Shown here: piece after piece, positions 1 through 46,065 of the stretch | Numbering within the stretch: the first letter of the stretch is position 1 | How the letters are laid out: the number at the start of each line of letters is the position of its first letter | Virus record (IMG/VR): IMGVR_UViG_3300035170_000019 | Coordinates: 1-46,065 of that record | DNA length: 46,065 nucleotides | Strand: one strand, 5' to 3' | From: a virus | Program-made: the position numbers and the translations under genes | The notes under the pieces: model-generated | Database searches by the model: none | The model's input: the letters and a program-made list of their open reading frames with translations, nothing else | What the model was told of the DNA's origin: nothing

Positions 1-127
1 TCGACCAGCCGCCGGTTAGCGGGACTGGAGCTGCACGAACGGCGACAGGGTGTTCGCCGAGCCGTTGTGCGGGGTCAGAGCGGACTGGAGCCACGGGCGG
101 CCGTCGACACGCTCGATCAGCCGGTAC
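1..127. repeat. Left copy of 127-bp terminal direct repeat
   Basis: These 127 bases recur exactly at 45939-46065. The repeat lies inside the 3' end of the major capsid gene and has no flanking features of a phage end. A length of exactly 127 equals a common largest assembly k-mer, so I read it as the overlap of a circular contig and not as a biological terminal redundancy. The unique genome is then 45938 bp. Confidence 0.95.
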
Positions 128-1452
128 GCCACCTGGTTGTTCTGGAACAGGAAGTGCTCCGAGGAGTCCACCCGCACTTGCTGCCGGTCACCGATGAGGT
201 AGTACGACAGGTCGAGGAAGTTGATGTCGCCGGTGGTGCCCAGCTTCGGGACCTTCTCGGTGAAGATGACCGGACGGCCCAGGATCGTCATCGGGGGCAT
301 GTCGGAACCGGGCTGCGACCAGCCGCCGATCCAGACGGGCCCGCCGCCGGTGCCCACCGACAGCGCCATCGTGGCCAGCTGCGGGAAGGTGTCGATGCTG
401 CACACCCACACCGCGTTGTTCAGGCTGCTGGGGAGCATGCGGGCGTACATGTTGACGATGTTTTCCCACACGATCGTGCCCGCGGCCTGCCCGGACTCCT
501 TCGTGACCTGCACGGAGGCCGGGGAGTTGATGACGCCCTCGGGGGTGCCGACGCCGGTCTCCGTCAGGAACGCGACGTCCTCGAACCACGCCAGGCCGGC
601 GGGGACGCGGGAGTCGAACCAGCCGGAGAACGCCGGGGCGTCGTCGAGCAGCTCGGCCGGGACCTTGAAGAAGCCGGTCAGCTTCTTCGCGTCCAGCGTG
701 ACCTTGCCGAAGGTGGCGTTGGACTCGGTGAGTTGCGCGGCCTCCTCGGTCCAGTAGAACGTGATGCCACCGAACACCGACGAGGCGTGGCTGGTGTCGT
801 CGACGGTCGGGATCGGCACCTTCAGCGTCGACATGGGGATGACGGTCGCGCGGGAACGCACGATCGCCGACTCCAGCGCCAGCTGCAACAGCTCCGACCG
901 CATGATCTCCGGGATGAGGAAGCCACCGGCGCCCGGCTCCTCGGAGCTGAACGAGTTCTGGAACTCCTTGACGCGGCCGAGCTTCGCGATCAGTTCCTCG
1001 CGGCCCGGCTTCGTCGACGGCGACCGCAGCTCGAAGATGGCCTTGCAGTACTCGCCCATCGAGTTGAAGCGCTCAGCCTTGGGGTAGGCGCGCTCCAGCG
1101 CCGCACCGGCGGAGGTCTTGTTGTAGACGGCGCCGCGTCCGCGGGACACCGCGGCGGTGCCGTCGACGGTCAGCTCGGGGCTGCCGTTGTGGAGGTTCAC
1201 GCCGATCTTCGGCCCGCGCTTGGAGCCGTTGTCGCGGATCATGTCGAAGATGACGGACTGGACCTGGTCGCGGACGTCGTCGACAGCGTCCGGGTTGGAC
1301 TTGACGAAGTGCTTCGCGTAGGAGTTCTGGAACTCCTGGAACGTCCCGTCGGCGATCGCCTCGGGCGAGTAGACCTTGCTGACTCGGGTGTGGTCGTTCA
1401 GCAGCTCCATCAGGCCTGCGGAATCAGTCGGGATCTTGAGCTTCGCGCTCAC
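16..1452 (-). CDS. Major capsid protein, HK97 fold
   Basis: This 478-residue protein forms the icosahedral shell. It follows the prohead protease with an ATGA overlap, the usual order portal-protease-capsid. The first ~170 residues are charged and look like the removable delta region. The HK97-type core starts near EEPGAGGFLIPEIMRSELL (residues ~172-190), followed by IPMSTLKVPIP, a WTEE segment, a TPEGVI loop and a C-terminal DRQQVRVDSSEHFLFQNNQV stretch typical of Phage_capsid (PF05065) members. Cleavage by the neighbouring protease just before the EEPGAGGF segment is inferred. The stop codon (TAA, 18-16) lies within the repeated contig end, so a truncated copy of its tail end also appears at 45954-46065. 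Confidence 0.93.
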   Translation of the reverse strand: MSAKLKIPTDSAGLMELLNDHTRVSKVYSPEAIADGTFQEFQNSYAKHFVKSNPDAVDDVRDQVQSVIFDMIRDNGSKRGPKIGVNLHNGSPELTVDGTAAVSRGRGAVYNKTSAGAALERAYPKAERFNSMGEYCKAIFELRSPSTKPGREELIAKLGRVKEFQNSFSSEEPGAGGFLIPEIMRSELLQLALESAIVRSRATVIPMSTLKVPIPTVDDTSHASSVFGGITFYWTEEAAQLTESNATFGKVTLDAKKLTGFFKVPAELLDDAPAFSGWFDSRVPAGLAWFEDVAFLTETGVGTPEGVINSPASVQVTKESGQAAGTIVWENIVNMYARMLPSSLNNAVWVCSIDTFPQLATMALSVGTGGGPVWIGGWSQPGSDMPPMTILGRPVIFTEKVPKLGTTGDINFLDLSYYLIGDRQQVRVDSSEHFLFQNNQVAYRLIERVDGRPWLQSALTPHNGSANTLSPFVQLQSR

Positions 1453-2672
1453 TTGCTGCCCCCTTTCAGGGCTTCGATCAGCGCTGCTGACAGCAGGCCG
1501 GGTTCTACCTGGTCACCCGGGTTATAGTCCGGGTTGATCTTCTTCATGGCGTTCTGAAGAGTGGTCTTGGCCTGCCCCTTGTTGATCAGACCTTGGGTCT
1601 GGTTCAGGCGCGCCAGAGCGTTGCGGGTGCCGGCCGCGTTCGGCGGGTCGTCGGGGTGGTACTTGTACGGCAGCGCCCACGCGTCCTGCTTCGACGGGTC
1701 GCCCGACTTCTTGCCGGCACAGATGCCCTCGTAGAAGGCTTCGGGGTCGTCGGCGACGGTGCCGTTGTGCCACGCCTTCGCCGCGTCCCACGGGGTGCTG
1801 TCGACGGTGGCCGCGAGCAGCTTCGCCTGCTTGGCCGCGGACTTCGCAGCCTTCTTCGGCTTGATCGGGTTGCCGTCCTCGTCGAAGTAGTCGTGGTCGG
1901 TGTCGCCTTCGGCGCTGGTGTCGTCGTCGCCGTCGTCGTCCGGGTCGGGGTCGGCCTGCGTCGCCGGGGGCTTGCCCTTGCCGGGCTTCGGCGGCTTCGG
2001 CTTGTTCTGCACCGCGGCCGGTTCGGCCCAGCGGTTGAACACCGACAGGTCCCAGCTGTTGGAGGTGCCGTCCTCGGCGCCCTGGACCCGGTCGGCCAGG
2101 CCGATACTCACGGCCTCCACGTCCGACAGCCACGTCTCGGCGCGCATCAGGTTCCGCCAGTACTCGGCGGGCTTCCCGGTGCGGTCGGCGTAGATGGCCG
2201 CGATGTTGTCCGAGGCCTTGTCCAGCTGCGCGGCGAGCTCGGTCATGTCGGCGGCGTTGCCGATGCCCATGGCGAAACCGTCGTGGATCATCATCTGTGC
2301 GTGGGGCGCCATCTCCAGGTGCCCCGGAGACGCGGCCTGCGCGATGAACGACGCGGCAGAAGCGGCCAGGCCGTCCACGACGATGTGGACGGTGCCGCGC
2401 TGCTGCGCCTGCTTCAGCTGGTTGTAGATGGCGATGCCGTCGAAGACGTCGCCGCCGGGTGAGTTGATGTGCATCTCGATGTCGCCGGGGATCTGGCGCA
2501 TCTCGGCGAGGAAGTCGCCGGCGGACACGCCGTACATGCCGATCTCGTCATAGATGGACACGACTGTCGGGCCGGACACCCCGGCCTTGTTCTCGATCTT
2601 CCACCAGCGCGGCAGGACCCCCACGAGGTTCTGCACGCGGCGGGTACTGCGCAGCGGACGTGCTCCGTGCAT
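1449..2672 (-). CDS. ClpP-type (S14) prohead protease fused to a scaffold-like C-terminal domain
   Basis: A 407-residue head maturation protease. Residues ~35-200 are a ClpP-like S14 domain: INSPGGDVFDGIAIYNQL, the nucleophile region DGLAASAASFIA (Ser near 105), MMIHDG (His 130) and the acidic ETWLSDVEAVSIGLAD segment. A Pro/Asp/Glu-rich linker (~218-265) leads to a second domain with DSTPWDAAKAWHNG, ICAGKK, LPYKYHPDD and AAGTRNALARLNQ. This type of C-terminal domain is common in phage head proteases and probably acts as scaffold. It overlaps the portal and capsid genes by ATGA at both ends, implying translational coupling. Assignment of the protease is firm; the scaffold role of the C-terminus is inference. 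Confidence 0.88.
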   Translation of the reverse strand: MHGARPLRSTRRVQNLVGVLPRWWKIENKAGVSGPTVVSIYDEIGMYGVSAGDFLAEMRQIPGDIEMHINSPGGDVFDGIAIYNQLKQAQQRGTVHIVVDGLAASAASFIAQAASPGHLEMAPHAQMMIHDGFAMGIGNAADMTELAAQLDKASDNIAAIYADRTGKPAEYWRNLMRAETWLSDVEAVSIGLADRVQGAEDGTSNSWDLSVFNRWAEPAAVQNKPKPPKPGKGKPPATQADPDPDDDGDDDTSAEGDTDHDYFDEDGNPIKPKKAAKSAAKQAKLLAATVDSTPWDAAKAWHNGTVADDPEAFYEGICAGKKSGDPSKQDAWALPYKYHPDDPPNAAGTRNALARLNQTQGLINKGQAKTTLQNAMKKINPDYNPGDQVEPGLLSAALIEALKGGSK

Positions 2673-5479
2673 CAGCGCCTACCTCCAATCTCGATGGGCA
2701 TCCAGCCGTCGCTGAGGACACGCCGCAGAGCTGCGGACGCGTCGTTTCCTGGCGTGTACCGGTCGCACACGCCACCGGGCCTGATCAGGCCCTTGACCAA
2801 CGTGCAGCCGTTCGGCGCACGGAACATGGAGCAGGTGCCGCAGCGGCGGTCCGTATCGGTGGCGTCGCGGTAGTGCACCTGCGGCTTCGACAGGGTCGCG
2901 GCGTTGGCGGTGCCGCCGTCGGCGCTGTGGCCGCCGGGGTACTGCTGCTTGTGCATCGACTCCCACGGCCCGTGGTTCTTGTCGACGACGCCGATGAATG
3001 CGCGGACCGGCGCACCGAGCTCGGCCGCGGCGAGGTAGCGGTGGTGGCCGTCGACGAGCTGCAACTGGTCGCCCTTGGGGGTTTTCACCAGGATCACCGG
3101 CTTCAGCTTCTTGCCGGCGCGGATCTTCGCCACGAAATCTTGGACGTGGTCGGGGTCGGCGCCTTCCATCTCGCCGGGCGTCCAGTCGATGTGGCCGACG
3201 GGAACGTTCACCGGGCCCGACCAGTCGGCGTGGTGCATCCACGCGACCGCTTCCGGCGGATAGTCGGGCGCCTCCTGCTGGTAGGCCTTCGCACCGGCGT
3301 CTTTCGCCTTGATGACGGGCCGTCGGCGGTTCGACGATCCGGCGCTGCTGTAGTCGGCGATGACGGTGCCGCGGCAGCGGTCTGAGCCGGCGCAGCCGAT
3401 GTAGCCGCCGTTCGGGTACAGCGCCGCCACCTCGTCGTCGATGTTGTCGTCGGTGGTGTTGCCGATGTAGGTGCCGTCGACTGCGCGGCACGGCGCGCAC
3501 GTGTTCTTGTCGTTGACCTCGGACGCGTACAGGTCCGCCGACGGCCCGTTCAGGAACGTGGCGGTGCGGGCGGCGTTCTGCGCGGCGGACATGGCGCCGG
3601 AGATGCGGGTCGTCAGCGACGCGTCCGACAGTTCGTCGAGGAACTGGTCGACTTCGGCGGCGATGTCGGCGCCGCTGGCTTCGGGGTCGGCGACGGCGAG
3701 GCGCGCGGCCTGTGTGGCGGCAGACAGCGCCAGGCCGGCCGCGGCTACGGCGGCGGCTGCTTCAGCGGTGGCGGCGAGCTCGGCATCCTTCGGGGTCTGC
3801 GGCGTGACTGTGGCGCCCTGCGCCTTGGCTTCGGCGGCGGCGTGCTTGGCGGACACCACGGCGAGCATGCTCATGGAGGTCAGCAACAGCCTGGCGCCGT
3901 CCTCATGGTCGACGGTCATCTGCGCCAGGCCTGCGATGTTGCCGGCGTCAACGAGCTTCTCGATCTGTTCGGCGATCTGCTTCCGCTGTACGTACACGAT
4001 CTTGGTGAGGTACAGAATCACCGCGGCGGCGACGGCTTTCTTCCAGTGCTCGTCGGTCTTGGTCAGGTCGTGCGGCGGCGCTGTCTTCTGGTCCTCGTCG
4101 TCATCTTCGCTGTCGTCGCCGTTGTCTTCGCTGTCGTCGCGGGCTGCGCGGATCATGGTGATGGACCGTCGCGCACGGTTCTGGCCCTGATCGCCAAGCT
4201 CGGAAGCGTTCGGCGGCGGGGTCTGCGGCGGCGCGGCGGCGGCGGGGACGTCCTGGACGTCCATGTCGGGCAGCCCGACAGCCTCCAGGACGTCGCGCGG
4301 GTCGAACACGCCGGTGGCGAGCAGAGCCGCAGCGGCCTGCGCCTTCTGGAGCAGCTCGGTCGCGGCGGTCTCGGCGTTGACCGGCGACGGGTCTTCGTAG
4401 TCGAACTCGACGCCCTTGGCGGTGCTGCCGAACAGCGGCAGCAGCTTGCTGTTCAGGGTGTCGCGTCGGCGGTTCAGCCGCGGCAGCACCTGCCACGCCA
4501 CGAACACCTCCTGCGCCGTCTGCGCGTTGGCGCGGTTGACGTCATCCGAGCTGCCCATCATCGACTTGTGGATCCGCCATGCCTCGCGCAGCTCGTCGCG
4601 GTTCGCGAGGCGCAGCTGCCCGTACTCCATGTCCTTGTTGGAGTGGGCGTTGGGTATCCACACGGCGCCGGATTCCAGCACGCCGATCTGGCCGGCGCGG
4701 GCCACGCCGCGGTGGGATTCGCGCCACCGGTCGACGAGGTCGTCGAACTCCGGCTCGGTCAGGCGGTTCGGGACCTGGATGACACCGCCGGGGTCCGCAC
4801 CGTTGAGGAACAGGTTCCTCTGGTATTCGGTGGCGTACCGCTGCTGCTGGATGTTCGGCAGGATCGACGCGACCGGCCCGGCACCGCGGTACGGGTCGAG
4901 CGGGTTGGGGCGCTTCTCGAGGATGACTTCCTCGGTCTTCAGCGGTATCTGCTCGCCGGTCGGGCCAGTGTAGATCCAGCCGAGGAGGAAGTTGTTCGGG
5001 TCGGGGACGGGTTCCATGCGGTCGGGGCGGACGTACCACATGGAGGTGGGGAAGCCTGCCTCGAGGTCGAGGACCCAGAACGTCTCGCCGGTCAGTTCCT
5101 CGTGCTGCTGGCTGCCTTCGAAGTATTCGAAGCGGGAGTGCCAGTCGTTCGGGTTGTTGAGCAGCTGTATGGCGGGGTGCTGCACGACCTGGACGCGCTG
5201 GTCGCTGCCTTGGTCGCTGGTGGAGTAGCGGCGGCGTCCGTCAACAGGCTGCTTCTTGTACAGGTTCCATACGGGTGTCGCGGAGGACTCGGCCAGCAGG
5301 CTGATGATGCCGTAGATGGTTCCGGACATGCCGTACTGCCGCATGAACGTTTCGGCGTCTTGGCGGCCGTTGCCGAGGTTGAATGACAGGCCGCGTCGGG
5401 AGGCTGACATGCCGTCGCCGAGGGGGATCGGCGGTTTGCCGGCGTTGCGGGGGCGGACTGCTTTGCCGATGAGGCTCAT
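2672..5479 (-). CDS. Portal protein fused to MuF-like minor head domain and ParB-like domain
   Basis: I start this at ATG 5479 (MSLIGKAVRP), which overlaps the upstream stop as ATGA; an in-frame start at 5557 would lie inside that gene. The 935-residue product reads in order: phage portal domain (~1-410, with TGETFWVLDLEAG, YRGAGPV, FLNGADPGGVI and a DDVNRANAQTAQEVF segment), an acidic linker (~446-466), an Ala-rich helical MuF-like region (~475-715, with NDKNTCAPCRAVDG and GCAGSDRCRG), a ParB/Srx-like domain (~755-832, VNVPVGHIDW then LVDGHHRYLAAAELG), and a Cys-rich tail (CGTCSMF, CTLVKG, GVCDRYTPG; ~880-912). Portals are usually 400-550 residues, so the C-terminal additions roughly double the size. 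Confidence 0.88.
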   Translation of the reverse strand: MSLIGKAVRPRNAGKPPIPLGDGMSASRRGLSFNLGNGRQDAETFMRQYGMSGTIYGIISLLAESSATPVWNLYKKQPVDGRRRYSTSDQGSDQRVQVVQHPAIQLLNNPNDWHSRFEYFEGSQQHEELTGETFWVLDLEAGFPTSMWYVRPDRMEPVPDPNNFLLGWIYTGPTGEQIPLKTEEVILEKRPNPLDPYRGAGPVASILPNIQQQRYATEYQRNLFLNGADPGGVIQVPNRLTEPEFDDLVDRWRESHRGVARAGQIGVLESGAVWIPNAHSNKDMEYGQLRLANRDELREAWRIHKSMMGSSDDVNRANAQTAQEVFVAWQVLPRLNRRRDTLNSKLLPLFGSTAKGVEFDYEDPSPVNAETAATELLQKAQAAAALLATGVFDPRDVLEAVGLPDMDVQDVPAAAAPPQTPPPNASELGDQGQNRARRSITMIRAARDDSEDNGDDSEDDDEDQKTAPPHDLTKTDEHWKKAVAAAVILYLTKIVYVQRKQIAEQIEKLVDAGNIAGLAQMTVDHEDGARLLLTSMSMLAVVSAKHAAAEAKAQGATVTPQTPKDAELAATAEAAAAVAAAGLALSAATQAARLAVADPEASGADIAAEVDQFLDELSDASLTTRISGAMSAAQNAARTATFLNGPSADLYASEVNDKNTCAPCRAVDGTYIGNTTDDNIDDEVAALYPNGGYIGCAGSDRCRGTVIADYSSAGSSNRRRPVIKAKDAGAKAYQQEAPDYPPEAVAWMHHADWSGPVNVPVGHIDWTPGEMEGADPDHVQDFVAKIRAGKKLKPVILVKTPKGDQLQLVDGHHRYLAAAELGAPVRAFIGVVDKNHGPWESMHKQQYPGGHSADGGTANAATLSKPQVHYRDATDTDRRCGTCSMFRAPNGCTLVKGLIRPGGVCDRYTPGNDASAALRRVLSDGWMPIEIGGRR

Positions 5480-5739
5480 CAGTCGCGGGACCAGTCGAAC
5501 GCCAGGATGCTGACGCCGAGGGCGAGCCATCCGGCGCCGCGTCCGAAGGTTTCCCATGCTGCGAGGTCGATGGAGCCGAGGCCGGTGACGGTCAGCGCGG
5601 GGCTCCAGTTGTGGTGCCGCGCCGCGCTGACCGTCGTGGTGGCCTGGCGCCTCGCTTTGGTCCAGGCCGTGCGCATCCGGTCCCGCCGCCCTTGTCGGGG
5701 CCGGGGCGCGTCTGTGGGGAGTGCGGTGATGGTTGCCAT
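5479..5739 (-). CDS. Small membrane protein upstream of portal
   Basis: An 86-residue protein whose stop overlaps the portal ATG. I chose ATG 5739 because GGGAGG lies four bases upstream; the TTG at 5757 has no such site. The N-terminal half is basic (many Arg/Lys), and the C-terminus holds one hydrophobic segment (GAGWLALGVSILAFDW) that could span the membrane with the basic part inside. I do not recognise a family. Its place in the head operon suggests a late role, for example at the assembly site on the membrane, but this is a guess. Confidence 0.6.
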   Translation of the reverse strand: MATITALPTDAPRPRQGRRDRMRTAWTKARRQATTTVSAARHHNWSPALTVTGLGSIDLAAWETFGRGAGWLALGVSILAFDWSRD

Positions 5740-5761
5740 GCCGCCTCCCGCCGTCAATTCG

Positions 5762-5779
5762 TAAAGTTACGTAACTTTA
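5762..5779. promoter_or_regulatory. Perfect 18-bp palindrome TAAAGTTACGTAACTTTA
   Basis: An AT-rich perfect palindrome in an otherwise GC-rich genome, 22 bp before the leftward membrane-protein start and between divergent transcription units. No T-run follows it, so it looks more like a protein binding site (operator) than a terminator. No second copy was noticed in the window. Confidence 0.6.
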
Positions 5780-5804
5780 TGAGGTCACGGTCAGGGTAGC
5801 GCAC

Positions 5805-5820
5805 GGGAACGCATGTTCGA
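5805..5820. promoter_or_regulatory. LexA-like (SOS) box 1 in divergent region
   Basis: The sequence GGGAACGCATGTTCGA keeps the GAAC-N4-GTTC core of the actinobacterial SOS box (TCGAAC-N4-GTTCGA), with one half-site complete. It lies 22 bp from a leftward TACCCT (-10-like, 5798-5793) and overlaps the matching -35/spacer position, so it could control the leftward head genes, the rightward HNH gene, or both. Confidence 0.5.
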
Positions 5821-5850
5821 AAGTGGGCGCCGATTTCGCCTGCCGCCGAT

Positions 5851-5866
5851 TCGAACACACGTTCTA
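5851..5866. promoter_or_regulatory. LexA-like (SOS) box 2, upstream of HNH gene
   Basis: The sequence TCGAACACACGTTCTA matches the actinobacterial SOS consensus in 14 of 16 symmetric positions. It sits 25 bp before the HNH ATG at 5891 and 30 bp from box 1 (close to three helical turns), which would allow side-by-side binding. Confidence 0.55.
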
Positions 5867-5890
5867 AAAATGTGGGTCCGAGCTGACACC

Positions 5891-6289
5891 ATGGCACTCA
5901 TGAGTCAACGCTCTGAGTTGTGGCACGGCACCGTAGACGGCTACCGCGGGCGCGGATGCCGTTGTGAACCATGCCGGGGCGCCAGCTCGGGTGCGAACAA
6001 GAAGCGGCACGAAGAGTTCAAGGTGTGGCTGGCGGAGATCAAAGACCAGCCGTGCGCAGACTGCGGGATCAAGTACCCAACCGTCTGTATGGATCTCGAC
6101 CATCGGGACCCGTCTACAAAGCTGTTCATAGTGGGGTCTTCCGCGATGCGGAGCCGTGCCTCGCTGGTAGCCGAAGCCGCGAAGTGCGATGTGGTGTGTG
6201 CCAACTGCCACCGACTGAGGACGGCCAAGCAGTGGGCCGAGGGGGCCATTACCCCCGGCCGACCTCGCAAGCAGACAAACGTCCTCTAG
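5891..6289 (+). CDS. HNH homing-type endonuclease
   Basis: A 132-residue HNH nuclease encoded opposite to the leftward head operon, between the large terminase and portal blocks. Two zinc knuckles are visible (CADCG and CANCH), with the catalytic-type DLDHRDP segment between them and CANCHRLRT as the last HNH block. An N-terminal CRCEPCRGA motif adds two more Cys pairs. I chose ATG 5891 (MALMSQRSEL) because residues upstream look non-coding and contain SOS box 2; ATG 5900 is the alternative. Free-standing HNH genes near terminase genes are either homing enzymes or packaging co-factors; here the opposite strand favours an invader or a separately regulated nuclease. Its stop is 20 bp from the convergent terminase stop. 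Confidence 0.85.
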   Translation: MALMSQRSELWHGTVDGYRGRGCRCEPCRGASSGANKKRHEEFKVWLAEIKDQPCADCGIKYPTVCMDLDHRDPSTKLFIVGSSAMRSRASLVAEAAKCDVVCANCHRLRTAKQWAEGAITPGRPRKQTNVL

Positions 6290-6308
6290 CACTGACCTGC
6301 GGCGGAAC

Positions 6309-7637
6309 CTACCGGTTGAACGACCGGTACCGCGGCCTCGCGCCCAGGTCCCGCTCGGCCACCATGTACCGCATCGCGTCCATCGCGTGGTCGTCTTCCT
6401 TCACCGGCGCCTCACGCTTGTCCGGCTTCACATCAACCGGCCACACATACCCGGTGATCTCCTGCTCCAGACACGTCGGCTTCTTCGCCTCAATCAGCTC
6501 AGGGTCCGGCGCGATCAGCGCACCCCGCACCACATACAGCCGCGGCTTACCGTCCGGCTGCACCTTCAGCCGCGCCTGCACCGCCTGGATCCCGTCCGAC
6601 ACCGTCTTGTGCGCCGCCCGCGTACCCATGCCCATGTGCCGCTCCAGCGTGGCACGGTCCTCAGCGTCGTGGTCGCAGATGATGGCGTGCGGCTTCGGCT
6701 CGGCCCATGCGCCGCGCCGGTCCAGCATCGCCTTCATCATGTCCTTGGCGTGGTCCTCGACAAGGCCCTTCGTGCGGTACAGCTCCCGGTACAGCCACAG
6801 CCGGCCGTCGCCGTCCTCGGCCCACCACTGCGCCACGAACGGGTTCGAGTACCCGAAGTCCACCGCCAGGTACCGGGTCCAGCGCTCCGAGCCCTCAGGC
6901 AGCCTGTCGACGACGTGGATCGCCGGGTCGAAGCCCTCGTACACCAGGCCCTCGGCCGACACCCACTTGCCCCACCGCATCCGCTGGTACCGGGCGCCGG
7001 TCAGGGTGTCCAGCCGTGCCAGGTACTCGCTGCCGTAGACGGTCCAGTCCGAGCCGTCGTGCATCCGCGGGTTGTCTTCGTGCTTGCTGTACAAGATCCG
7101 GCAGCGTCCGGCGTCGGCGCGCTGCTTCAGGTGATGCGTCGGCGCACCGGGGTTCGACGCCATCATGATCTGCTGGTACGACAGGCGGCCGTTGCGCAGC
7201 CGCGTCACGAGAGTGTCGATGTCCTCGGCCGTCACCTCGATGGCCTCGTCGATGAACACCATGTCGTACTCGGTGGACAGCAGCCGCGACGGCCGGTCCA
7301 GGCCGCCGACGACGATGACGGAGCCGTTGGTGTAGCGGAAGCTGGCCGGCTCCTGCGCCGAGCCGCCGTAGAACTTCAGGATGCCCGCGGCGATGGCCTC
7401 GGCCGCTACCTTCTGCCGGAACGTCACCAGCGTCGAGGCAGTCAGCGAGGCGTGGGTCTTGCGGACGATCAGCGCGCGGGCGCCGGACGTCTGGAGCATC
7501 GCCAGGTGCATCTTCATCAGCGCGCCGACACTCTTGCCGGTTCCGGCCGCGCCGGACAGCAGGATTTCGGTGTCCCGGCAGCGGAACGCTTCCAGGACGG
7601 CGCCGCGCGGCTCGAACCGGACGACGGTGGCGGTCAC
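6309..7637 (-). CDS. Terminase large subunit
   Basis: The DNA packaging motor, 442 residues. The ATPase domain shows Walker A (GAAGTGKS, residues 29-36) and Walker B (VFIDE, 127-131) with the following catalytic Glu. The nuclease domain has AVDFGYSNPFVAQWW near residue 260, IICDHDAED and the C-terminal DDHAMDAMRYM acidic motif of RNase H-like terminase nucleases. It starts at a GTG that overlaps the small-subunit stop (GTGA). Length fits Terminase_6/Terminase_3-like enzymes. Confidence 0.95.
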   Translation of the reverse strand: MTATVVRFEPRGAVLEAFRCRDTEILLSGAAGTGKSVGALMKMHLAMLQTSGARALIVRKTHASLTASTLVTFRQKVAAEAIAAGILKFYGGSAQEPASFRYTNGSVIVVGGLDRPSRLLSTEYDMVFIDEAIEVTAEDIDTLVTRLRNGRLSYQQIMMASNPGAPTHHLKQRADAGRCRILYSKHEDNPRMHDGSDWTVYGSEYLARLDTLTGARYQRMRWGKWVSAEGLVYEGFDPAIHVVDRLPEGSERWTRYLAVDFGYSNPFVAQWWAEDGDGRLWLYRELYRTKGLVEDHAKDMMKAMLDRRGAWAEPKPHAIICDHDAEDRATLERHMGMGTRAAHKTVSDGIQAVQARLKVQPDGKPRLYVVRGALIAPDPELIEAKKPTCLEQEITGYVWPVDVKPDKREAPVKEDDHAMDAMRYMVAERDLGARPRYRSFNR

Positions 7638-8116
7638 GCCAGCGTGCCGGGATCGATGCCCGCCAACTCGTACTTGACGGTGCCGGTGTGACTGATCTCA
7701 GTCTTCGCGTTCAGGCCGAGCAGCCGCGCCTCCTGGTCGTCGAGCTTCACCAGGCGGTCCACGGCGGCCAGCACCGGCGCCGGGTCCCCGATCGTCGCGC
7801 CGTCCTCGTACATGACTTTGCCGTTGGACACGATGATGTGGTTGTCGGCGAGGATGTTCATCACGACTTCGCGTTCCATGTCGATGCGGCGCAGCTGCTC
7901 TTCCAGGCGTGCGGCGCGGACGGCTTCGTGCGCGGCGACAGCGGCGGCGGGGATGTTGCGCATCGCGGCCTGGTAGTGCTGCCACACGGTGGCCACGCTC
8001 AGGCCGACTTCTTCGGCGATCTGCCGGAAGCTCAGGTCTTCGCCGCGGAGCTCGACGATGCGCTTCCGGAGCTCCGCGGTCTGGTGCCGGCGGTTGCCGT
8101 GCTCACCGGCTACCAC
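7634..8116 (-). CDS. Terminase small subunit
   Basis: A 160-residue DNA-binding subunit placed directly before the large terminase and overlapping it by four bases. A helix-turn-helix is readable at residues ~28-48 (LSFRQIAEEVGLSVATVWQHY). The middle is a charged helical stretch rich in Arg and Glu (~60-90) likely to form the oligomer, and the C-terminus (LDDQEARLLGLNAKTEISHTG) resembles the tail of many actinophage small terminases. The GTG start at 8116 is the first available; no strong ribosome site decides it. Confidence 0.85.
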   Translation of the reverse strand: MVAGEHGNRRHQTAELRKRIVELRGEDLSFRQIAEEVGLSVATVWQHYQAAMRNIPAAAVAAHEAVRAARLEEQLRRIDMEREVVMNILADNHIIVSNGKVMYEDGATIGDPAPVLAAVDRLVKLDDQEARLLGLNAKTEISHTGTVKYELAGIDPGTLA

Positions 8117-8143
8117 GTTAGGGCCTCATCGTTTGCAGAGGGC

Positions 8144-8389
8144 TCATCGCCACAGTCCCCATCCGAAGTGGCCGACCAGCCAGGCCGTGACCAGCACGAA
8201 CACGCCGGTGAACAGCAGGTGCGCGGCGGTCCACTTGGTAATGCCTTGGCCTGGTTGCAGCTTCTCCAGGTTCCAGATGGCGCCGCTGAGCGTGTCTTGT
8301 GTGCGGTTCCGGACGAGGGCGATGGTCTCGGGGATGAGGAAGCCGACGGGGAAGGTCAGGAGGAACCACCAGAGCCAGTAGCGGGTCAT
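8144..8389 (-). CDS. Two-helix small membrane protein, first gene of late operon
   Basis: An 81-residue protein with two clear membrane segments: an N-terminal WLWWFLLTFPVGFLIPETIAL and a C-terminal LLFTGVFVLVTAWLVGHFGW, separated by a polar loop. GGAGGGACC precedes the ATG. It is the first gene after the late promoter and just ahead of the terminase. The topology would suit a holin, but the lysis cassette is 23 kb away, so I do not assign one. Confidence 0.72.
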   Translation of the reverse strand: MTRYWLWWFLLTFPVGFLIPETIALVRNRTQDTLSGAIWNLEKLQPGQGITKWTAAHLLFTGVFVLVTAWLVGHFGWGLWR

Positions 8390-8424
8390 GGTCCCTCCTG
8401 TCGTCCCGGTGGGCGTGTGGCCTC

Positions 8425-8454
8425 AGGGTACCTCGAACGGGTGTTCGACGTCAG
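8425..8454 (-). promoter_or_regulatory. Late promoter with LexA-like box in its spacer
   Basis: On the minus strand, CTGACG (8454-8449) and TACCCT (8430-8425) are spaced by 18 bp, a plausible housekeeping-sigma promoter. The whole spacer is filled by the perfect palindrome TCGAACACCCGTTCGA (8448-8433), an exact match to the actinobacterial SOS box. A repressor bound here would block polymerase directly. The -35 also overlaps the stop codon of the upstream 67-residue gene. Confidence 0.6.
8433..8448. promoter_or_regulatory. LexA-like (SOS) box 3, perfect
   Basis: TCGAACGGGTGTTCGA is a perfect inverted repeat with a 4-bp centre that fits TCGAAC-N4-GTTCGA. It lies between the putative -35 and -10 of the late promoter, 44 bp from the first late gene start. 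Confidence 0.65.
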
Positions 8455-8654
8455 CGGGCGTTTTGCTTCGCCCATGCAGGCGGCAGCTGCTGGTCGCAGT
8501 CGGGGCACAGCGCGGCCACGGTCTCGCCGTCGAGTGTGTCCACGGGTACGGCGTTGGCGTGTGCAGCGGGGCATCGCATGGCGCTGAAGTTCGCCGTGAG
8601 GTTGGCGGATGCCTGGGCAGCAGTAACGCCGCCGAACGGGGAACGCTCGCTCAC
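8451..8654 (-). CDS. Small Cys/His zinc-knuckle protein
   Basis: A 67-residue protein started at GTG 8654, which overlaps the previous stop as GTGA and has GGAGGAGG three bases upstream. The C-terminal half reads MRCPAAHANAVPVDTL then AALCPDCDQQLPP: a Cys, a His and a CPDC pair spaced like a small zinc ribbon. Proteins of this pattern are common and uncharacterised in Streptomyces phages and mobile elements. Last gene of a three-gene leftward operon behind the ribbon-helix-helix regulator. Confidence 0.7.
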   Translation of the reverse strand: MSERSPFGGVTAAQASANLTANFSAMRCPAAHANAVPVDTLDGETVAALCPDCDQQLPPAWAKQNAR

Positions 8655-8821
8655 GCCCCTCCTCCCATCCGCCGCGCGCAGGCTTCCGCAGTATCCTGCC
8701 GCTGGTGCCGTACCGAACAGCCTGCGTGGGTGTAGTAGCGGCTGGCGCTGCGTCGGGCGCGTGGCCGGAAGCTGACGCCAAACCACATGCCGCCGATGCG
8801 ACGGCCGATGGACAGCCTCAT
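8651..8821 (-). CDS. Small basic hypothetical protein
   Basis: A 56-residue reading frame (starts MRLSIGRRIGGMWFGVSFRP) linked by four-base overlaps to the genes on both sides, ATGA at its start and GTGA at its stop. This coupling is the main evidence that it is translated. It is very rich in Arg, with an N-terminal hydrophobic patch (GGMWFGVSF). I recognise no family. Confidence 0.6.
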   Translation of the reverse strand: MRLSIGRRIGGMWFGVSFRPRARRSASRYYTHAGCSVRHQRQDTAEACARRMGGGA

Positions 8822-9015
8822 GGCGTGGGCTCCTCCCCCTGGTCCTCCTGCGGGCGCTTCCGCTCGGCCTTGGCGTTGTAGCGCTTGAGCGCGTCCACGA
8901 TGACGCCGGTCAGGGTCCTGCCCTCAGCCTTGGCGTTGGCGAGTGCGGTCTCCCAAATCTCGTCTTCTACCCGAAGGTTCCGAACGGGCTTCTGTCCTGT
9001 TGCTGGTCGGGCCAT
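8818..9015 (-). CDS. Ribbon-helix-helix repressor
   Basis: A 65-residue protein with the strand-helix-helix pattern of Arc/MetJ-type repressors: NLRVEDEIWETALANAKAEG followed by RTLTGVIVDALKRYNAKAE. Basic flanks on both sides suit DNA contact. Its start is 18 bp from the first of three TGTACTTACA half-sites in the divergent region, so it very probably represses itself and the rightward island at 9139-10185. First gene of the leftward 9015-8451 operon. Confidence 0.78.
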   Translation of the reverse strand: MARPATGQKPVRNLRVEDEIWETALANAKAEGRTLTGVIVDALKRYNAKAERKRPQEDQGEEPTP

Positions 9016-9032
9016 GCAGCCAGTGTAGCGGA

Positions 9033-9112
9033 TGTACTTACAGATCGGTAAGGATCCGTTCGGCCGCCCCTCTTGTTTTTGTACTTACACCGGGTCTATA
9101 GTTGTAAGTACA
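9033..9112. promoter_or_regulatory. Operator set of three TGTACTTACA half-sites with rightward promoter
   Basis: TGTACTTACA occurs at 9033-9042 and 9080-9089, and its inverse TGTAAGTACA at 9103-9112. The last two form an inverted repeat with a 13-bp centre. A rightward promoter TTGTTT (9073-9078) with TATAGT (9097-9102) overlaps it, the -10 lying in the spacer. The genes on either side are an RHH repressor (leftward) and a small-protein operon (rightward). Confidence 0.75.
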
Positions 9113-9138
9113 GAAACCAAGCAGGAAGAAGGCCCGAG

Positions 9139-9354
9139 ATGACCACCACCGCCCGCCAGGCCACCCGCCGGATCATCACCGACACCCAGGCCATCACCGC
9201 GCTGGTCCTCCTCGGCCTCGAATTCGACACCTGCGAGATCTGCGAGCAGCCCGCCGCCGAGCTGTACGCCCGCATCGACAACCGCGACGGCGCCGAGGTC
9301 GGGTGCTGCGAGTGGTGCGCCGACACCGCCGACGTCAGCTACATCGCCGACTGA
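9139..9354 (+). CDS. Small four-Cys protein
   Basis: A 71-residue protein started at ATG 9139 (MTTTARQATR) with GGAAGAAGG upstream; the frame is open further upstream but runs through the operator. It has two Cys pairs, CEIC (with CEQPAAELY) and CCEWC, spaced like a zinc-binding fold. It is first in the rightward island controlled by the TGTACTTACA operator. Function unknown. Confidence 0.7.
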   Translation: MTTTARQATRRIITDTQAITALVLLGLEFDTCEICEQPAAELYARIDNRDGAEVGCCEWCADTADVSYIAD

Positions 9355-9384
9355 CCACCCGCCACAAGCCCGAAGGGAACCATC

Positions 9385-9975
9385 ATGACCCGCATGCTGG
9401 ACACCGCAGCCGCCGCCCGGCTCGCCAACGCCACCACCGCCACCATCCGCAACTGGTGCCGCCAAGGGCGCGTCGCCGCCGTAAAGACCGGCCGCCGCTG
9501 GACAGTTGAGCTGTCCTCGCTGCTGCACCGCCTGAACGGTGAGCTGCCGCGTCTGGCCGGCTGGCTGCGGACCGGCGAGTGGACGCCGGTGCGCTCCGGC
9601 CGCGCCCTGCGCCGCTACGAGGCCCGTCACGCCGCCCGTACCGGTCGTCACCGTGCCGCGAGCCACTACGAGCGCGCGCTGATGCTGGAGGCCAACGCGG
9701 GCCGCACAACGGCGCTCGGATATCTGCGGGCGATCGGCTTTCCTGAGGCTGAGCGGTACGCATCGGCTTACGGCCGTGAGGTCGCAAAGCAGTACCGCAT
9801 CAATCACAAGGCCGAGCCATACAAGGGTTGTTTGGTGATTGTTCGTGGCCGTATGCAGCAGGTTTTCGGCTATGCCGATGTCGCGGATCTTTACACGGGT
9901 GCATACTCCTATGCACGTACTCGCGAGTTTCTGGCCAGCCAGCGCGCCGCATCGATGCACGCGCTCGCTGCGTGA
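9385..9975 (+). CDS. HTH_17/MerR-like DNA-binding protein (excisionase-like N-terminus)
   Basis: A 196-residue protein. Residues ~3-45 (LDTAAAARLANATTATIRNW then GRVAAVKTGRRWTVEL) form the winged helix-turn-helix seen in excisionase/BldC-type proteins. The remainder is basic and helical (ERALMLEANAGRTTALGYLR) with a C-terminal GYADVADLYTGAYSYARTRE segment of unknown fold. Most excisionases are under 100 residues, so this could be a regulator as easily as a directionality factor. It is second in the rightward operon and 15 kb from the integrase. Confidence 0.65.
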   Translation: MTRMLDTAAAARLANATTATIRNWCRQGRVAAVKTGRRWTVELSSLLHRLNGELPRLAGWLRTGEWTPVRSGRALRRYEARHAARTGRHRAASHYERALMLEANAGRTTALGYLRAIGFPEAERYASAYGREVAKQYRINHKAEPYKGCLVIVRGRMQQVFGYADVADLYTGAYSYARTREFLASQRAASMHALAA

Positions 9976-9990
9976 GTTGGGGGGGTTGAA

Positions 9991-10185
9991 ATGAACTGGG
10001 TTGTTCTCCGTGACCTGCTGATTGTCTCCGGCCTGACCTCGATGACCATCGGCTTTTGGCGACTGTTCCACGTGCACGGGCTGGGCAGGTTGCTGATGCG
10101 TCTGTCAGGGCGCGGCGCCCTGACACGGCAGCCGGGAGGGCCCACCCCGGATGGGTTCATGGCCCAACGCCCCTACCGGTACTGA
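9991..10185 (+). CDS. Small membrane-associated protein
   Basis: A 64-residue protein with a GGGGGGG ribosome-site-like run before ATG 9991. The first ~25 residues are hydrophobic (VVLRDLLIVSGLTSMTIGFW), enough for one membrane segment, and the rest is basic and Pro/Gly-rich. It ends just before a strong hairpin. Last gene of the rightward island; role unknown. Confidence 0.55.
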   Translation: MNWVVLRDLLIVSGLTSMTIGFWRLFHVHGLGRLLMRLSGRGALTRQPGGPTPDGFMAQRPYRY

Positions 10186-10186
10186 A

Positions 10187-10218
10187 CGAAGCCCCCGCCA
10201 GCAAGGGCGGGGGCTTCG
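10187..10218. terminator. Convergent terminator hairpin
   Basis: CGAAGCCCCCGCC (10187-10199) pairs perfectly with GGCGGGGGCTTCG (10206-10218) around a six-base loop. It sits exactly between the stop of the rightward island (10185) and the stop of the leftward early operon (10222), so it can stop transcription from both sides. No long T-run, as is usual in actinobacteria. Confidence 0.85.
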
Positions 10219-10221
10219 TCG

Positions 10222-10470
10222 TCAGTGCCCGTAGTAGCACCTGCTGTAGATGGCCGTGCACGGGCAGCGCATCAGTTCGCCGGCCGTCGGTGGGCTGTCT
10301 GTGGCCAGCTTCACGCCGAACGTGGCTTCGAGCCGTTCGGCGAGCCATTGGGCGTCCTCGGCGGTGGCGTCGCTGAGGTCGATCAGCGGGTCGGCGAGCA
10401 GTGCCGGCGGTGCCTCCTCGATCCGTACCGCGCCTGCCGCTTTCCTGCGCAGCCAGTCGGTGCCTCTCAC
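10222..10470 (-). CDS. Small hypothetical protein, last gene of early operon
   Basis: An 82-residue protein from GTG 10470, which overlaps the preceding stop as GTGA. It reads WLRRKAAGAVRIEEAPP, then a helical SDATAEDAQWLAERLEATFG region and a Cys-containing end (MRCPCTAIYSRCYYGH). The final C-C-C spacing might bind a metal. I recognise no family. It is the promoter-distal gene of the leftward early operon, stopped by the 10187-10218 hairpin. Confidence 0.6.
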   Translation of the reverse strand: MRGTDWLRRKAAGAVRIEEAPPALLADPLIDLSDATAEDAQWLAERLEATFGVKLATDSPPTAGELMRCPCTAIYSRCYYGH

Positions 10471-10763
10471 TCTCCGCTCCAGTGGTAGCGATACTCGTGC
10501 AGGTCGTCGTGGCCTAGCAGGAGTTCGCACGTGAAGTTGTAGTAGTAGTCGCCGGTGGCGTGGCCGCAGATCTCGGGCTCGGGCTCGGCTTCGCGAGTGA
10601 TCTGCTCGCGGATCAACGGGACGAGCGCGTAGATGATCGCTGCGATCCAGAACTTCGGCACGGCCACGTCTCGTCCGCGCAAGGCGGATCGGAGTTCGGC
10701 ATGTGCTGCTTGGATCCATTCACGCGGCACATCGTCGTGGCCCTTGATGTCGTCGAGTTTCAC
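10467..10763 (-). CDS. Hypothetical protein with possible membrane helix
   Basis: A 98-residue protein from GTG 10763 with GGAGGAGG directly upstream and overlap with the stop of the preceding gene. It contains a hydrophobic stretch (FWIAAIIYALVPLI) in its middle and a C-terminal segment with ICGHATGDYYYNFTCELLLG, whose Cys and His residues could bind a metal. No family recognised. Confidence 0.6.
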   Translation of the reverse strand: MKLDDIKGHDDVPREWIQAAHAELRSALRGRDVAVPKFWIAAIIYALVPLIREQITREAEPEPEICGHATGDYYYNFTCELLLGHDDLHEYRYHWSGE

Positions 10764-10930
10764 ATCGCCTCCTCCGTCCGTTCCTGCCGCTGGTCCCGCG
10801 CCGGTATCCCGAGGCTGGCGAAGATCCGCTCCACCGCCTCGACCATGCCGCGCACGACGGGTATCGCGTCGGGCAGCACGGTCACGCCGTCGTCGCGGAC
10901 GATCAGGACGCCTTCCATCTGCATGGTCAC
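10760..10930 (-). CDS. Small hypothetical protein
   Basis: A 56-residue frame from GTG 10930 (overlapping the previous stop, GTGA); ATG 10924 is an alternative. It has a beta-like start (MEGVLIVRDDGVTVLPDAIP) and a helix (VVRGMVEAVERIFASLG). Chained overlaps on both sides are the main support. No family recognised. Confidence 0.5.
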   Translation of the reverse strand: MTMQMEGVLIVRDDGVTVLPDAIPVVRGMVEAVERIFASLGIPARDQRQERTEEAM

Positions 10931-11145
10931 CGTCTCGGTCCCTTCTCGCCGTGCAGCGCGTACCACGCGCTCCGGCTCCAGGTGATGCTTGCGTACCAGG
11001 TGCTTGCGTTGCCTTCGCGCCGGCGACCGGCCGCCACGGCATCTTCCTTCTCGGTGAGGATCCGCAGGACCGCCATCCGCTCGGCCGTTCCAGCGCCGAA
11101 GTAGTAGTCCAGGATCATGCGCTGATGTTCCGCCAGCGTCGTCAC
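10927..11145 (-). CDS. Small hypothetical protein
   Basis: A 72-residue protein from GTG 11145, which overlaps the stop of the 38-residue gene upstream. The N-terminal half is helical (TTLAEHQRMILDYYFGAG, AERMAVLRILTEKEDAVAAG); the C-terminal half has several Trp and Tyr (STWYASITWSRSAWYALHG). Unknown function. Confidence 0.55.
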   Translation of the reverse strand: MTTLAEHQRMILDYYFGAGTAERMAVLRILTEKEDAVAAGRRREGNASTWYASITWSRSAWYALHGEKGPRR

Positions 11146-11258
11146 CGCCCCACCCCTCCCCACAGTTCCCGCCGCTGTGTCCGCAGCTCGACGCCCGCCG
11201 CCGCCAGCACGACCGCGGTCAGGTTCAGGCTGAACCAGGCCTGGATTAGCTCACGCAT
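11142..11258 (-). CDS. 38-residue putative membrane microprotein
   Basis: A very short frame starting MRELIQAWFSLNLTAVVLAA and ending ELWGGVGR. It has one hydrophobic segment (AWFSLNLTAVVLAAAGV) long enough to span a membrane. It overlaps both neighbours (start inside the last codons of the upstream gene, GTGA at its stop), which is why I accept it despite its size. Confidence 0.5.
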   Translation of the reverse strand: MRELIQAWFSLNLTAVVLAAAGVELRTQRRELWGGVGR

Positions 11259-11523
11259 CGGGCGCCTCGCAGTGGTGCGCCGCGATCAACTGCATCACCT
11301 GGGCGACGTTGAGTTCGGGCCCGTCGTTCTTCCAGCTGTCGTAGATCTCGCGCTTGCACGGCGCGTGCCCGACGGAGAGCCAACGCTCACCCGAGTCGTC
11401 GCCGTCCGACCGGATCCAGTACTCGTCGAGGTTGCGGAACGGCACGAGCGCGTCCTCGACCGCCTTCTTCGCCGCCTCGACGTACTGCGGGCCGATCTCC
11501 AGGTGCAGTTTCGCCTCAGCCAT
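11251..11523 (-). CDS. Hypothetical protein of early operon
   Basis: A 90-residue acidic protein. It begins with MAEAKLHLEIGPQYVEAAKK, has a helical KKAVEDALVPFRNLDEYW segment and a C-terminal helix (NVAQVMQLIAAHHC). It overlaps the upstream gene by eight bases. Nothing in it points to a family. Confidence 0.65.
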   Translation of the reverse strand: MAEAKLHLEIGPQYVEAAKKAVEDALVPFRNLDEYWIRSDGDDSGERWLSVGHAPCKREIYDSWKNDGPELNVAQVMQLIAAHHCEAPDA

Positions 11524-12175
11524 GCTGTCCGTCCTCCGTCGTGTCGTTGTCGGTCCAGGTCCGTTCGCCGCGTCGGTGCGGGGGTTCGTGGTTGCGCAGT
11601 CGTCCGCAGTGCAGCGGTCCGTTCGGGTTGGGTGCCCAGCACCACGCGGAGGTGTCGCGCGAAGGTTCGGGCTCTGACAGCCCCGCTGTGCCCTTCCCGA
11701 ACTCCAGTTCGACTCCGGGTGCCTGACTGGCCCCGTCGTCCGTCTCCGTAGCGCTCAGGCCGTCCTGTGCGGCATCGGCGACCACACGCCAGCGCGTCGG
11801 GTACACCTGCCGCTCCTCCAGCCGGACGCCGGGCAGCCAATCAGCCCGGTGCGGAAGGTCGAACTCGGTCGGGGTGTAGACCCGGCCGCTGACACCGATA
11901 ATGCGCTGTTCAGTCTCCGGCTCCCCGAGCTCCGCCACCCGCGCCTCCGCCTTCTCGGCGCGTGCGGTCGCGGCGGCCAGCTGGTCGCCCTGCTTGCGCA
12001 GCTGGGCGGCGATCGCGCCGAGGTTCACCACGGCAGCGCCGATGACGATGAGCATGTCGCGGTCGAGATTTGCCCCGTCGAGAAGGCCGCCGAGCTTGTC
12101 GCCGAAGTGGTCGAGCTGGTCGGGGATCGAACGCTGCCGCAGCGGGACCCGGCCGTCGTCGTGGGTGTCGGGCAT
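11516..12175 (-). CDS. Hypothetical protein with coiled coil
   Basis: A 219-residue protein from ATG 12175, coupled as ATGA to the gene before it; upstream residues in the same frame are Arg-rich read-through. It holds a hydrophobic helix (DMLIVIGAAVVNLGAIAAQL) followed by a coiled-coil (QGDQLAAATARAEKAEARVA), then a mixed region with VYPTRWRVVADA, and a C-terminal part with CWAPNPNGPLHCGRL and NHEPPHRRG, a Cys/His arrangement often seen at the ends of Streptomyces phage early proteins. Function unknown. Confidence 0.65.
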   Translation of the reverse strand: MPDTHDDGRVPLRQRSIPDQLDHFGDKLGGLLDGANLDRDMLIVIGAAVVNLGAIAAQLRKQGDQLAAATARAEKAEARVAELGEPETEQRIIGVSGRVYTPTEFDLPHRADWLPGVRLEERQVYPTRWRVVADAAQDGLSATETDDGASQAPGVELEFGKGTAGLSEPEPSRDTSAWCWAPNPNGPLHCGRLRNHEPPHRRGERTWTDNDTTEDGQHG

Positions 12176-13080
12176 CAGGACTCCTCGGTCTCGGCGGCGT
12201 AGGTCCCGGCGCAGACTTCGCACTCGACGTCGATCGGGTTCCAGCCCCGCCGACCATCGGCGAGCCATTCCGGCGAGCCGCACGTGGGGCAGTGGGTGAG
12301 CGCGGAGGTTTCGGGGCTGCCAGCGCCGATCACCACTTCCGGCGCGGCGTCCAGCGCTGCGATGCGGTCGGCGAAGCGGGCGCGCAGCATCCGCAACGCG
12401 CTGTCGAGCTGTCGGTTTCGGGCGCTCACCACGGCCGCCACCGCCCGCGTGTCCGCCTCCCGCTCGCCCTCCAACTCCGCTACCCGCGCGGCGAGGGCGG
12501 TGCGCTCGGCCAGGAGCGCGGGCACGTCATCGGCGCTGGCGTGCGCAGAGCAGCAGGCGAACCCGATGTGCTCGTGCCGGGCCACGTAGTTGTCGTAGCG
12601 GGCCTGAACGGCCTCGCGCCTCACCGCCCCGTCCTGCTGCTGATCGGCGGTCACCACGTCGGCCGCGCTGGTCTTGCGGACGTGAATTTGCCCGGCTTGC
12701 TCGGCAGCTTCGTGCGAGTTGTGAAGATCGGAAGCGAAGTAGCCGCACGAGCAGTGGGACTGCCACCACTTGCCGATCATGGGGTGTTGCTGCACGACGG
12801 TAATCTCGTGGACGCCGTTGCCCGCGCCGGTCAGGTCGGTCACCACGTCGGCCGGCTGCTGCTCGTCCGGCCACTCCACGGTGACGACTGCCGTCCTGAT
12901 CGCCGAGCGAATCGCGGAGCACCAGGCGCCGTACTGGTGCTTCGTCAGGGCGTCGGGGCCGTGGTGCCCCATGACGTATGCGCCGATGTCGTCGGCGTTG
13001 CGGCCGCAGTCGAGGATGTGTTCCGTGGCGATCTCGCGGACGGTCTTCGGGTCGGGGGCGGTGGTCATCGGTTCAGACAT
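12175..13080 (-). CDS. Hypothetical protein with coiled coil and C-terminal zinc ribbon
   Basis: A 301-residue protein. Its N-terminus (DPKTVREIATEHILD, MGHHGPDALTKHQYGAW) looks globular. A middle CSCGYFASDLHNSHEAAEQ segment has Cys and His residues of a small zinc fold. A long coiled coil follows (ALLAERTALAARVAELEGER), and the C-terminus has CPTCGSPEW with CEVCAG, a four-Cys zinc ribbon. Such multi-part proteins are frequent in actinophage early operons and uncharacterised. Start supported by the first ATG after the 13155-13185 hairpin. Confidence 0.65.
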   Translation of the reverse strand: MSEPMTTAPDPKTVREIATEHILDCGRNADDIGAYVMGHHGPDALTKHQYGAWCSAIRSAIRTAVVTVEWPDEQQPADVVTDLTGAGNGVHEITVVQQHPMIGKWWQSHCSCGYFASDLHNSHEAAEQAGQIHVRKTSAADVVTADQQQDGAVRREAVQARYDNYVARHEHIGFACCSAHASADDVPALLAERTALAARVAELEGEREADTRAVAAVVSARNRQLDSALRMLRARFADRIAALDAAPEVVIGAGSPETSALTHCPTCGSPEWLADGRRGWNPIDVECEVCAGTYAAETEES

Positions 13081-13154
13081 TGGGCGGGGCTCCAGTTCTC
13101 GTGTCGGTCGGTCGTGTCGTGCGGGGTCAGGCGGTCTTGTGGTTGCCTCGGGAA

Positions 13155-13185
13155 GCCGGGCCCGGCATTGCGGGTCGGGCCCGGC
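13155..13185 (-). terminator. GC hairpin between helicase-like gene and downstream early genes
   Basis: GCCGGGCCCG (13155-13164) pairs perfectly with CGGGCCCGGC (13176-13185) over an 11-base loop. It lies eight bases past the stop of the DnaB-like gene (13193) and 75 bp before the next start (13080). It could be a partial terminator that lowers expression of the distal early genes. Confidence 0.5.
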
Positions 13186-13192
13186 GCTCGGG

Positions 13193-14038
13193 TCAGGACG
13201 TGAAGCCGACGATGCGGCTGTAGTGGGTCTGCGCGCACGCGGTCACGACGCCGGTCGGGCCGTTGCGGTGCTTGGCCACGGTGATGTCGATCTCGCCGGC
13301 GCGCGGGTCTTCACGCTCGACCGCGTCGGGCCGGTAGGTAAGCAGAACCAGATCGGCGGTGGCGGCGAACGGCCACAGGTCGCCGAAGTGGCCCATTATC
13401 GGGATGGCGCGTCCGTGACCACCGACCAGCGGGACGGTCACCACGATGGTGTTCTCATCGCTCAGCGCCGCGCGCTTCAGCCTGCGGGACTGTTCGTCGG
13501 CCCGCTCCAGCGCGCCCCCGGCCAGGTGCCCAATGTGCAGCAGATGGGCGCCGTCGATGATGGTGAACGGTGCGCCGACGCCATATCCCATGGCGTCTAG
13601 CACGCTCGGGTTATTGTCGATTTGCAGCGGCGCGGCCTTGAAGTCGCCCGCCGCCGCGCTGATGCGGTGCTGGTCGTTGTCGTCGACAGTGCCGGTGGCG
13701 ATGCGGACCACGGGCACGCCGGCCTGCGCGGCAAACAGTCGCTGCGTGATCTCCTCGGGGCTGGCGGTCAGGGTGGTGAGCGCGGTGGGGATCTCGTGGG
13801 CCACGGCGGCGTGCCGGGCGATGTCCAGCGCGAGCGTGGTCGAGCCGTGGCCGGAGTGTCCGGCGATGACGACGAGCTTGCCGGGGGTCAGGCCGTTGCC
13901 GGTGAGCTTGTTCAGGTCGTCGAGCGGGAACGGGATGTGCTTGGTGGCCTTGCCGGAGCCGATGCGGCCGAGGATCGGGTCGAGCAGTTCGGCTGCGGTG
14001 CGCGGGCTGTGGTCGGGCCAGCCGTTGGCGTCCTTCAC
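13193..14038 (-). CDS. DnaB-like helicase-domain ATPase with degenerate Walker A
   Basis: A 281-residue protein resembling only the C-terminal RecA-fold domain of replicative helicases; the DnaB N-terminal domain is absent. It begins PRTAAELLDPILGRIGSG and has the DnaB-type GLTPGKLVVIAG strand, a P-loop reading GHSGHGSTT where the usual Lys is Ser, a Walker B-like FTIIDGAHLL, and the typical KHRNGPTG motif near the end. GTG 14038 overlaps the previous stop and has GGAAGGAA upstream. Position after the initiator and the zinc-motif protein indicates a replication role as helicase or loader. Loss of the Lys makes normal ATP hydrolysis uncertain. Confidence 0.8.
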   Translation of the reverse strand: MKDANGWPDHSPRTAAELLDPILGRIGSGKATKHIPFPLDDLNKLTGNGLTPGKLVVIAGHSGHGSTTLALDIARHAAVAHEIPTALTTLTASPEEITQRLFAAQAGVPVVRIATGTVDDNDQHRISAAAGDFKAAPLQIDNNPSVLDAMGYGVGAPFTIIDGAHLLHIGHLAGGALERADEQSRRLKRAALSDENTIVVTVPLVGGHGRAIPIMGHFGDLWPFAATADLVLLTYRPDAVEREDPRAGEIDITVAKHRNGPTGVVTACAQTHYSRIVGFTS

Positions 14039-14616
14039 GGGGTGGTTCCTTCCGGGGTGGTGGTGGTTGCTTCGGCGCGGGCTGCGTCGATGCGGGTCGG
14101 GTGTATGAAGCCGGGCCTGCCGTTGGCGTTCTTGCCGACCTTGCACGGGCTTCGTGGAGCGGCTTTGCAGAACGGGCAGCGCACGTTCAGCGCGGATCGC
14201 ACCGCCTTGCGGCCTTCGGTGACGGCTTCGATCTCGGCGGGTACGAAAGCGGCGTTCGGGCCGGGCTCCAGGGCGAGGCCGATGCGGCGCGGGTCCGTCC
14301 GGCCGTCTCCGGCTGCGCGGTAGGTCGCGGCGATGCGGTCGAGGAACTGCCGGGCGTTCTCCTCGCCGATGGGCTCGTACACGATGTTCGCGGCGTCGAT
14401 GCGGCGGGCGCGTTCGGCCTTGACCAGACGGCGAATATGGGCGGGCTGGATCCATTCGGTGGATTCGCGGCGATGGGTGGCCAGCGCCTGTACGGCGTCC
14501 TCGATGCGGATGTCTGCGAGCAGGGTCCGCCAGTACTCCACTGCGGTGTCGTCGGTGGTGCGGTTGTCGCCGATGGCTATTGCGGTCAGCAGCATGTTTG
14601 CTTCCTGCCGGTTCAT
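14035..14616 (-). CDS. Replication-module protein with C-terminal CPFC...PC zinc motif
   Basis: A 193-residue protein from ATG 14616, overlapping the initiator stop (ATGA) and preceded by GGGAGG. The N-terminal half is helical (MNRQEANMLLTAIAIGDNR; VEYWRTLLADIRIEDAVQAL; WIQPAHIRRLVKAERARR) and resembles small helicase-loader-like proteins of actinophages. The C-terminus shows VRCPFCKAAPRSPCKVG followed by FIHPTRIDAAR, a zinc-finger pattern widespread in Streptomyces phages (CPxC-x-x-x-P-x-x-PC then HP-x-R). Loader function is inferred from its position between initiator and helicase genes. Confidence 0.72.
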   Translation of the reverse strand: MNRQEANMLLTAIAIGDNRTTDDTAVEYWRTLLADIRIEDAVQALATHRRESTEWIQPAHIRRLVKAERARRIDAANIVYEPIGEENARQFLDRIAATYRAAGDGRTDPRRIGLALEPGPNAAFVPAEIEAVTEGRKAVRSALNVRCPFCKAAPRSPCKVGKNANGRPGFIHPTRIDAARAEATTTTPEGTTP

Positions 14617-15632
14617 GCCGTCCTCCCTCCGGGCAGAGCGATCAGGTTCGGGATGAATTCGCCGCGCGCTTCGGCCTCGTCGCGTTGGCGCATGCGCTCG
14701 GCACGCTCCATGCCTTCGTCGACGCGTTGCTGGGCAGCGGATTTGCGGCCACCGTTCCCGCTGCTGCCGGGGTTGGCGGCTTTCCACATGCGGTTGAGCT
14801 CGACGGTCATGGTCGCGCCGGAGATTGGGAAGCCGTTGTTTGCAACGGCTTCCATGGCTGCGGCCACAACATCACGGGGGACCTTGCGAGCGAGAGTCGC
14901 CTTGGCTACACCACGGATCGCGACAAACGGCTGGACGTTGGTTTGGCCGTGGGCTTCAACGAACGCAACGGTGAGTTCTTGGGCGACGTCGCCGAGCGGA
15001 TCAGGCTCTTTGGGTTTGGCCGTCTTGCGGGTGCCGCTGGAGCGTTTCCGCTTCGGCTCCTCAGGCTCCTGCGCTGGGGGCGTCGCAGCGTCTGCTGCGG
15101 AACGATCGTTAAGATCGTAAAGATCGTAATCCTTTATATAGGATGGCTTGCTCCTGGCCATCGAAGAGCTATCTCCTGGCCATCGGTCGGCTTGCTCCTG
15201 GCCATCGGATTCGTTTTCGATGGCCATTTCCTGGCTATCGCCGATGGCTTGCTCCTGGCCATCGGGTCCCTCCTCCGATGGCTTGCTCCTGGCCATCGGA
15301 TTCCGCTTCGCGGGAGCGCGTTCTTCGCCTGGGGAGCCCACCATCAACTGGTAGTAGGTCGGCACGTGCCGGGCCCGCTCGCCACCGGTCGGCCTTGACC
15401 GCCGGACCCACCCCATTTGCTCAAGGCTGGCCAGTTGAGCCTTGACCGTGCTCTGACCGAGCCCGGTTTCCCGGGCCAGGTCAGCGAGCGACGGAGAGTG
15501 CTTCATCGGGATCAGGCCGGTCTTGGCGTCAGCCATGTCGGAGAGCACGAACATGACCAGCCGCGCAGCGGACGGCAGGTTCGACTTGCGAACCGCCATA
15601 TTCACCCGCCACTTCATATTCTCGGCTGACAC
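14613..15632 (-). CDS. Replication initiator (winged-helix, O-like) containing the origin
   Basis: I start this at GTG 15632 (VSAENMKWRVNMAV) because AAAAGGGAG lies four bases upstream; ATG 15668 is possible. The 339-residue product has an N-terminal winged helix-turn-helix of the replication-initiator type (SLADLARETGLGQSTVKAQL, then LEQMGWVRRSRPTGG). A central low-complexity region is encoded by the six iterons (repeats such as GPDGQEQA and SMARSKPS), followed by KDYDLYDLNDRSAADA from the AT-rich repeats. The C-terminal part (ELTVAFVEAHGQTNVQPFVA, LARKVPRDVVAAAMEAV) may contact the loader or helicase. The layout matches lambdoid O-type initiators, whose genes carry the origin. Confidence 0.82.
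   Translation of the reverse strand: MSAENMKWRVNMAVRKSNLPSAARLVMFVLSDMADAKTGLIPMKHSPSLADLARETGLGQSTVKAQLASLEQMGWVRRSRPTGGERARHVPTYYQLMVGSPGEERAPAKRNPMARSKPSEEGPDGQEQAIGDSQEMAIENESDGQEQADRWPGDSSSMARSKPSYIKDYDLYDLNDRSAADAATPPAQEPEEPKRKRSSGTRKTAKPKEPDPLGDVAQELTVAFVEAHGQTNVQPFVAIRGVAKATLARKVPRDVVAAAMEAVANNGFPISGATMTVELNRMWKAANPGSSGNGGRKSAAQQRVDEGMERAERMRQRDEAEARGEFIPNLIALPGGRTA
15101..15298. other. Predicted origin of replication: six 22-bp iterons plus AT-rich repeats
   Basis: Six copies of a 22-bp unit with core CTCCTGGCCATCG lie at 15142-15163, 15164-15185, 15186-15207 (exact tandem), 15219-15240, 15243-15264 and 15277-15298. Copies 1, 5 and 6 are identical; 2 and 4 are the most changed. Next to copy 1 is an AT-rich stretch (15101-15141) with three GATCGTWAA-type repeats at 15104, 15113 and 15122 and a TTTATATAGG end, a good unwinding element. 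All lie inside the initiator gene. Confidence 0.8.
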
Positions 15633-15668
15633 TTTGCTCCCTTTTGGCTTGCTTCCGACGTCACCCAT

Positions 15669-15750
15669 AGTGCATGCTTGATGCTTAGGCACTGCCTATG
15701 CACTCGCCGTGCCTCGATCATACCGTAGCTGCCTGTCCTGTGCATATGCA
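15669..15750. promoter_or_regulatory. TGCAT-repeat operator between initiator and RHH gene
   Basis: AGTGCAT (15669-15675) and ATGCACT (15698-15704) form an inverted repeat with a 22-bp centre, and a perfect palindrome TGCATATGCA follows at 15741-15750, 24 bp before the RHH gene start. The set lies upstream of the leftward initiator start, so it probably controls replication genes and the rightward RHH gene together. Confidence 0.55.
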
Positions 15751-15773
15751 GTTGTGACTGACTGGGGGATTCG

Positions 15774-16034
15774 ATGACCGCGCTTGCCGAGATCAACAAC
15801 TCGACTGATTGCCTGTGCAGCGCATACGCTGTGGTCGTGGCCGAGAAGACGCACCGCAGCGGTAACACCCCGAACCGGGTGATCCGCGTCAGCGACGAGG
15901 ACTGGGCGAAGTACGGCGAGGCGGTCGCCCGCATGGGCTCGACGCGCTCCGACGACATGCGGCGCCACATCAAGGCGACGATCGCGGCCGACGAGCGCGA
16001 GCAGCGCCGCATCGCCCGCGAGTCCGCCGACTGA
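15774..16034 (+). CDS. Ribbon-helix-helix-like small DNA-binding protein
   Basis: An 86-residue protein; GGGGG five bases upstream supports ATG 15774. The core NRVIRVSDEDWAKYGEAVAR and MGSTRSDDMRRHIKATIAAD fits the strand-helix-helix pattern of RHH regulators. It is transcribed away from the replication initiator with TGCAT repeats in the shared upstream region, so a role as repressor of initiator expression is likely. It ends 15 bp before the convergent LuxR-type gene stop. Confidence 0.68.
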   Translation: MTALAEINNSTDCLCSAYAVVVAEKTHRSGNTPNRVIRVSDEDWAKYGEAVARMGSTRSDDMRRHIKATIAADEREQRRIARESAD

Positions 16035-16048
16035 CGCGGCGCCGGCGC

Positions 16049-16522
16049 TCACGCTGCCAGCCCTTCGCCTGCGTCGCCGGTCTCGGCGACCGGCCGTCCC
16101 CGCGCACCCGGCACCTGAAGCCGCGCCGCGTCCAGCACCCGCCGCGCCCACCGCTTCAGGTCCCCGCGCGGCTCATCGCCCAGGATGCTGATCGACAGCC
16201 GGATCATCGGCGCGGCCAGCTCGGCCGGAATCCGCTCCTGCGGCAGCGGCTCGGCGGGCGTCGGTGACACGGCCTGGCCCGCCGGACGCACGACCCCGTG
16301 GTCGTAGGCCCAGATCACCATCCGCACCCGCGCCACGTTGTCGCTGTCGTTGCCGGACGCCGTACCGATCAGCTGGTGCACGACGTGCATACGGGAGCGG
16401 ATCGTCTCGACGGAGATGTCGAACGCGACAGCGAGTTGGGCGTTGGTGTAGCCGGCGGCGACGAGGCGGATCATCTCGGTCTCGTGGTCATGCAGCGGAC
16501 GCTGCTTGATCGGCTTGGTCAT
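16049..16522 (-). CDS. LuxR-type HTH regulator
   Basis: A 157-residue protein from ATG 16522, which overlaps the upstream TAA as TAATG. Residues ~14-60 carry a GerE/LuxR-type helix-turn-helix: DHETEMIRLVAAGYTNAQLA, then FDISVETIRSRMHVVHQLIG. There is no receiver or autoinducer domain; the C-terminal half (PAELAAPMIRLSISILGDEP, RWARRVLDAARLQVPG) is unassigned. Last gene of a leftward block that includes both methyltransferases, so it may set the timing of early or late transcription. Confidence 0.75.
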   Translation of the reverse strand: MTKPIKQRPLHDHETEMIRLVAAGYTNAQLAVAFDISVETIRSRMHVVHQLIGTASGNDSDNVARVRMVIWAYDHGVVRPAGQAVSPTPAEPLPQERIPAELAAPMIRLSISILGDEPRGDLKRWARRVLDAARLQVPGARGRPVAETGDAGEGLAA

Positions 16523-16896
16523 TACGCGGCCTCCTTCGCTTCGGCTTCGGCCTTGCGCCGGGCCCGCAGACGCCGCTGTCCTTCGACCCGCGACTTGCTC
16601 GCCGCCTTCTGGCAGGCAGCGTCGACGGGCTTGTCGTGTTTCCTGTGGTACTGGTATCGGGCCTCGGTACCGCAGGGCTGGAGCGCGTTCGAGTCGCGCG
16701 GTTCCCGTCCGCTGAAGCCGCGGGGCGGTTTGACCTGGACCTTGCCGAACAGGATGTCCAGCAGCAGCCGCGCGTCGTCCGCGTCGTGGGCGTGCTCGGC
16801 GACACGGCGCGTAGCCAGCCCCGCCTGCTCGGCCGTGACGTTGGGGATCGGCTCGTAGTCGATGACGGTGAGGCGCAGCGGGTTCGGGCTGGTCAT
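16522..16896 (-). CDS. Hypothetical protein with CGT-HRK-C motif
   Basis: A 124-residue protein from ATG 16896, overlapping the adenine methyltransferase stop (ATGA). The N-terminus (LTVIDYEPIPNVTAEQAGLA, DDARLLLDILFGKVQVKPPR) is acidic and helical. The C-terminus has CGTEARYQYHRKHDKPVDAA followed by Cys and a long basic helix (RVEGQRRLRARRKAEAEAK). The CGT-x3-Y-x2-HRK-x-C pattern recurs twice in the protein at 20203-20526, suggesting a shared small domain, probably metal- or nucleic-acid-binding. Confidence 0.65.
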   Translation of the reverse strand: MTSPNPLRLTVIDYEPIPNVTAEQAGLATRRVAEHAHDADDARLLLDILFGKVQVKPPRGFSGREPRDSNALQPCGTEARYQYHRKHDKPVDAACQKAASKSRVEGQRRLRARRKAEAEAKEAA

Positions 16897-17711
16897 GACG
16901 CCACCTCGAACAGCCCGTGCTGCCGGTGCAGCGGCCGGTTCGACCACAGCACCTCAACCGCGCGGCGATACGTACCGCCTTGGCCGTTGCCGGTGACGAT
17001 CTCGTGCCGCTCCCACTCCGGGTACAGCTCGGCGTACAGCGGGGAGTCGTAGCCGGACAGCACTACCGTCGCCGTGCACGCGTTCAGTGCCTCGGCGAGT
17101 TCGCGGTGCTCATCCGCCGCCGCCATCTCGGTGCCGTAGTTCCGGCCCGTTCGGACCTCCGCCACATAGGGCGGATCGGCGTAGATCAGCGTGTTGGCGT
17201 GCACGCCGTAGGCTTCGATCAGCTCCAACGCCGGTCGGTTCTCCAGCGACACGCCGTGCAGCCGCTCAGCGACCGCAGCCATGCGATCGACGTAGCCCTC
17301 GATGTACCTCGGCATGCTGACGCTCGATCCGGCCGGGTCCACGAAGAATCTCCAGCCGGTCTTCTTGAGTGTTCCGGTGCGGGACTGCGCCAGCCATGAC
17401 CAAACGCGCCGCGCGGCCTCCAGCTCGTCGCAGCCGTCGAGGTTGCGGGACAGCAGGTGCTCGGCGCGGGAATGCGGAGTGAGCGCACAGGCGCGGATCA
17501 GCTCGTCGGGACGTTCGCGCAGGACCCGCCAGAAGGTCATGAGCCGGGAGTCCAGGTCGTTGACGGTTTCCATTCGCGACGGCGGCTTCGCCAGCAGCAC
17601 GGCAAGGGACCCGGCGAACGGCTCGACGTAGTGCTCATGCGTGGGCAGCAACGCAACGATCCGATCGGCGACGTTGGTCTTGCCGCCGTAGTAGGCGAAC
17701 GGCGGCTTCAC
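16893..17711 (-). CDS. D12-class DNA adenine N6-methyltransferase (Dam-like)
   Basis: A 272-residue DNA methyltransferase that would transfer a methyl group from S-adenosylmethionine to adenine N6. Motifs in D12 order: FAYYGGKT (residues 5-12, start of the SAM site), HYVEPFAGS (27-35), VNDLDSRL (50-57) and the catalytic YADPPY (177-182). GTG 17711 overlaps the preceding stop (GTGA). Length is near that of Dam (about 278). The phage may use it to evade host restriction or to mark replicated DNA. Its target site cannot be read from the sequence. Confidence 0.9.
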   Translation of the reverse strand: MKPPFAYYGGKTNVADRIVALLPTHEHYVEPFAGSLAVLLAKPPSRMETVNDLDSRLMTFWRVLRERPDELIRACALTPHSRAEHLLSRNLDGCDELEAARRVWSWLAQSRTGTLKKTGWRFFVDPAGSSVSMPRYIEGYVDRMAAVAERLHGVSLENRPALELIEAYGVHANTLIYADPPYVAEVRTGRNYGTEMAAADEHRELAEALNACTATVVLSGYDSPLYAELYPEWERHEIVTGNGQGGTYRRAVEVLWSNRPLHRQHGLFEVAS

Positions 17712-17944
17712 GTCGTCACCGCCTGGTCCTCGATCCGCCACGTGCCGCCCTCGACGACCAGCTGCTGGCCCGGCAGGAACTGCACGGCACCGTTGACCGG
17801 CTGGTCGCGGCGCCAGATCCACACCTCGCCCTTGTCGACCATGGTGAAGCAGCCACAGCCCTCCAGCGCACGGTCGGCGGCGCGGGCCACGAGGGAGGCG
17901 TCGGCGTCCAGGCCGTAGATGACGGCGGCGCGGGAGGCGGTCAC
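17708..17944 (-). CDS. Small hypothetical protein
   Basis: A 78-residue protein from GTG 17944 with GTGA overlaps at both ends. It has a hydrophobic start (RAAVIYGLDADASLVARAAD) and then beta-like segments (CGCFTMVDKGEVWIWRRDQP, QQLVVEGGTWRIEDQ). No family recognised; coupled to the adenine methyltransferase. Confidence 0.6.
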   Translation of the reverse strand: MTASRAAVIYGLDADASLVARAADRALEGCGCFTMVDKGEVWIWRRDQPVNGAVQFLPGQQLVVEGGTWRIEDQAVTT

Positions 17945-18114
17945 GGGGTGGTTCCTTCGCGTGCGGCCTTGGCGGCGGCCAGCGTGACCCGCAGGTCATC
18001 GGGCATCTTGGCGTTGAGCGCGCTGGTGCGGCGGCAGTCGTCGCACGGCTTAGCGCAGGCCGGGCCGGTAGCGAAGATCCGGCACCAGGTGACCAACTCG
18101 GCGCGGGCGGTCAC
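17941..18114 (-). CDS. Small Cys-rich protein
   Basis: A 57-residue frame from GTG 18114, overlapping both neighbours by four bases. It reads WCRIFATGPACAKPCDDCRR, with four Cys in a C-x8-C-x3-C-x2-C pattern that could bind zinc, then a helical basic tail (DLRVTLAAAKAAREG). Function unknown. Confidence 0.55.
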   Translation of the reverse strand: MTARAELVTWCRIFATGPACAKPCDDCRRTSALNAKMPDDLRVTLAAAKAAREGTTP

Positions 18115-18431
18115 GGGGTGGCCTCGGCGGACTCGCTGCGGTACAGCCGGACTCCGGCTTCCAGCGCGACGACCACGGCGGTTGCGGCGGCCTGCTCCCA
18201 GGTGTTCCCAGCCTGACGGCAGCTCAGGATCACGTTGTTGATCTCGTCGCCGATGTGCATTGCGACCTCGCCGACAAGCTTCGGGTCTGCACCGGGCAAC
18301 GTAGCGGTCAGACGGTCGGCGATGATCTGCGCCGCCTTCTCGGTGGAGCATTCGCCGCCGCAGTCCGCGTGGGGGTTCAGGCCATCGAATGCGGCGAGCA
18401 TCTGATCGGTCTTGTGCGGGTTGATCGTCAT
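18111..18431 (-). CDS. Hypothetical protein
   Basis: A 106-residue acidic protein from ATG 18431 (MTINPHKTDQMLAAFDGL). It contains HADCGGECSTEKAAQIIADR and a long helical C-terminal half (WEQAAATAVVVALEAGVRL). It is the first gene after the 18466-18501 hairpin. No family recognised. Confidence 0.6.
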   Translation of the reverse strand: MTINPHKTDQMLAAFDGLNPHADCGGECSTEKAAQIIADRLTATLPGADPKLVGEVAMHIGDEINNVILSCRQAGNTWEQAAATAVVVALEAGVRLYRSESAEATP

Positions 18432-18465
18432 CTCTATGTCCTGTTCTCGAAGTCTCGTGTTGGTC

Positions 18466-18501
18466 GGCCGCCTCGCTCGACCCTCGACGAGCGAGGCGGC
18501 C
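18466..18501 (-). terminator. Perfect 14-bp stem-loop downstream of cytosine methyltransferase
   Basis: GGCCGCCTCGCTCG (18466-18479) pairs perfectly with CGAGCGAGGCGGCC (18488-18501) over an eight-base loop. It stands in a 227-bp gap between the methyltransferase second frame (stop 18659) and the next start (18431); the rest of this gap shows nothing else. It is a likely actinobacterial-style terminator or attenuator inside the early operon. Confidence 0.65.
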
Positions 18502-18658
18502 TCAACGCCGACGGAGCCACATCGGCGGGTCCATTGCCCGGCACCGCTTTCCAGGCGGCACCGGGCCGCTAGAGCCATCGGCTGCCAGGGGGTACGCAGC
18601 CGGCCCTAGCACCGCCGCGGCGTGCCATGTGTCACCAACGGCGCCGCGGCGGCGGTCT

Positions 18659-19420
18659 CTACGGGGACAGGCCCACGCGCTCGGCGAGGATCCGGACCGC
18701 GGCGGCGCCCTGCTGCCGCACCACCCCGTTGCCGAGGGCGTGCAGTTGCGCGTTGCGTGGGATACCGGGCACGTCGGTGACCCAGCCGGCCGGGAGGCCC
18801 ATCATCCATTCGGGCAGCACCGGCGCGAGGCGTGGCCCGTTCTTCCCCTTCTCGGTCGGTGCGGGCGCGGGACGGTCGGTCAGTCGTTCCCAGCGTCGGA
18901 CCGCGGCGGTGTACGGTCCCCAGTCGATGTCAGTGCGCTGATCGTGGTTCTGAGGTCCGCCCCCCCCCGCTCCGTGGCCGCCGGCCCCGTTCGCGTCCGA
19001 CTTCGTCGGCGTCGGCAGCAGCGTGACCGCCGCCGAGGGCAGCATCAGGTCGCCGCTGGATCCCCGCTGGTTCGGTCCGCCCTTGGTGCCGTCCGTCGCC
19101 CTCGGCGTCGGCAATAGCCGCGCCGCGTCCAGCAGCGTCATCCCGTACCCGCTGCCGTAGGGCGTTCCGTCCGGCCGGAAGTTCGCCGTCGTCCCCGGGA
19201 ATGAGGTCGTCGGCGTCGGCAGCAGGCCAGGCGAGGACGAAAGCACGCCATCGCTGGTGCGGGGCTCCGACGTCGGATGCAGGAAGGCAAAGCCATTCCG
19301 CATCGAACCCGATGTCGGCCAGGTCGCCGAGAACGGCACCGAGTGCCCGCAGAGCAGGTTCGTCACCGATGTCTCCCAGACACCACGCGCAGAGTTCCAC
19401 GTTGCTATGTGCTTTTGCAC
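18659..19420 (-). CDS. Overlapping second frame of cytosine methyltransferase (carries motif X)
   Basis: A 253-residue frame shifted relative to the methyltransferase gene and overlapping it for 491 bp. It contains PFSATWPTSGSMRNGFAFLH, repeated LLPTP units (LLPTPTTS, LLPTPRATDG, LLPTPTKSD), RWERLTDRPAPAP, LPEWMMGLPAGWV and LHALGNGVV. The last fits motif X of C5-cytosine methyltransferases, which the other frame lacks, and the WMMGLPxGW block is usual just before motif X. So this frame encodes the C-terminal third of the enzyme. It may be a separate subunit with its own start (position uncertain; first start at 19420), or be joined by frameshifting. See findings. Confidence 0.65.
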   Translation of the reverse strand: MQKHIATWNSARGVWETSVTNLLCGHSVPFSATWPTSGSMRNGFAFLHPTSEPRTSDGVLSSSPGLLPTPTTSFPGTTANFRPDGTPYGSGYGMTLLDAARLLPTPRATDGTKGGPNQRGSSGDLMLPSAAVTLLPTPTKSDANGAGGHGAGGGGPQNHDQRTDIDWGPYTAAVRRWERLTDRPAPAPTEKGKNGPRLAPVLPEWMMGLPAGWVTDVPGIPRNAQLHALGNGVVRQQGAAAVRILAERVGLSP

Positions 19421-19811
19421 TGGTCAGGCTCCTGACGTTCTCCAGGACGACGATGGACGGCCGTAGCGCGGCGATCGCGGCGGCGACGTGGTACCACAGC
19501 CCCGAGCGGGTACCGGGCATCAGGCCCGCGCCGAGACCGGCCAGGGACATGTCCTGACACGGCCAGCCGGCGGTGAGGACGTCTACGGGCTCGACCGCGG
19601 CCCAGTCGATCGCGGTGATGTCGCCGTGGTTCGGGACGCCGGGGAAGCGGTGCGCCAGGATCTGCGATGGCCACTGGTGGACGTCGGGCTTGCCGTTCTT
19701 GTCCGGCGGCTCGTACTGGGCGTGCCAGACGACGTGGCCGCCGAGCGCGTCCATCACGGCCAGGTCCAGCCCGCCGTAGCCGGAGCACAGGGAGCCGATG
19801 CGAAGGCTCAC
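18930..19811 (-). CDS. C5-cytosine DNA methyltransferase, catalytic part
   Basis: A 293-residue frame with the catalytic motifs of C5-cytosine methyltransferases: motif I SLCSGYGGLDLA (7-18), motif IV GWPCQDMSLAG with catalytic Cys 85, motif VI VVLENVRSL (121-129) and motif VIII APHQRWRAFVLAW (183-195). After residue ~200 it becomes an Asp/Ala/Gly-rich region (ADAEGDGRHQGRTEPAG) and stops without motif X. The overlapping frame at 18659-19420 supplies motif X. The start overlaps the preceding stop. Probably protects phage DNA from restriction. Confidence 0.85.
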   Translation of the reverse strand: MSLRIGSLCSGYGGLDLAVMDALGGHVVWHAQYEPPDKNGKPDVHQWPSQILAHRFPGVPNHGDITAIDWAAVEPVDVLTAGWPCQDMSLAGLGAGLMPGTRSGLWYHVAAAIAALRPSIVVLENVRSLTSAKAHSNVELCAWCLGDIGDEPALRALGAVLGDLADIGFDAEWLCLPASDVGAPHQRWRAFVLAWPAADADDLIPGDDGELPAGRNALRQRVRDDAAGRGAAIADAEGDGRHQGRTEPAGIQRRPDAALGGGHAAADADEVGRERGRRPRSGGGRTSEPRSAH

Positions 19812-20206
19812 CTCGCCCCCCCGCTGTACTCGTAGTCGAACGCCGCCAGGTCGATGACCGGCATCGGCTGCGTCAGCCCGTCGTGCGCCGGCGGTGCGGC
19901 CTGTGCGCGGGCGTGGCGGCCGTCAACGGGCGCGGCGGGTCGTCCGCCGGTACCGGGCCGGGGCCGTCCCGTCGGGCGGTACAGCGCCTTGCGGGCCCTG
20001 CGGTACGGCGCCACACGGGCGGCGTGCCGGACCGTCACCAGCGCCCAGAGGGCGGCCAGCATCGCCACATAGGCCAGCACCGAGGCCGTCAGCCACGTGC
20101 CGACGGCGGTGGAGTACCAGGCGATGTGCGCGGCCATGGCGGTGTCGGCGAGCAGCGACAGCGCCAGCAGCGACGACAGGACCGGATGCGGACGGTGGCG
20201 GGTCAC
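19808..20206 (-). CDS. Membrane protein with two helices
   Basis: A 132-residue protein from GTG 20206 (GTGA overlap). Two membrane helices are visible: VLSSLLALSLLADTAMAAHI and WLTASVLAYVAMLAALWAL, followed by a basic, Pro-rich cytoplasmic-type tail with RRARKALYRPTGRPRPGTGG. Of the type often called SpdA/SpdB-like or simply membrane protein in Streptomyces elements, but I see no diagnostic motif. Between the methyltransferase and the CGT-motif protein. Confidence 0.65.
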   Translation of the reverse strand: MTRHRPHPVLSSLLALSLLADTAMAAHIAWYSTAVGTWLTASVLAYVAMLAALWALVTVRHAARVAPYRRARKALYRPTGRPRPGTGGRPAAPVDGRHARAQAAPPAHDGLTQPMPVIDLAAFDYEYSGGAR

Positions 20207-20526
20207 TGGTTCGCCCCCGCCCAGGTGTCGGCCAGCATCGCGTTGAACCGGTCCTTGCGCGGCTTGAGATCGTGCGTGGCCCGGTACTCACGCATGTACT
20301 TGGCGTCCGCAGCCAAGCAGGCCTCACACGTCGGCTCTCCGTTGCGCTTGTGGCGGTTGACGCCCGAACGCGTCCCGCATTCGGCGATCCGCGGTGGGTA
20401 CGGCGACTTCGGGTTCAGCGCGTTGATCGCGTCCTTGCAGGGGCGGCAGGCGTCCTCGCCGAGCTTGCGGTGACGGCGGTAGCCCTGCGGGGTGCCGCAG
20501 CGCACAGGCTGGAGTTTGGTGCTCAC
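20203..20526 (-). CDS. Protein with two CGT-GYRRHRK-CxxC repeats
   Basis: A 107-residue protein made of two copies of a ~35-residue unit: RCGTPQGYRRHRKLGEDACR with PCKDA, and ECGTRSGVNRHKRNGEPTCE with ACLAA. Each has the C-G-T-x-x-G-x-x-R-H-(K/R) x-G-E-x-x-C-x-x-C pattern, so each may bind one zinc ion. A basic tail follows (YMREYRATHDLKPRKDR). The pattern is widespread in Streptomyces phages; a nucleic-acid-binding role is plausible but unproven. A single divergent copy occurs at the end of the 16522-16896 product. Confidence 0.7.
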   Translation of the reverse strand: MSTKLQPVRCGTPQGYRRHRKLGEDACRPCKDAINALNPKSPYPPRIAECGTRSGVNRHKRNGEPTCEACLAADAKYMREYRATHDLKPRKDRFNAMLADTWAGANQ

Positions 20527-21290
20527 TTCGCAGCCTCCAGTGCCTTCGTTCCGAGCGCGCGGTGCAGGTCGTGCACGCCCTTCACGGTGACCCGCACCTG
20601 TGGCGGGTCCAGCACCAGCACGCCGGTGCGCGGGTGGTAGTGCGACGACGGCAGCTCCGACAGGCGCCCGGTCTCGATGGCGGTCTGCTTCACACGCCAG
20701 CGGCCGTCGCCAGCCCGGAACAGCCAGCCGAGACGCCAGAGCTCGGTGAACAGTCGCCGCTCGCCGGTCTTGATGCCGTCGCGGGTGAGGATCTTCGCGG
20801 CGTCGGCCACGGAGTAGTCACCGGCCGCCGAGGCGAGCGCTTCCCATGACGCGGCGGCCGGCGCGAGCTCGGCTATCCGGGTCTCGGCTTGCAGGCGACC
20901 GAGTTCGGCATCCCGCGCCAGCTCGATCAGCTCCAGGCGTGACAGCTCACGCGGAGCCGGTACGCCGTAGAAACCTGTGCGGCGGATTGAGGGGATGACG
21001 TCCTCGGCCAGCCAGTCCTGGAACTGCTCGGCCGCCATCAGGTTGCTGCGCATTACAAGGCGGTACACGCCAGCCTCGTTGATGACGGACATCTTCTGCT
21101 GGCCACCAAGGGTGTCGGCCAATCCGACACCCTTCATCCGCTCCGGCAGGCGGCTGGTGGCGTCGCGGCCGTTGCTGTATCCGAGGATCGCGGTGACGTC
21201 CGAGGCGACGAACCACGGCTCGTCGTCTAGGAGGATGGTCCGCACGGACTCGCCGGTGGCGGGGAATGTGAACGGGGTCAGGGCGCTCAT
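20523..21290 (-). CDS. Antirepressor-like protein, Bro-N and KilA-C type
   Basis: A 255-residue protein from ATG 21290, overlapping the RecT-like gene stop. The N-terminal ~105 residues are a Bro-N domain (PWFVASDVTAILGYSNGRDA, MSVINEAGVYRLVMRS, DWLAEDVIPSIRRTGFYG). The C-terminal part resembles the KilAC/ANT domain (SVADAAKILTRDGIKTGERR, LFTELWRLGWLFR). Proteins of this build act as phage antirepressors or early regulators, so it may oppose the repressor of the 24.8-25.0 kb switch. Confidence 0.85.
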   Translation of the reverse strand: MSALTPFTFPATGESVRTILLDDEPWFVASDVTAILGYSNGRDATSRLPERMKGVGLADTLGGQQKMSVINEAGVYRLVMRSNLMAAEQFQDWLAEDVIPSIRRTGFYGVPAPRELSRLELIELARDAELGRLQAETRIAELAPAAASWEALASAAGDYSVADAAKILTRDGIKTGERRLFTELWRLGWLFRAGDGRWRVKQTAIETGRLSELPSSHYHPRTGVLVLDPPQVRVTVKGVHDLHRALGTKALEAAK

Positions 21291-22561
21291 GCGGCGACCG
21301 CCTTTCCGGTCGTGGCCAGCTCGCTGTCGCGCTTCAGGCTGATGTCCTGGAGTTTCGACACGTCGGCCTGCGTCAGGTTCCCGGCCTCGTGCTCGGTCCA
21401 CATGCGCTCCGACACGTCGGCCAGCTCCTCGGACGACACCGCGGCGTGCATGGCCGTGGTGAGCCGGTCCATCAGCTCGGCGTTGTCCGTCTCGGGCGGC
21501 GTCAGCTCGCCGAGCAGCCGGTCGGCTTCGTCGAAGTGCAGGTCCTTCATCGCGCCGAGCTGGCGGCCGAGCTTGCTGCCGCACCAGGCGAGCAGCGCGG
21601 TCCGGTCGTCGATGCCGATCTCGGCCAGCGCCTTCTTCAGCGCCGTCAGCTGCGCGCCGGATGCGTAGGTCGGCGGCACGTCCGGCGCCATGGCGACCTC
21701 GGACTGCTGACGCTCCTGCTTCGACTGCGCGCGGTGCTCCTCGCGCAGCGTCGTCAGCACGAGGTCGGCTTCCTCGGCGGTGAGTTCGGTCGGTCCGGCC
21801 AACTCGCGGCCGACGATCTCCTGTACCGCCGCGAGCATGCCGAGCGGGTCGGTGAGTCCGCGAACAGCGCGCAAGCCGTTGCCGATCGATTCCCGCTGTT
21901 CGGCGGTTGCCTCGGCCGGGGTCTCGGCTTCCTCCACCACGTCCGCGTACTCGGCCTCGGCCGCCTTCTGCGCCATCGCCGCCGGTGCGGTCGCCCACGG
22001 GTCGTCAGCGGTCTGCGCGTACTGCCGCACCGTCCGCTGCTCCAGTGGGTTGCCTTCCGCATCCGTCTCGGCGCCGAGCTCCTCAGGCGTGTAGTGCAGC
22101 CCGAACAGGATCTCCTCGCACGCATCCCGGGCCACCTGCGTGATCGCGCGGGATTTGAGCATCGACGACGGGTAGCTCTTCCACACCGCCTTGGTGGTCA
22201 GTCCTGCCGTTCTGGCGTCCTCGATGGTGAACGTCACCGAGAACGTGTAGTCGGGGTCATCTGCGCGGATAATCTGCGCGGTGGCCGAGCGAGCGTCGCC
22301 GGTGACGCGGAGCTTGTGGCCGGCGCGGCGGACCAGGCCGCCGATGAGCGCGGCCGAGGCGGACGGCTTGCCCTCGATGACGTGGATGCCGGTGATGGCG
22401 GCCATCGGGGTGACGCCGAGGGTCTCGCCGTACTCGATGGCCCACAGGACGTTCGCGGGCTTGTCGCGGAACTGCTTCGGCAGGATGTCTGAGCAGGCCA
22501 GGCTGTCCGAGTAGGCGATCTTCTCGGTGATGCTGGCGCTGCGGATCGCGAGCTCGGTCAT
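21287..22561 (-). CDS. RecT-like single-strand annealing protein
   Basis: A 424-residue protein. The N-terminal ~190 residues match actinophage RecT-type annealing proteins: DILPKQFRDKPANVLWAIEY, GVTPMAAITGIHVIEGKPSA, AALIGGLVRRAGHKL and YPSSMLKSRAITQVARDACE. The C-terminal half (~190-424) is acidic and helical, with LTALKKALAEIGIDDRTALL and DLHFDEADRLLGELTPPE, and is much longer than in ordinary RecT. It would promote annealing of single strands in replication or circularisation. No partner exonuclease is obvious next to it. Confidence 0.8.
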   Translation of the reverse strand: MTELAIRSASITEKIAYSDSLACSDILPKQFRDKPANVLWAIEYGETLGVTPMAAITGIHVIEGKPSASAALIGGLVRRAGHKLRVTGDARSATAQIIRADDPDYTFSVTFTIEDARTAGLTTKAVWKSYPSSMLKSRAITQVARDACEEILFGLHYTPEELGAETDAEGNPLEQRTVRQYAQTADDPWATAPAAMAQKAAEAEYADVVEEAETPAEATAEQRESIGNGLRAVRGLTDPLGMLAAVQEIVGRELAGPTELTAEEADLVLTTLREEHRAQSKQERQQSEVAMAPDVPPTYASGAQLTALKKALAEIGIDDRTALLAWCGSKLGRQLGAMKDLHFDEADRLLGELTPPETDNAELMDRLTTAMHAAVSSEELADVSERMWTEHEAGNLTQADVSKLQDISLKRDSELATTGKAVAA

Positions 22562-22917
22562 GCCTTCTCCTTCTGAATCCCGACACGGCCGCAGGCCTCG
22601 TCGAGTACTCCCGCCACGATCCGGCTCTCGGCCTGCGACAGCCGCAGCCCGGTGTCGATCTCGCTCATGAGGTCGTCCTGTGTGCGCACCACGCGCTCCA
22701 GGTCGTAGTCGCTGGCGCCGCCGTTCTCGGCGAGGGCCAGCTTCAGGGCGTTGCGCGCGGCCACGTACTCGCAGAACTCGTCGAACAGGACGGTGGCAAG
22801 CCGCTCGACGAGGTCCAGCGCGAACTCGTCCAGCTCCGGTCCGCGCAGGTTCACGCGGCTGAAAGCGGCGACGCGCTGATGGGCGTTCACGTCGGCGGTC
22901 CAGCGGTCGGCGGTCAT
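22558..22917 (-). CDS. Hypothetical helical protein
   Basis: A 119-residue protein from ATG 22917 (MTADRWTADVNAHQ), which overlaps the previous stop as ATGA; the same frame is open upstream but Arg-rich and non-coding in look. Mostly helical (FALDLVERLATVLFDEFCEY, TQDDLMSEIDTGLRLSQAES). No family recognised. Directly before the RecT-like gene. Confidence 0.6.
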   Translation of the reverse strand: MTADRWTADVNAHQRVAAFSRVNLRGPELDEFALDLVERLATVLFDEFCEYVAARNALKLALAENGGASDYDLERVVRTQDDLMSEIDTGLRLSQAESRIVAGVLDEACGRVGIQKEKA

Positions 22918-23174
22918 CGCGGCTCTCCCTTCGTGGCTTCGGCGTCGGCGATGGCGCGGGCCCGGTTGTGGAAGATGTCCGGCGCGGCGGCGACGAGCTG
23001 CACGTACAGCTCGGCCGCGTACAGGTGCATCTCGATTTCGGCGGCGTGGACGGGCGACGTCAGGCACTCGCGTGCGATGACGCGGTGCTGCTTGATGCGG
23101 ACGCTCAGCTCGTCGATGACGCGCTTCTCGGCGCGGATGCTGATGTCGCTGCCGGACTCGGCCATGTCGGCCAT
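22914..23174 (-). CDS. Hypothetical helical protein
   Basis: An 86-residue protein from ATG 23174 (MADMAESGSDISIRAEKR), with overlaps at both ends. Helical throughout (VIDELSVRIKQHRVIARE, AAEIEMHLYAAELYVQLVAA). No recognised family. Confidence 0.55.
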   Translation of the reverse strand: MADMAESGSDISIRAEKRVIDELSVRIKQHRVIARECLTSPVHAAEIEMHLYAAELYVQLVAAAPDIFHNRARAIADAEATKGEPR

Positions 23175-23398
23175 CAGAAACCCCCCAGACGCGTGGTGTA
23201 GTTGCCGTTCCACACGTCGTCGGCGGCGTCCAGAAGCTGGCTCAGCTGCTCGGCGATGCGGTGGTGGATGGCGGCGAGGCTGTGGGCGCCGCGGGCCTCG
23301 TGGTTGCGGGCGATGGTGCGCTCGGCCTCGGCGATGGTCCGCAGCACGTGCGTGTTGCGCTCGGTGGCGATCGCCTCGACGCGCTCGAGCCGGGCCAT
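23174..23398 (-). CDS. Hypothetical helical protein
   Basis: A 74-residue protein from ATG 23398, which shares one base with the previous stop (TGATG). Long charged helix (ERVEAIATERNTHVLRTIAE, AERTIARNHEARGAHSLAAI) ending AADDVWNGNYTTRLGGF. Similar in size and composition to its neighbour at 22914-23174, with which it may pair. Unknown function. Confidence 0.55.
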   Translation of the reverse strand: MARLERVEAIATERNTHVLRTIAEAERTIARNHEARGAHSLAAIHHRIAEQLSQLLDAADDVWNGNYTTRLGGF

Positions 23399-23655
23399 CA
23401 GAGGACCGTCCCCACGAGCCGCGCGGCGACGGGCGCGCAGCGGCAGATACGCGCCGCCGTCTCCGCCATGTGCGCGCCGTACTCGAACGCGAGGTCCGAC
23501 ACGCACGCGGTCAGGTCGCAGCCGTGAGCGGCGAGCACCAGGTGGATCGCGGCGAGCGCGGCGTCGGGGCTCATGTCGGCCGGGACGTCCGGCGCGAGGG
23601 CCAGCAGCTCGGCGGCGACCTTCTGCGTGAGGATCACACCGTGGATGGTCAGCAC
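23398..23655 (-). CDS. Hypothetical protein
   Basis: An 85-residue protein from GTG 23655, overlapping the stop of the gene before it. It starts VLTIHGVILTQKVAAELLAL, has a helical middle and Cys residues in HGCDLTACVSDLAFEYGAHM and ARICRCAPVAAR. No family recognised. Confidence 0.5.
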   Translation of the reverse strand: MLTIHGVILTQKVAAELLALAPDVPADMSPDAALAAIHLVLAAHGCDLTACVSDLAFEYGAHMAETAARICRCAPVAARLVGTVL

Positions 23656-24032
23656 GTCACACCGCCGCAGTCCTCGCAGGCGCACGGCTCGACCAGGTCC
23701 CAGAACTCCACGCTGGCCTCGGCGTAGACGCCGGATGCGGAGATGTGGTTCCTGCCGTTGATGTGCGGCTTCTCGGCATAGGTCAGGCCGAACTGCTCGG
23801 CGAGGAGCAGCACCTTCGCGCGTGCGGCGTGTCCGGTGCGGCAGCCGCCGGTCAGGATCTCGATACGGCCGCCGCGGATGGTCCAGTCGCCGATGCTGGC
23901 GCTCACGGGGATCCGCTGCATCAGCAGCCCGAGCGCGCGGTGGGCCCGCAGCGTCTCGTACTGGCGCCGCTCGTCGGGCGACATGCCGTTGGCGTCGAGG
24001 CCGGCGGGGATTCGGGTGTCGAGGATGGTCAC
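23649..24032 (-). CDS. Hypothetical protein
   Basis: A 127-residue protein from GTG 24032 (GTGA overlap). It has a helical N-terminus (ERRQYETLRAHRALGLLMQR), a beta region (WTIRGGRIEILTGG, RAKVLLLAEQFGLTYA) and a Cys-rich end, CACEDCGGVTC, which may hold a metal. No family recognised. Confidence 0.6.
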   Translation of the reverse strand: MTILDTRIPAGLDANGMSPDERRQYETLRAHRALGLLMQRIPVSASIGDWTIRGGRIEILTGGCRTGHAARAKVLLLAEQFGLTYAEKPHINGRNHISASGVYAEASVEFWDLVEPCACEDCGGVTC

Positions 24033-24316
24033 TTCGCCACCTGCGCCTTCAGCTCGACCGCGAGCGCGTTCAGCGCGGTCACGGTCTCGTCGAGCACGTT
24101 GCACGCGGTGCGGATCGTGGCGGCGATGCTGGTGACGTTGGCCAGCGCCGCGGCCTCATTCTCGGCGGGCGTGCAGGTCTCGCGGTACAGGCCGTCCAGG
24201 ACGGCGCGGGCCCGGGAGTCCAGACGCAGCGACGGCACCGGGTAGCGCGCGGCCATGTTGACGGGGCGGGTCAGCTCGGGCGGGGCTTCGACGTGGCGTC
24301 TGGTCTTGAGTACCAT
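24029..24316 (-). CDS. Hypothetical protein
   Basis: A 95-residue protein at the head of the run of small early genes below the immunity region. N-terminus basic (LKTRRHVEAPPELTRPVN), then helical (LRLDSRARAVLDGLYRETC; VLDETVTALNALAVELKAQ). No family recognised. Confidence 0.6.
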   Translation of the reverse strand: MVLKTRRHVEAPPELTRPVNMAARYPVPSLRLDSRARAVLDGLYRETCTPAENEAAALANVTSIAATIRTACNVLDETVTALNALAVELKAQVAK

Positions 24317-24364
24317 GGTGTTGATCAGCCTTTCTTCGACTTCACGGTCTGACTTGCTGGTCCT

Positions 24365-24395
24365 GAGCCCGGCCTGTTTGCGCAGGTGCGGGCTC
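24365..24395 (-). terminator. Nested hairpin after the first two early genes
   Basis: GAGCCCG (24365-24371) pairs with CGGGCTC (24389-24395), with an inner stem CCTG/CAGG (24373-24376, 24383-24386). It is directly after the stop of the 84-residue gene (24397) in the leftward direction, and could attenuate transcription from the immunity region into the early operon. Confidence 0.45.
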
Positions 24396-24396
24396 G

Positions 24397-24651
24397 CTAC
24401 TTTCCGGCGCGCTTACGACGTGCAGCGGCGGACTTGAGTGCCATGTCGGCGTAGAACTTGCGACGCTCGACCTCGGCGTACTTGGCGAGCTCGGCACCGG
24501 TCAGGCCCGGGTGCTTCTCCAGCGCGAGCCGGTCGAAGCGGGCCTGGAGCCCGGCGCGGGCCTTGGCGGTGCGTGCGCTCCAGTCCGGCTCGGCAGCCCA
24601 CTGGGAGTAGGCAGCGGCGCGGGCACGGAGGGTTCTCTCTGCGGGGCTCAC
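24397..24651 (-). CDS. Small basic helical protein
   Basis: An 84-residue protein from GTG 24651, overlapping the stop of the Cro-like gene. Rich in Ala, Arg and Lys (RARAAAYSQWAAEPDWSART; GLQARFDRLALEKHPGLTGA; VERRKFYADMALKSAAARRK). Possibly nucleic-acid binding by charge; no family recognised. Confidence 0.55.
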   Translation of the reverse strand: MSPAERTLRARAAAYSQWAAEPDWSARTAKARAGLQARFDRLALEKHPGLTGAELAKYAEVERRKFYADMALKSAAARRKRAGK

Positions 24652-24854
24652 GTGTCCGACCGATCGGTAATCGCCGCAACGGGAACACCAAGCGCGTCAG
24701 CGATGCGTTCGATGGTTTGCGGCGAGGCACCGCGTTTTCCCGTCTCAACTTGAGACAGGAACCCGCGAGTCCGATCGATACGGATGGCGAGGGTTCGCAG
24801 GCCGCAGCGGTTTGCGGTTCGTATCGCCCTGATCGCTGCTCCGTTTGCTCTCAC
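24648..24854 (-). CDS. Cro-like XRE-family HTH regulator
   Basis: A 68-residue protein from GTG 24854. Residues ~6-62 form an XRE/HTH_3 domain: AIRAIRTANRCGLRTLAIRI, DRTRGFLSQVETGKRGASPQ, TIERIADALGVPVAAITD. No other domain is present. It is first in the leftward early operon and is transcribed away from the larger HTH gene at 25045, with GCAAACC repeats in between. This matches the Cro side of a lambda-type switch; the exact role is inferred. Confidence 0.78.
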   Translation of the reverse strand: MRANGAAIRAIRTANRCGLRTLAIRIDRTRGFLSQVETGKRGASPQTIERIADALGVPVAAITDRSDT

Positions 24855-25019
24855 GTGCCAAACGTACAGCAAACCTTTCGGCGTCACAACCCGTGAGAGC
24901 AAACCATTGGTGCTCCGTTTGCGGTCGATCACCAAAAAGCAGGCGTTCCGCAAACCAAGAGAGCCCCTAGCGAACCCCAAGCGCAGGTAAAACTGGCAAC
25001 GCTTTTCGGTCAGGTTTGC
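24809..25019. promoter_or_regulatory. Immunity operator array of GCAAACC/GGTTTGC repeats
   Basis: GCAAACC occurs at 24869-24875, 24899-24905 and 24950-24956, and its inverse GGTTTGC at 24809-24815 and 25013-25019. The shorter GTTTGC also occurs at 24843-24848 and 24917-24922. That is seven copies in ~210 bp between (and slightly into) two divergent HTH genes. The region 24855-25044 is locally AT-rich and otherwise holds no gene. Confidence 0.7.
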
Positions 25020-25044
25020 TGGCCATGGAACACAATGGGGCATC

Positions 25045-25557
25045 ATGAGGAGCATGGATGCAGACAGGGGACGCCTTGCCACAGCAATTCAGCGTCGCCG
25101 CGAAGCGCTGGGGTTCACCCAGGTTCAGCTGGCCAAGCTGGCGGGAGTCACAGACACGACGATCCGAAATCTAGAAGGCGGCCGTCAATTCACGAGACCG
25201 CCGGCAAGCCTTCCCGCCGTCGAACAAGCCCTCGGATGGGTACCGGGCAGTGGACAGGCCGTTCTCAACGGCGGCGAGCCGACGCTCGTAGCCGACGCGC
25301 TCGCCGCCGAAGTCGAGGACTTCGCCACCCGCTACGAGATCGAGGACAGCCCGGACGCCGTCGGCGACGTGGGTACGATCGTTCGAGACACAGTCTTCGA
25401 AGTGATCGGGGTTCTCGCGCCGGACACGCCGCTGAGTCAGGTCCGTGACATCGAGGCACTTGCACTTGAGGCTGTTCTTCGCCGAGGCGGAAGGCCACTT
25501 CGCAGGCATCCTCAGGCATATCAGGAGCCTGCGGAGATCAACAACAGCAACGAGTGA
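25045..25557 (+). CDS. HTH repressor-type protein (probable immunity repressor)
   Basis: A 170-residue protein. Residues ~8-70 are an XRE helix-turn-helix (RLATAIQRRREALGFTQVQL, AKLAGVTDTTIRNLEGGRQF, LPAVEQALGWVPGSGQAVL). The rest is acidic and helical (EVEDFATRYEIEDSPDAVGD, TIVRDTVFEVIGVLAPDTPL) with no visible S24 peptidase motif, so it would not self-cleave as lambda CI does. ATG 25054 is an alternative start. It lies opposite the Cro-like gene and next to the integrase, as expected for the lysogeny repressor. Confidence 0.75.
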   Translation: MRSMDADRGRLATAIQRRREALGFTQVQLAKLAGVTDTTIRNLEGGRQFTRPPASLPAVEQALGWVPGSGQAVLNGGEPTLVADALAAEVEDFATRYEIEDSPDAVGDVGTIVRDTVFEVIGVLAPDTPLSQVRDIEALALEAVLRRGGRPLRRHPQAYQEPAEINNSNE

Positions 25558-25569
25558 ACACCTGTTCGA
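25554..25569. promoter_or_regulatory. LexA-like (SOS) box 4
   Basis: GTGAACACCTGTTCGA has the GAAC-N4-GTTC core with a complete GTTCGA half-site. It overlaps the stop codon of the repressor gene and precedes the 66-residue gene at 25650, which it may control. The following bases (CTGTTCGAATCAG) also resemble a tRNA T-arm, so an attP core is a second possible reading. Confidence 0.45.
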
Positions 25570-25615
25570 ATCAGATGACACAGACCCCTAGCGCTGCAAG
25601 AAAGTCAGTGGCAAC

Positions 25616-25646
25616 GTAGTCCTCCCATCCGCGATTTGAGGACTAC
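25616..25646 (+). promoter_or_regulatory. Hairpin enclosing the ribosome site of the 25650 gene
   Basis: GTAGTCCTC (25616-25624) is the exact inverse of GAGGACTAC (25638-25646), with a 13-base loop. The right arm contains GAGGA, the only ribosome-site-like sequence before ATG 25650, so folding of the RNA would hide it. Confidence 0.6.
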
Positions 25647-25649
25647 CGC

Positions 25650-25850
25650 ATGGACGACGGGAACCCGGTGTTAGACGTCGAACTGATCGTTGAAGACCTG
25701 CACGGACCGCACGCGTTCGGCGTCACCACCGAAGACGGCCACCACTACCTGGTCGTGGACAAGCGCTTCCCGAAGAACGACCCGCTCGCGCGGACCACCG
25801 CCTTCGGCGCGTACCAGAGAATGATCCGCGGCGGAACGGCAGCAGCCTGA
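25650..25850 (+). CDS. Small hypothetical protein between repressor and integrase
   Basis: A 66-residue acidic protein: VLDVELIVEDLHGPHAFGVT, EDGHHYLVVDKRFPKNDPLA, then RTTAFGAYQRMIRGG. The ribosome site GAGGA lies in the arm of a hairpin and a LexA-like box lies 80 bp upstream, so it looks tightly controlled. Size and position would suit an excisionase or small immunity factor, but the sequence shows no HTH and is acidic; I do not assign one. Confidence 0.62.
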   Translation: MDDGNPVLDVELIVEDLHGPHAFGVTTEDGHHYLVVDKRFPKNDPLARTTAFGAYQRMIRGGTAAA

Positions 25851-25860
25851 AACGCCCGCC

Positions 25861-25902
25861 AGGCCGCCGACGATGACCGGACCCCGCATCGCCGAGCGGC
25901 CT
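25861..25902. terminator. Convergent terminator before integrase stop
   Basis: AGGCCGC (25861-25867) pairs with GCGGCCT (25896-25902), and within it CGATG (25871-25875) pairs with CATCG (25887-25891), giving a two-part stem. It fills the 52-bp gap between the rightward gene stop (25850) and the leftward integrase stop (25903). Confidence 0.6.
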
Positions 25903-26799
25903 TTACTGCGCCCCGAAGATGCGCTGATGCTCCTCCAGCGCGCGGACGTTGGCCCGGGCGCCCGCATACACTTTGATCATCTCCATGTTGTCCCACCCCG
26001 CAATCGCCATCAGGCCGTCCACCGAGCCGCCCTCCGACAGCCAGTTGTCTGCGAAGGTCCGCCGGAAACGGTGCGGGTGCACGTCCTCGACGCCGGCCAG
26101 CGCCGCGCGGCTCTTCACCATCTCCCACAGACCGTCGTACCCGAAGGTGCGGCCGTGTGCCGGTAGCCAGACGCGCTCTGTCGTGGCCGCGAGGGCGTGG
26201 CGTCTGCGCATTCTCAGGTACCGGTCGAGCGCGAGTGCCGTCTCAGGCCTGAAGGCGGCCAGCCGTTCCTTGTCGCCCTTGCCCTTGAACAGGACGCGCC
26301 CCTTCGGCACCCACAGGTTCGACAGCAGCAGGCCGGTGATCTCGCTGGACCGGCCGCCGGTATCCACCATGAACCGCAGCAGCGCCGCGTCACGGCGTCC
26401 CATGAACGAGTTGTCGCACGTGGCCACCATCGCGGCCAGCTCGTCGGCGGACAGCGGCGGCCGGTAGTGCTTGCCGACTTTCGGGTAGGCCAGGCCCGCG
26501 ATCTCGTCCTTCGGCAGCTCCTCTTCCGCGACGCACCAGGCTACGAACAGGCGTATGGCGGTGAGGTAGTTTGCGGCCGTGGTCGGCTTGCCGCCGCGGT
26601 CTTCACCGAGGAAGTCGGCCAGGAACGCCTGGACGTGCCCGCCGGTCAGGTGCGGGTCGTCGCCTTGGCGTGCGCACCACTTCGTGTAGGCGGTGAGGCC
26701 CTTGCCGTAGGTGTTGATCGATCCCTTGGACTTGTTCTCGGCCCGGAGCTTCAGGAACCACGACTCACGGAGCTGCTCGAACTCATCGGCTGTTGGCAT
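25903..26799 (-). CDS. Tyrosine recombinase (phage integrase)
   Basis: A 298-residue site-specific recombinase. The N-terminal SAM-like core-binding domain covers ~1-105 (SINTYGKGLTAYTKWCARQG, ANYLTAIRLFVAWCVAEEEL). The catalytic domain shows Arg 150 (DTGGRSSEI), Lys in FKGKGDKER (~174-177), His 243 and Arg 246 (HPHRFRRTFADNWL), Trp 269 (IAGWDNM) and the nucleophile Tyr 278 (IKVYAG). It is somewhat short for a phage integrase and resembles XerC/D-like enzymes, lacking an obvious arm-binding domain. It proves a temperate lifestyle. The attachment site could not be fixed. Confidence 0.92.
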   Translation of the reverse strand: MPTADEFEQLRESWFLKLRAENKSKGSINTYGKGLTAYTKWCARQGDDPHLTGGHVQAFLADFLGEDRGGKPTTAANYLTAIRLFVAWCVAEEELPKDEIAGLAYPKVGKHYRPPLSADELAAMVATCDNSFMGRRDAALLRFMVDTGGRSSEITGLLLSNLWVPKGRVLFKGKGDKERLAAFRPETALALDRYLRMRRRHALAATTERVWLPAHGRTFGYDGLWEMVKSRAALAGVEDVHPHRFRRTFADNWLSEGGSVDGLMAIAGWDNMEMIKVYAGARANVRALEEHQRIFGAQ

Positions 26800-27077
26800 G
26801 TGGGTGAGCGTACTCGTTTCCTCGGATTCGTGCCTTACGCTAAGACGAGCACACGAACAGCTAGTTCAGTTTGACGCTGTGACCTGCGGAAACAGAGGTC
26901 AACGGATCGCCGATGTAACCGAGGAAAGCCAGGCATTCTCACGGCTAAGCCTTGCGCTACTGGTCATGTGAGCAGTAGCGCGCTTAGCCTTGTTGCCATC
27001 AATTACCTTGGGTACAGAGGGTAAGCAGTCACCGCTTTACGCCCTCACTCTAGTCGCCGCCGCGCTACGCTCCCCGC
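26800..27077. other. Intergenic region upstream of integrase, with long inverted repeat
   Basis: A 278-bp gene-free stretch between divergent genes. It holds TTTCCTCGG (26817-26825) and its inverse CCGAGGAAA (26919-26927); GACCT/AGGTC (26881-26885, 26896-26900); and a strong hairpin, GGCTAAGC plus GCGCTACTG (26943-26950, 26954-26962) against CAGTAGCGC plus GCTTAGCC (26973-26989). The hairpin is 17 bp with one three-base bulge. It may be an integrase/excisionase site, attP, or a terminator. No tRNA could be folded from it by eye. Confidence 0.6.
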
Positions 27078-27467
27078 ATGAGACGCTACTCAGTCACCGA
27101 GGCGCCCCGGGCCGTCCTGCTGGCCGACCTCGCCGAGCGGGTCCGTCGCGAGCAGCACCTGAACCCCGACCGGCCGGACCGTGCGGAGGCCTACCAGCGG
27201 GCGCACGCCGAGCTGAGCAACAGCGGCACCGAGGCGATGGCCCGGCACACGCTATTCCGCGTCGCCAACTTCTCAGCGTCCACCTACGGCGTCACCGAGG
27301 GCACGCGCGAGGAGGTCCTGGCCGAGCTGGACCGCTACGGCGCCGACCGGGCACAGCAGGGCAAGGAGGCCAAGGCTCGCAGGTACGCGGAGGCGATTGC
27401 TCAGGTCGGCAAGGGCGCGGTCGAGGTCGAGGTGGACCGCATCCGGTACCGCATCGTCGAGGGCTGA
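27078..27467 (+). CDS. Hypothetical helical protein (accessory island)
   Basis: A 129-residue protein, charged and helical (LADLAERVRREQHLNPDRPD; EAYQRAHAELSNSGTEAMAR), with a middle segment RHTLFRVANFSASTYGVTEG and a C-terminal beta piece (VEVEVDRIRYRIVEG). It is the first of four rightward genes between integrase and the lysis cassette. No family recognised. Because a hairpin follows it at once, it is probably transcribed alone, perhaps in the lysogen. Confidence 0.6.
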   Translation: MRRYSVTEAPRAVLLADLAERVRREQHLNPDRPDRAEAYQRAHAELSNSGTEAMARHTLFRVANFSASTYGVTEGTREEVLAELDRYGADRAQQGKEAKARRYAEAIAQVGKGAVEVEVDRIRYRIVEG

Positions 27468-27473
27468 ACCCCG

Positions 27474-27513
27474 GGCGCGCGATTCTCCCCGCACCACCGG
27501 GAATCGGCGCGCC
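27474..27513 (+). terminator. Hairpin terminator after the 27078 gene
   Basis: GGCGCGCGATTC (27474-27485) pairs with GAATC (27501-27505) and GCGCGCC (27507-27513), with one bulged G. It starts seven bases after the stop codon of the upstream gene, a usual terminator position. Confidence 0.6.
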
Positions 27514-27602
27514 AGGCTTCCATCAGAGCCCTGCCGGGAATACGGTAGGTAAGCCGCCCACATCTGTGGGTGATCAACTGAACAGGACCCGAGAGGACCA
27601 CG

Positions 27603-28037
27603 ATGGCATACGCCACGTGGGGAAGGTCTCTCGCCACCACGGCCCCCCCGGGCTCAGTGGGCGACGAGTGCATTCCCCAGCAAGCCGCCCAACCGCCGGG
27701 GCTCGTCCCCAGCGAACTCCCCCGGGCCGCGTGCCCGGTCAACCCGCGCCCGAGGAACCAGCGCGTCTACAGCGCCGCCTGCGCCTCCGCCGATGGCGAA
27801 CCGGTCACCGAGTACGACGCCTTCGAAGTCGAGCCGGGCCAGCGCGCCTGGTGCGGCGGCAGCTTCCTGACTGTCGTCGAGGCCAAGGTCATGACCGTCG
27901 GCCAGATCTCGGAACTGATCTTCAGCAGCGAGAGCGCCCGCAGCCACCGGTTTGTGGTGCTGCGGCTCGAAGGCAACGGCGCCACCACCGGCTGGATCAT
28001 CGGCGAGCTCGATACGCCCGTCTACTGCCTGGCCTGA
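27603..28037 (+). CDS. Hypothetical protein (accessory island)
   Basis: A 144-residue protein preceded by GAGAGGA. The N-terminal ~60 residues are Pro-rich and probably unordered (SVGDECIPQQAAQPPGLVPS). The C-terminal ~90 residues look like a compact beta domain (TEYDAFEVEPGQRAWCGGSF; HRFVVLRLEGNGATTGWIIG; ELDTPVYCLA). No family recognised. Isolated between two hairpins, so it is likely an independent unit, possibly expressed in the lysogen. Confidence 0.6.
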   Translation: MAYATWGRSLATTAPPGSVGDECIPQQAAQPPGLVPSELPRAACPVNPRPRNQRVYSAACASADGEPVTEYDAFEVEPGQRAWCGGSFLTVVEAKVMTVGQISELIFSSESARSHRFVVLRLEGNGATTGWIIGELDTPVYCLA

Positions 28038-28047
28038 CCACGGTCGC

Positions 28048-28080
28048 GCGGAGCCGACGACCCGAATACGTCGGCTCCGC
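28048..28080 (+). terminator. 12-bp hairpin terminator after the 27603 gene
   Basis: GCGGAGCCGACG (28048-28059) pairs perfectly with CGTCGGCTCCGC (28069-28080), with a nine-base loop, 11 bp after the stop codon. Confidence 0.7.
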
Positions 28081-28122
28081 ACCGGCCGTGGCCACATCCT
28101 ACGGAACATAGGAGGACCAGCA

Positions 28123-28296
28123 ATGACGATCCTGATGGTGGGCGTGTGCGTGGGCGGCATGGTGAGGCACAACGGCTTCGGTTTCGACGCGGCCGGGCAC
28201 AAAGTGTGGGGCATCACCGGCCCGACGCCGTGCCAGAAGTGCGGAGGCAAGGGATGCGCGAAGCCGGCCGAGGAGACCGCGTCCGCCGCTGAGTGA
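28123..28296 (+). CDS. 57-residue Cys-rich protein
   Basis: A short protein with AGGAGG upstream of ATG 28123. It starts MTILMVGVCVGGMVRHNGFG and carries CQKCGGKGC, a zinc-knuckle or DnaJ-like Cys pattern, before an acidic end (PAEETASAAE). Function unknown. Confidence 0.65.
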   Translation: MTILMVGVCVGGMVRHNGFGFDAAGHKVWGITGPTPCQKCGGKGCAKPAEETASAAE

Positions 28297-28315
28297 GAAC
28301 ACGCAGGTTAAGGCG

Positions 28316-28360
28316 TATGGCACCCCTACCATTGACATTCCATGGTAGGGGTGCCATAGT
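28316..28360 (+). promoter_or_regulatory. TTGACA promoter framed by a perfect 17-bp inverted repeat
   Basis: TATGGCACCCCTACCAT (28316-28332) is repeated in inverse at 28342-28358 with a nine-base centre. The centre and arm edge contain TTGACA (28332-28337), and 17 bp later comes CATAGT (28355-28360). The -35 thus sits in the loop, and the right arm runs across the spacer to the -10. This is a strong promoter under direct operator control for the gene starting at 28403. Confidence 0.8.
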
Positions 28361-28402
28361 TGGTGGTGAAGGGGAAACCAACCACTCACCAAGGAGCCCA
28401 CC

Positions 28403-28900
28403 ATGGAAGCCCTCACCGCCACCGACATCCTCGGCTTCTACGCCAACCGCCGCAACGAGTACCTCGCCATCGAAAACGGCGAATACGTCCACCTCGGCGC
28501 CGATGACATCCTCGACGGCGACCCCGTGTCGTACAACTACGTCACCACCCACCAGGGCGCCGAGGCTCAGATCCTGCTCAGTCGGGACACGATCAGCGAA
28601 GGCGACTGGTTCCCGCTCGACGAGGACGGCGCCCTCAGCCCCGAGACCGCCGCCGAAATGGCCGACATCATCAACGACGACGCTGGGATCACGCTTACCA
28701 CGGCCGTCGAGCGCGCGCACGAACTTGCCCAGCTGGCCGAGCACGCCGCCGCCGAAGCGCAGCTCTCCGCAGTCGCCCGCGCGTGCGGTGTCGCCCGCGT
28801 CGTCAGCCTGTGCGGCGGCAACCAGTCCGAGGCCGCACGGCGCCTCGGCATCGACCAGTCCACCGTTAACAAGCTCGTCAAGAAGGCGCAGGCCGCCTGA
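28403..28900 (+). CDS. Protein with C-terminal Fis-type HTH (probable autoregulator)
   Basis: A 165-residue protein after a canonical promoter and AAGGAG. The N-terminal half is acidic (ATDILGFYANRRNEYLAIEN; SEGDWFPLDEDGALSPETAA). The C-terminus carries a helix-turn-helix of the Fis/HTH_8 kind (VVSLCGGNQSEAARRLGIDQ, STVNKLVKKAQ). It may bind the 17-bp inverted repeat over its own promoter. Ends at a strong convergent terminator. An acidic N-terminal effector domain joined to a small HTH could serve a moron-type regulator; no family name is justified. Confidence 0.68.
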   Translation: MEALTATDILGFYANRRNEYLAIENGEYVHLGADDILDGDPVSYNYVTTHQGAEAQILLSRDTISEGDWFPLDEDGALSPETAAEMADIINDDAGITLTTAVERAHELAQLAEHAAAEAQLSAVARACGVARVVSLCGGNQSEAARRLGIDQSTVNKLVKKAQAA

Positions 28901-28905
28901 TTCCG

Positions 28906-28954
28906 GACACGCGAAAACGCCCGGTCGCGAGATGCGGCCGGGCGTTGGCGTGTC
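28906..28954. terminator. Convergent terminator between accessory island and lysis cassette
   Basis: Outer stem GACACGC/GCGTGTC (28906-28912, 28948-28954) and inner stem AACGCCCGG/CCGGGCGTT (28916-28924, 28938-28946). It lies between the rightward stop at 28900 and the leftward stop at 28953 and can serve both. Confidence 0.78.
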
Positions 28955-29588
28955 AGCTACAGGAGTACTGCGGCCACGGGGTGCCGGTGGTCGGCGTGCA
29001 GGTGTGAGTGTGCGGGTTGCCGACGGGCGGCGTCTCCACGTACACCCAGCCGGACGGTGCCGGACCGGACGGGCCCGCAGGACCAGTCGGACCCGGTGCG
29101 CCCGGCTCGCCGGTGGGACCTGCACTACCAGAGGGACCTGCAGCACCCGTAGGCCCGGGAGGTCCCGTGGGACCTGCAGCGCCGGACGGTCCTGCAGTAC
29201 CGGGAGCCCCGGAGGCGCCAGCAGCACCCGATGGCCCTGCAGTACCAGGGACCCCGGCCGGCCCTGCAGGACCCGGCGACCCCGGCGCACCGCTCGGACC
29301 CGAAGGACCCTCCGGACCCGTCGCACCCACCGCCCCAGGCGGCCCGACCTGAGCAATGATCTGCTGCGGCGGCGGCTGCGACGGCTCGATCCCGTGCTGC
29401 TTCAGCTGCTCCTGCGCGCCGGCCAGATTCGACGACAGCGCCGCCACGACCTTCGCCTGCTGCTGTAACTGGGCCGACGTCGCGTGCAGGTTGATGATGG
29501 TGTACACGACCAGGCCGAGGATCAGCAGCAGCGCCGCCAGCAGAATGTGCCAGAGGCGATCTCGGACCGCGCGGGTCAGAGTGACCAT
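28953..29588 (-). CDS. Membrane-anchored collagen-like protein
   Basis: A 211-residue protein in four parts: a short basic start, a membrane helix ([20 protein letters not shown], ~15-34), a coiled coil ([20 protein letters not shown], to ~70), then ~32 Gly-X-Y triplets (~82-178; [16 protein letters not shown] and so on), and a C-terminal tail with two Cys ([17 protein letters not shown]). The repeat is Pro-rich at X and Ala/Ser/Thr-rich at Y. With Arg and few charges before the helix, it would insert with the collagen part outside the cell. It should form trimers. Last gene of the leftward late operon. Confidence 0.82.
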
Positions 29589-29589
29589 C

Positions 29590-29922
29590 TCAATGGGCTC
29601 CCCTTGAGCTCATGTACGCTGCCCACGCGGCGGCTACCAACGTGGCGGCGATCCCGAGCACCCCGAGGATGCGGACCCATGTGTTCTGCCCGCGCTCCTC
29701 GGTCCGTTTGAACCTGGCGTCGGTCGCCTTCTCTATGTCGTCGTCGCGTTCGCGGCTGTCCCGGTCCACCTCGGCGATTTTGTCCCGGGTGTGGCTGGTC
29801 TCGGTGGTCACCATGTCGACGGTGGCCATCCGGTCCAAACGCTTGTCGACGCTTTCGAATCGCTTGTCGATGCTGTCGAACCGGTGCCGAAGCTCCCCGT
29901 CCGACATTCGCTCATCGGTCAC
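29590..29922 (-). CDS. Tail-anchored coiled-coil membrane protein (holin candidate)
   Basis: A 110-residue protein; I prefer GTG 29922 (GGGGTG five bases upstream) over ATG 29934. It begins with repeated coiled-coil units ([20 protein letters not shown]) and long charged helices, and ends with a single membrane segment ([20 protein letters not shown]) and a short basic tail. This pattern is frequent downstream of endolysin genes in actinophages, where such proteins are called holin-like; the assignment is inferred. Confidence 0.65.
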
Positions 29923-29958
29923 AGCGCACCCCATTTCGCGCGCGCGTGACGCGCAAGG

Positions 29959-30213
29959 TCAGCCCTTTGCCGGTGGCGCGGGGTCGGTGGTCGGCGGCGT
30001 TGCGGGCGGAGCGGGCGGCGCCAGGACCGCGGTCACGGTCGGGAGCGGCGCGACCGGCATCAGCTGCCGCAGCCCGGTCTCAGCGGCGCCGACGAGCATC
30101 GCCCACAGCGACGACCAGCCGACGTGGCCGCCGGTCGCCAGCAGCAGGGCGACGAACGCCAGGCCGGACGTGCGGACGAACCGGAGCGCCTGCGCCTTCA
30201 CATGCGCGCTCAC
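29959..30213 (-). CDS. Holin candidate
   Basis: An 84-residue protein whose GTG start overlaps the endolysin stop. It has two hydrophobic stretches (LRFVRTSGLAFVALLLATGG, SSLWAMLVGAAETGLRQLM) and a Pro-rich, uncharged end. Size, topology and direct coupling to the endolysin make it the best holin candidate in the window. Alternatives are the proteins at 29590-29922 and 31546-31695. Confidence 0.68.
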   Translation of the reverse strand: MSAHVKAQALRFVRTSGLAFVALLLATGGHVGWSSLWAMLVGAAETGLRQLMPVAPLPTVTAVLAPPAPPATPPTTDPAPPAKG

Positions 30214-31106
30214 TTCGCCACCACCTGCAAGCCCAGGTGCGCCACGACCGCCTTGGCGACCGCGTCCGGGTCGACGCCGCCGGTCAGGTGCGGCGCCAGC
30301 GCGTTGGCCAGGGCGTTGACGTCGACCGGCGGGGCCTGCCGGGCGGCGAGTGCGTTGATGGCGTCGCGGGCCTGGCGGGCGTACAGCGCAGCCGCACGGG
30401 CGCCGCCGTCGGCCCAGATGATGGCGGACGAGTCGTCGTAGCTGCCGACGAACTCACCGGCGATCTCAGGCCACTTCTGGCCGATGCTCGGGGGGATGGC
30501 GGGCACGGTGCCTCCAGTGTTCGGGATTGGTGTGGTGGTGGCGCCCCATGCTCCAAGGGCGCCGAGGTTCATGATCTGGTTCACGTCGACCTGCACGCCG
30601 CCGACGCTCTGTTCGGTGCCGGTCTGCCGGGCGGCCGCGCGGGAGTCCCACTGTCCGCCAGACCACGCGATCGTCTGCCACGTGGCGTATCCGACGGCGG
30701 CCGCCGACTGCACGACCCTCAGACCGCCGTACACGCCGACACGCGACGCCCCATCCACCGAGGCCGCGCCGTTCAGGAACGCGACCACGATCGACGTCTG
30801 CGACGGAGAGGCGTCGAAGTCAGCCGAGTAGAAGATCCGGGCATCGGCCGGCGCACCGAGCGCGGCCGCCTGCTGCCGGGCCGAGCGCGCACATGCCACG
30901 CCCGCGCTGTAGCCGCCGAGCATGAAGTCGGCGGTGGTCTCGTAGTTCAGGACGATCGGGATCCCCGCGGCCAGCAGCTCCCGCGCCTCGGCCGCGGTGA
31001 GGTTCTTCGGCCAGCCCGGGTTCGACAGGTAGCGGAACACCACCTGGCAGCCTGCCGCCTTCAGCGCGGCCGGATCGATCCGCTCGGTGTAGTCGAAGCC
31101 GCTCAC
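30210..31106 (-). CDS. Endolysin, DUF1906 (Rv2525c-like) glycoside-hydrolase domain
   Basis: A 298-residue lysin from GTG 31106. The N-terminal ~195 residues form a TIM-barrel of the DUF1906 type: VSGFDYTERIDPAALKAAGC, VVFRYLSNPGWPKNLTAAEA, GIPIVLNYETTADFMLGGYS, FYSADFD and GGVQVDVNQ; the Asp in GFDY and the Glu in NYET are the likely acid residues. No signal peptide. A linker with PNTGGTVPAIPPSIGQKW leads to a helical C-terminal part with PHLTGGVDPDAVAKAVVAHL, possibly for wall binding or oligomerisation. It should cut peptidoglycan glycan strands. Confidence 0.82.
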   Translation of the reverse strand: MSGFDYTERIDPAALKAAGCQVVFRYLSNPGWPKNLTAAEARELLAAGIPIVLNYETTADFMLGGYSAGVACARSARQQAAALGAPADARIFYSADFDASPSQTSIVVAFLNGAASVDGASRVGVYGGLRVVQSAAAVGYATWQTIAWSGGQWDSRAAARQTGTEQSVGGVQVDVNQIMNLGALGAWGATTTPIPNTGGTVPAIPPSIGQKWPEIAGEFVGSYDDSSAIIWADGGARAAALYARQARDAINALAARQAPPVDVNALANALAPHLTGGVDPDAVAKAVVAHLGLQVVAK

Positions 31107-31549
31107 GGCTTCACCTGCCGCGCCGGGACGAACTCGGCCGCCGGTGCGGAACCGTCCTTCATCCAGCGGTTCGCCTCCCACAGCGCGGCAGGCAGGACGT
31201 GTACGCCCAGCTTGGTCCTGTGGTGGGTCGCGCACAGCACCTCGAGGTTGCCGGGACTCTCGGCCCAGCGCTGGAAGTCCTCATCGTTCTCGAAGTGCAG
31301 GCCGAGCGCGCGCTCGAGCTTGTGCGAGTCGGCGCTGTTGATCTGCGAAAACTCCACATGCGTGTGGTGCAGCTCAGCCTCGCCCTCGCACCGGGAGTCG
31401 CCGATGACGCACTTCCACAAGCCCTGTCGCTTCAGGCGCGCCTTCGCCTGCTCAAACAGGTGATAGTGCGGGTCGTCCTCACGCGGGGCGTGGTCTGGGA
31501 CGTGGGACAGGATGTGCAGGGTCTGCATTTGGTCGTGCGCTGCGGTCAC
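31103..31549 (-). CDS. HNH-like endonuclease or HNH-fold protein in lysis cassette
   Basis: A 148-residue protein from GTG 31549, coupled by four-base overlaps to both neighbours. It contains GLWKCVIGDSRCEGEAELHH, THVEFSQ, and LEVLCATHHRTKLGVH: two Cys and a HH-x-H block followed by CxxHH, as in HNH nucleases. Its tight coupling in the operon differs from the free-standing HNH at 5891 and suggests a native role, not a homing element. Function in lysis or packaging is unknown. Confidence 0.7.
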   Translation of the reverse strand: MTAAHDQMQTLHILSHVPDHAPREDDPHYHLFEQAKARLKRQGLWKCVIGDSRCEGEAELHHTHVEFSQINSADSHKLERALGLHFENDEDFQRWAESPGNLEVLCATHHRTKLGVHVLPAALWEANRWMKDGSAPAAEFVPARQVKP

Positions 31550-31695
31550 TGCTGTTTCGCCTCCTCGATCGCACGGGCCACGTGCGCCTTGATCTTCCGG
31601 TGGTGCCATGCGAACGCGATCGGCAGGCAGAGCGCCGACGCCGCCAGGTTCGGCCACACCGGGCCCCACAGGTCCCGGTAGAACAGCGTCCACAC
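31546..31695 (-). CDS. 49-residue membrane microprotein
   Basis: A short protein from GTG 31695, with GAGGAGG four bases upstream and GTGA overlap at its stop. One membrane segment (VWPNLAASALCLPIAFAWHH) is followed by a basic amphipathic helix (RKIKAHVARAIEEAKQ). This N-out or N-in single-span topology fits small holin-type or pinholin-type proteins. Possible part of lysis timing. Confidence 0.65.
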   Translation of the reverse strand: MWTLFYRDLWGPVWPNLAASALCLPIAFAWHHRKIKAHVARAIEEAKQQ

Positions 31696-31735
31696 GGCGC
31701 CTCCTCGCACTCCAGTTCGAATAATGGTATCGACT

Positions 31736-32935
31736 TCACAGCTTGCTGACGTCGACCGCACCGGCCATCGCCAGCATCCCGGCCGCGTTCGGGTGGATGT
31801 GGCCGGAGTCGTCGTACATCCCGGCCAGCGCGGCCCCGGCGCCGACGGCCGAGTCGAAGTCGGCGACGCCGTCAGCGCCGCTCGATCCGGCCCGCACCCA
31901 GGCGTTGTACGCCAGCCGCTGCGTCTCGAACGCCGAGGTACACAGTGACGCGCCCGCGCACGGCGTGATGGTCGACAACAGCACCCGCAGCCCCGCCGTG
32001 TGAGCCGACGCCACCAGGGCCGCCTGTGCGGACTCCAGAGCTGCCGCCGACGCCCCGGCGCGCAGATCGTTGATGCCGCCCGCGTCGATGACCGTCCGGA
32101 CGCCGGTGACGCCGAGGACGTCATGCTGCCAGCGGTGCTGGAGCGACGGGCCGCCGCCGCTGCCGAGGTCGGCCATCACCTGGTTGCCGCTAATGCCCTC
32201 GTTGACCACGGCCAGGCCGGAGCGGCGCGCCAGGTAGTCCGGCCAGCGGGTGTCGGTGTCGATCGGGGTGCCGCCGGTATCGGTGATGGAGTCGCCGACC
32301 GCCACGACCGTCTGAGCCGTGGCAGAGTTGGTCTCGACGCCCGCGACGTAACTCTCGAACCCGAAGGTGTTGTTCACCGGCGGGGCCGTCATCATCGTCG
32401 CGTCCTGGCCAACGATGTTGTATTCCGTGTCCTGGCTGTACGTGTGCGCGTTTGCCGTCTGCACCGCTGGCGTCGGCGGGAGGAACAGCGACACGAGCAA
32501 GCGCTCGCCGGGCGTTGTTGTGTATGTGAGCGGGTCGGACGTCGCCTCGGCCCCGGCCGCCATCGTCACCGACGTGGAGCCGTTGAACGTGACCGCGACC
32601 GGCGTCCCGGCCGACTGCGCGCCGTTGAGCTGCTGCGCCACCGACACGTGCGCCAGCGTGACCGCGTCGGACGCGAACTCGTCCGACAGGTGCACCCGCA
32701 GCTGCGTCCCGCCGAGGACAACGGACACCTCCTCGCGCAGCGTCATGTTCGACCAGCCGGCGCCGCCAGACCCGACCGGCATGCCGTGGTCGATTGCGTA
32801 GCCGCCGGACTGCGTCCACGGGCCGGCAGGCGCGCAGATCTGGCCCGAGGACGCGGCGGCCGGTGCGCTAATAGCGAGCGCGCCGGCCAGCGCCGCAGCG
32901 GCAAGCTTCAAGTAGCGGTTCAAGTTCAGCCCCAT
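31736..32935 (-). CDS. Secreted SGNH/GDSL-type hydrolase
   Basis: A 399-residue protein with a clear signal peptide (basic start NRYLKLAAAALAGALAISAP, then AAASSGQ). A beta-rich segment (~60-200) precedes the SGNH domain: block I VAVGDSITD with Ser 216, block II GISGNQ, block III GGINDL and block V HIHPNAAG with His 381. The Asp normally three residues before that His is Gly 378; Asp 375/376 may replace it. Such proteins remove acyl or acetyl groups from sugars or lipids. The gene overlaps the tail-tip gene by ten bases. A signal peptide is odd for a virion part, so it is either exported by the host or used in lysis. Confidence 0.85.
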   Translation of the reverse strand: MGLNLNRYLKLAAAALAGALAISAPAAASSGQICAPAGPWTQSGGYAIDHGMPVGSGGAGWSNMTLREEVSVVLGGTQLRVHLSDEFASDAVTLAHVSVAQQLNGAQSAGTPVAVTFNGSTSVTMAAGAEATSDPLTYTTTPGERLLVSLFLPPTPAVQTANAHTYSQDTEYNIVGQDATMMTAPPVNNTFGFESYVAGVETNSATAQTVVAVGDSITDTGGTPIDTDTRWPDYLARRSGLAVVNEGISGNQVMADLGSGGGPSLQHRWQHDVLGVTGVRTVIDAGGINDLRAGASAAALESAQAALVASAHTAGLRVLLSTITPCAGASLCTSAFETQRLAYNAWVRAGSSGADGVADFDSAVGAGAALAGMYDDSGHIHPNAAGMLAMAGAVDVSKL

Positions 32936-33471
32936 CCGTAGATGCTCAGTGCCGATCCGGCAACAAAGTTCCCTGCGTCAGGCAGCAGGGTGACGGTGGT
33001 AATCGCGGCGGCCTGGTTCCAGACCCCGCCGTGAGTTGCCGTGTAGTAAGTCGACCCGCTACAAGCCAGCGCGGAGTTCGCGACCATCGACTTCGCTATA
33101 GCCGTCGACGAGACGTTCCCGATCGAGAACTTGCCGCTGGCGAAGTAGCCCGTAGTGTCGGAGGCTCCCGCGCACAGCCCCATCTGAATGATGGTCACCA
33201 GGGATGCCCCGGAGTTGCCGGCAACACCACCGACGACGTTTTCCCACTGATAGTGGGCCGCGGTGTCGGCGTTGAACTGCATCCAGCAGAACGCGCCGCC
33301 GCCGCCGACGTCTTTACGTGTTGTGAAAACGCCTTCGAGGTGGTTGAAACCGGTCGGAATCGCGGCCGTGATGAACGGCTGCGAGACGGTCAGGACGGTG
33401 GAACTCAGCAACTGGGGCATGTTTGCGTTCAGTTGCGACGCGAGCAGGCGCTGACCTGCGGTAAATGGCAC
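32926..33471 (-). CDS. Tail-tip or fibre protein
   Basis: A 181-residue beta-rich protein. It starts FTAGQRLLASQLNANMPQLL, a short N-terminal motif common to many actinophage tail and fibre proteins, and continues with a fold rich in Gly, Ser and Thr (SASLVTIIQMGLCAG-like segments; TTVTLLPDAGNFVAGSALSI). It is probably surface-exposed at the tail end and could contact the host. Placed between the large minor tail protein and the SGNH hydrolase. Confidence 0.68.
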   Translation of the reverse strand: MPFTAGQRLLASQLNANMPQLLSSTVLTVSQPFITAAIPTGFNHLEGVFTTRKDVGGGGAFCWMQFNADTAAHYQWENVVGGVAGNSGASLVTIIQMGLCAGASDTTGYFASGKFSIGNVSSTAIAKSMVANSALACSGSTYYTATHGGVWNQAAAITTVTLLPDAGNFVAGSALSIYGWG

Positions 33472-33484
33472 AACTACCTCCCTT

Positions 33485-35803
33485 CTAGAGACTCAGGATC
33501 ATGGGTTGCCGCAGGCGTACATCAGTGCCTGCGGTCTGGGGTTTCACCACGCCGTTCACGGACCGCGTCACGGTGAACGACTGCGGGCTCGCCGCGCCGG
33601 TGATGTTGGTGACGGTCATCCGCTCGCCGCCGACCGAGATGTCGAACGGGAAGTCACCGGCGCTGGTGGTCCACAGCGGCGAGCCGGTGGCCGTGCCCGT
33701 CGTCGCCACACTGATCGTGGTCTCGGTGCCGAGCGGATACGCCCCGGACAGCGTCGAGCCGTCAGTGTCCGCATGGCCGAGCACGGTGTCTTCCAGAATC
33801 GCGATCTCATACGGCGACTCCGGCGAGCAGTTGATCACCATGTCGTGTTCGTAGATGCCGAGCGTCTCGCTGTAGCCCTGCACGATCAGGCTGATCGGGT
33901 CGGGCGGCAACTCCGGCGGCGGGTTGGTGATGACGATGCGGTCGCCGATGTCCAGCGTCAGCGCGGCGTTCAGCATGTCGACGTTGGACGTGAACGTGGG
34001 GTGCCGCAGGTTCAGGGAGATCTGCGGATACCGCGGCTCGTCCACCGTTCCCAGGTGCAGCCGCCACCCGGCCGCATCCGACAGCAGTCCGTCAGAGGCC
34101 AGCGACAGCTGATACTGCGTCTGGTAGTCGCCGACACCGGCCGGCGGGGGTTGGATTGACAGGGCGCCGGTTGTCAGGGTCTGCGTCGCCGTGGAGCCGC
34201 CGAGGCGGGACGCGATGATGTCGTTCCGCGTCTGCTGATCATCGTCGACCGGGTTCAGCGGCGCCGACAACTGGTGTTGGGAGTGGTCCAGCGTCAGGCG
34301 CGGTGTCTGGTTGTACAGCGATGCGCGGGTGCGGATGGCCACGCCAAGTTGGTCGGGCGGCTCAAACATCAGCCCCGCGGTGGTGTCGGGCACCTGCTGG
34401 AGCAGCGTCGAGAAGGTGCCGATGGTCTGGTTGCCCATGCCGACCGGTGGTTTTGGGCCAGGGTCAATGTCGTAGCCGAGCGGGGAGGCGACCACGACCG
34501 GGTTGATGTTCTGCTCCAGGCACAGGCGCGTGAACCGGGAAGTGGTGTAAAGACCATCGTGCGTCTGGACCGCGTCCGGCGGCTCGCCAGACCATGCGGC
34601 CATCGGCCCGTAAAGATCGAAAAGGCTATCCCATGTCGGCTGGTAGGAAACATGCCCGATAGCCATGGCGGTAACACCGACGGGCGCGGTTGGTATGTGG
34701 TTGTTGATGGTCAAGCTCGCGGCCTGGCCGACCGTTCCCGCAATCGATCCGGACGCAAGGATGGTCCCAACCGTCGCCCCGGGCGCTAGGATCACCAAAG
34801 CCCACGTGATGTTCGAACCGGCCTGTATGAGCTCCGCCGAGATGCGGAAGAACTGGCCGTTCATGTTCGATCCGGTCGCAGTGCCGAACAAGGTGTTGCC
34901 GTTGGCGTCCTTGCCAAGGATTTCGAACGAGCCGCTGTTGAGGCTGTCGTAGGCAAGCTCGAGCAGCGCAACCGTGCCGTTGGTAGACAGCCACCCGATC
35001 GCCCCCGCATTGTCGCCGCCGGGCGGTATCGCCATCAGGAATCGCAGCACGTTGGCTGTTGTGTTCGTGGTTGGTGGAATCGGCGCAGACCACGAAGATC
35101 CGTTCACCAGCGGCAGCGGCGCCGAGCAGGCAAACGTCGTATTCGACGCCAATGTCGGCGTTCCGCTGACCGACAGTGGCGTACCGCCGGACAGCGCTGA
35201 CGCGAACGACGTAGAGCCCACCGGGTCCTCGCACGGCCAGTAGGCAGTGACGAGCGAGCCGGTGAAGCCACTCGTCAGTGCCCGCTCCATCGGCGACCGC
35301 AGCGGCGCAGAGCCCTGCTGCAACCGCCGCAGAGGCCCGGCAGCAGTGATCTGCTCGTACACGTCCCGGCCGGAGATGTCCGACGTGGTGGGCCACGCCG
35401 GGACCTCGCCGGTATACCGGTAGCGCCGCACGCCGTTGTTCAGCCTCGACACCCTGATCGGCGTGTTGCGACCGATCAGCTTGTAATACGGCCCGGTCGG
35501 GTTGCGCGGCGTGAACGGGCCGCCGCGGTTGTTCAGCGTCAGCCCGCACGTCTGCGGCGGGACCTGGCTGGTCTCGTTCGACCGGCCGCGGCTGATGCGG
35601 ATGCGGTCGCGGTAGTACACCTGCGGCGAGATGTCCACCCAGCCGTAGGCGCCCATGTACAGCTCGACCTTCAGGCCGATGACGTCGCCAGTGCCGCCGT
35701 CGACGCCGCCGCTGCCAACGACGGCCGCCGGCGCAGCACCCGGCAACGTGCCGGGCAGGGCACGCTTTCCGGGCGCCGAGATGCGAGCGGCGAGACTACT
35801 CAC
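33485..35803 (-). CDS. Large minor tail protein (tail tip)
   Basis: A 772-residue structural protein. The N-terminal part (KVELYMGAYGWVDISPQVYY, RDRIRISRGRSNETSQVPPQ, LTLNNRGGPFTPRNPTGPYY) is typical of actinophage minor tail proteins that open the tail tip. A middle part with a lectin-like beta sandwich (WSAPIPPTTNTTANVLRFLM) follows, then tail-tip folds (LDIGDRIVITNPPPELPPDP; LIVQGYSETLGIYEHDMVIN), and an end with ISVGGERMTVTNITG and TVTRSVNGV. Placement two genes after the tape measure agrees. Confidence 0.82.
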   Translation of the reverse strand: MSSLAARISAPGKRALPGTLPGAAPAAVVGSGGVDGGTGDVIGLKVELYMGAYGWVDISPQVYYRDRIRISRGRSNETSQVPPQTCGLTLNNRGGPFTPRNPTGPYYKLIGRNTPIRVSRLNNGVRRYRYTGEVPAWPTTSDISGRDVYEQITAAGPLRRLQQGSAPLRSPMERALTSGFTGSLVTAYWPCEDPVGSTSFASALSGGTPLSVSGTPTLASNTTFACSAPLPLVNGSSWSAPIPPTTNTTANVLRFLMAIPPGGDNAGAIGWLSTNGTVALLELAYDSLNSGSFEILGKDANGNTLFGTATGSNMNGQFFRISAELIQAGSNITWALVILAPGATVGTILASGSIAGTVGQAASLTINNHIPTAPVGVTAMAIGHVSYQPTWDSLFDLYGPMAAWSGEPPDAVQTHDGLYTTSRFTRLCLEQNINPVVVASPLGYDIDPGPKPPVGMGNQTIGTFSTLLQQVPDTTAGLMFEPPDQLGVAIRTRASLYNQTPRLTLDHSQHQLSAPLNPVDDDQQTRNDIIASRLGGSTATQTLTTGALSIQPPPAGVGDYQTQYQLSLASDGLLSDAAGWRLHLGTVDEPRYPQISLNLRHPTFTSNVDMLNAALTLDIGDRIVITNPPPELPPDPISLIVQGYSETLGIYEHDMVINCSPESPYEIAILEDTVLGHADTDGSTLSGAYPLGTETTISVATTGTATGSPLWTTSAGDFPFDISVGGERMTVTNITGAASPQSFTVTRSVNGVVKPQTAGTDVRLRQPMILSL

Positions 35804-36306
35804 TATTCATCCCACACCACGTAGCAGTTCATGTTCACGGCGCCGCCGAACGTGACGCGCACCCGCAAAAACTTGCTGATGTCCACGACCGGCCGGGCGT
35901 CGGGCATCCACTCGTAGTCGTACTGAAGATCCGTCGCCCCGGCGCTGGACGGGATCAGCCCGACGTCGAACACGCGGCTGGCGGTGGTCGTACCCTCGGC
36001 CGAGGCGGTGTAGCCGGTCGCGCCCGTCCCCAGGGTCATGAGCGATGCGGGGATGCCGGGCTGGAGCGGCATGACCCCGGCCGCGACGTGAGCGGTGACG
36101 GTCGCGGCGACGTCGGTCTGGAGCAGCTCGACCTGTCCGGCGCTGCCGGGGACCGCGTCGAGGGTGTAGCCCCATGACACGAGCTGGATCATTCGTGTCG
36201 ACGGGGTGGCGACCTGGAGCATCGTCTTGATGGCGGTGCCCGTAGTGACCTTTACCAGCGCCGCCGTTGTGGGCGCGGCGCCATTCCAGCATATAAAGCG
36301 GTGCAC
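35803..36306 (-). CDS. Tail protein downstream of tape measure
   Basis: A 167-residue protein from GTG 36306, overlapping the next gene by one base. Beta-rich with Ala/Thr (ALVKVTTGTAIKTMLQVATP, STRMIQLVSWGYTLDAVPGS, SKFLRVRVTFGGAVNMN). Such proteins directly after the tape measure in Streptomyces phages are structural, possibly equivalent to a distal tail part. No firm family. Confidence 0.65.
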   Translation of the reverse strand: MHRFICWNGAAPTTAALVKVTTGTAIKTMLQVATPSTRMIQLVSWGYTLDAVPGSAGQVELLQTDVAATVTAHVAAGVMPLQPGIPASLMTLGTGATGYTASAEGTTTASRVFDVGLIPSSAGATDLQYDYEWMPDARPVVDISKFLRVRVTFGGAVNMNCYVVWDE

Positions 36307-36318
36307 GGTGGTTTCTCC

Positions 36319-38970
36319 CTACCAGGTCTGCCCGAGGGCCTGCTGAACACTGTTTGGCCCGGCGCCCGTGCGGACCCGGATCCACTTCTTGAACATCTCG
36401 AAGAACTCATCGCCCGTCGGACCGATCCACTCCAGGGCCGCCACACCCCCGCCGCCTCCACCGCCGCCGGCCAGCTGCGCCATGGTGTCCGGGTTGGAGC
36501 GCACCGTGGACCCGGTCGGCAGCCGCACCAGTTCGGGCCCGTGCTCGCCGACCATCGTCAGACCGGAGCGCGGCCCGCCGACGGCCGCGTGTCCGACCTC
36601 GCCGCCGTGTGCGAACCAGTTCACCGGGTTGAGGACGCTGCCGACCTGCGAGGCGATGTTGCCCAGGGCGCCGCCGAGGTCGCCCACGGTGGAGCTGATG
36701 CCGTTGATCAGGCCTTGGATGATGTCCTTGCCGGCCTGGTACAGCCAGTGGATGGCGTCGCTGAAGACGTTCTTGACCGTAGCGAGGACGTCGCCGAAGG
36801 CCTTTTTGACGCCGCCAAGGGCTTTGCCGACGCCGGTTATGAGGCCGCCGATGATGTCACCGGCGGAGCTGACGACGGCGTCCTTGATCGCGCCGAGGGT
36901 GCCCTTGATCATCGTGTAGATGTTGTGCCACAGGTCGGCGACGGTCTTCTTGACGTCGGTCCACAGCTTGCTCCAGTGGCCGGTGAAGAAGTCGGTGAAG
37001 AGCTGGAGCTGGTCCTTGATGAAGTCCAGCGGGGTGTTGATGAATCCCCTGATGAGGTCCCAGGCGACCTTCACCGCGCCGGTAATCACGTCCCAGCCGG
37101 CCTTGAGGACGCCCTTGATGACGTCGATGCTGCCGGAGACGTAGCCGGAGATCAGGTCCCAGGCGGTCTTGATGATCCCGTAGACCACGTCCCAAGCGAT
37201 CTTGATGATTGCCTTGACCGTGTCCAACCACGCCTTGACGAACCCCTCGATGATCTTGAGGTTGTCCATGAACAGCCTGCTGATCAGGTCCCACGCGGGC
37301 TTGAACACGTTGCCGTACAGGAAGTCCATCGCTTCCTTGGCACCCGTGATGATCTTGCCGACGGTGTCGTTCCAAAGCTCGACCAGGTTGTTCCAGATCG
37401 ACGACAGGTCAGCGGTGATGTGATCCCACTCCTGCGACACCGTCGCGGACACCTGATCCCAGGCATTGCTGATCGCCGCGACAACCTTGCCGCCGGTCTT
37501 GTTCCAGGCGTCGGTCAGGTCGCCCCAGATGTTCTCGATGGTGGCGACGATGTTGGCCCAGATCTGCGCGGCATCCTTCTTGACGTCGCCCCACACCTTC
37601 GACAGGAACTTGCCGACATCCTCGGCAACCTTCTTAACCTCGCCCCACACCGTCTTCCAGTGGGTGATCAGCTCATACAGGATGACGCCGAGCGCGACGA
37701 TCGCCAGCCCGATCAGCACAATCGGGTTGGCATCCAGCGCCGCATTCAGCAGCCACATGGCGCCCTCAAAAATGGCCGACGCCGCGGCGGCCACCTTCAC
37801 GCCGATCGTGTAGGCGGCCAGCGCGACCGTCAGCCCAACCACAACCTCGGTGATCAGGACCACCACGTCGTGGTTCCGGTTCATCCAGTCCATGACGTCC
37901 TTCAGAACCGGCAGCAGCTTCTGACCCAGCTCGGTCATCAGCGACTCGAACGAGGCCTTCGCCGCGGCGACCTTGAACGCGAGGGTCTGCTGAACCTCGG
38001 AGAAGCCCTTCACGTTGCCCTGCGCGTCCGCCGAGGCGCCGGAGATGCCCTTGATGGCCTTGGTGGTGGCGTCGAAGTTCTCGCCGGTGGTCATCAGCGC
38101 CACCGACAGGCCCGGCGCGGTGCCCATCAGCTTCTTCAGCGCCGCCTCCTGCTCCAGGACGTTCGGCCCGACCTTCTTCGCAACCTCCGACAGGTACTGC
38201 ATCGTGCCGGACAGCCCAACCGTGGACAGGTGGGTGCGCACCTCCTCGGCCGAGGTGCCGAGCTTCGCGAACTCGGTCGTCTGCGCCTTCGTCGGCGCGA
38301 TCAGCGACCGCATCGCGTTCGCCATGTTCTGCGACGCCTGGTCGGCAGACATGCCGTGCGCGGTCATCTCCGCCAGCACCCCGGACACGTCCGCGAAGGA
38401 CAGGTGCATTGCCGAGGCCAGCGGCAGAATGTTGTGCATCGAGCCGGAGAAGTCCTCGAACGTCGTCTTGCCGAAGCTGACCGCAGTGACCATCTTCGAG
38501 GTGACGTCGGCGGCGTCGGAAGCCTTCAGGTGGTAGTCGACCAGCACGTCCGTGACCGCGTTCGCGACCGTCGCCAGGTTGGCGTTCTCGTCCTTCGCGC
38601 CCTGCGCCGCAGACTTCAGCACCGTCAGCGCGTCCGCGCCGTGGTACCCGGACGACTCGACCGTGTACATGCCCTTGGACAGTTCCTCGGCCGAGGTGCC
38701 GACCTTCCCGGCCATGTCGAGCATGCCCTGGCCGACCATCTTCAGGTTGCCCGTCGACTCGCCGGCCGACGTCGCCAGGCGCGTAGTCGACGCCTCGTAG
38801 GACGTGGCCATCTTCGCGGCCTCGACGCCGATGCCGACGAGCGCGGCACCGCCGACCACACCCATCTTCGACATGGAGCTGGCCAGGCCCTCGCCGTCCT
38901 TCTTGGCCTCGGCCAGCGCCGTCTTGGCCTCGTTGCGGCCGGAGATGACGATCTCGATCAGGTTGGCCAT
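36319..38970 (-). CDS. Tail tape measure protein
   Basis: An 883-residue protein. The N-terminal third has the TP901-type tape-measure core (GVEAAKMATSYEASTTRLAT; MYTVESSGYHGADALTVLKS; AEMTAHGMSADQASQNMANA). A hydrophobic block near 370-440 (ITEVVVGLTVALAAYTIGVK; NPIVLIGLAIVALGVILYEL) can insert in the host membrane during DNA entry. A helical stretch with repeated Trp and ~11-residue units (IWGDLTDAWNKTGGKVVAAI; AWDLISGYVSGSIDVIKGVL) follows. At ~1.5 angstrom per residue it predicts a tail near 130 nm. Confidence 0.92.
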   Translation of the reverse strand: MANLIEIVISGRNEAKTALAEAKKDGEGLASSMSKMGVVGGAALVGIGVEAAKMATSYEASTTRLATSAGESTGNLKMVGQGMLDMAGKVGTSAEELSKGMYTVESSGYHGADALTVLKSAAQGAKDENANLATVANAVTDVLVDYHLKASDAADVTSKMVTAVSFGKTTFEDFSGSMHNILPLASAMHLSFADVSGVLAEMTAHGMSADQASQNMANAMRSLIAPTKAQTTEFAKLGTSAEEVRTHLSTVGLSGTMQYLSEVAKKVGPNVLEQEAALKKLMGTAPGLSVALMTTGENFDATTKAIKGISGASADAQGNVKGFSEVQQTLAFKVAAAKASFESLMTELGQKLLPVLKDVMDWMNRNHDVVVLITEVVVGLTVALAAYTIGVKVAAAASAIFEGAMWLLNAALDANPIVLIGLAIVALGVILYELITHWKTVWGEVKKVAEDVGKFLSKVWGDVKKDAAQIWANIVATIENIWGDLTDAWNKTGGKVVAAISNAWDQVSATVSQEWDHITADLSSIWNNLVELWNDTVGKIITGAKEAMDFLYGNVFKPAWDLISRLFMDNLKIIEGFVKAWLDTVKAIIKIAWDVVYGIIKTAWDLISGYVSGSIDVIKGVLKAGWDVITGAVKVAWDLIRGFINTPLDFIKDQLQLFTDFFTGHWSKLWTDVKKTVADLWHNIYTMIKGTLGAIKDAVVSSAGDIIGGLITGVGKALGGVKKAFGDVLATVKNVFSDAIHWLYQAGKDIIQGLINGISSTVGDLGGALGNIASQVGSVLNPVNWFAHGGEVGHAAVGGPRSGLTMVGEHGPELVRLPTGSTVRSNPDTMAQLAGGGGGGGGVAALEWIGPTGDEFFEMFKKWIRVRTGAGPNSVQQALGQTW

Positions 38971-39018
38971 GGCAGCTCCCCGATCGCGCGCGAGAGGACC
39001 CGGCGGCGCGTGCGCGGC

Positions 39019-39566
39019 TCAGGACGGGTCGGCATCCCGGGGGGTTCCTCTCTCCTCGATGAGAATCAGTTGCAGCAGCTCGGCGTCTTCCTCGAGCAGC
39101 GTCGTCAGCGTGTAGCCGCCGAACCGCTGGAGAGCGCTGAGCAGGAAACGCGCGCGGCTCAGCTCGGCAGGCTCGGTGACAACACGTCCATCGGGATCGA
39201 CGCTTCCAGGGAAGTCGCGCCAGCGGTCGAGCCGCCGTCCAAAGGGGCGGACACTCCGGAGACGGCGTCACTCCACGCCTTGATGATCTCGAAGATGAAG
39301 TCGATGTCCTGCTTCAGGAAGTCGTCCACGCCGATCGGGACCGGCTGGTCGTTGTCGTCCTCGAGGTTCCACTCGAGCATCGCCCCGGCGAAGATCTCGA
39401 GCAGCTCGCGGAACTCGGCCGGGTTGCTGGCCGCGCGCTTCGGGTCGAGCTGCTGGAGCTTCAGCAGGTCACCCATCGGCACCGAGGTCATGGTGACCTC
39501 CAGCCCGGCCATGTCCTCGTCAGCGAAGATCAGCCGGTACAGCTTCTTCTTAGCCTTGAAGCCCAT
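39019..39566 (-). CDS. Tail assembly chaperone GT fusion made by -1 frameshift
   Basis: The frame-shifted product reads the first 109 codons of the G gene to TTG at 39242-39240, slips back one base, and continues in the -1 frame to a stop at 39021-39019: 182 residues. The added part includes LDRWRDFPGSVDPDGRVVTE, RARFLLSALQRFGGYTLTTL and LEEDAELLQLILIEERGTPR, coding-like and helical as in other T domains. It fills the space before the tape measure that no other frame explains. Confidence 0.75.
39159..39566 (-). CDS. Tail assembly chaperone G
   Basis: A 135-residue acidic protein (MGFKAKKKLYRLIFADEDMA; VTMTSVPMGDLLKLQQLDPK; LLEIFAGAMLEWNLEDDNDQ). It is upstream of the tape measure and after the tube gene, the place of lambda gpG. 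It holds the slippery heptamer that yields the GT fusion. The chaperone binds the tape measure during tail assembly and is not in the virion. Confidence 0.85.
   Translation of the reverse strand: MGFKAKKKLYRLIFADEDMAGLEVTMTSVPMGDLLKLQQLDPKRAASNPAEFRELLEIFAGAMLEWNLEDDNDQPVPIGVDDFLKQDIDFIFEIIKAWSDAVSGVSAPLDGGSTAGATSLEASIPMDVLSPSLPS
39240..39246 (-). other. -1 frameshift slippery heptamer CCCTTTG
   Basis: On the minus strand, C-CCT-TTG in the G reading frame (codon 108-109) fits X-XXY-YYZ exactly. The -1 frame downstream is open for 73 codons and stops 48 bp before the tape measure start. Confidence 0.78.
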
Positions 39567-39583
39567 ATCAGTATCCTTAAGCC

Positions 39584-39997
39584 TCAGGTCCAGGTGGGGA
39601 CGGTGCCGTCGGCCAGAGCCGCAGGCACGGCCCACGTCAGTTCGCCCGCGTTGGCGCGGGTGATGGTGTAGTCGGTCAGCACGCACAGGCACGACAGGGC
39701 CGGGGTGGCGCCGGACGTCGGCTCGATCTTCACGTTCCGGTTCACCGAGGTGGACGGGATCGTCTTGAACACTGCGTGCGACAGGTTGCTGCCGTTGTCG
39801 AACACGCCGTTGAACGTGGCGCTGTAGTCGGCGAGCAGCAGCAGCCGCTCGTGCGCCGACTTGTCCACGCCGGTGATGTCCTGCACGCCGCGCGGCGTGG
39901 CGAAGCTGAAGTTCGTGACGTCGTTGCTGATGGTCTGAGCCGCGCTGGACGCATCGTCCACCAGCACAGTGGCTCCAAGGCCGGATGTCTTGGCCAT
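39584..39997 (-). CDS. Tail tube-like protein 2
   Basis: A 137-residue protein that starts MAKTSGLGATVLVDD and includes VTNFSFATPRGVQDITGVDK, LADYSATFNGVFDNGSN and CLCVLTDYTITRANAGELTW. The content (two-sheet beta, with TxxxNGxFD and TDYTI) is that of actinophage tube proteins. The N-terminus resembles that of the 248-residue protein at 40448-41194, so the two may be paralogues. Placement immediately before the G chaperone is normal for the major tube protein. Confidence 0.78.
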   Translation of the reverse strand: MAKTSGLGATVLVDDASSAAQTISNDVTNFSFATPRGVQDITGVDKSAHERLLLLADYSATFNGVFDNGSNLSHAVFKTIPSTSVNRNVKIEPTSGATPALSCLCVLTDYTITRANAGELTWAVPAALADGTVPTWT

Positions 39998-39998
39998 G

Positions 39999-40448
39999 TC
40001 AGATCGTTCCCTTCTGTCGTTGGTCGGCCAGGAAGCCCTCGTGCTCCTGGAAGTCCTCCACCCAGTCCGCTGCGCGCTTGTGCCGCAGTACCAGGCCGCC
40101 GCGGAGCGCCCCGCGCCAGTCGCCGTCGCGCCGGGTGAACACGTCCGGCCGCGTCCGGTGCTCGGTGAAGCAGCGCTGGAACGACTCGAACCTGAACACC
40201 GTCAGGCCGGCGTCGGTCCGCTGCTCGGTGAAGGTGCGGCCCGACTTGTGCCGGATGTACGCGGCCTGGTTCGCACCGAGAGGCGTCGCCTCGTCCACGG
40301 TGGTCTCCCAGCCGTGCGCCCACGCCTGGCAGCCAGCGTCCTTGCACGCCGCGACCACGCCCGTGTCCCGGCTGGCGGTGATGCTGTACGTCAGGTACGC
40401 GGACGGCGGACCGATCGGCGGCAGACGGAACGGCTCGTTGCTGATCAC
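39999..40448 (-). CDS. Hypothetical protein between the two tube-like genes
   Basis: A 149-residue protein from GTG 40448 sharing a base with the upstream TAG. It reads PPSAYLTYSITASRDTGVVA, ACKDAGCQAWAHGWETTVDE, AAYIRHKSGRTFTEQRTDAG, LTVFRFESFQRCFTEHRTRP and RRDGDWRGA. Proteins with the Cys-x4-Cys-x-AW and HKSGRxFTE pattern are common in actinophage tail modules; no function is known. Likely structural or tail-assembly. Confidence 0.65.
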   Translation of the reverse strand: MISNEPFRLPPIGPPSAYLTYSITASRDTGVVAACKDAGCQAWAHGWETTVDEATPLGANQAAYIRHKSGRTFTEQRTDAGLTVFRFESFQRCFTEHRTRPDVFTRRDGDWRGALRGGLVLRHKRAADWVEDFQEHEGFLADQRQKGTI

Positions 40449-41194
40449 TAGAACACCTGCCCGGCAACCTGGTTGCGGACCAACATCACGGCAAACGTGG
40501 CGCTGGTGAAGCCGGCCGAGGTGGTGGTGACCGCACGCGTGTACCGGCGGATCGTCGCCGTGTTCGCCGTGGCGATCCGCTGCGTGGTGTGCGCCGCGGT
40601 CGTCGCCGTGAACGACAAGCCGGTGACGTTCGTGAACGTCACGTTGTCGGCCGAGTCCTGAATGGTCACGGTCGCGTCGGTGCCGGTGAACGCAGTCACC
40701 TGAAGGTAGGCCTGCGCGCCGAACGCCGAGGACGCGGTGCCGTCGAAGCTGGCGCCGTTCGTGGCCGCCGTGTCGGTCCGCAGGCCCGCGGTGAGCTGCG
40801 TGCCGAACTCCAGCCCGAAGCCGTTGGCCATGGTGGCGACGGCGACGGTGAGCATGCCGTCGGTGCCGCGCGTCGGGTTGTAGTCGATCTGTTTGGCGAT
40901 GAGCGCGGCGGCGGCGTTGCCGATGGCGGTGCCGCGCATGTACATCACCTGCACGTCAGCGGTCGGCAGCGCCGACAGCACCAGATGTTCCTGGCCGACC
41001 GCCGTGTCGAACGCCGTCACGAAGTCGATGCCGCCGTCCCGCAGCCCGCCGATGCGGACGTGCGCGGACACGTTGATCGGGGTGACGTCCAACGGGCTCA
41101 TCCCGCCGCCGATCTTCCCCAGCGACATGATGTCGCCAGACAGGTCATAGCCGCCTATGTAGGCGGCATCACCGAGGCCGCTTGTCTTGGTCAT
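40448..41194 (-). CDS. Tail tube-like protein 1 (major tail protein candidate)
   Basis: A 248-residue protein. It starts MTKTSGLGDAAYIGGYDLSG and continues with IGGGMSPLDVTPINVSAHVR, IGGLRDGGIDFVTAFDTAVG and DVQVMYMRGTAIGNAAAALI, all typical of actinophage major tail proteins. The end (TVTIQDSADNVTFTNVTGLS; YTRAVTTTSAGFTSATFAVM) resembles a surface Ig-like domain. Shares its start with the protein at 39584-39997. Confidence 0.8.
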   Translation of the reverse strand: MTKTSGLGDAAYIGGYDLSGDIMSLGKIGGGMSPLDVTPINVSAHVRIGGLRDGGIDFVTAFDTAVGQEHLVLSALPTADVQVMYMRGTAIGNAAAALIAKQIDYNPTRGTDGMLTVAVATMANGFGLEFGTQLTAGLRTDTAATNGASFDGTASSAFGAQAYLQVTAFTGTDATVTIQDSADNVTFTNVTGLSFTATTAAHTTQRIATANTATIRRYTRAVTTTSAGFTSATFAVMLVRNQVAGQVF

Positions 41195-41197
41195 GGG

Positions 41198-41602
41198 CTA
41201 CACCCCGTTCGTTTTCCGGATGAACACGTCGATGATGGGTTTGGCGATCGCCGCGGTCTTCGCCTGCACCGCGTTCGCGGCCCGCCGCAGCGCGAAGTAG
41301 CCCTTGAACCGCGTGGTCGCGTTTCGGGACCCGATGCCTTCCAGCCACGGCCCGTACAGCAGCCCAGAGCCCGGATAGCCGTCGTTCACGACCAGGTCCG
41401 ACCCGCGCCGCATCACGTTGACGTGCGACTGGTACCGCGGCGGCTCGGACGGGTTCTGGAACGACTCGGTCATGTTCATCTGCCACTGGAACTCGGCGTA
41501 GGCCGCGACGTCCTTCTGCACCGCGGCGACAGCGGCGGCCAAGTCGGCCTCGGCGACGCCGCTGAACAGCGGGCCCGACAGGTGGATCGACTCCGGCATC
41601 AC
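41198..41602 (-). CDS. Head-tail connector or neck protein
   Basis: A 134-residue protein from GTG/ATG at 41602/41599. It has AAVAAVQKDVAAYAEFQWQM, SVNVMRRG-like and VVNDGYPGSGLLYGPWLEGI segments, then RFKGYFALRRAANAVQAKTA and IAKPIIDVFIRKTNG. This pattern is seen in actinophage proteins before the tube gene, similar to HK97 gp10-type neck proteins. Family assignment is moderate. Confidence 0.65.
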   Translation of the reverse strand: MMPESIHLSGPLFSGVAEADLAAAVAAVQKDVAAYAEFQWQMNMTESFQNPSEPPRYQSHVNVMRRGSDLVVNDGYPGSGLLYGPWLEGIGSRNATTRFKGYFALRRAANAVQAKTAAIAKPIIDVFIRKTNGV

Positions 41603-42054
41603 GGCACCTCCGGGTACAGGTCGTTGACGATGAGAGGGAGCGTCACGTCCATGAGCCGGTAGACGGTGCTGTCCTGGTTGACGTAGCCCGCTTTGGCCCG
41701 CAGGCCCTGCGAGTGCTGGCCGATCAGGTCCACGTTCCGGACGATCCCGGCCAGGGTGAACCCGGCCGCGAACGACGCCATCAGCGCGGACGTCGCCCGC
41801 ATCAGCAGCGGGTCGATCTGGTCCTCGGGCATCTGCTTGAACGGCGTCTGCACCCGCATCGTCATCTCGACCAGGCCGGATACCGCGTTCAGCCCGGACG
41901 AGGACACCGGCGCGATCTCCGACACCCAGATCGAGCAGGTCATGCCGTTGCCAGGCTTAGCTTTCGGCTCGTGCGTGTTGACCGTGTCGAACTCGCCGGT
42001 GGTCCCGGCGTGGGATGCGACGGCGTCGGTGAGCCCCTGGAAGTCGAAGGCCAT
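41599..42054 (-). CDS. Tail terminator/neck protein
   Basis: A 151-residue protein overlapping neighbours at both ends. It includes VSGLVEMTMRVQTPFKQMPE, DPLLMRATSALMASFAAGFT, AGIVRNVDLIGQHSQGLRAK and VYRLMDVTLPLIVNDLYPE. The order (connector, neck, terminator, tube) and the mixed alpha/beta content fit a tail-completion protein. Function inferred from position. Confidence 0.65.
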   Translation of the reverse strand: MAFDFQGLTDAVASHAGTTGEFDTVNTHEPKAKPGNGMTCSIWVSEIAPVSSSGLNAVSGLVEMTMRVQTPFKQMPEDQIDPLLMRATSALMASFAAGFTLAGIVRNVDLIGQHSQGLRAKAGYVNQDSTVYRLMDVTLPLIVNDLYPEVP

Positions 42055-43133
42055 CAGATCGTCCTCTGCCTGGCCTTGCGGCCGAACGTGGTGATGGCGC
42101 GGTTCCGCAGATCCGGCAGCCCCTGCCCGATCTTGACAACTTTCGACTGCCCGTCGCCTTGCGTCTGCGCGTAGGCGCCGACCTGCTGTGCCACGTCCAC
42201 GATCGCCTCGGCAAGCGCGAGTTCACGGATCAGCGACGGCACGACAGCGACGGTGGCGGCTGCTGCGTTGCTGTGGGTGGCCGCGGTCGAGCCCAACGCG
42301 GCGCGGGTCACAGTGAGCTGCCGCAGCGCGTAGACGGTGGCGCCGGTGTGCGTCGCCAGGGTCGTGCCGTCCCATGCGCGGATCACCGACAGGTTGTTGC
42401 CTGCGACGTCCACGATCAGCATCCGCTCGGCGTCGAGCAGCACGATCTCCTGCTGCGCGAACTTTGAGCCGTCAGTGACCTGGAGCAGCTGGTCGTTCTT
42501 CGCCGCGGTGCTGACGCCCGACCCCTGCTGTGTCTGGCCGGTCGAGAGCATCGCCTTGTCGGTGACCAGCATCCGCTCGGCGTCGACCTTCAGGACGTCG
42601 CCGACGCCGACGAGAGCGCCGTTGGTGACCTGCGCGCCGGTGCCGGTGGTGTCGGTGATGGCCGCGGCGAGCGCGCCGGCCGGGGTGAAGGTGTCCTGGT
42701 AGCCGAACTGGCCCTGGATGTGGACGTCGCGCTGCGGGGTGTTGCCGACGCCGAACGTCGAGGAGGTGGCGCGGTTGATCTCCAGGCGGGTGTACGGCGG
42801 GGCGTAGTTCCACGGGCCCCAGTACAGGTTCGCCGCGGGGATTGTCTGCGGGCTGTCGCCGCCGGTGGTGACCACGGGCACGGTGCCGGTGACGTCGGCG
42901 AGCTCGGAGGCGTCGAGGTAGATCTTCCACGGGTAGGTGCCCTGGAAGTTGGGCCAGTCAAACTGGTGCGTGGTGTACGTGGTGTAGAACACGCGGTGCA
43001 TCAGGCCGTCGATGCCGTCGGATGCGGCTTCTATCGCCTGGTCGACCTGCCAGTCGTTGTGCGTTGTCAGCTTGATGTCGGCTGCCTGCTTGACCCGTTC
43101 GCGGGTCACGTAACACGGCCGTGTGATGGCCAT
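42054..43133 (-). CDS. Head-tail adaptor with internal DAERML repeat
   Basis: A 359-residue protein. The first ~90 residues (YVTRERVKQAADIKLTTHND, QVDQAIEAASDGIDGLMHRV) and the last ~60 (LIRELALAEAIVDVAQQVGA) resemble head-tail adaptors of the HK97 gp6/SPP1 gp15 kind. The middle is an inserted region with two similar units, VLKVDAERMLVTD and IVLLDAERMLIVD, and VIRAWDGTTLATHTGATVYA. The DAERML unit also resembles GGERMTVT in the tail-tip protein at 33485. The insertion makes it about three times larger than plain adaptors. Confidence 0.72.
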   Translation of the reverse strand: MAITRPCYVTRERVKQAADIKLTTHNDWQVDQAIEAASDGIDGLMHRVFYTTYTTHQFDWPNFQGTYPWKIYLDASELADVTGTVPVVTTGGDSPQTIPAANLYWGPWNYAPPYTRLEINRATSSTFGVGNTPQRDVHIQGQFGYQDTFTPAGALAAAITDTTGTGAQVTNGALVGVGDVLKVDAERMLVTDKAMLSTGQTQQGSGVSTAAKNDQLLQVTDGSKFAQQEIVLLDAERMLIVDVAGNNLSVIRAWDGTTLATHTGATVYALRQLTVTRAALGSTAATHSNAAAATVAVVPSLIRELALAEAIVDVAQQVGAYAQTQGDGQSKVVKIGQGLPDLRNRAITTFGRKARQRTI

Positions 43134-43229
43134 GGTTCACCTCCTTCGCCTGATCCTTGCTTTCTTGATCGAGAACGGCTTGCGCCGTGGACCTCGGAGT
43201 ACGTATTCAGTTGTCGGTCGTGCAGCGCC

Positions 43230-43739
43230 CTACGACATCTGGAAGATCGAGGACATGATCATGGTGACTGAGTTGCCGGAGACCGCCGCGCCCCACTGAA
43301 GAGTGAGAACCAGGTCGTTGCTGATCGTCGTGTCCTGCGTCACCGGAGTCGGCGACACCACCACGTTCGCGGCCGGCCCGGTGAGGACGTCCACGTCGTG
43401 CACACTGCCGACCCACGTGCCGGAAACGCCCGTGGTCACACATCCCGCGTGGAACCCGATCCAGAAGCTGACGTTCGTCTGCGACGTCGTCGCCCCGATC
43501 ACGATCGACGCGATCGACGTGCCCGTCAGGCCGCCGATACGCAGGTTCGCAGTGATCTGCGGCGAGCCAGTGGTGGCCGTGGAGACGACACCCACACAGG
43601 TGCCCTCCCACGCGCTGCCGACCTTGGGCTGGCCGCCGGGGACCGTTAGCCTGGTGACCACCGTCTCCGTGGTCGAGTTCGCGATCGTGACCGGCGTGAT
43701 CGTGGACGCGGAAAGCAGCGGGCCAGGGAACAGAGGCAT
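43230..43739 (-). CDS. Structural protein of head-to-tail block
   Basis: A 169-residue beta-rich protein from ATG 43739 (MPLFPGPLLSASTITPVTIA). It has VVTRLTVPGGQPKVGSAWEG, SASIVIGATTSQTNVSFWIG-like strands and a C-terminal VTLTLQWGAAVSGNSVTMIM-like segment. No family; the Gly/Thr-rich beta content suggests a decoration or surface protein. A 96-bp gap (43134-43229) follows with nothing clear in it. Confidence 0.6.
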   Translation of the reverse strand: MPLFPGPLLSASTITPVTIANSTTETVVTRLTVPGGQPKVGSAWEGTCVGVVSTATTGSPQITANLRIGGLTGTSIASIVIGATTSQTNVSFWIGFHAGCVTTGVSGTWVGSVHDVDVLTGPAANVVVSPTPVTQDTTISNDLVLTLQWGAAVSGNSVTMIMSSIFQMS

Positions 43740-43743
43740 CAGA

Positions 43744-44025
43744 TCACCACCGGCTCGTTCGCGCGGAGCCGTTCGCCGACGCCCAGATCCCGTCGACCTG
43801 CCCGGCATACACAGGCTGCGGGAACTCGTAGTAGCTGTTCGCGCCGACCAGTACCGTGAACGACGTCGCCGACGCGGTCGCACCGAACTTCACGTACAGC
43901 ACCGAGGTGGAGTCGTTGTAGATGGTGCGGCCGTTGTCGTCGGACGCCGCGGCGAACAGCGTGACGTTCGTCGCCGACGAGGCGACGTTCGCCAGCGTGG
44001 CCGTGTTCGGCTTCGTGTTGGTCAT
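43744..44025 (-). CDS. Small structural protein
   Basis: A 93-residue beta-rich protein. It starts MTNTKPNTATLANVASSATN and includes VTLFAAASDDNGRTIYNDST, SVLYVKFGATASATSFTVLV and YYEFPQPVYAGQVDGIWASA. This arrangement (surface beta strands with GRTIYNDS and LYVKFG) is common in actinophage proteins near the head-tail genes. Role unknown. Confidence 0.62.
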   Translation of the reverse strand: MTNTKPNTATLANVASSATNVTLFAAASDDNGRTIYNDSTSVLYVKFGATASATSFTVLVGANSYYEFPQPVYAGQVDGIWASANGSARTSRW

Positions 44026-44035
44026 CTCTGCTCTC

Positions 44036-44254
44036 TCACATCCCGGCCATGGTCTCGACGTCGTAGTCCCGCGGGTACTGGAAGTCGCCCCACGGGCAGT
44101 ACAAGATCCCGGGGGTCTGCGGCGGCCCCTGGCGTAGCGGCTCGCCGTCGTGCGGGCAGGCGACAGGCGGAATCGACTTGTAGTAGGTGATGTACTCGGA
44201 CTGCTGAACCAGCGTCGAGTACAAGTCCCAGCCGGTGACGCCGTTGCCTGCCAT
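44036..44254 (-). CDS. Small protein with Cys/His zinc-ribbon-like motif
   Basis: A 72-residue protein: it starts MAGNGVTGWDLYSTLVQQSE, then ACPHDGEPLRQGPP and ILYCPWGDFQYPRDY, giving CPxD...CPWG. Such CPHDGEPL proteins are widespread in actinophage head modules; likely a structural zinc knob. Function unknown. Confidence 0.65.
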   Translation of the reverse strand: MAGNGVTGWDLYSTLVQQSEYITYYKSIPPVACPHDGEPLRQGPPQTPGILYCPWGDFQYPRDYDVETMAGM

Positions 44255-44257
44255 GGC

Positions 44258-44512
44258 CTACCCCTGCGTCTTTCCGGCGCGGCTCGGCGCCTTCGCGGGC
44301 ACGGCCGGCGCGGCTTCTGCGGTGACCGCCGGTGCCTTGTGCATGTCGGACGCGGCGAGGTGGATCCCGCGGAACCAGCTGCTCGCCGCCGCGTACTCAG
44401 GCTTGGACAGCACCGCGCGCAGCTCGTCGAACAGCTTCTGCTCGACCTCGCGCCACTTGTGCTGGTCGCCGGACGCCGGGGAGTTGCCGGATGCCGTCAG
44501 AAGCCACGTCAC
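44258..44512 (-). CDS. Small hypothetical protein
   Basis: An 84-residue protein whose start overlaps the previous stop. It reads MTWLLTASGNSPASGDQHKW, VEQKLFDELRAVLSKPEYAA, FRGIHLAASDMHKAPAV, then an Ala/Pro-rich tail. No family recognised; the head-module position suggests a structural or assembly role. Confidence 0.58.
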   Translation of the reverse strand: MTWLLTASGNSPASGDQHKWREVEQKLFDELRAVLSKPEYAAASSWFRGIHLAASDMHKAPAVTAEAAPAVPAKAPSRAGKTQG

Positions 44513-44853
44513 GGCTGGACACCGTTCTCGGGGCTCGGGTCCGCGGCGGCGGACTTCTTCGGCGCAGCCTTCTTCGGTGCCGGTGCGGCGTCAGGCTTCG
44601 GAGGTGCCACCAGCTCCGGGCCCGGCTCGCCAACGACGGTCACCGGGGCGTCCTGCGGCTCCGGCGCAGCCTCCACCGGGGCGTCCTCGGCGGGCTGCTC
44701 GGTCGCCTCGGCCACAACGGCCTCGGTCTCTTCCCACGCATTCGACGCGCCACCAGTCGTAGACTTCGGCATCTTCCTCTCCTCCTCACACATCGGGCAG
44801 GCCACGAGATCCGCGGCGATGCCCTTGCACCCGCACTGCTGGCACTCCCACAT
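44509..44853 (-). CDS. Zinc-ribbon protein with Ala/Pro/Glu-rich tail
   Basis: A 114-residue protein. It starts with CQQCGCKGIAADLVACPMCE, a four-Cys zinc ribbon, followed by an unordered acidic tail (EETEAVVAEATEQPAEDAPV; PKPDAAPAPKKAAPKKSAAA). Preceded by GGAGG. It may be a small head-module accessory; no family recognised. Confidence 0.65.
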   Translation of the reverse strand: MWECQQCGCKGIAADLVACPMCEEERKMPKSTTGGASNAWEETEAVVAEATEQPAEDAPVEAAPEPQDAPVTVVGEPGPELVAPPKPDAAPAPKKAAPKKSAAADPSPENGVQP

Positions 44854-44871
44854 CGCCGCGGATCCCTCCTG

Positions 44872-45369
44872 CTAGGACACCGACGCGCCGGTGTCGAGCG
44901 GCAGATACGTCAGGTACCAGTCGATCGCGCCGGTCATCGTCGCCACCCCAGTGGTGACGGTGATGATCCCGGCGTTGACGATGAACGCAGCCTGAGCCAG
45001 GAACGGCGACTTGCCCGCGACAGCGCTGGCGCCGCCGTTGGCCAGGGTCGTCGGCGCACCCGCGATGGTCGCGGCCACAGCGAACACAGCACCGGCTTCG
45101 CCGCCGCCGACGACGGTGGCAGCGGCGATACCGGCCACCTGCGCACCGGCAGCACCCACAGTCGGAGTCGCACCGAGCGAGATCGTGCCGGTGGTCCCGG
45201 ACAGGACCGTGGAGACACGGCCCACCAGCGAAGTCACCAGCACCATGCCACCGGCGACCGTGAACAGCGTTGCCGACGACCCGGAGTTCGGCGGTGTCTG
45301 CGCGGCCTTGACGACCTGGTTGCCGTACTCGAGCAGCCTCAGCTGAGAGCCCTGGATGAAGTTCGCCAT
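44872..45369 (-). CDS. Structural protein, head decoration candidate
   Basis: A 165-residue protein. It starts MANFIQGSQLRLLEYGNQVV and then is very rich in Ala, Gly, Val and Thr (AGGMVLVTSLVGRVSTVLSG; ATVVGGGEAGAVFAVAATIA), ending TGVATMTGAIDWYLTYLPLD. The composition fits a beta-rich shell or decoration protein. Second gene after the capsid in the leftward order. Confidence 0.62.
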   Translation of the reverse strand: MANFIQGSQLRLLEYGNQVVKAAQTPPNSGSSATLFTVAGGMVLVTSLVGRVSTVLSGTTGTISLGATPTVGAAGAQVAGIAAATVVGGGEAGAVFAVAATIAGAPTTLANGGASAVAGKSPFLAQAAFIVNAGIITVTTGVATMTGAIDWYLTYLPLDTGASVS

Positions 45370-45372
45370 GGC

Positions 45373-45825
45373 TCACGCACCCAGCAGTGCGAGGTTCGCC
45401 GGGGTCCGCGCGACGGTCAGGTCATGCAGAACCGCGATCACCGTGGTGGTGTTGGTGCCGGTCGCCTGGATGTACTGGAAGCCGTCAGCGAACTGCGACG
45501 TCAGGAACGAGATCGTCGAGGTGTAGCCGGTCGTGCCGGCCAGCGCCACGCTGTTCGTGGTCCACACCGCGTTCTGCTTCGTCCAACCGGCGGTGCCGTT
45601 GGTGGTGGTGTTCTGGTCCCAGTACACCGGCTGGCCGAAGCCGTTGGCGGTGGTCCAGGTGGTGGTGGAACCGCCGAACGTCTTCGCGGCCACGACAGCC
45701 AGCGAAGCCGCACCGGAGCTCTTCACGATGAACGTCACGGCCGAAGCGTTCTTCAGCGTGAACATGTTGCCGGACGCGTCGTGAACGACATCGAAAACGC
45801 GTCCGTGTCCGTACTGACCAGCCAT
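45373..45825 (-). CDS. Structural protein after capsid, head decoration candidate
   Basis: A 150-residue protein (MAGQYGHGRVFDVVHDASGN; FTLKNASAVTFIVKSSGAAS; LAVVAAKTFGGSTTTWTTAN; FADGFQYIQATGTNTTTVIA). Such proteins follow the capsid gene in many Streptomyces phages and probably decorate the head. A 113-bp gap lies between its start and the capsid stop. Confidence 0.65.
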   Translation of the reverse strand: MAGQYGHGRVFDVVHDASGNMFTLKNASAVTFIVKSSGAASLAVVAAKTFGGSTTTWTTANGFGQPVYWDQNTTTNGTAGWTKQNAVWTTNSVALAGTTGYTSTISFLTSQFADGFQYIQATGTNTTTVIAVLHDLTVARTPANLALLGA

Positions 45826-45902
45826 CGCTGGTCACCTCCTCATGTGCGGCTTGGACTTGGACCGGGGGTGCCACTGCCCGGCTTGCTGATTCGGGGCGGG
45901 GA

Positions 45903-45926
45903 CCCGGCCGCAGGATTACGGCCGGG
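45903..45926 (-). terminator. Hairpin downstream of capsid gene
   Basis: CCCGGCCG (45903-45910) pairs with CGGCCGGG (45919-45926) over eight bases. In the circular genome it is 28 bp beyond the capsid stop codon. It may be a terminator or a stabiliser that boosts capsid transcript, since the structural genes continue after it. Confidence 0.5.
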
Positions 45927-45938
45927 GCCTGCCCGTAC

Positions 45939-46065
45939 TCGACCAGCCGCCGGTTAGCGGGACTGGAGCTGCACGAACGGCGACAGGGTGTTCGCCGAGC
46001 CGTTGTGCGGGGTCAGAGCGGACTGGAGCCACGGGCGGCCGTCGACACGCTCGATCAGCCGGTAC
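45939..46065. repeat. Right copy of 127-bp terminal direct repeat
   Basis: Exact copy of bases 1-127. It contains the 3' end of the major capsid gene only (the stop codon at 45954-45956 onward), so no separate gene should be called here. Interpreted as the overlap of a circular contig. Confidence 0.95.

Follow-up and report, generated by a model that had tools for sequence, protein, structure and literature searches.

What reads a long, perfect inverted repeat that has a promoter built into it? The question is raised by a 43-base palindrome (positions 28316–28358) in a 46-kb IMG/VR virus record, whose whole stretch of 46,065 nucleotides is called the window here. The window carries portal, protease, major head, terminase, tape measure, collagen-like fibre, endolysin and integrase genes, and this set of structural and lysis genes together with the integrase identifies its source as a temperate tailed phage. 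The palindrome comprises a left arm or half-site, TATGGCACCCCTACCAT (28316–28332, plus strand), a 9-nt centre, TGACATTCC (28333–28341, plus strand), and a right arm, ATGGTAGGGGTGCCATA (28342–28358), which presents the same half-site on the minus strand. No other perfect inverted repeat in the window with a loop of up to 30 nt is as long. When the window was simulated 30 times with a first-order Markov model, the longest inverted repeats measured 9–14 bp, compared with 17 bp in the real sequence. A chance origin is ruled out by these simulations together with the conservation described below, and the perfect 17-bp inverted repeat around a TTGACA promoter reported in a preliminary description of this DNA is thereby confirmed. 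No further copy of the half-site with up to three mismatches was found elsewhere in the window (0.03 expected by chance).

The promoter consists of a −35 element, TTGACA (28332–28337, plus strand), and a −10 element, CATAGT (28355–28360, plus strand), the latter preceded by TGC. With its 17-nt spacer, the pair matches the consensus at 10 of 12 positions and has the TG ahead of the −10 that is typical of extended −10 promoters. It was the single promoter found in a scan of the surrounding 1.6 kb, in which 0.1 would be expected. The preliminary description had placed the −35 box in the nine-base centre, which is correct for five of its six bases; the first T (28332) still belongs to the left arm, which ends with it. 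The right arm had been said to cover the spacer up to the −10, and this needs a similar adjustment: most of the spacer and the first four bases of the −10 (CATA) fall within the arm, and the palindrome stops at 28358, two bases short of the end of the −10 (28360). Both elements are invariant in nine related loci at a spacing of 17–18 nt, and from this conservation the promoter is judged to be functional. A ribosome-binding site, AAGGAG (28391–28396, plus strand), read directly from the sequence, is located 6 nt ahead of the ATG of the following gene.

That gene (28403–28900, plus strand) encodes a 165-aa protein, the proposed autorepressor, with a beta-rich N-terminal domain, a long helix and a C-terminal Fis-like helix-turn-helix (HTH; about residues 137–161). 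The earlier proposal that the next gene encodes an HTH protein is upheld by the PF02954 (HTH_8) profile, which scores the window protein at 22.0 bits, borderline against the curated gathering cut-off of 22, and which matches three of nine homologues at E ≤ 0.01. An AlphaFold model (pLDDT 80.5) shows the same three parts, namely the beta-rich N-terminus, the long helix and the HTH. The Foldseek match to Fis covers the HTH alone (about 32–36 residues, rmsd 1.1–2.4) with a probability of 0.96–0.97, but with E about 0.6–0.8. In sequence, the C-terminal HTH aligns with Fis-like proteins of known structure (GNQTKASELLGLNRGTLRKKLK versus GGNQSKAARLLGLDQSTVNKLVK). No recognised relatives of the N-terminal domain were found. 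The recognition helix, DQSTVNK, is nearly invariant among the homologues, as would be expected if the half-site is constant. The gene probably has a transcript to itself, since the next genes lie on the opposite strand and a strong hairpin follows the gene. This stable hairpin (28909–28953, plus strand; RNA fold −39.9 kcal/mol, z −6.0), which has no T run, is the likely terminator of a one-gene transcript.

Homologues of the protein were found by tblastn in the Streptomyces phage-plasmid ZL12 and in two Streptomyces plasmids. A single-sequence query found no relatives in IMG/VR; an alignment of four sequences (the window, ZL12 and the two plasmids) retrieved five more full-length homologues from that collection. 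The eight full-length homologues are 44–53% identical, and all the named relatives of the locus are from Streptomyces. The same palindrome precedes every one of the eight, its centre 69–77 nt before the start codon, with TTGACA in its middle and CATAGT 17 nt further on (18 nt in one locus, L012). As the nine loci are homologous, they do not represent nine independent events.

Conservation across these loci is sharply bounded. Averaged over pairs of loci, the left arm is 90% identical (90.5% before rounding) and the −35 100% identical; the four bases of the centre that lie outside the −35 are 30% identical and vary freely among relatives. Identity in the 200 bases upstream of the palindrome is 25–31%, which is background, so that conservation has a sharp edge at 28316. 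In a blastn comparison with ZL12 around the locus, similarity begins at the palindrome's first base (28316) and stops inside the gene. The edge marks the end of the proposed mobile unit. Because a core promoter does not need the left arm, its conservation calls for another reader. The preliminary description held that the length and perfection of the repeat imply strong selection. The palindrome is indeed conserved at nine loci; its perfection is not, since the other copies contain 0–3 arm-to-arm mismatches, which suggests that selection holds the recognised sequence rather than perfection. The consensus half-site is TATGG-[CT][AG]-CCC[CG]-[TC]N-[CA]CAT, and ATGG-N8-CCAT is present in 17 of the 18 arms.

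The palindrome is also tied to this gene and to no other. A whole-site model matched each of the nine records exactly once, while a single-arm model found only the two arms in eight of them, ZL12 adding one weak partial match (E 0.72). When a relaxed palindrome with any loop of 5–25 nt was sought in 2.9 million IMG/VR viral contigs, matches were confined to elements carrying the gene. Conversely, the 165-aa gene is the only window ORF matched in all eight other records, the runner-up being a terminase matched in four, in a comparison that left about 850 bases of one record unread and could miss divergent proteins. An operator for another element-encoded regulator is rejected because no other window gene is common to the nine records, and a phage-wide operator array is rejected because no record has a second site or half-site, apart from the weak partial match in ZL12. 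A phage immunity repressor would have multiple operators at lytic promoters, which the single site per record does not fit; a dyad site that overlaps a promoter and is conserved with the gene is found in nine of nine records, once in each. This exclusive linkage means that the binder is most simply either the gene's own product or something that the hosts supply.

We consider it likely that the palindrome is the operator of a mobile one-gene promoter–operator–regulator unit, whose own product binds it and represses. Autoregulation is the best reading given the conserved palindrome and promoter, the HTH gene immediately next to them, and the exclusive one-to-one link in nine otherwise different elements. 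We infer the binder, its repressive effect, its oligomeric state and the start site as follows. A sigma-70-type (HrdB-like) RNA polymerase would initiate from TTGACA-17-CATAGT, at about 28366–28368 and some 35 nt ahead of the ATG. As the Fis-like HTH protein, presumably a dimer or tetramer, builds up, it would come to occupy both half-sites. Protein on the right arm would cover the spacer and the −10, and protein on the left arm would flank the −35; polymerase would be excluded, and the gene would set its own level by negative autoregulation. The preliminary description had one bound dimer clamping the promoter from both sides, which is one possible arrangement. However, 17-bp arms are longer than one HTH dimer normally reads, and each could accommodate a separate dimer. 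Two dimers are therefore as likely as one, and the pattern of ATGG and CCAT at the arm ends (17 of 18 arms) argues in their favour.

Any wider regulatory role would have no visible target, since the only operator in each element is the protein's own. From the same observation that its own promoter is the only target within the element, the protein could be viewed as a mobile 'moron' regulator of Streptomyces phages and plasmids that recognises this 17-bp half-site at host genes; its operator would comprise four quarter-sites (ATGG/CCAT, about 12–13 bp spacing), with two dimers clamping the −35 between them. We regard this extension as doubtful.

The main rival to autoregulation is that a regulator of the Streptomyces host binds the palindrome and, depending on the state of the host, holds this accessory gene off or on, while the encoded HTH protein acts elsewhere. 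Host-controlled cargo promoters are common, the gene resembles mobile cargo in having a promoter and a hairpin to itself, and the host is, besides the gene itself, the only partner common to the nine elements. When 84,980 species genomes were scanned for exact matches to the ACC-type site ACCATTGACANNNNATGGTNNNNNTGNCA, however, no Streptomyces chromosome was among the hits, although this is a weak test, as the pattern represents some variants only and includes the −35. The matches obtained, in cyanobacteria and one Streptococcus, are chance-like. Control by the host is, on balance, unlikely, although less so than any other alternative considered here.

More improbable is an autoregulated activator or a sign-switching protein, in which a dimer on the left arm near −42 would help polymerase and a dimer on the right arm near −17 would repress at higher protein levels. 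Such an arrangement could be accommodated by the arms, as ATGG-N8-CCAT in 17 of 18 makes each a possible dimer site, and the centre of the left arm would lie near the class II activator position if transcription starts 7 nt after the −10. A promoter this close to consensus (10 of 12, with an extended −10) should, however, need no activator.

The repeat might instead act as RNA, for example as a terminator or attenuator hairpin in transcripts from upstream genes. Folding predictions give the single-stranded palindrome a strong hairpin whichever strand is taken (−34.1 and −33.0 kcal/mol, z about −6), but it has no T run. Nor is pairing preserved by compensation: covariation between the arms across relatives is no better than in shuffled alignments, and inner pairs 12 and 13 are broken in three to five of the nine sequences, pair 13-32 in five of nine. 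A hairpin would need neither the loop TTGACA nor the GT immediately beyond the arm, yet both are invariant, and the palindrome is not transcribed from its own promoter. An RNA hairpin function is accordingly rejected as very improbable. The lack of covariation above shuffles and the invariant TTGACA and GT indicate that the palindrome is most likely read as double-stranded DNA, not as an RNA stem.

Least probable of all is that the palindrome serves plasmid maintenance, as a centromere-like, replication or recombination site, and overlaps the promoter by accident: there is one copy per element, two of the records are plasmids and ZL12 is a known plasmid-phage (PMC7157519), but the nine records have no window gene for partition, replication or a recombinase in common, the window element carries a phage integrase, and the fixed register of the −35/−10 pair would be left unexplained.

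The control logic of the autoregulatory reading is familiar, and as a circuit it is ordinary. Autoregulated HTH repressors with a palindromic operator over their own promoter are known from lambda CI/Cro, TetR and systems of the QacR-IR1 type. The present locus shares with them an HTH gene directly downstream, a dyad operator over the −35/−10 and single-gene feedback. It differs from them in its Fis-like HTH, as against the lambda or TetR type, in 17-bp arms that are each held in sequence, and in having one operator per element and none at a divergent or lytic promoter. The C-terminal helix plus HTH resembles those of E. coli Fis and the NtrC C-terminal domains (PF02954), but in the 165-aa protein about 80 residues form an additional N-terminal domain, a long helix is also present, and the recognition helix is DQSTVNK, compared with NRGTLRK in Fis/NtrC. 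Fis binds a degenerate 15-bp site, whereas the site here is a long, specific palindrome.

ArdK is among the weak fold matches of the HTH (Foldseek, 39–40 alignment columns). KorA and ArdK are small plasmid-encoded HTH repressors; the KorA operator is an inverted repeat on the −10, while ArdK represses several promoters through direct repeats with TTGACA on the −35 (PMC9723621). The ArdK repeats contain the −35 itself, whereas the half-sites described here flank the −35 and occur once. Searches of Pfam, NCBIfam and PDB sequences gave no KorA family match, and the protein is without full-length homology to KorA/ArdK. Among actinophages, the sites of mycobacteriophage repressors are tied to promoters (PMC6550527, PMC9283540), and the stoperators are short, asymmetric and scattered over the genome (PMC9283540). 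The present locus has a single long symmetric site. As a mobile unit with one site per element, the regulator of these Streptomyces phages appears to be undescribed in the literature searched. From one odd repeat, the analysis arrives at a defined regulator–operator pair that is quick to test and that could be used as an orthogonal repressor/promoter part in Streptomyces. Moving as one block between unrelated phages and plasmids, the unit marks an uncharacterised cargo regulator retained by prophages and phage-plasmids.

A scan for other proteins with the DQSTVNK recognition helix gave one unrelated match besides the known loci. An XRE-type protein with the same helix is encoded in an unrelated phage contig (L017), where several TATGGC-N5-GCCATA dyads occur upstream of the XRE-type gene and at a second place (5890–5975 and 7753–7792 of that contig), resembling a CI/Cro-type control region. 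If the same helix does read TATGGC there, self-recognition at the present locus would be supported; with one example only, and with different HTH types, this stays a lead and not evidence.

Several other features of the window were recorded. A candidate phage repressor (HTH, phrog_6288; 25045–25557, plus strand) lies beside a tyrosine integrase (25903–26799, minus strand), and the regulator gene sits in the rightward block after this pair. Lysogenic cargo genes are often located in such a block following repressor and integrase. A collagen-like tail fibre gene with 18-nt repeats (28953–29588, minus strand) is convergent with the regulator gene. Also on the minus strand are genes for an Anti-repressor Ant family protein (20523–21998), for a Rv2525c-like glycoside hydrolase protein that matches a phage endolysin family (30210–31235) and, amid phage structural genes, for a GDSL lipase/acylhydrolase domain protein (31736–32935). 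Two further inverted repeats, at 10186–10219 and 18466–18501, have perfect 14-bp arms around loops of 6 and 8 nt and are likely terminators. Directly 3′ of a 144-aa ORF, a perfect 12-bp repeat, GCGGAGCCGACG/CGTCGGCTCCGC (28048–28080), folds with its flanks at −43.4 kcal/mol as RNA and is probably the terminator of the upstream gene.
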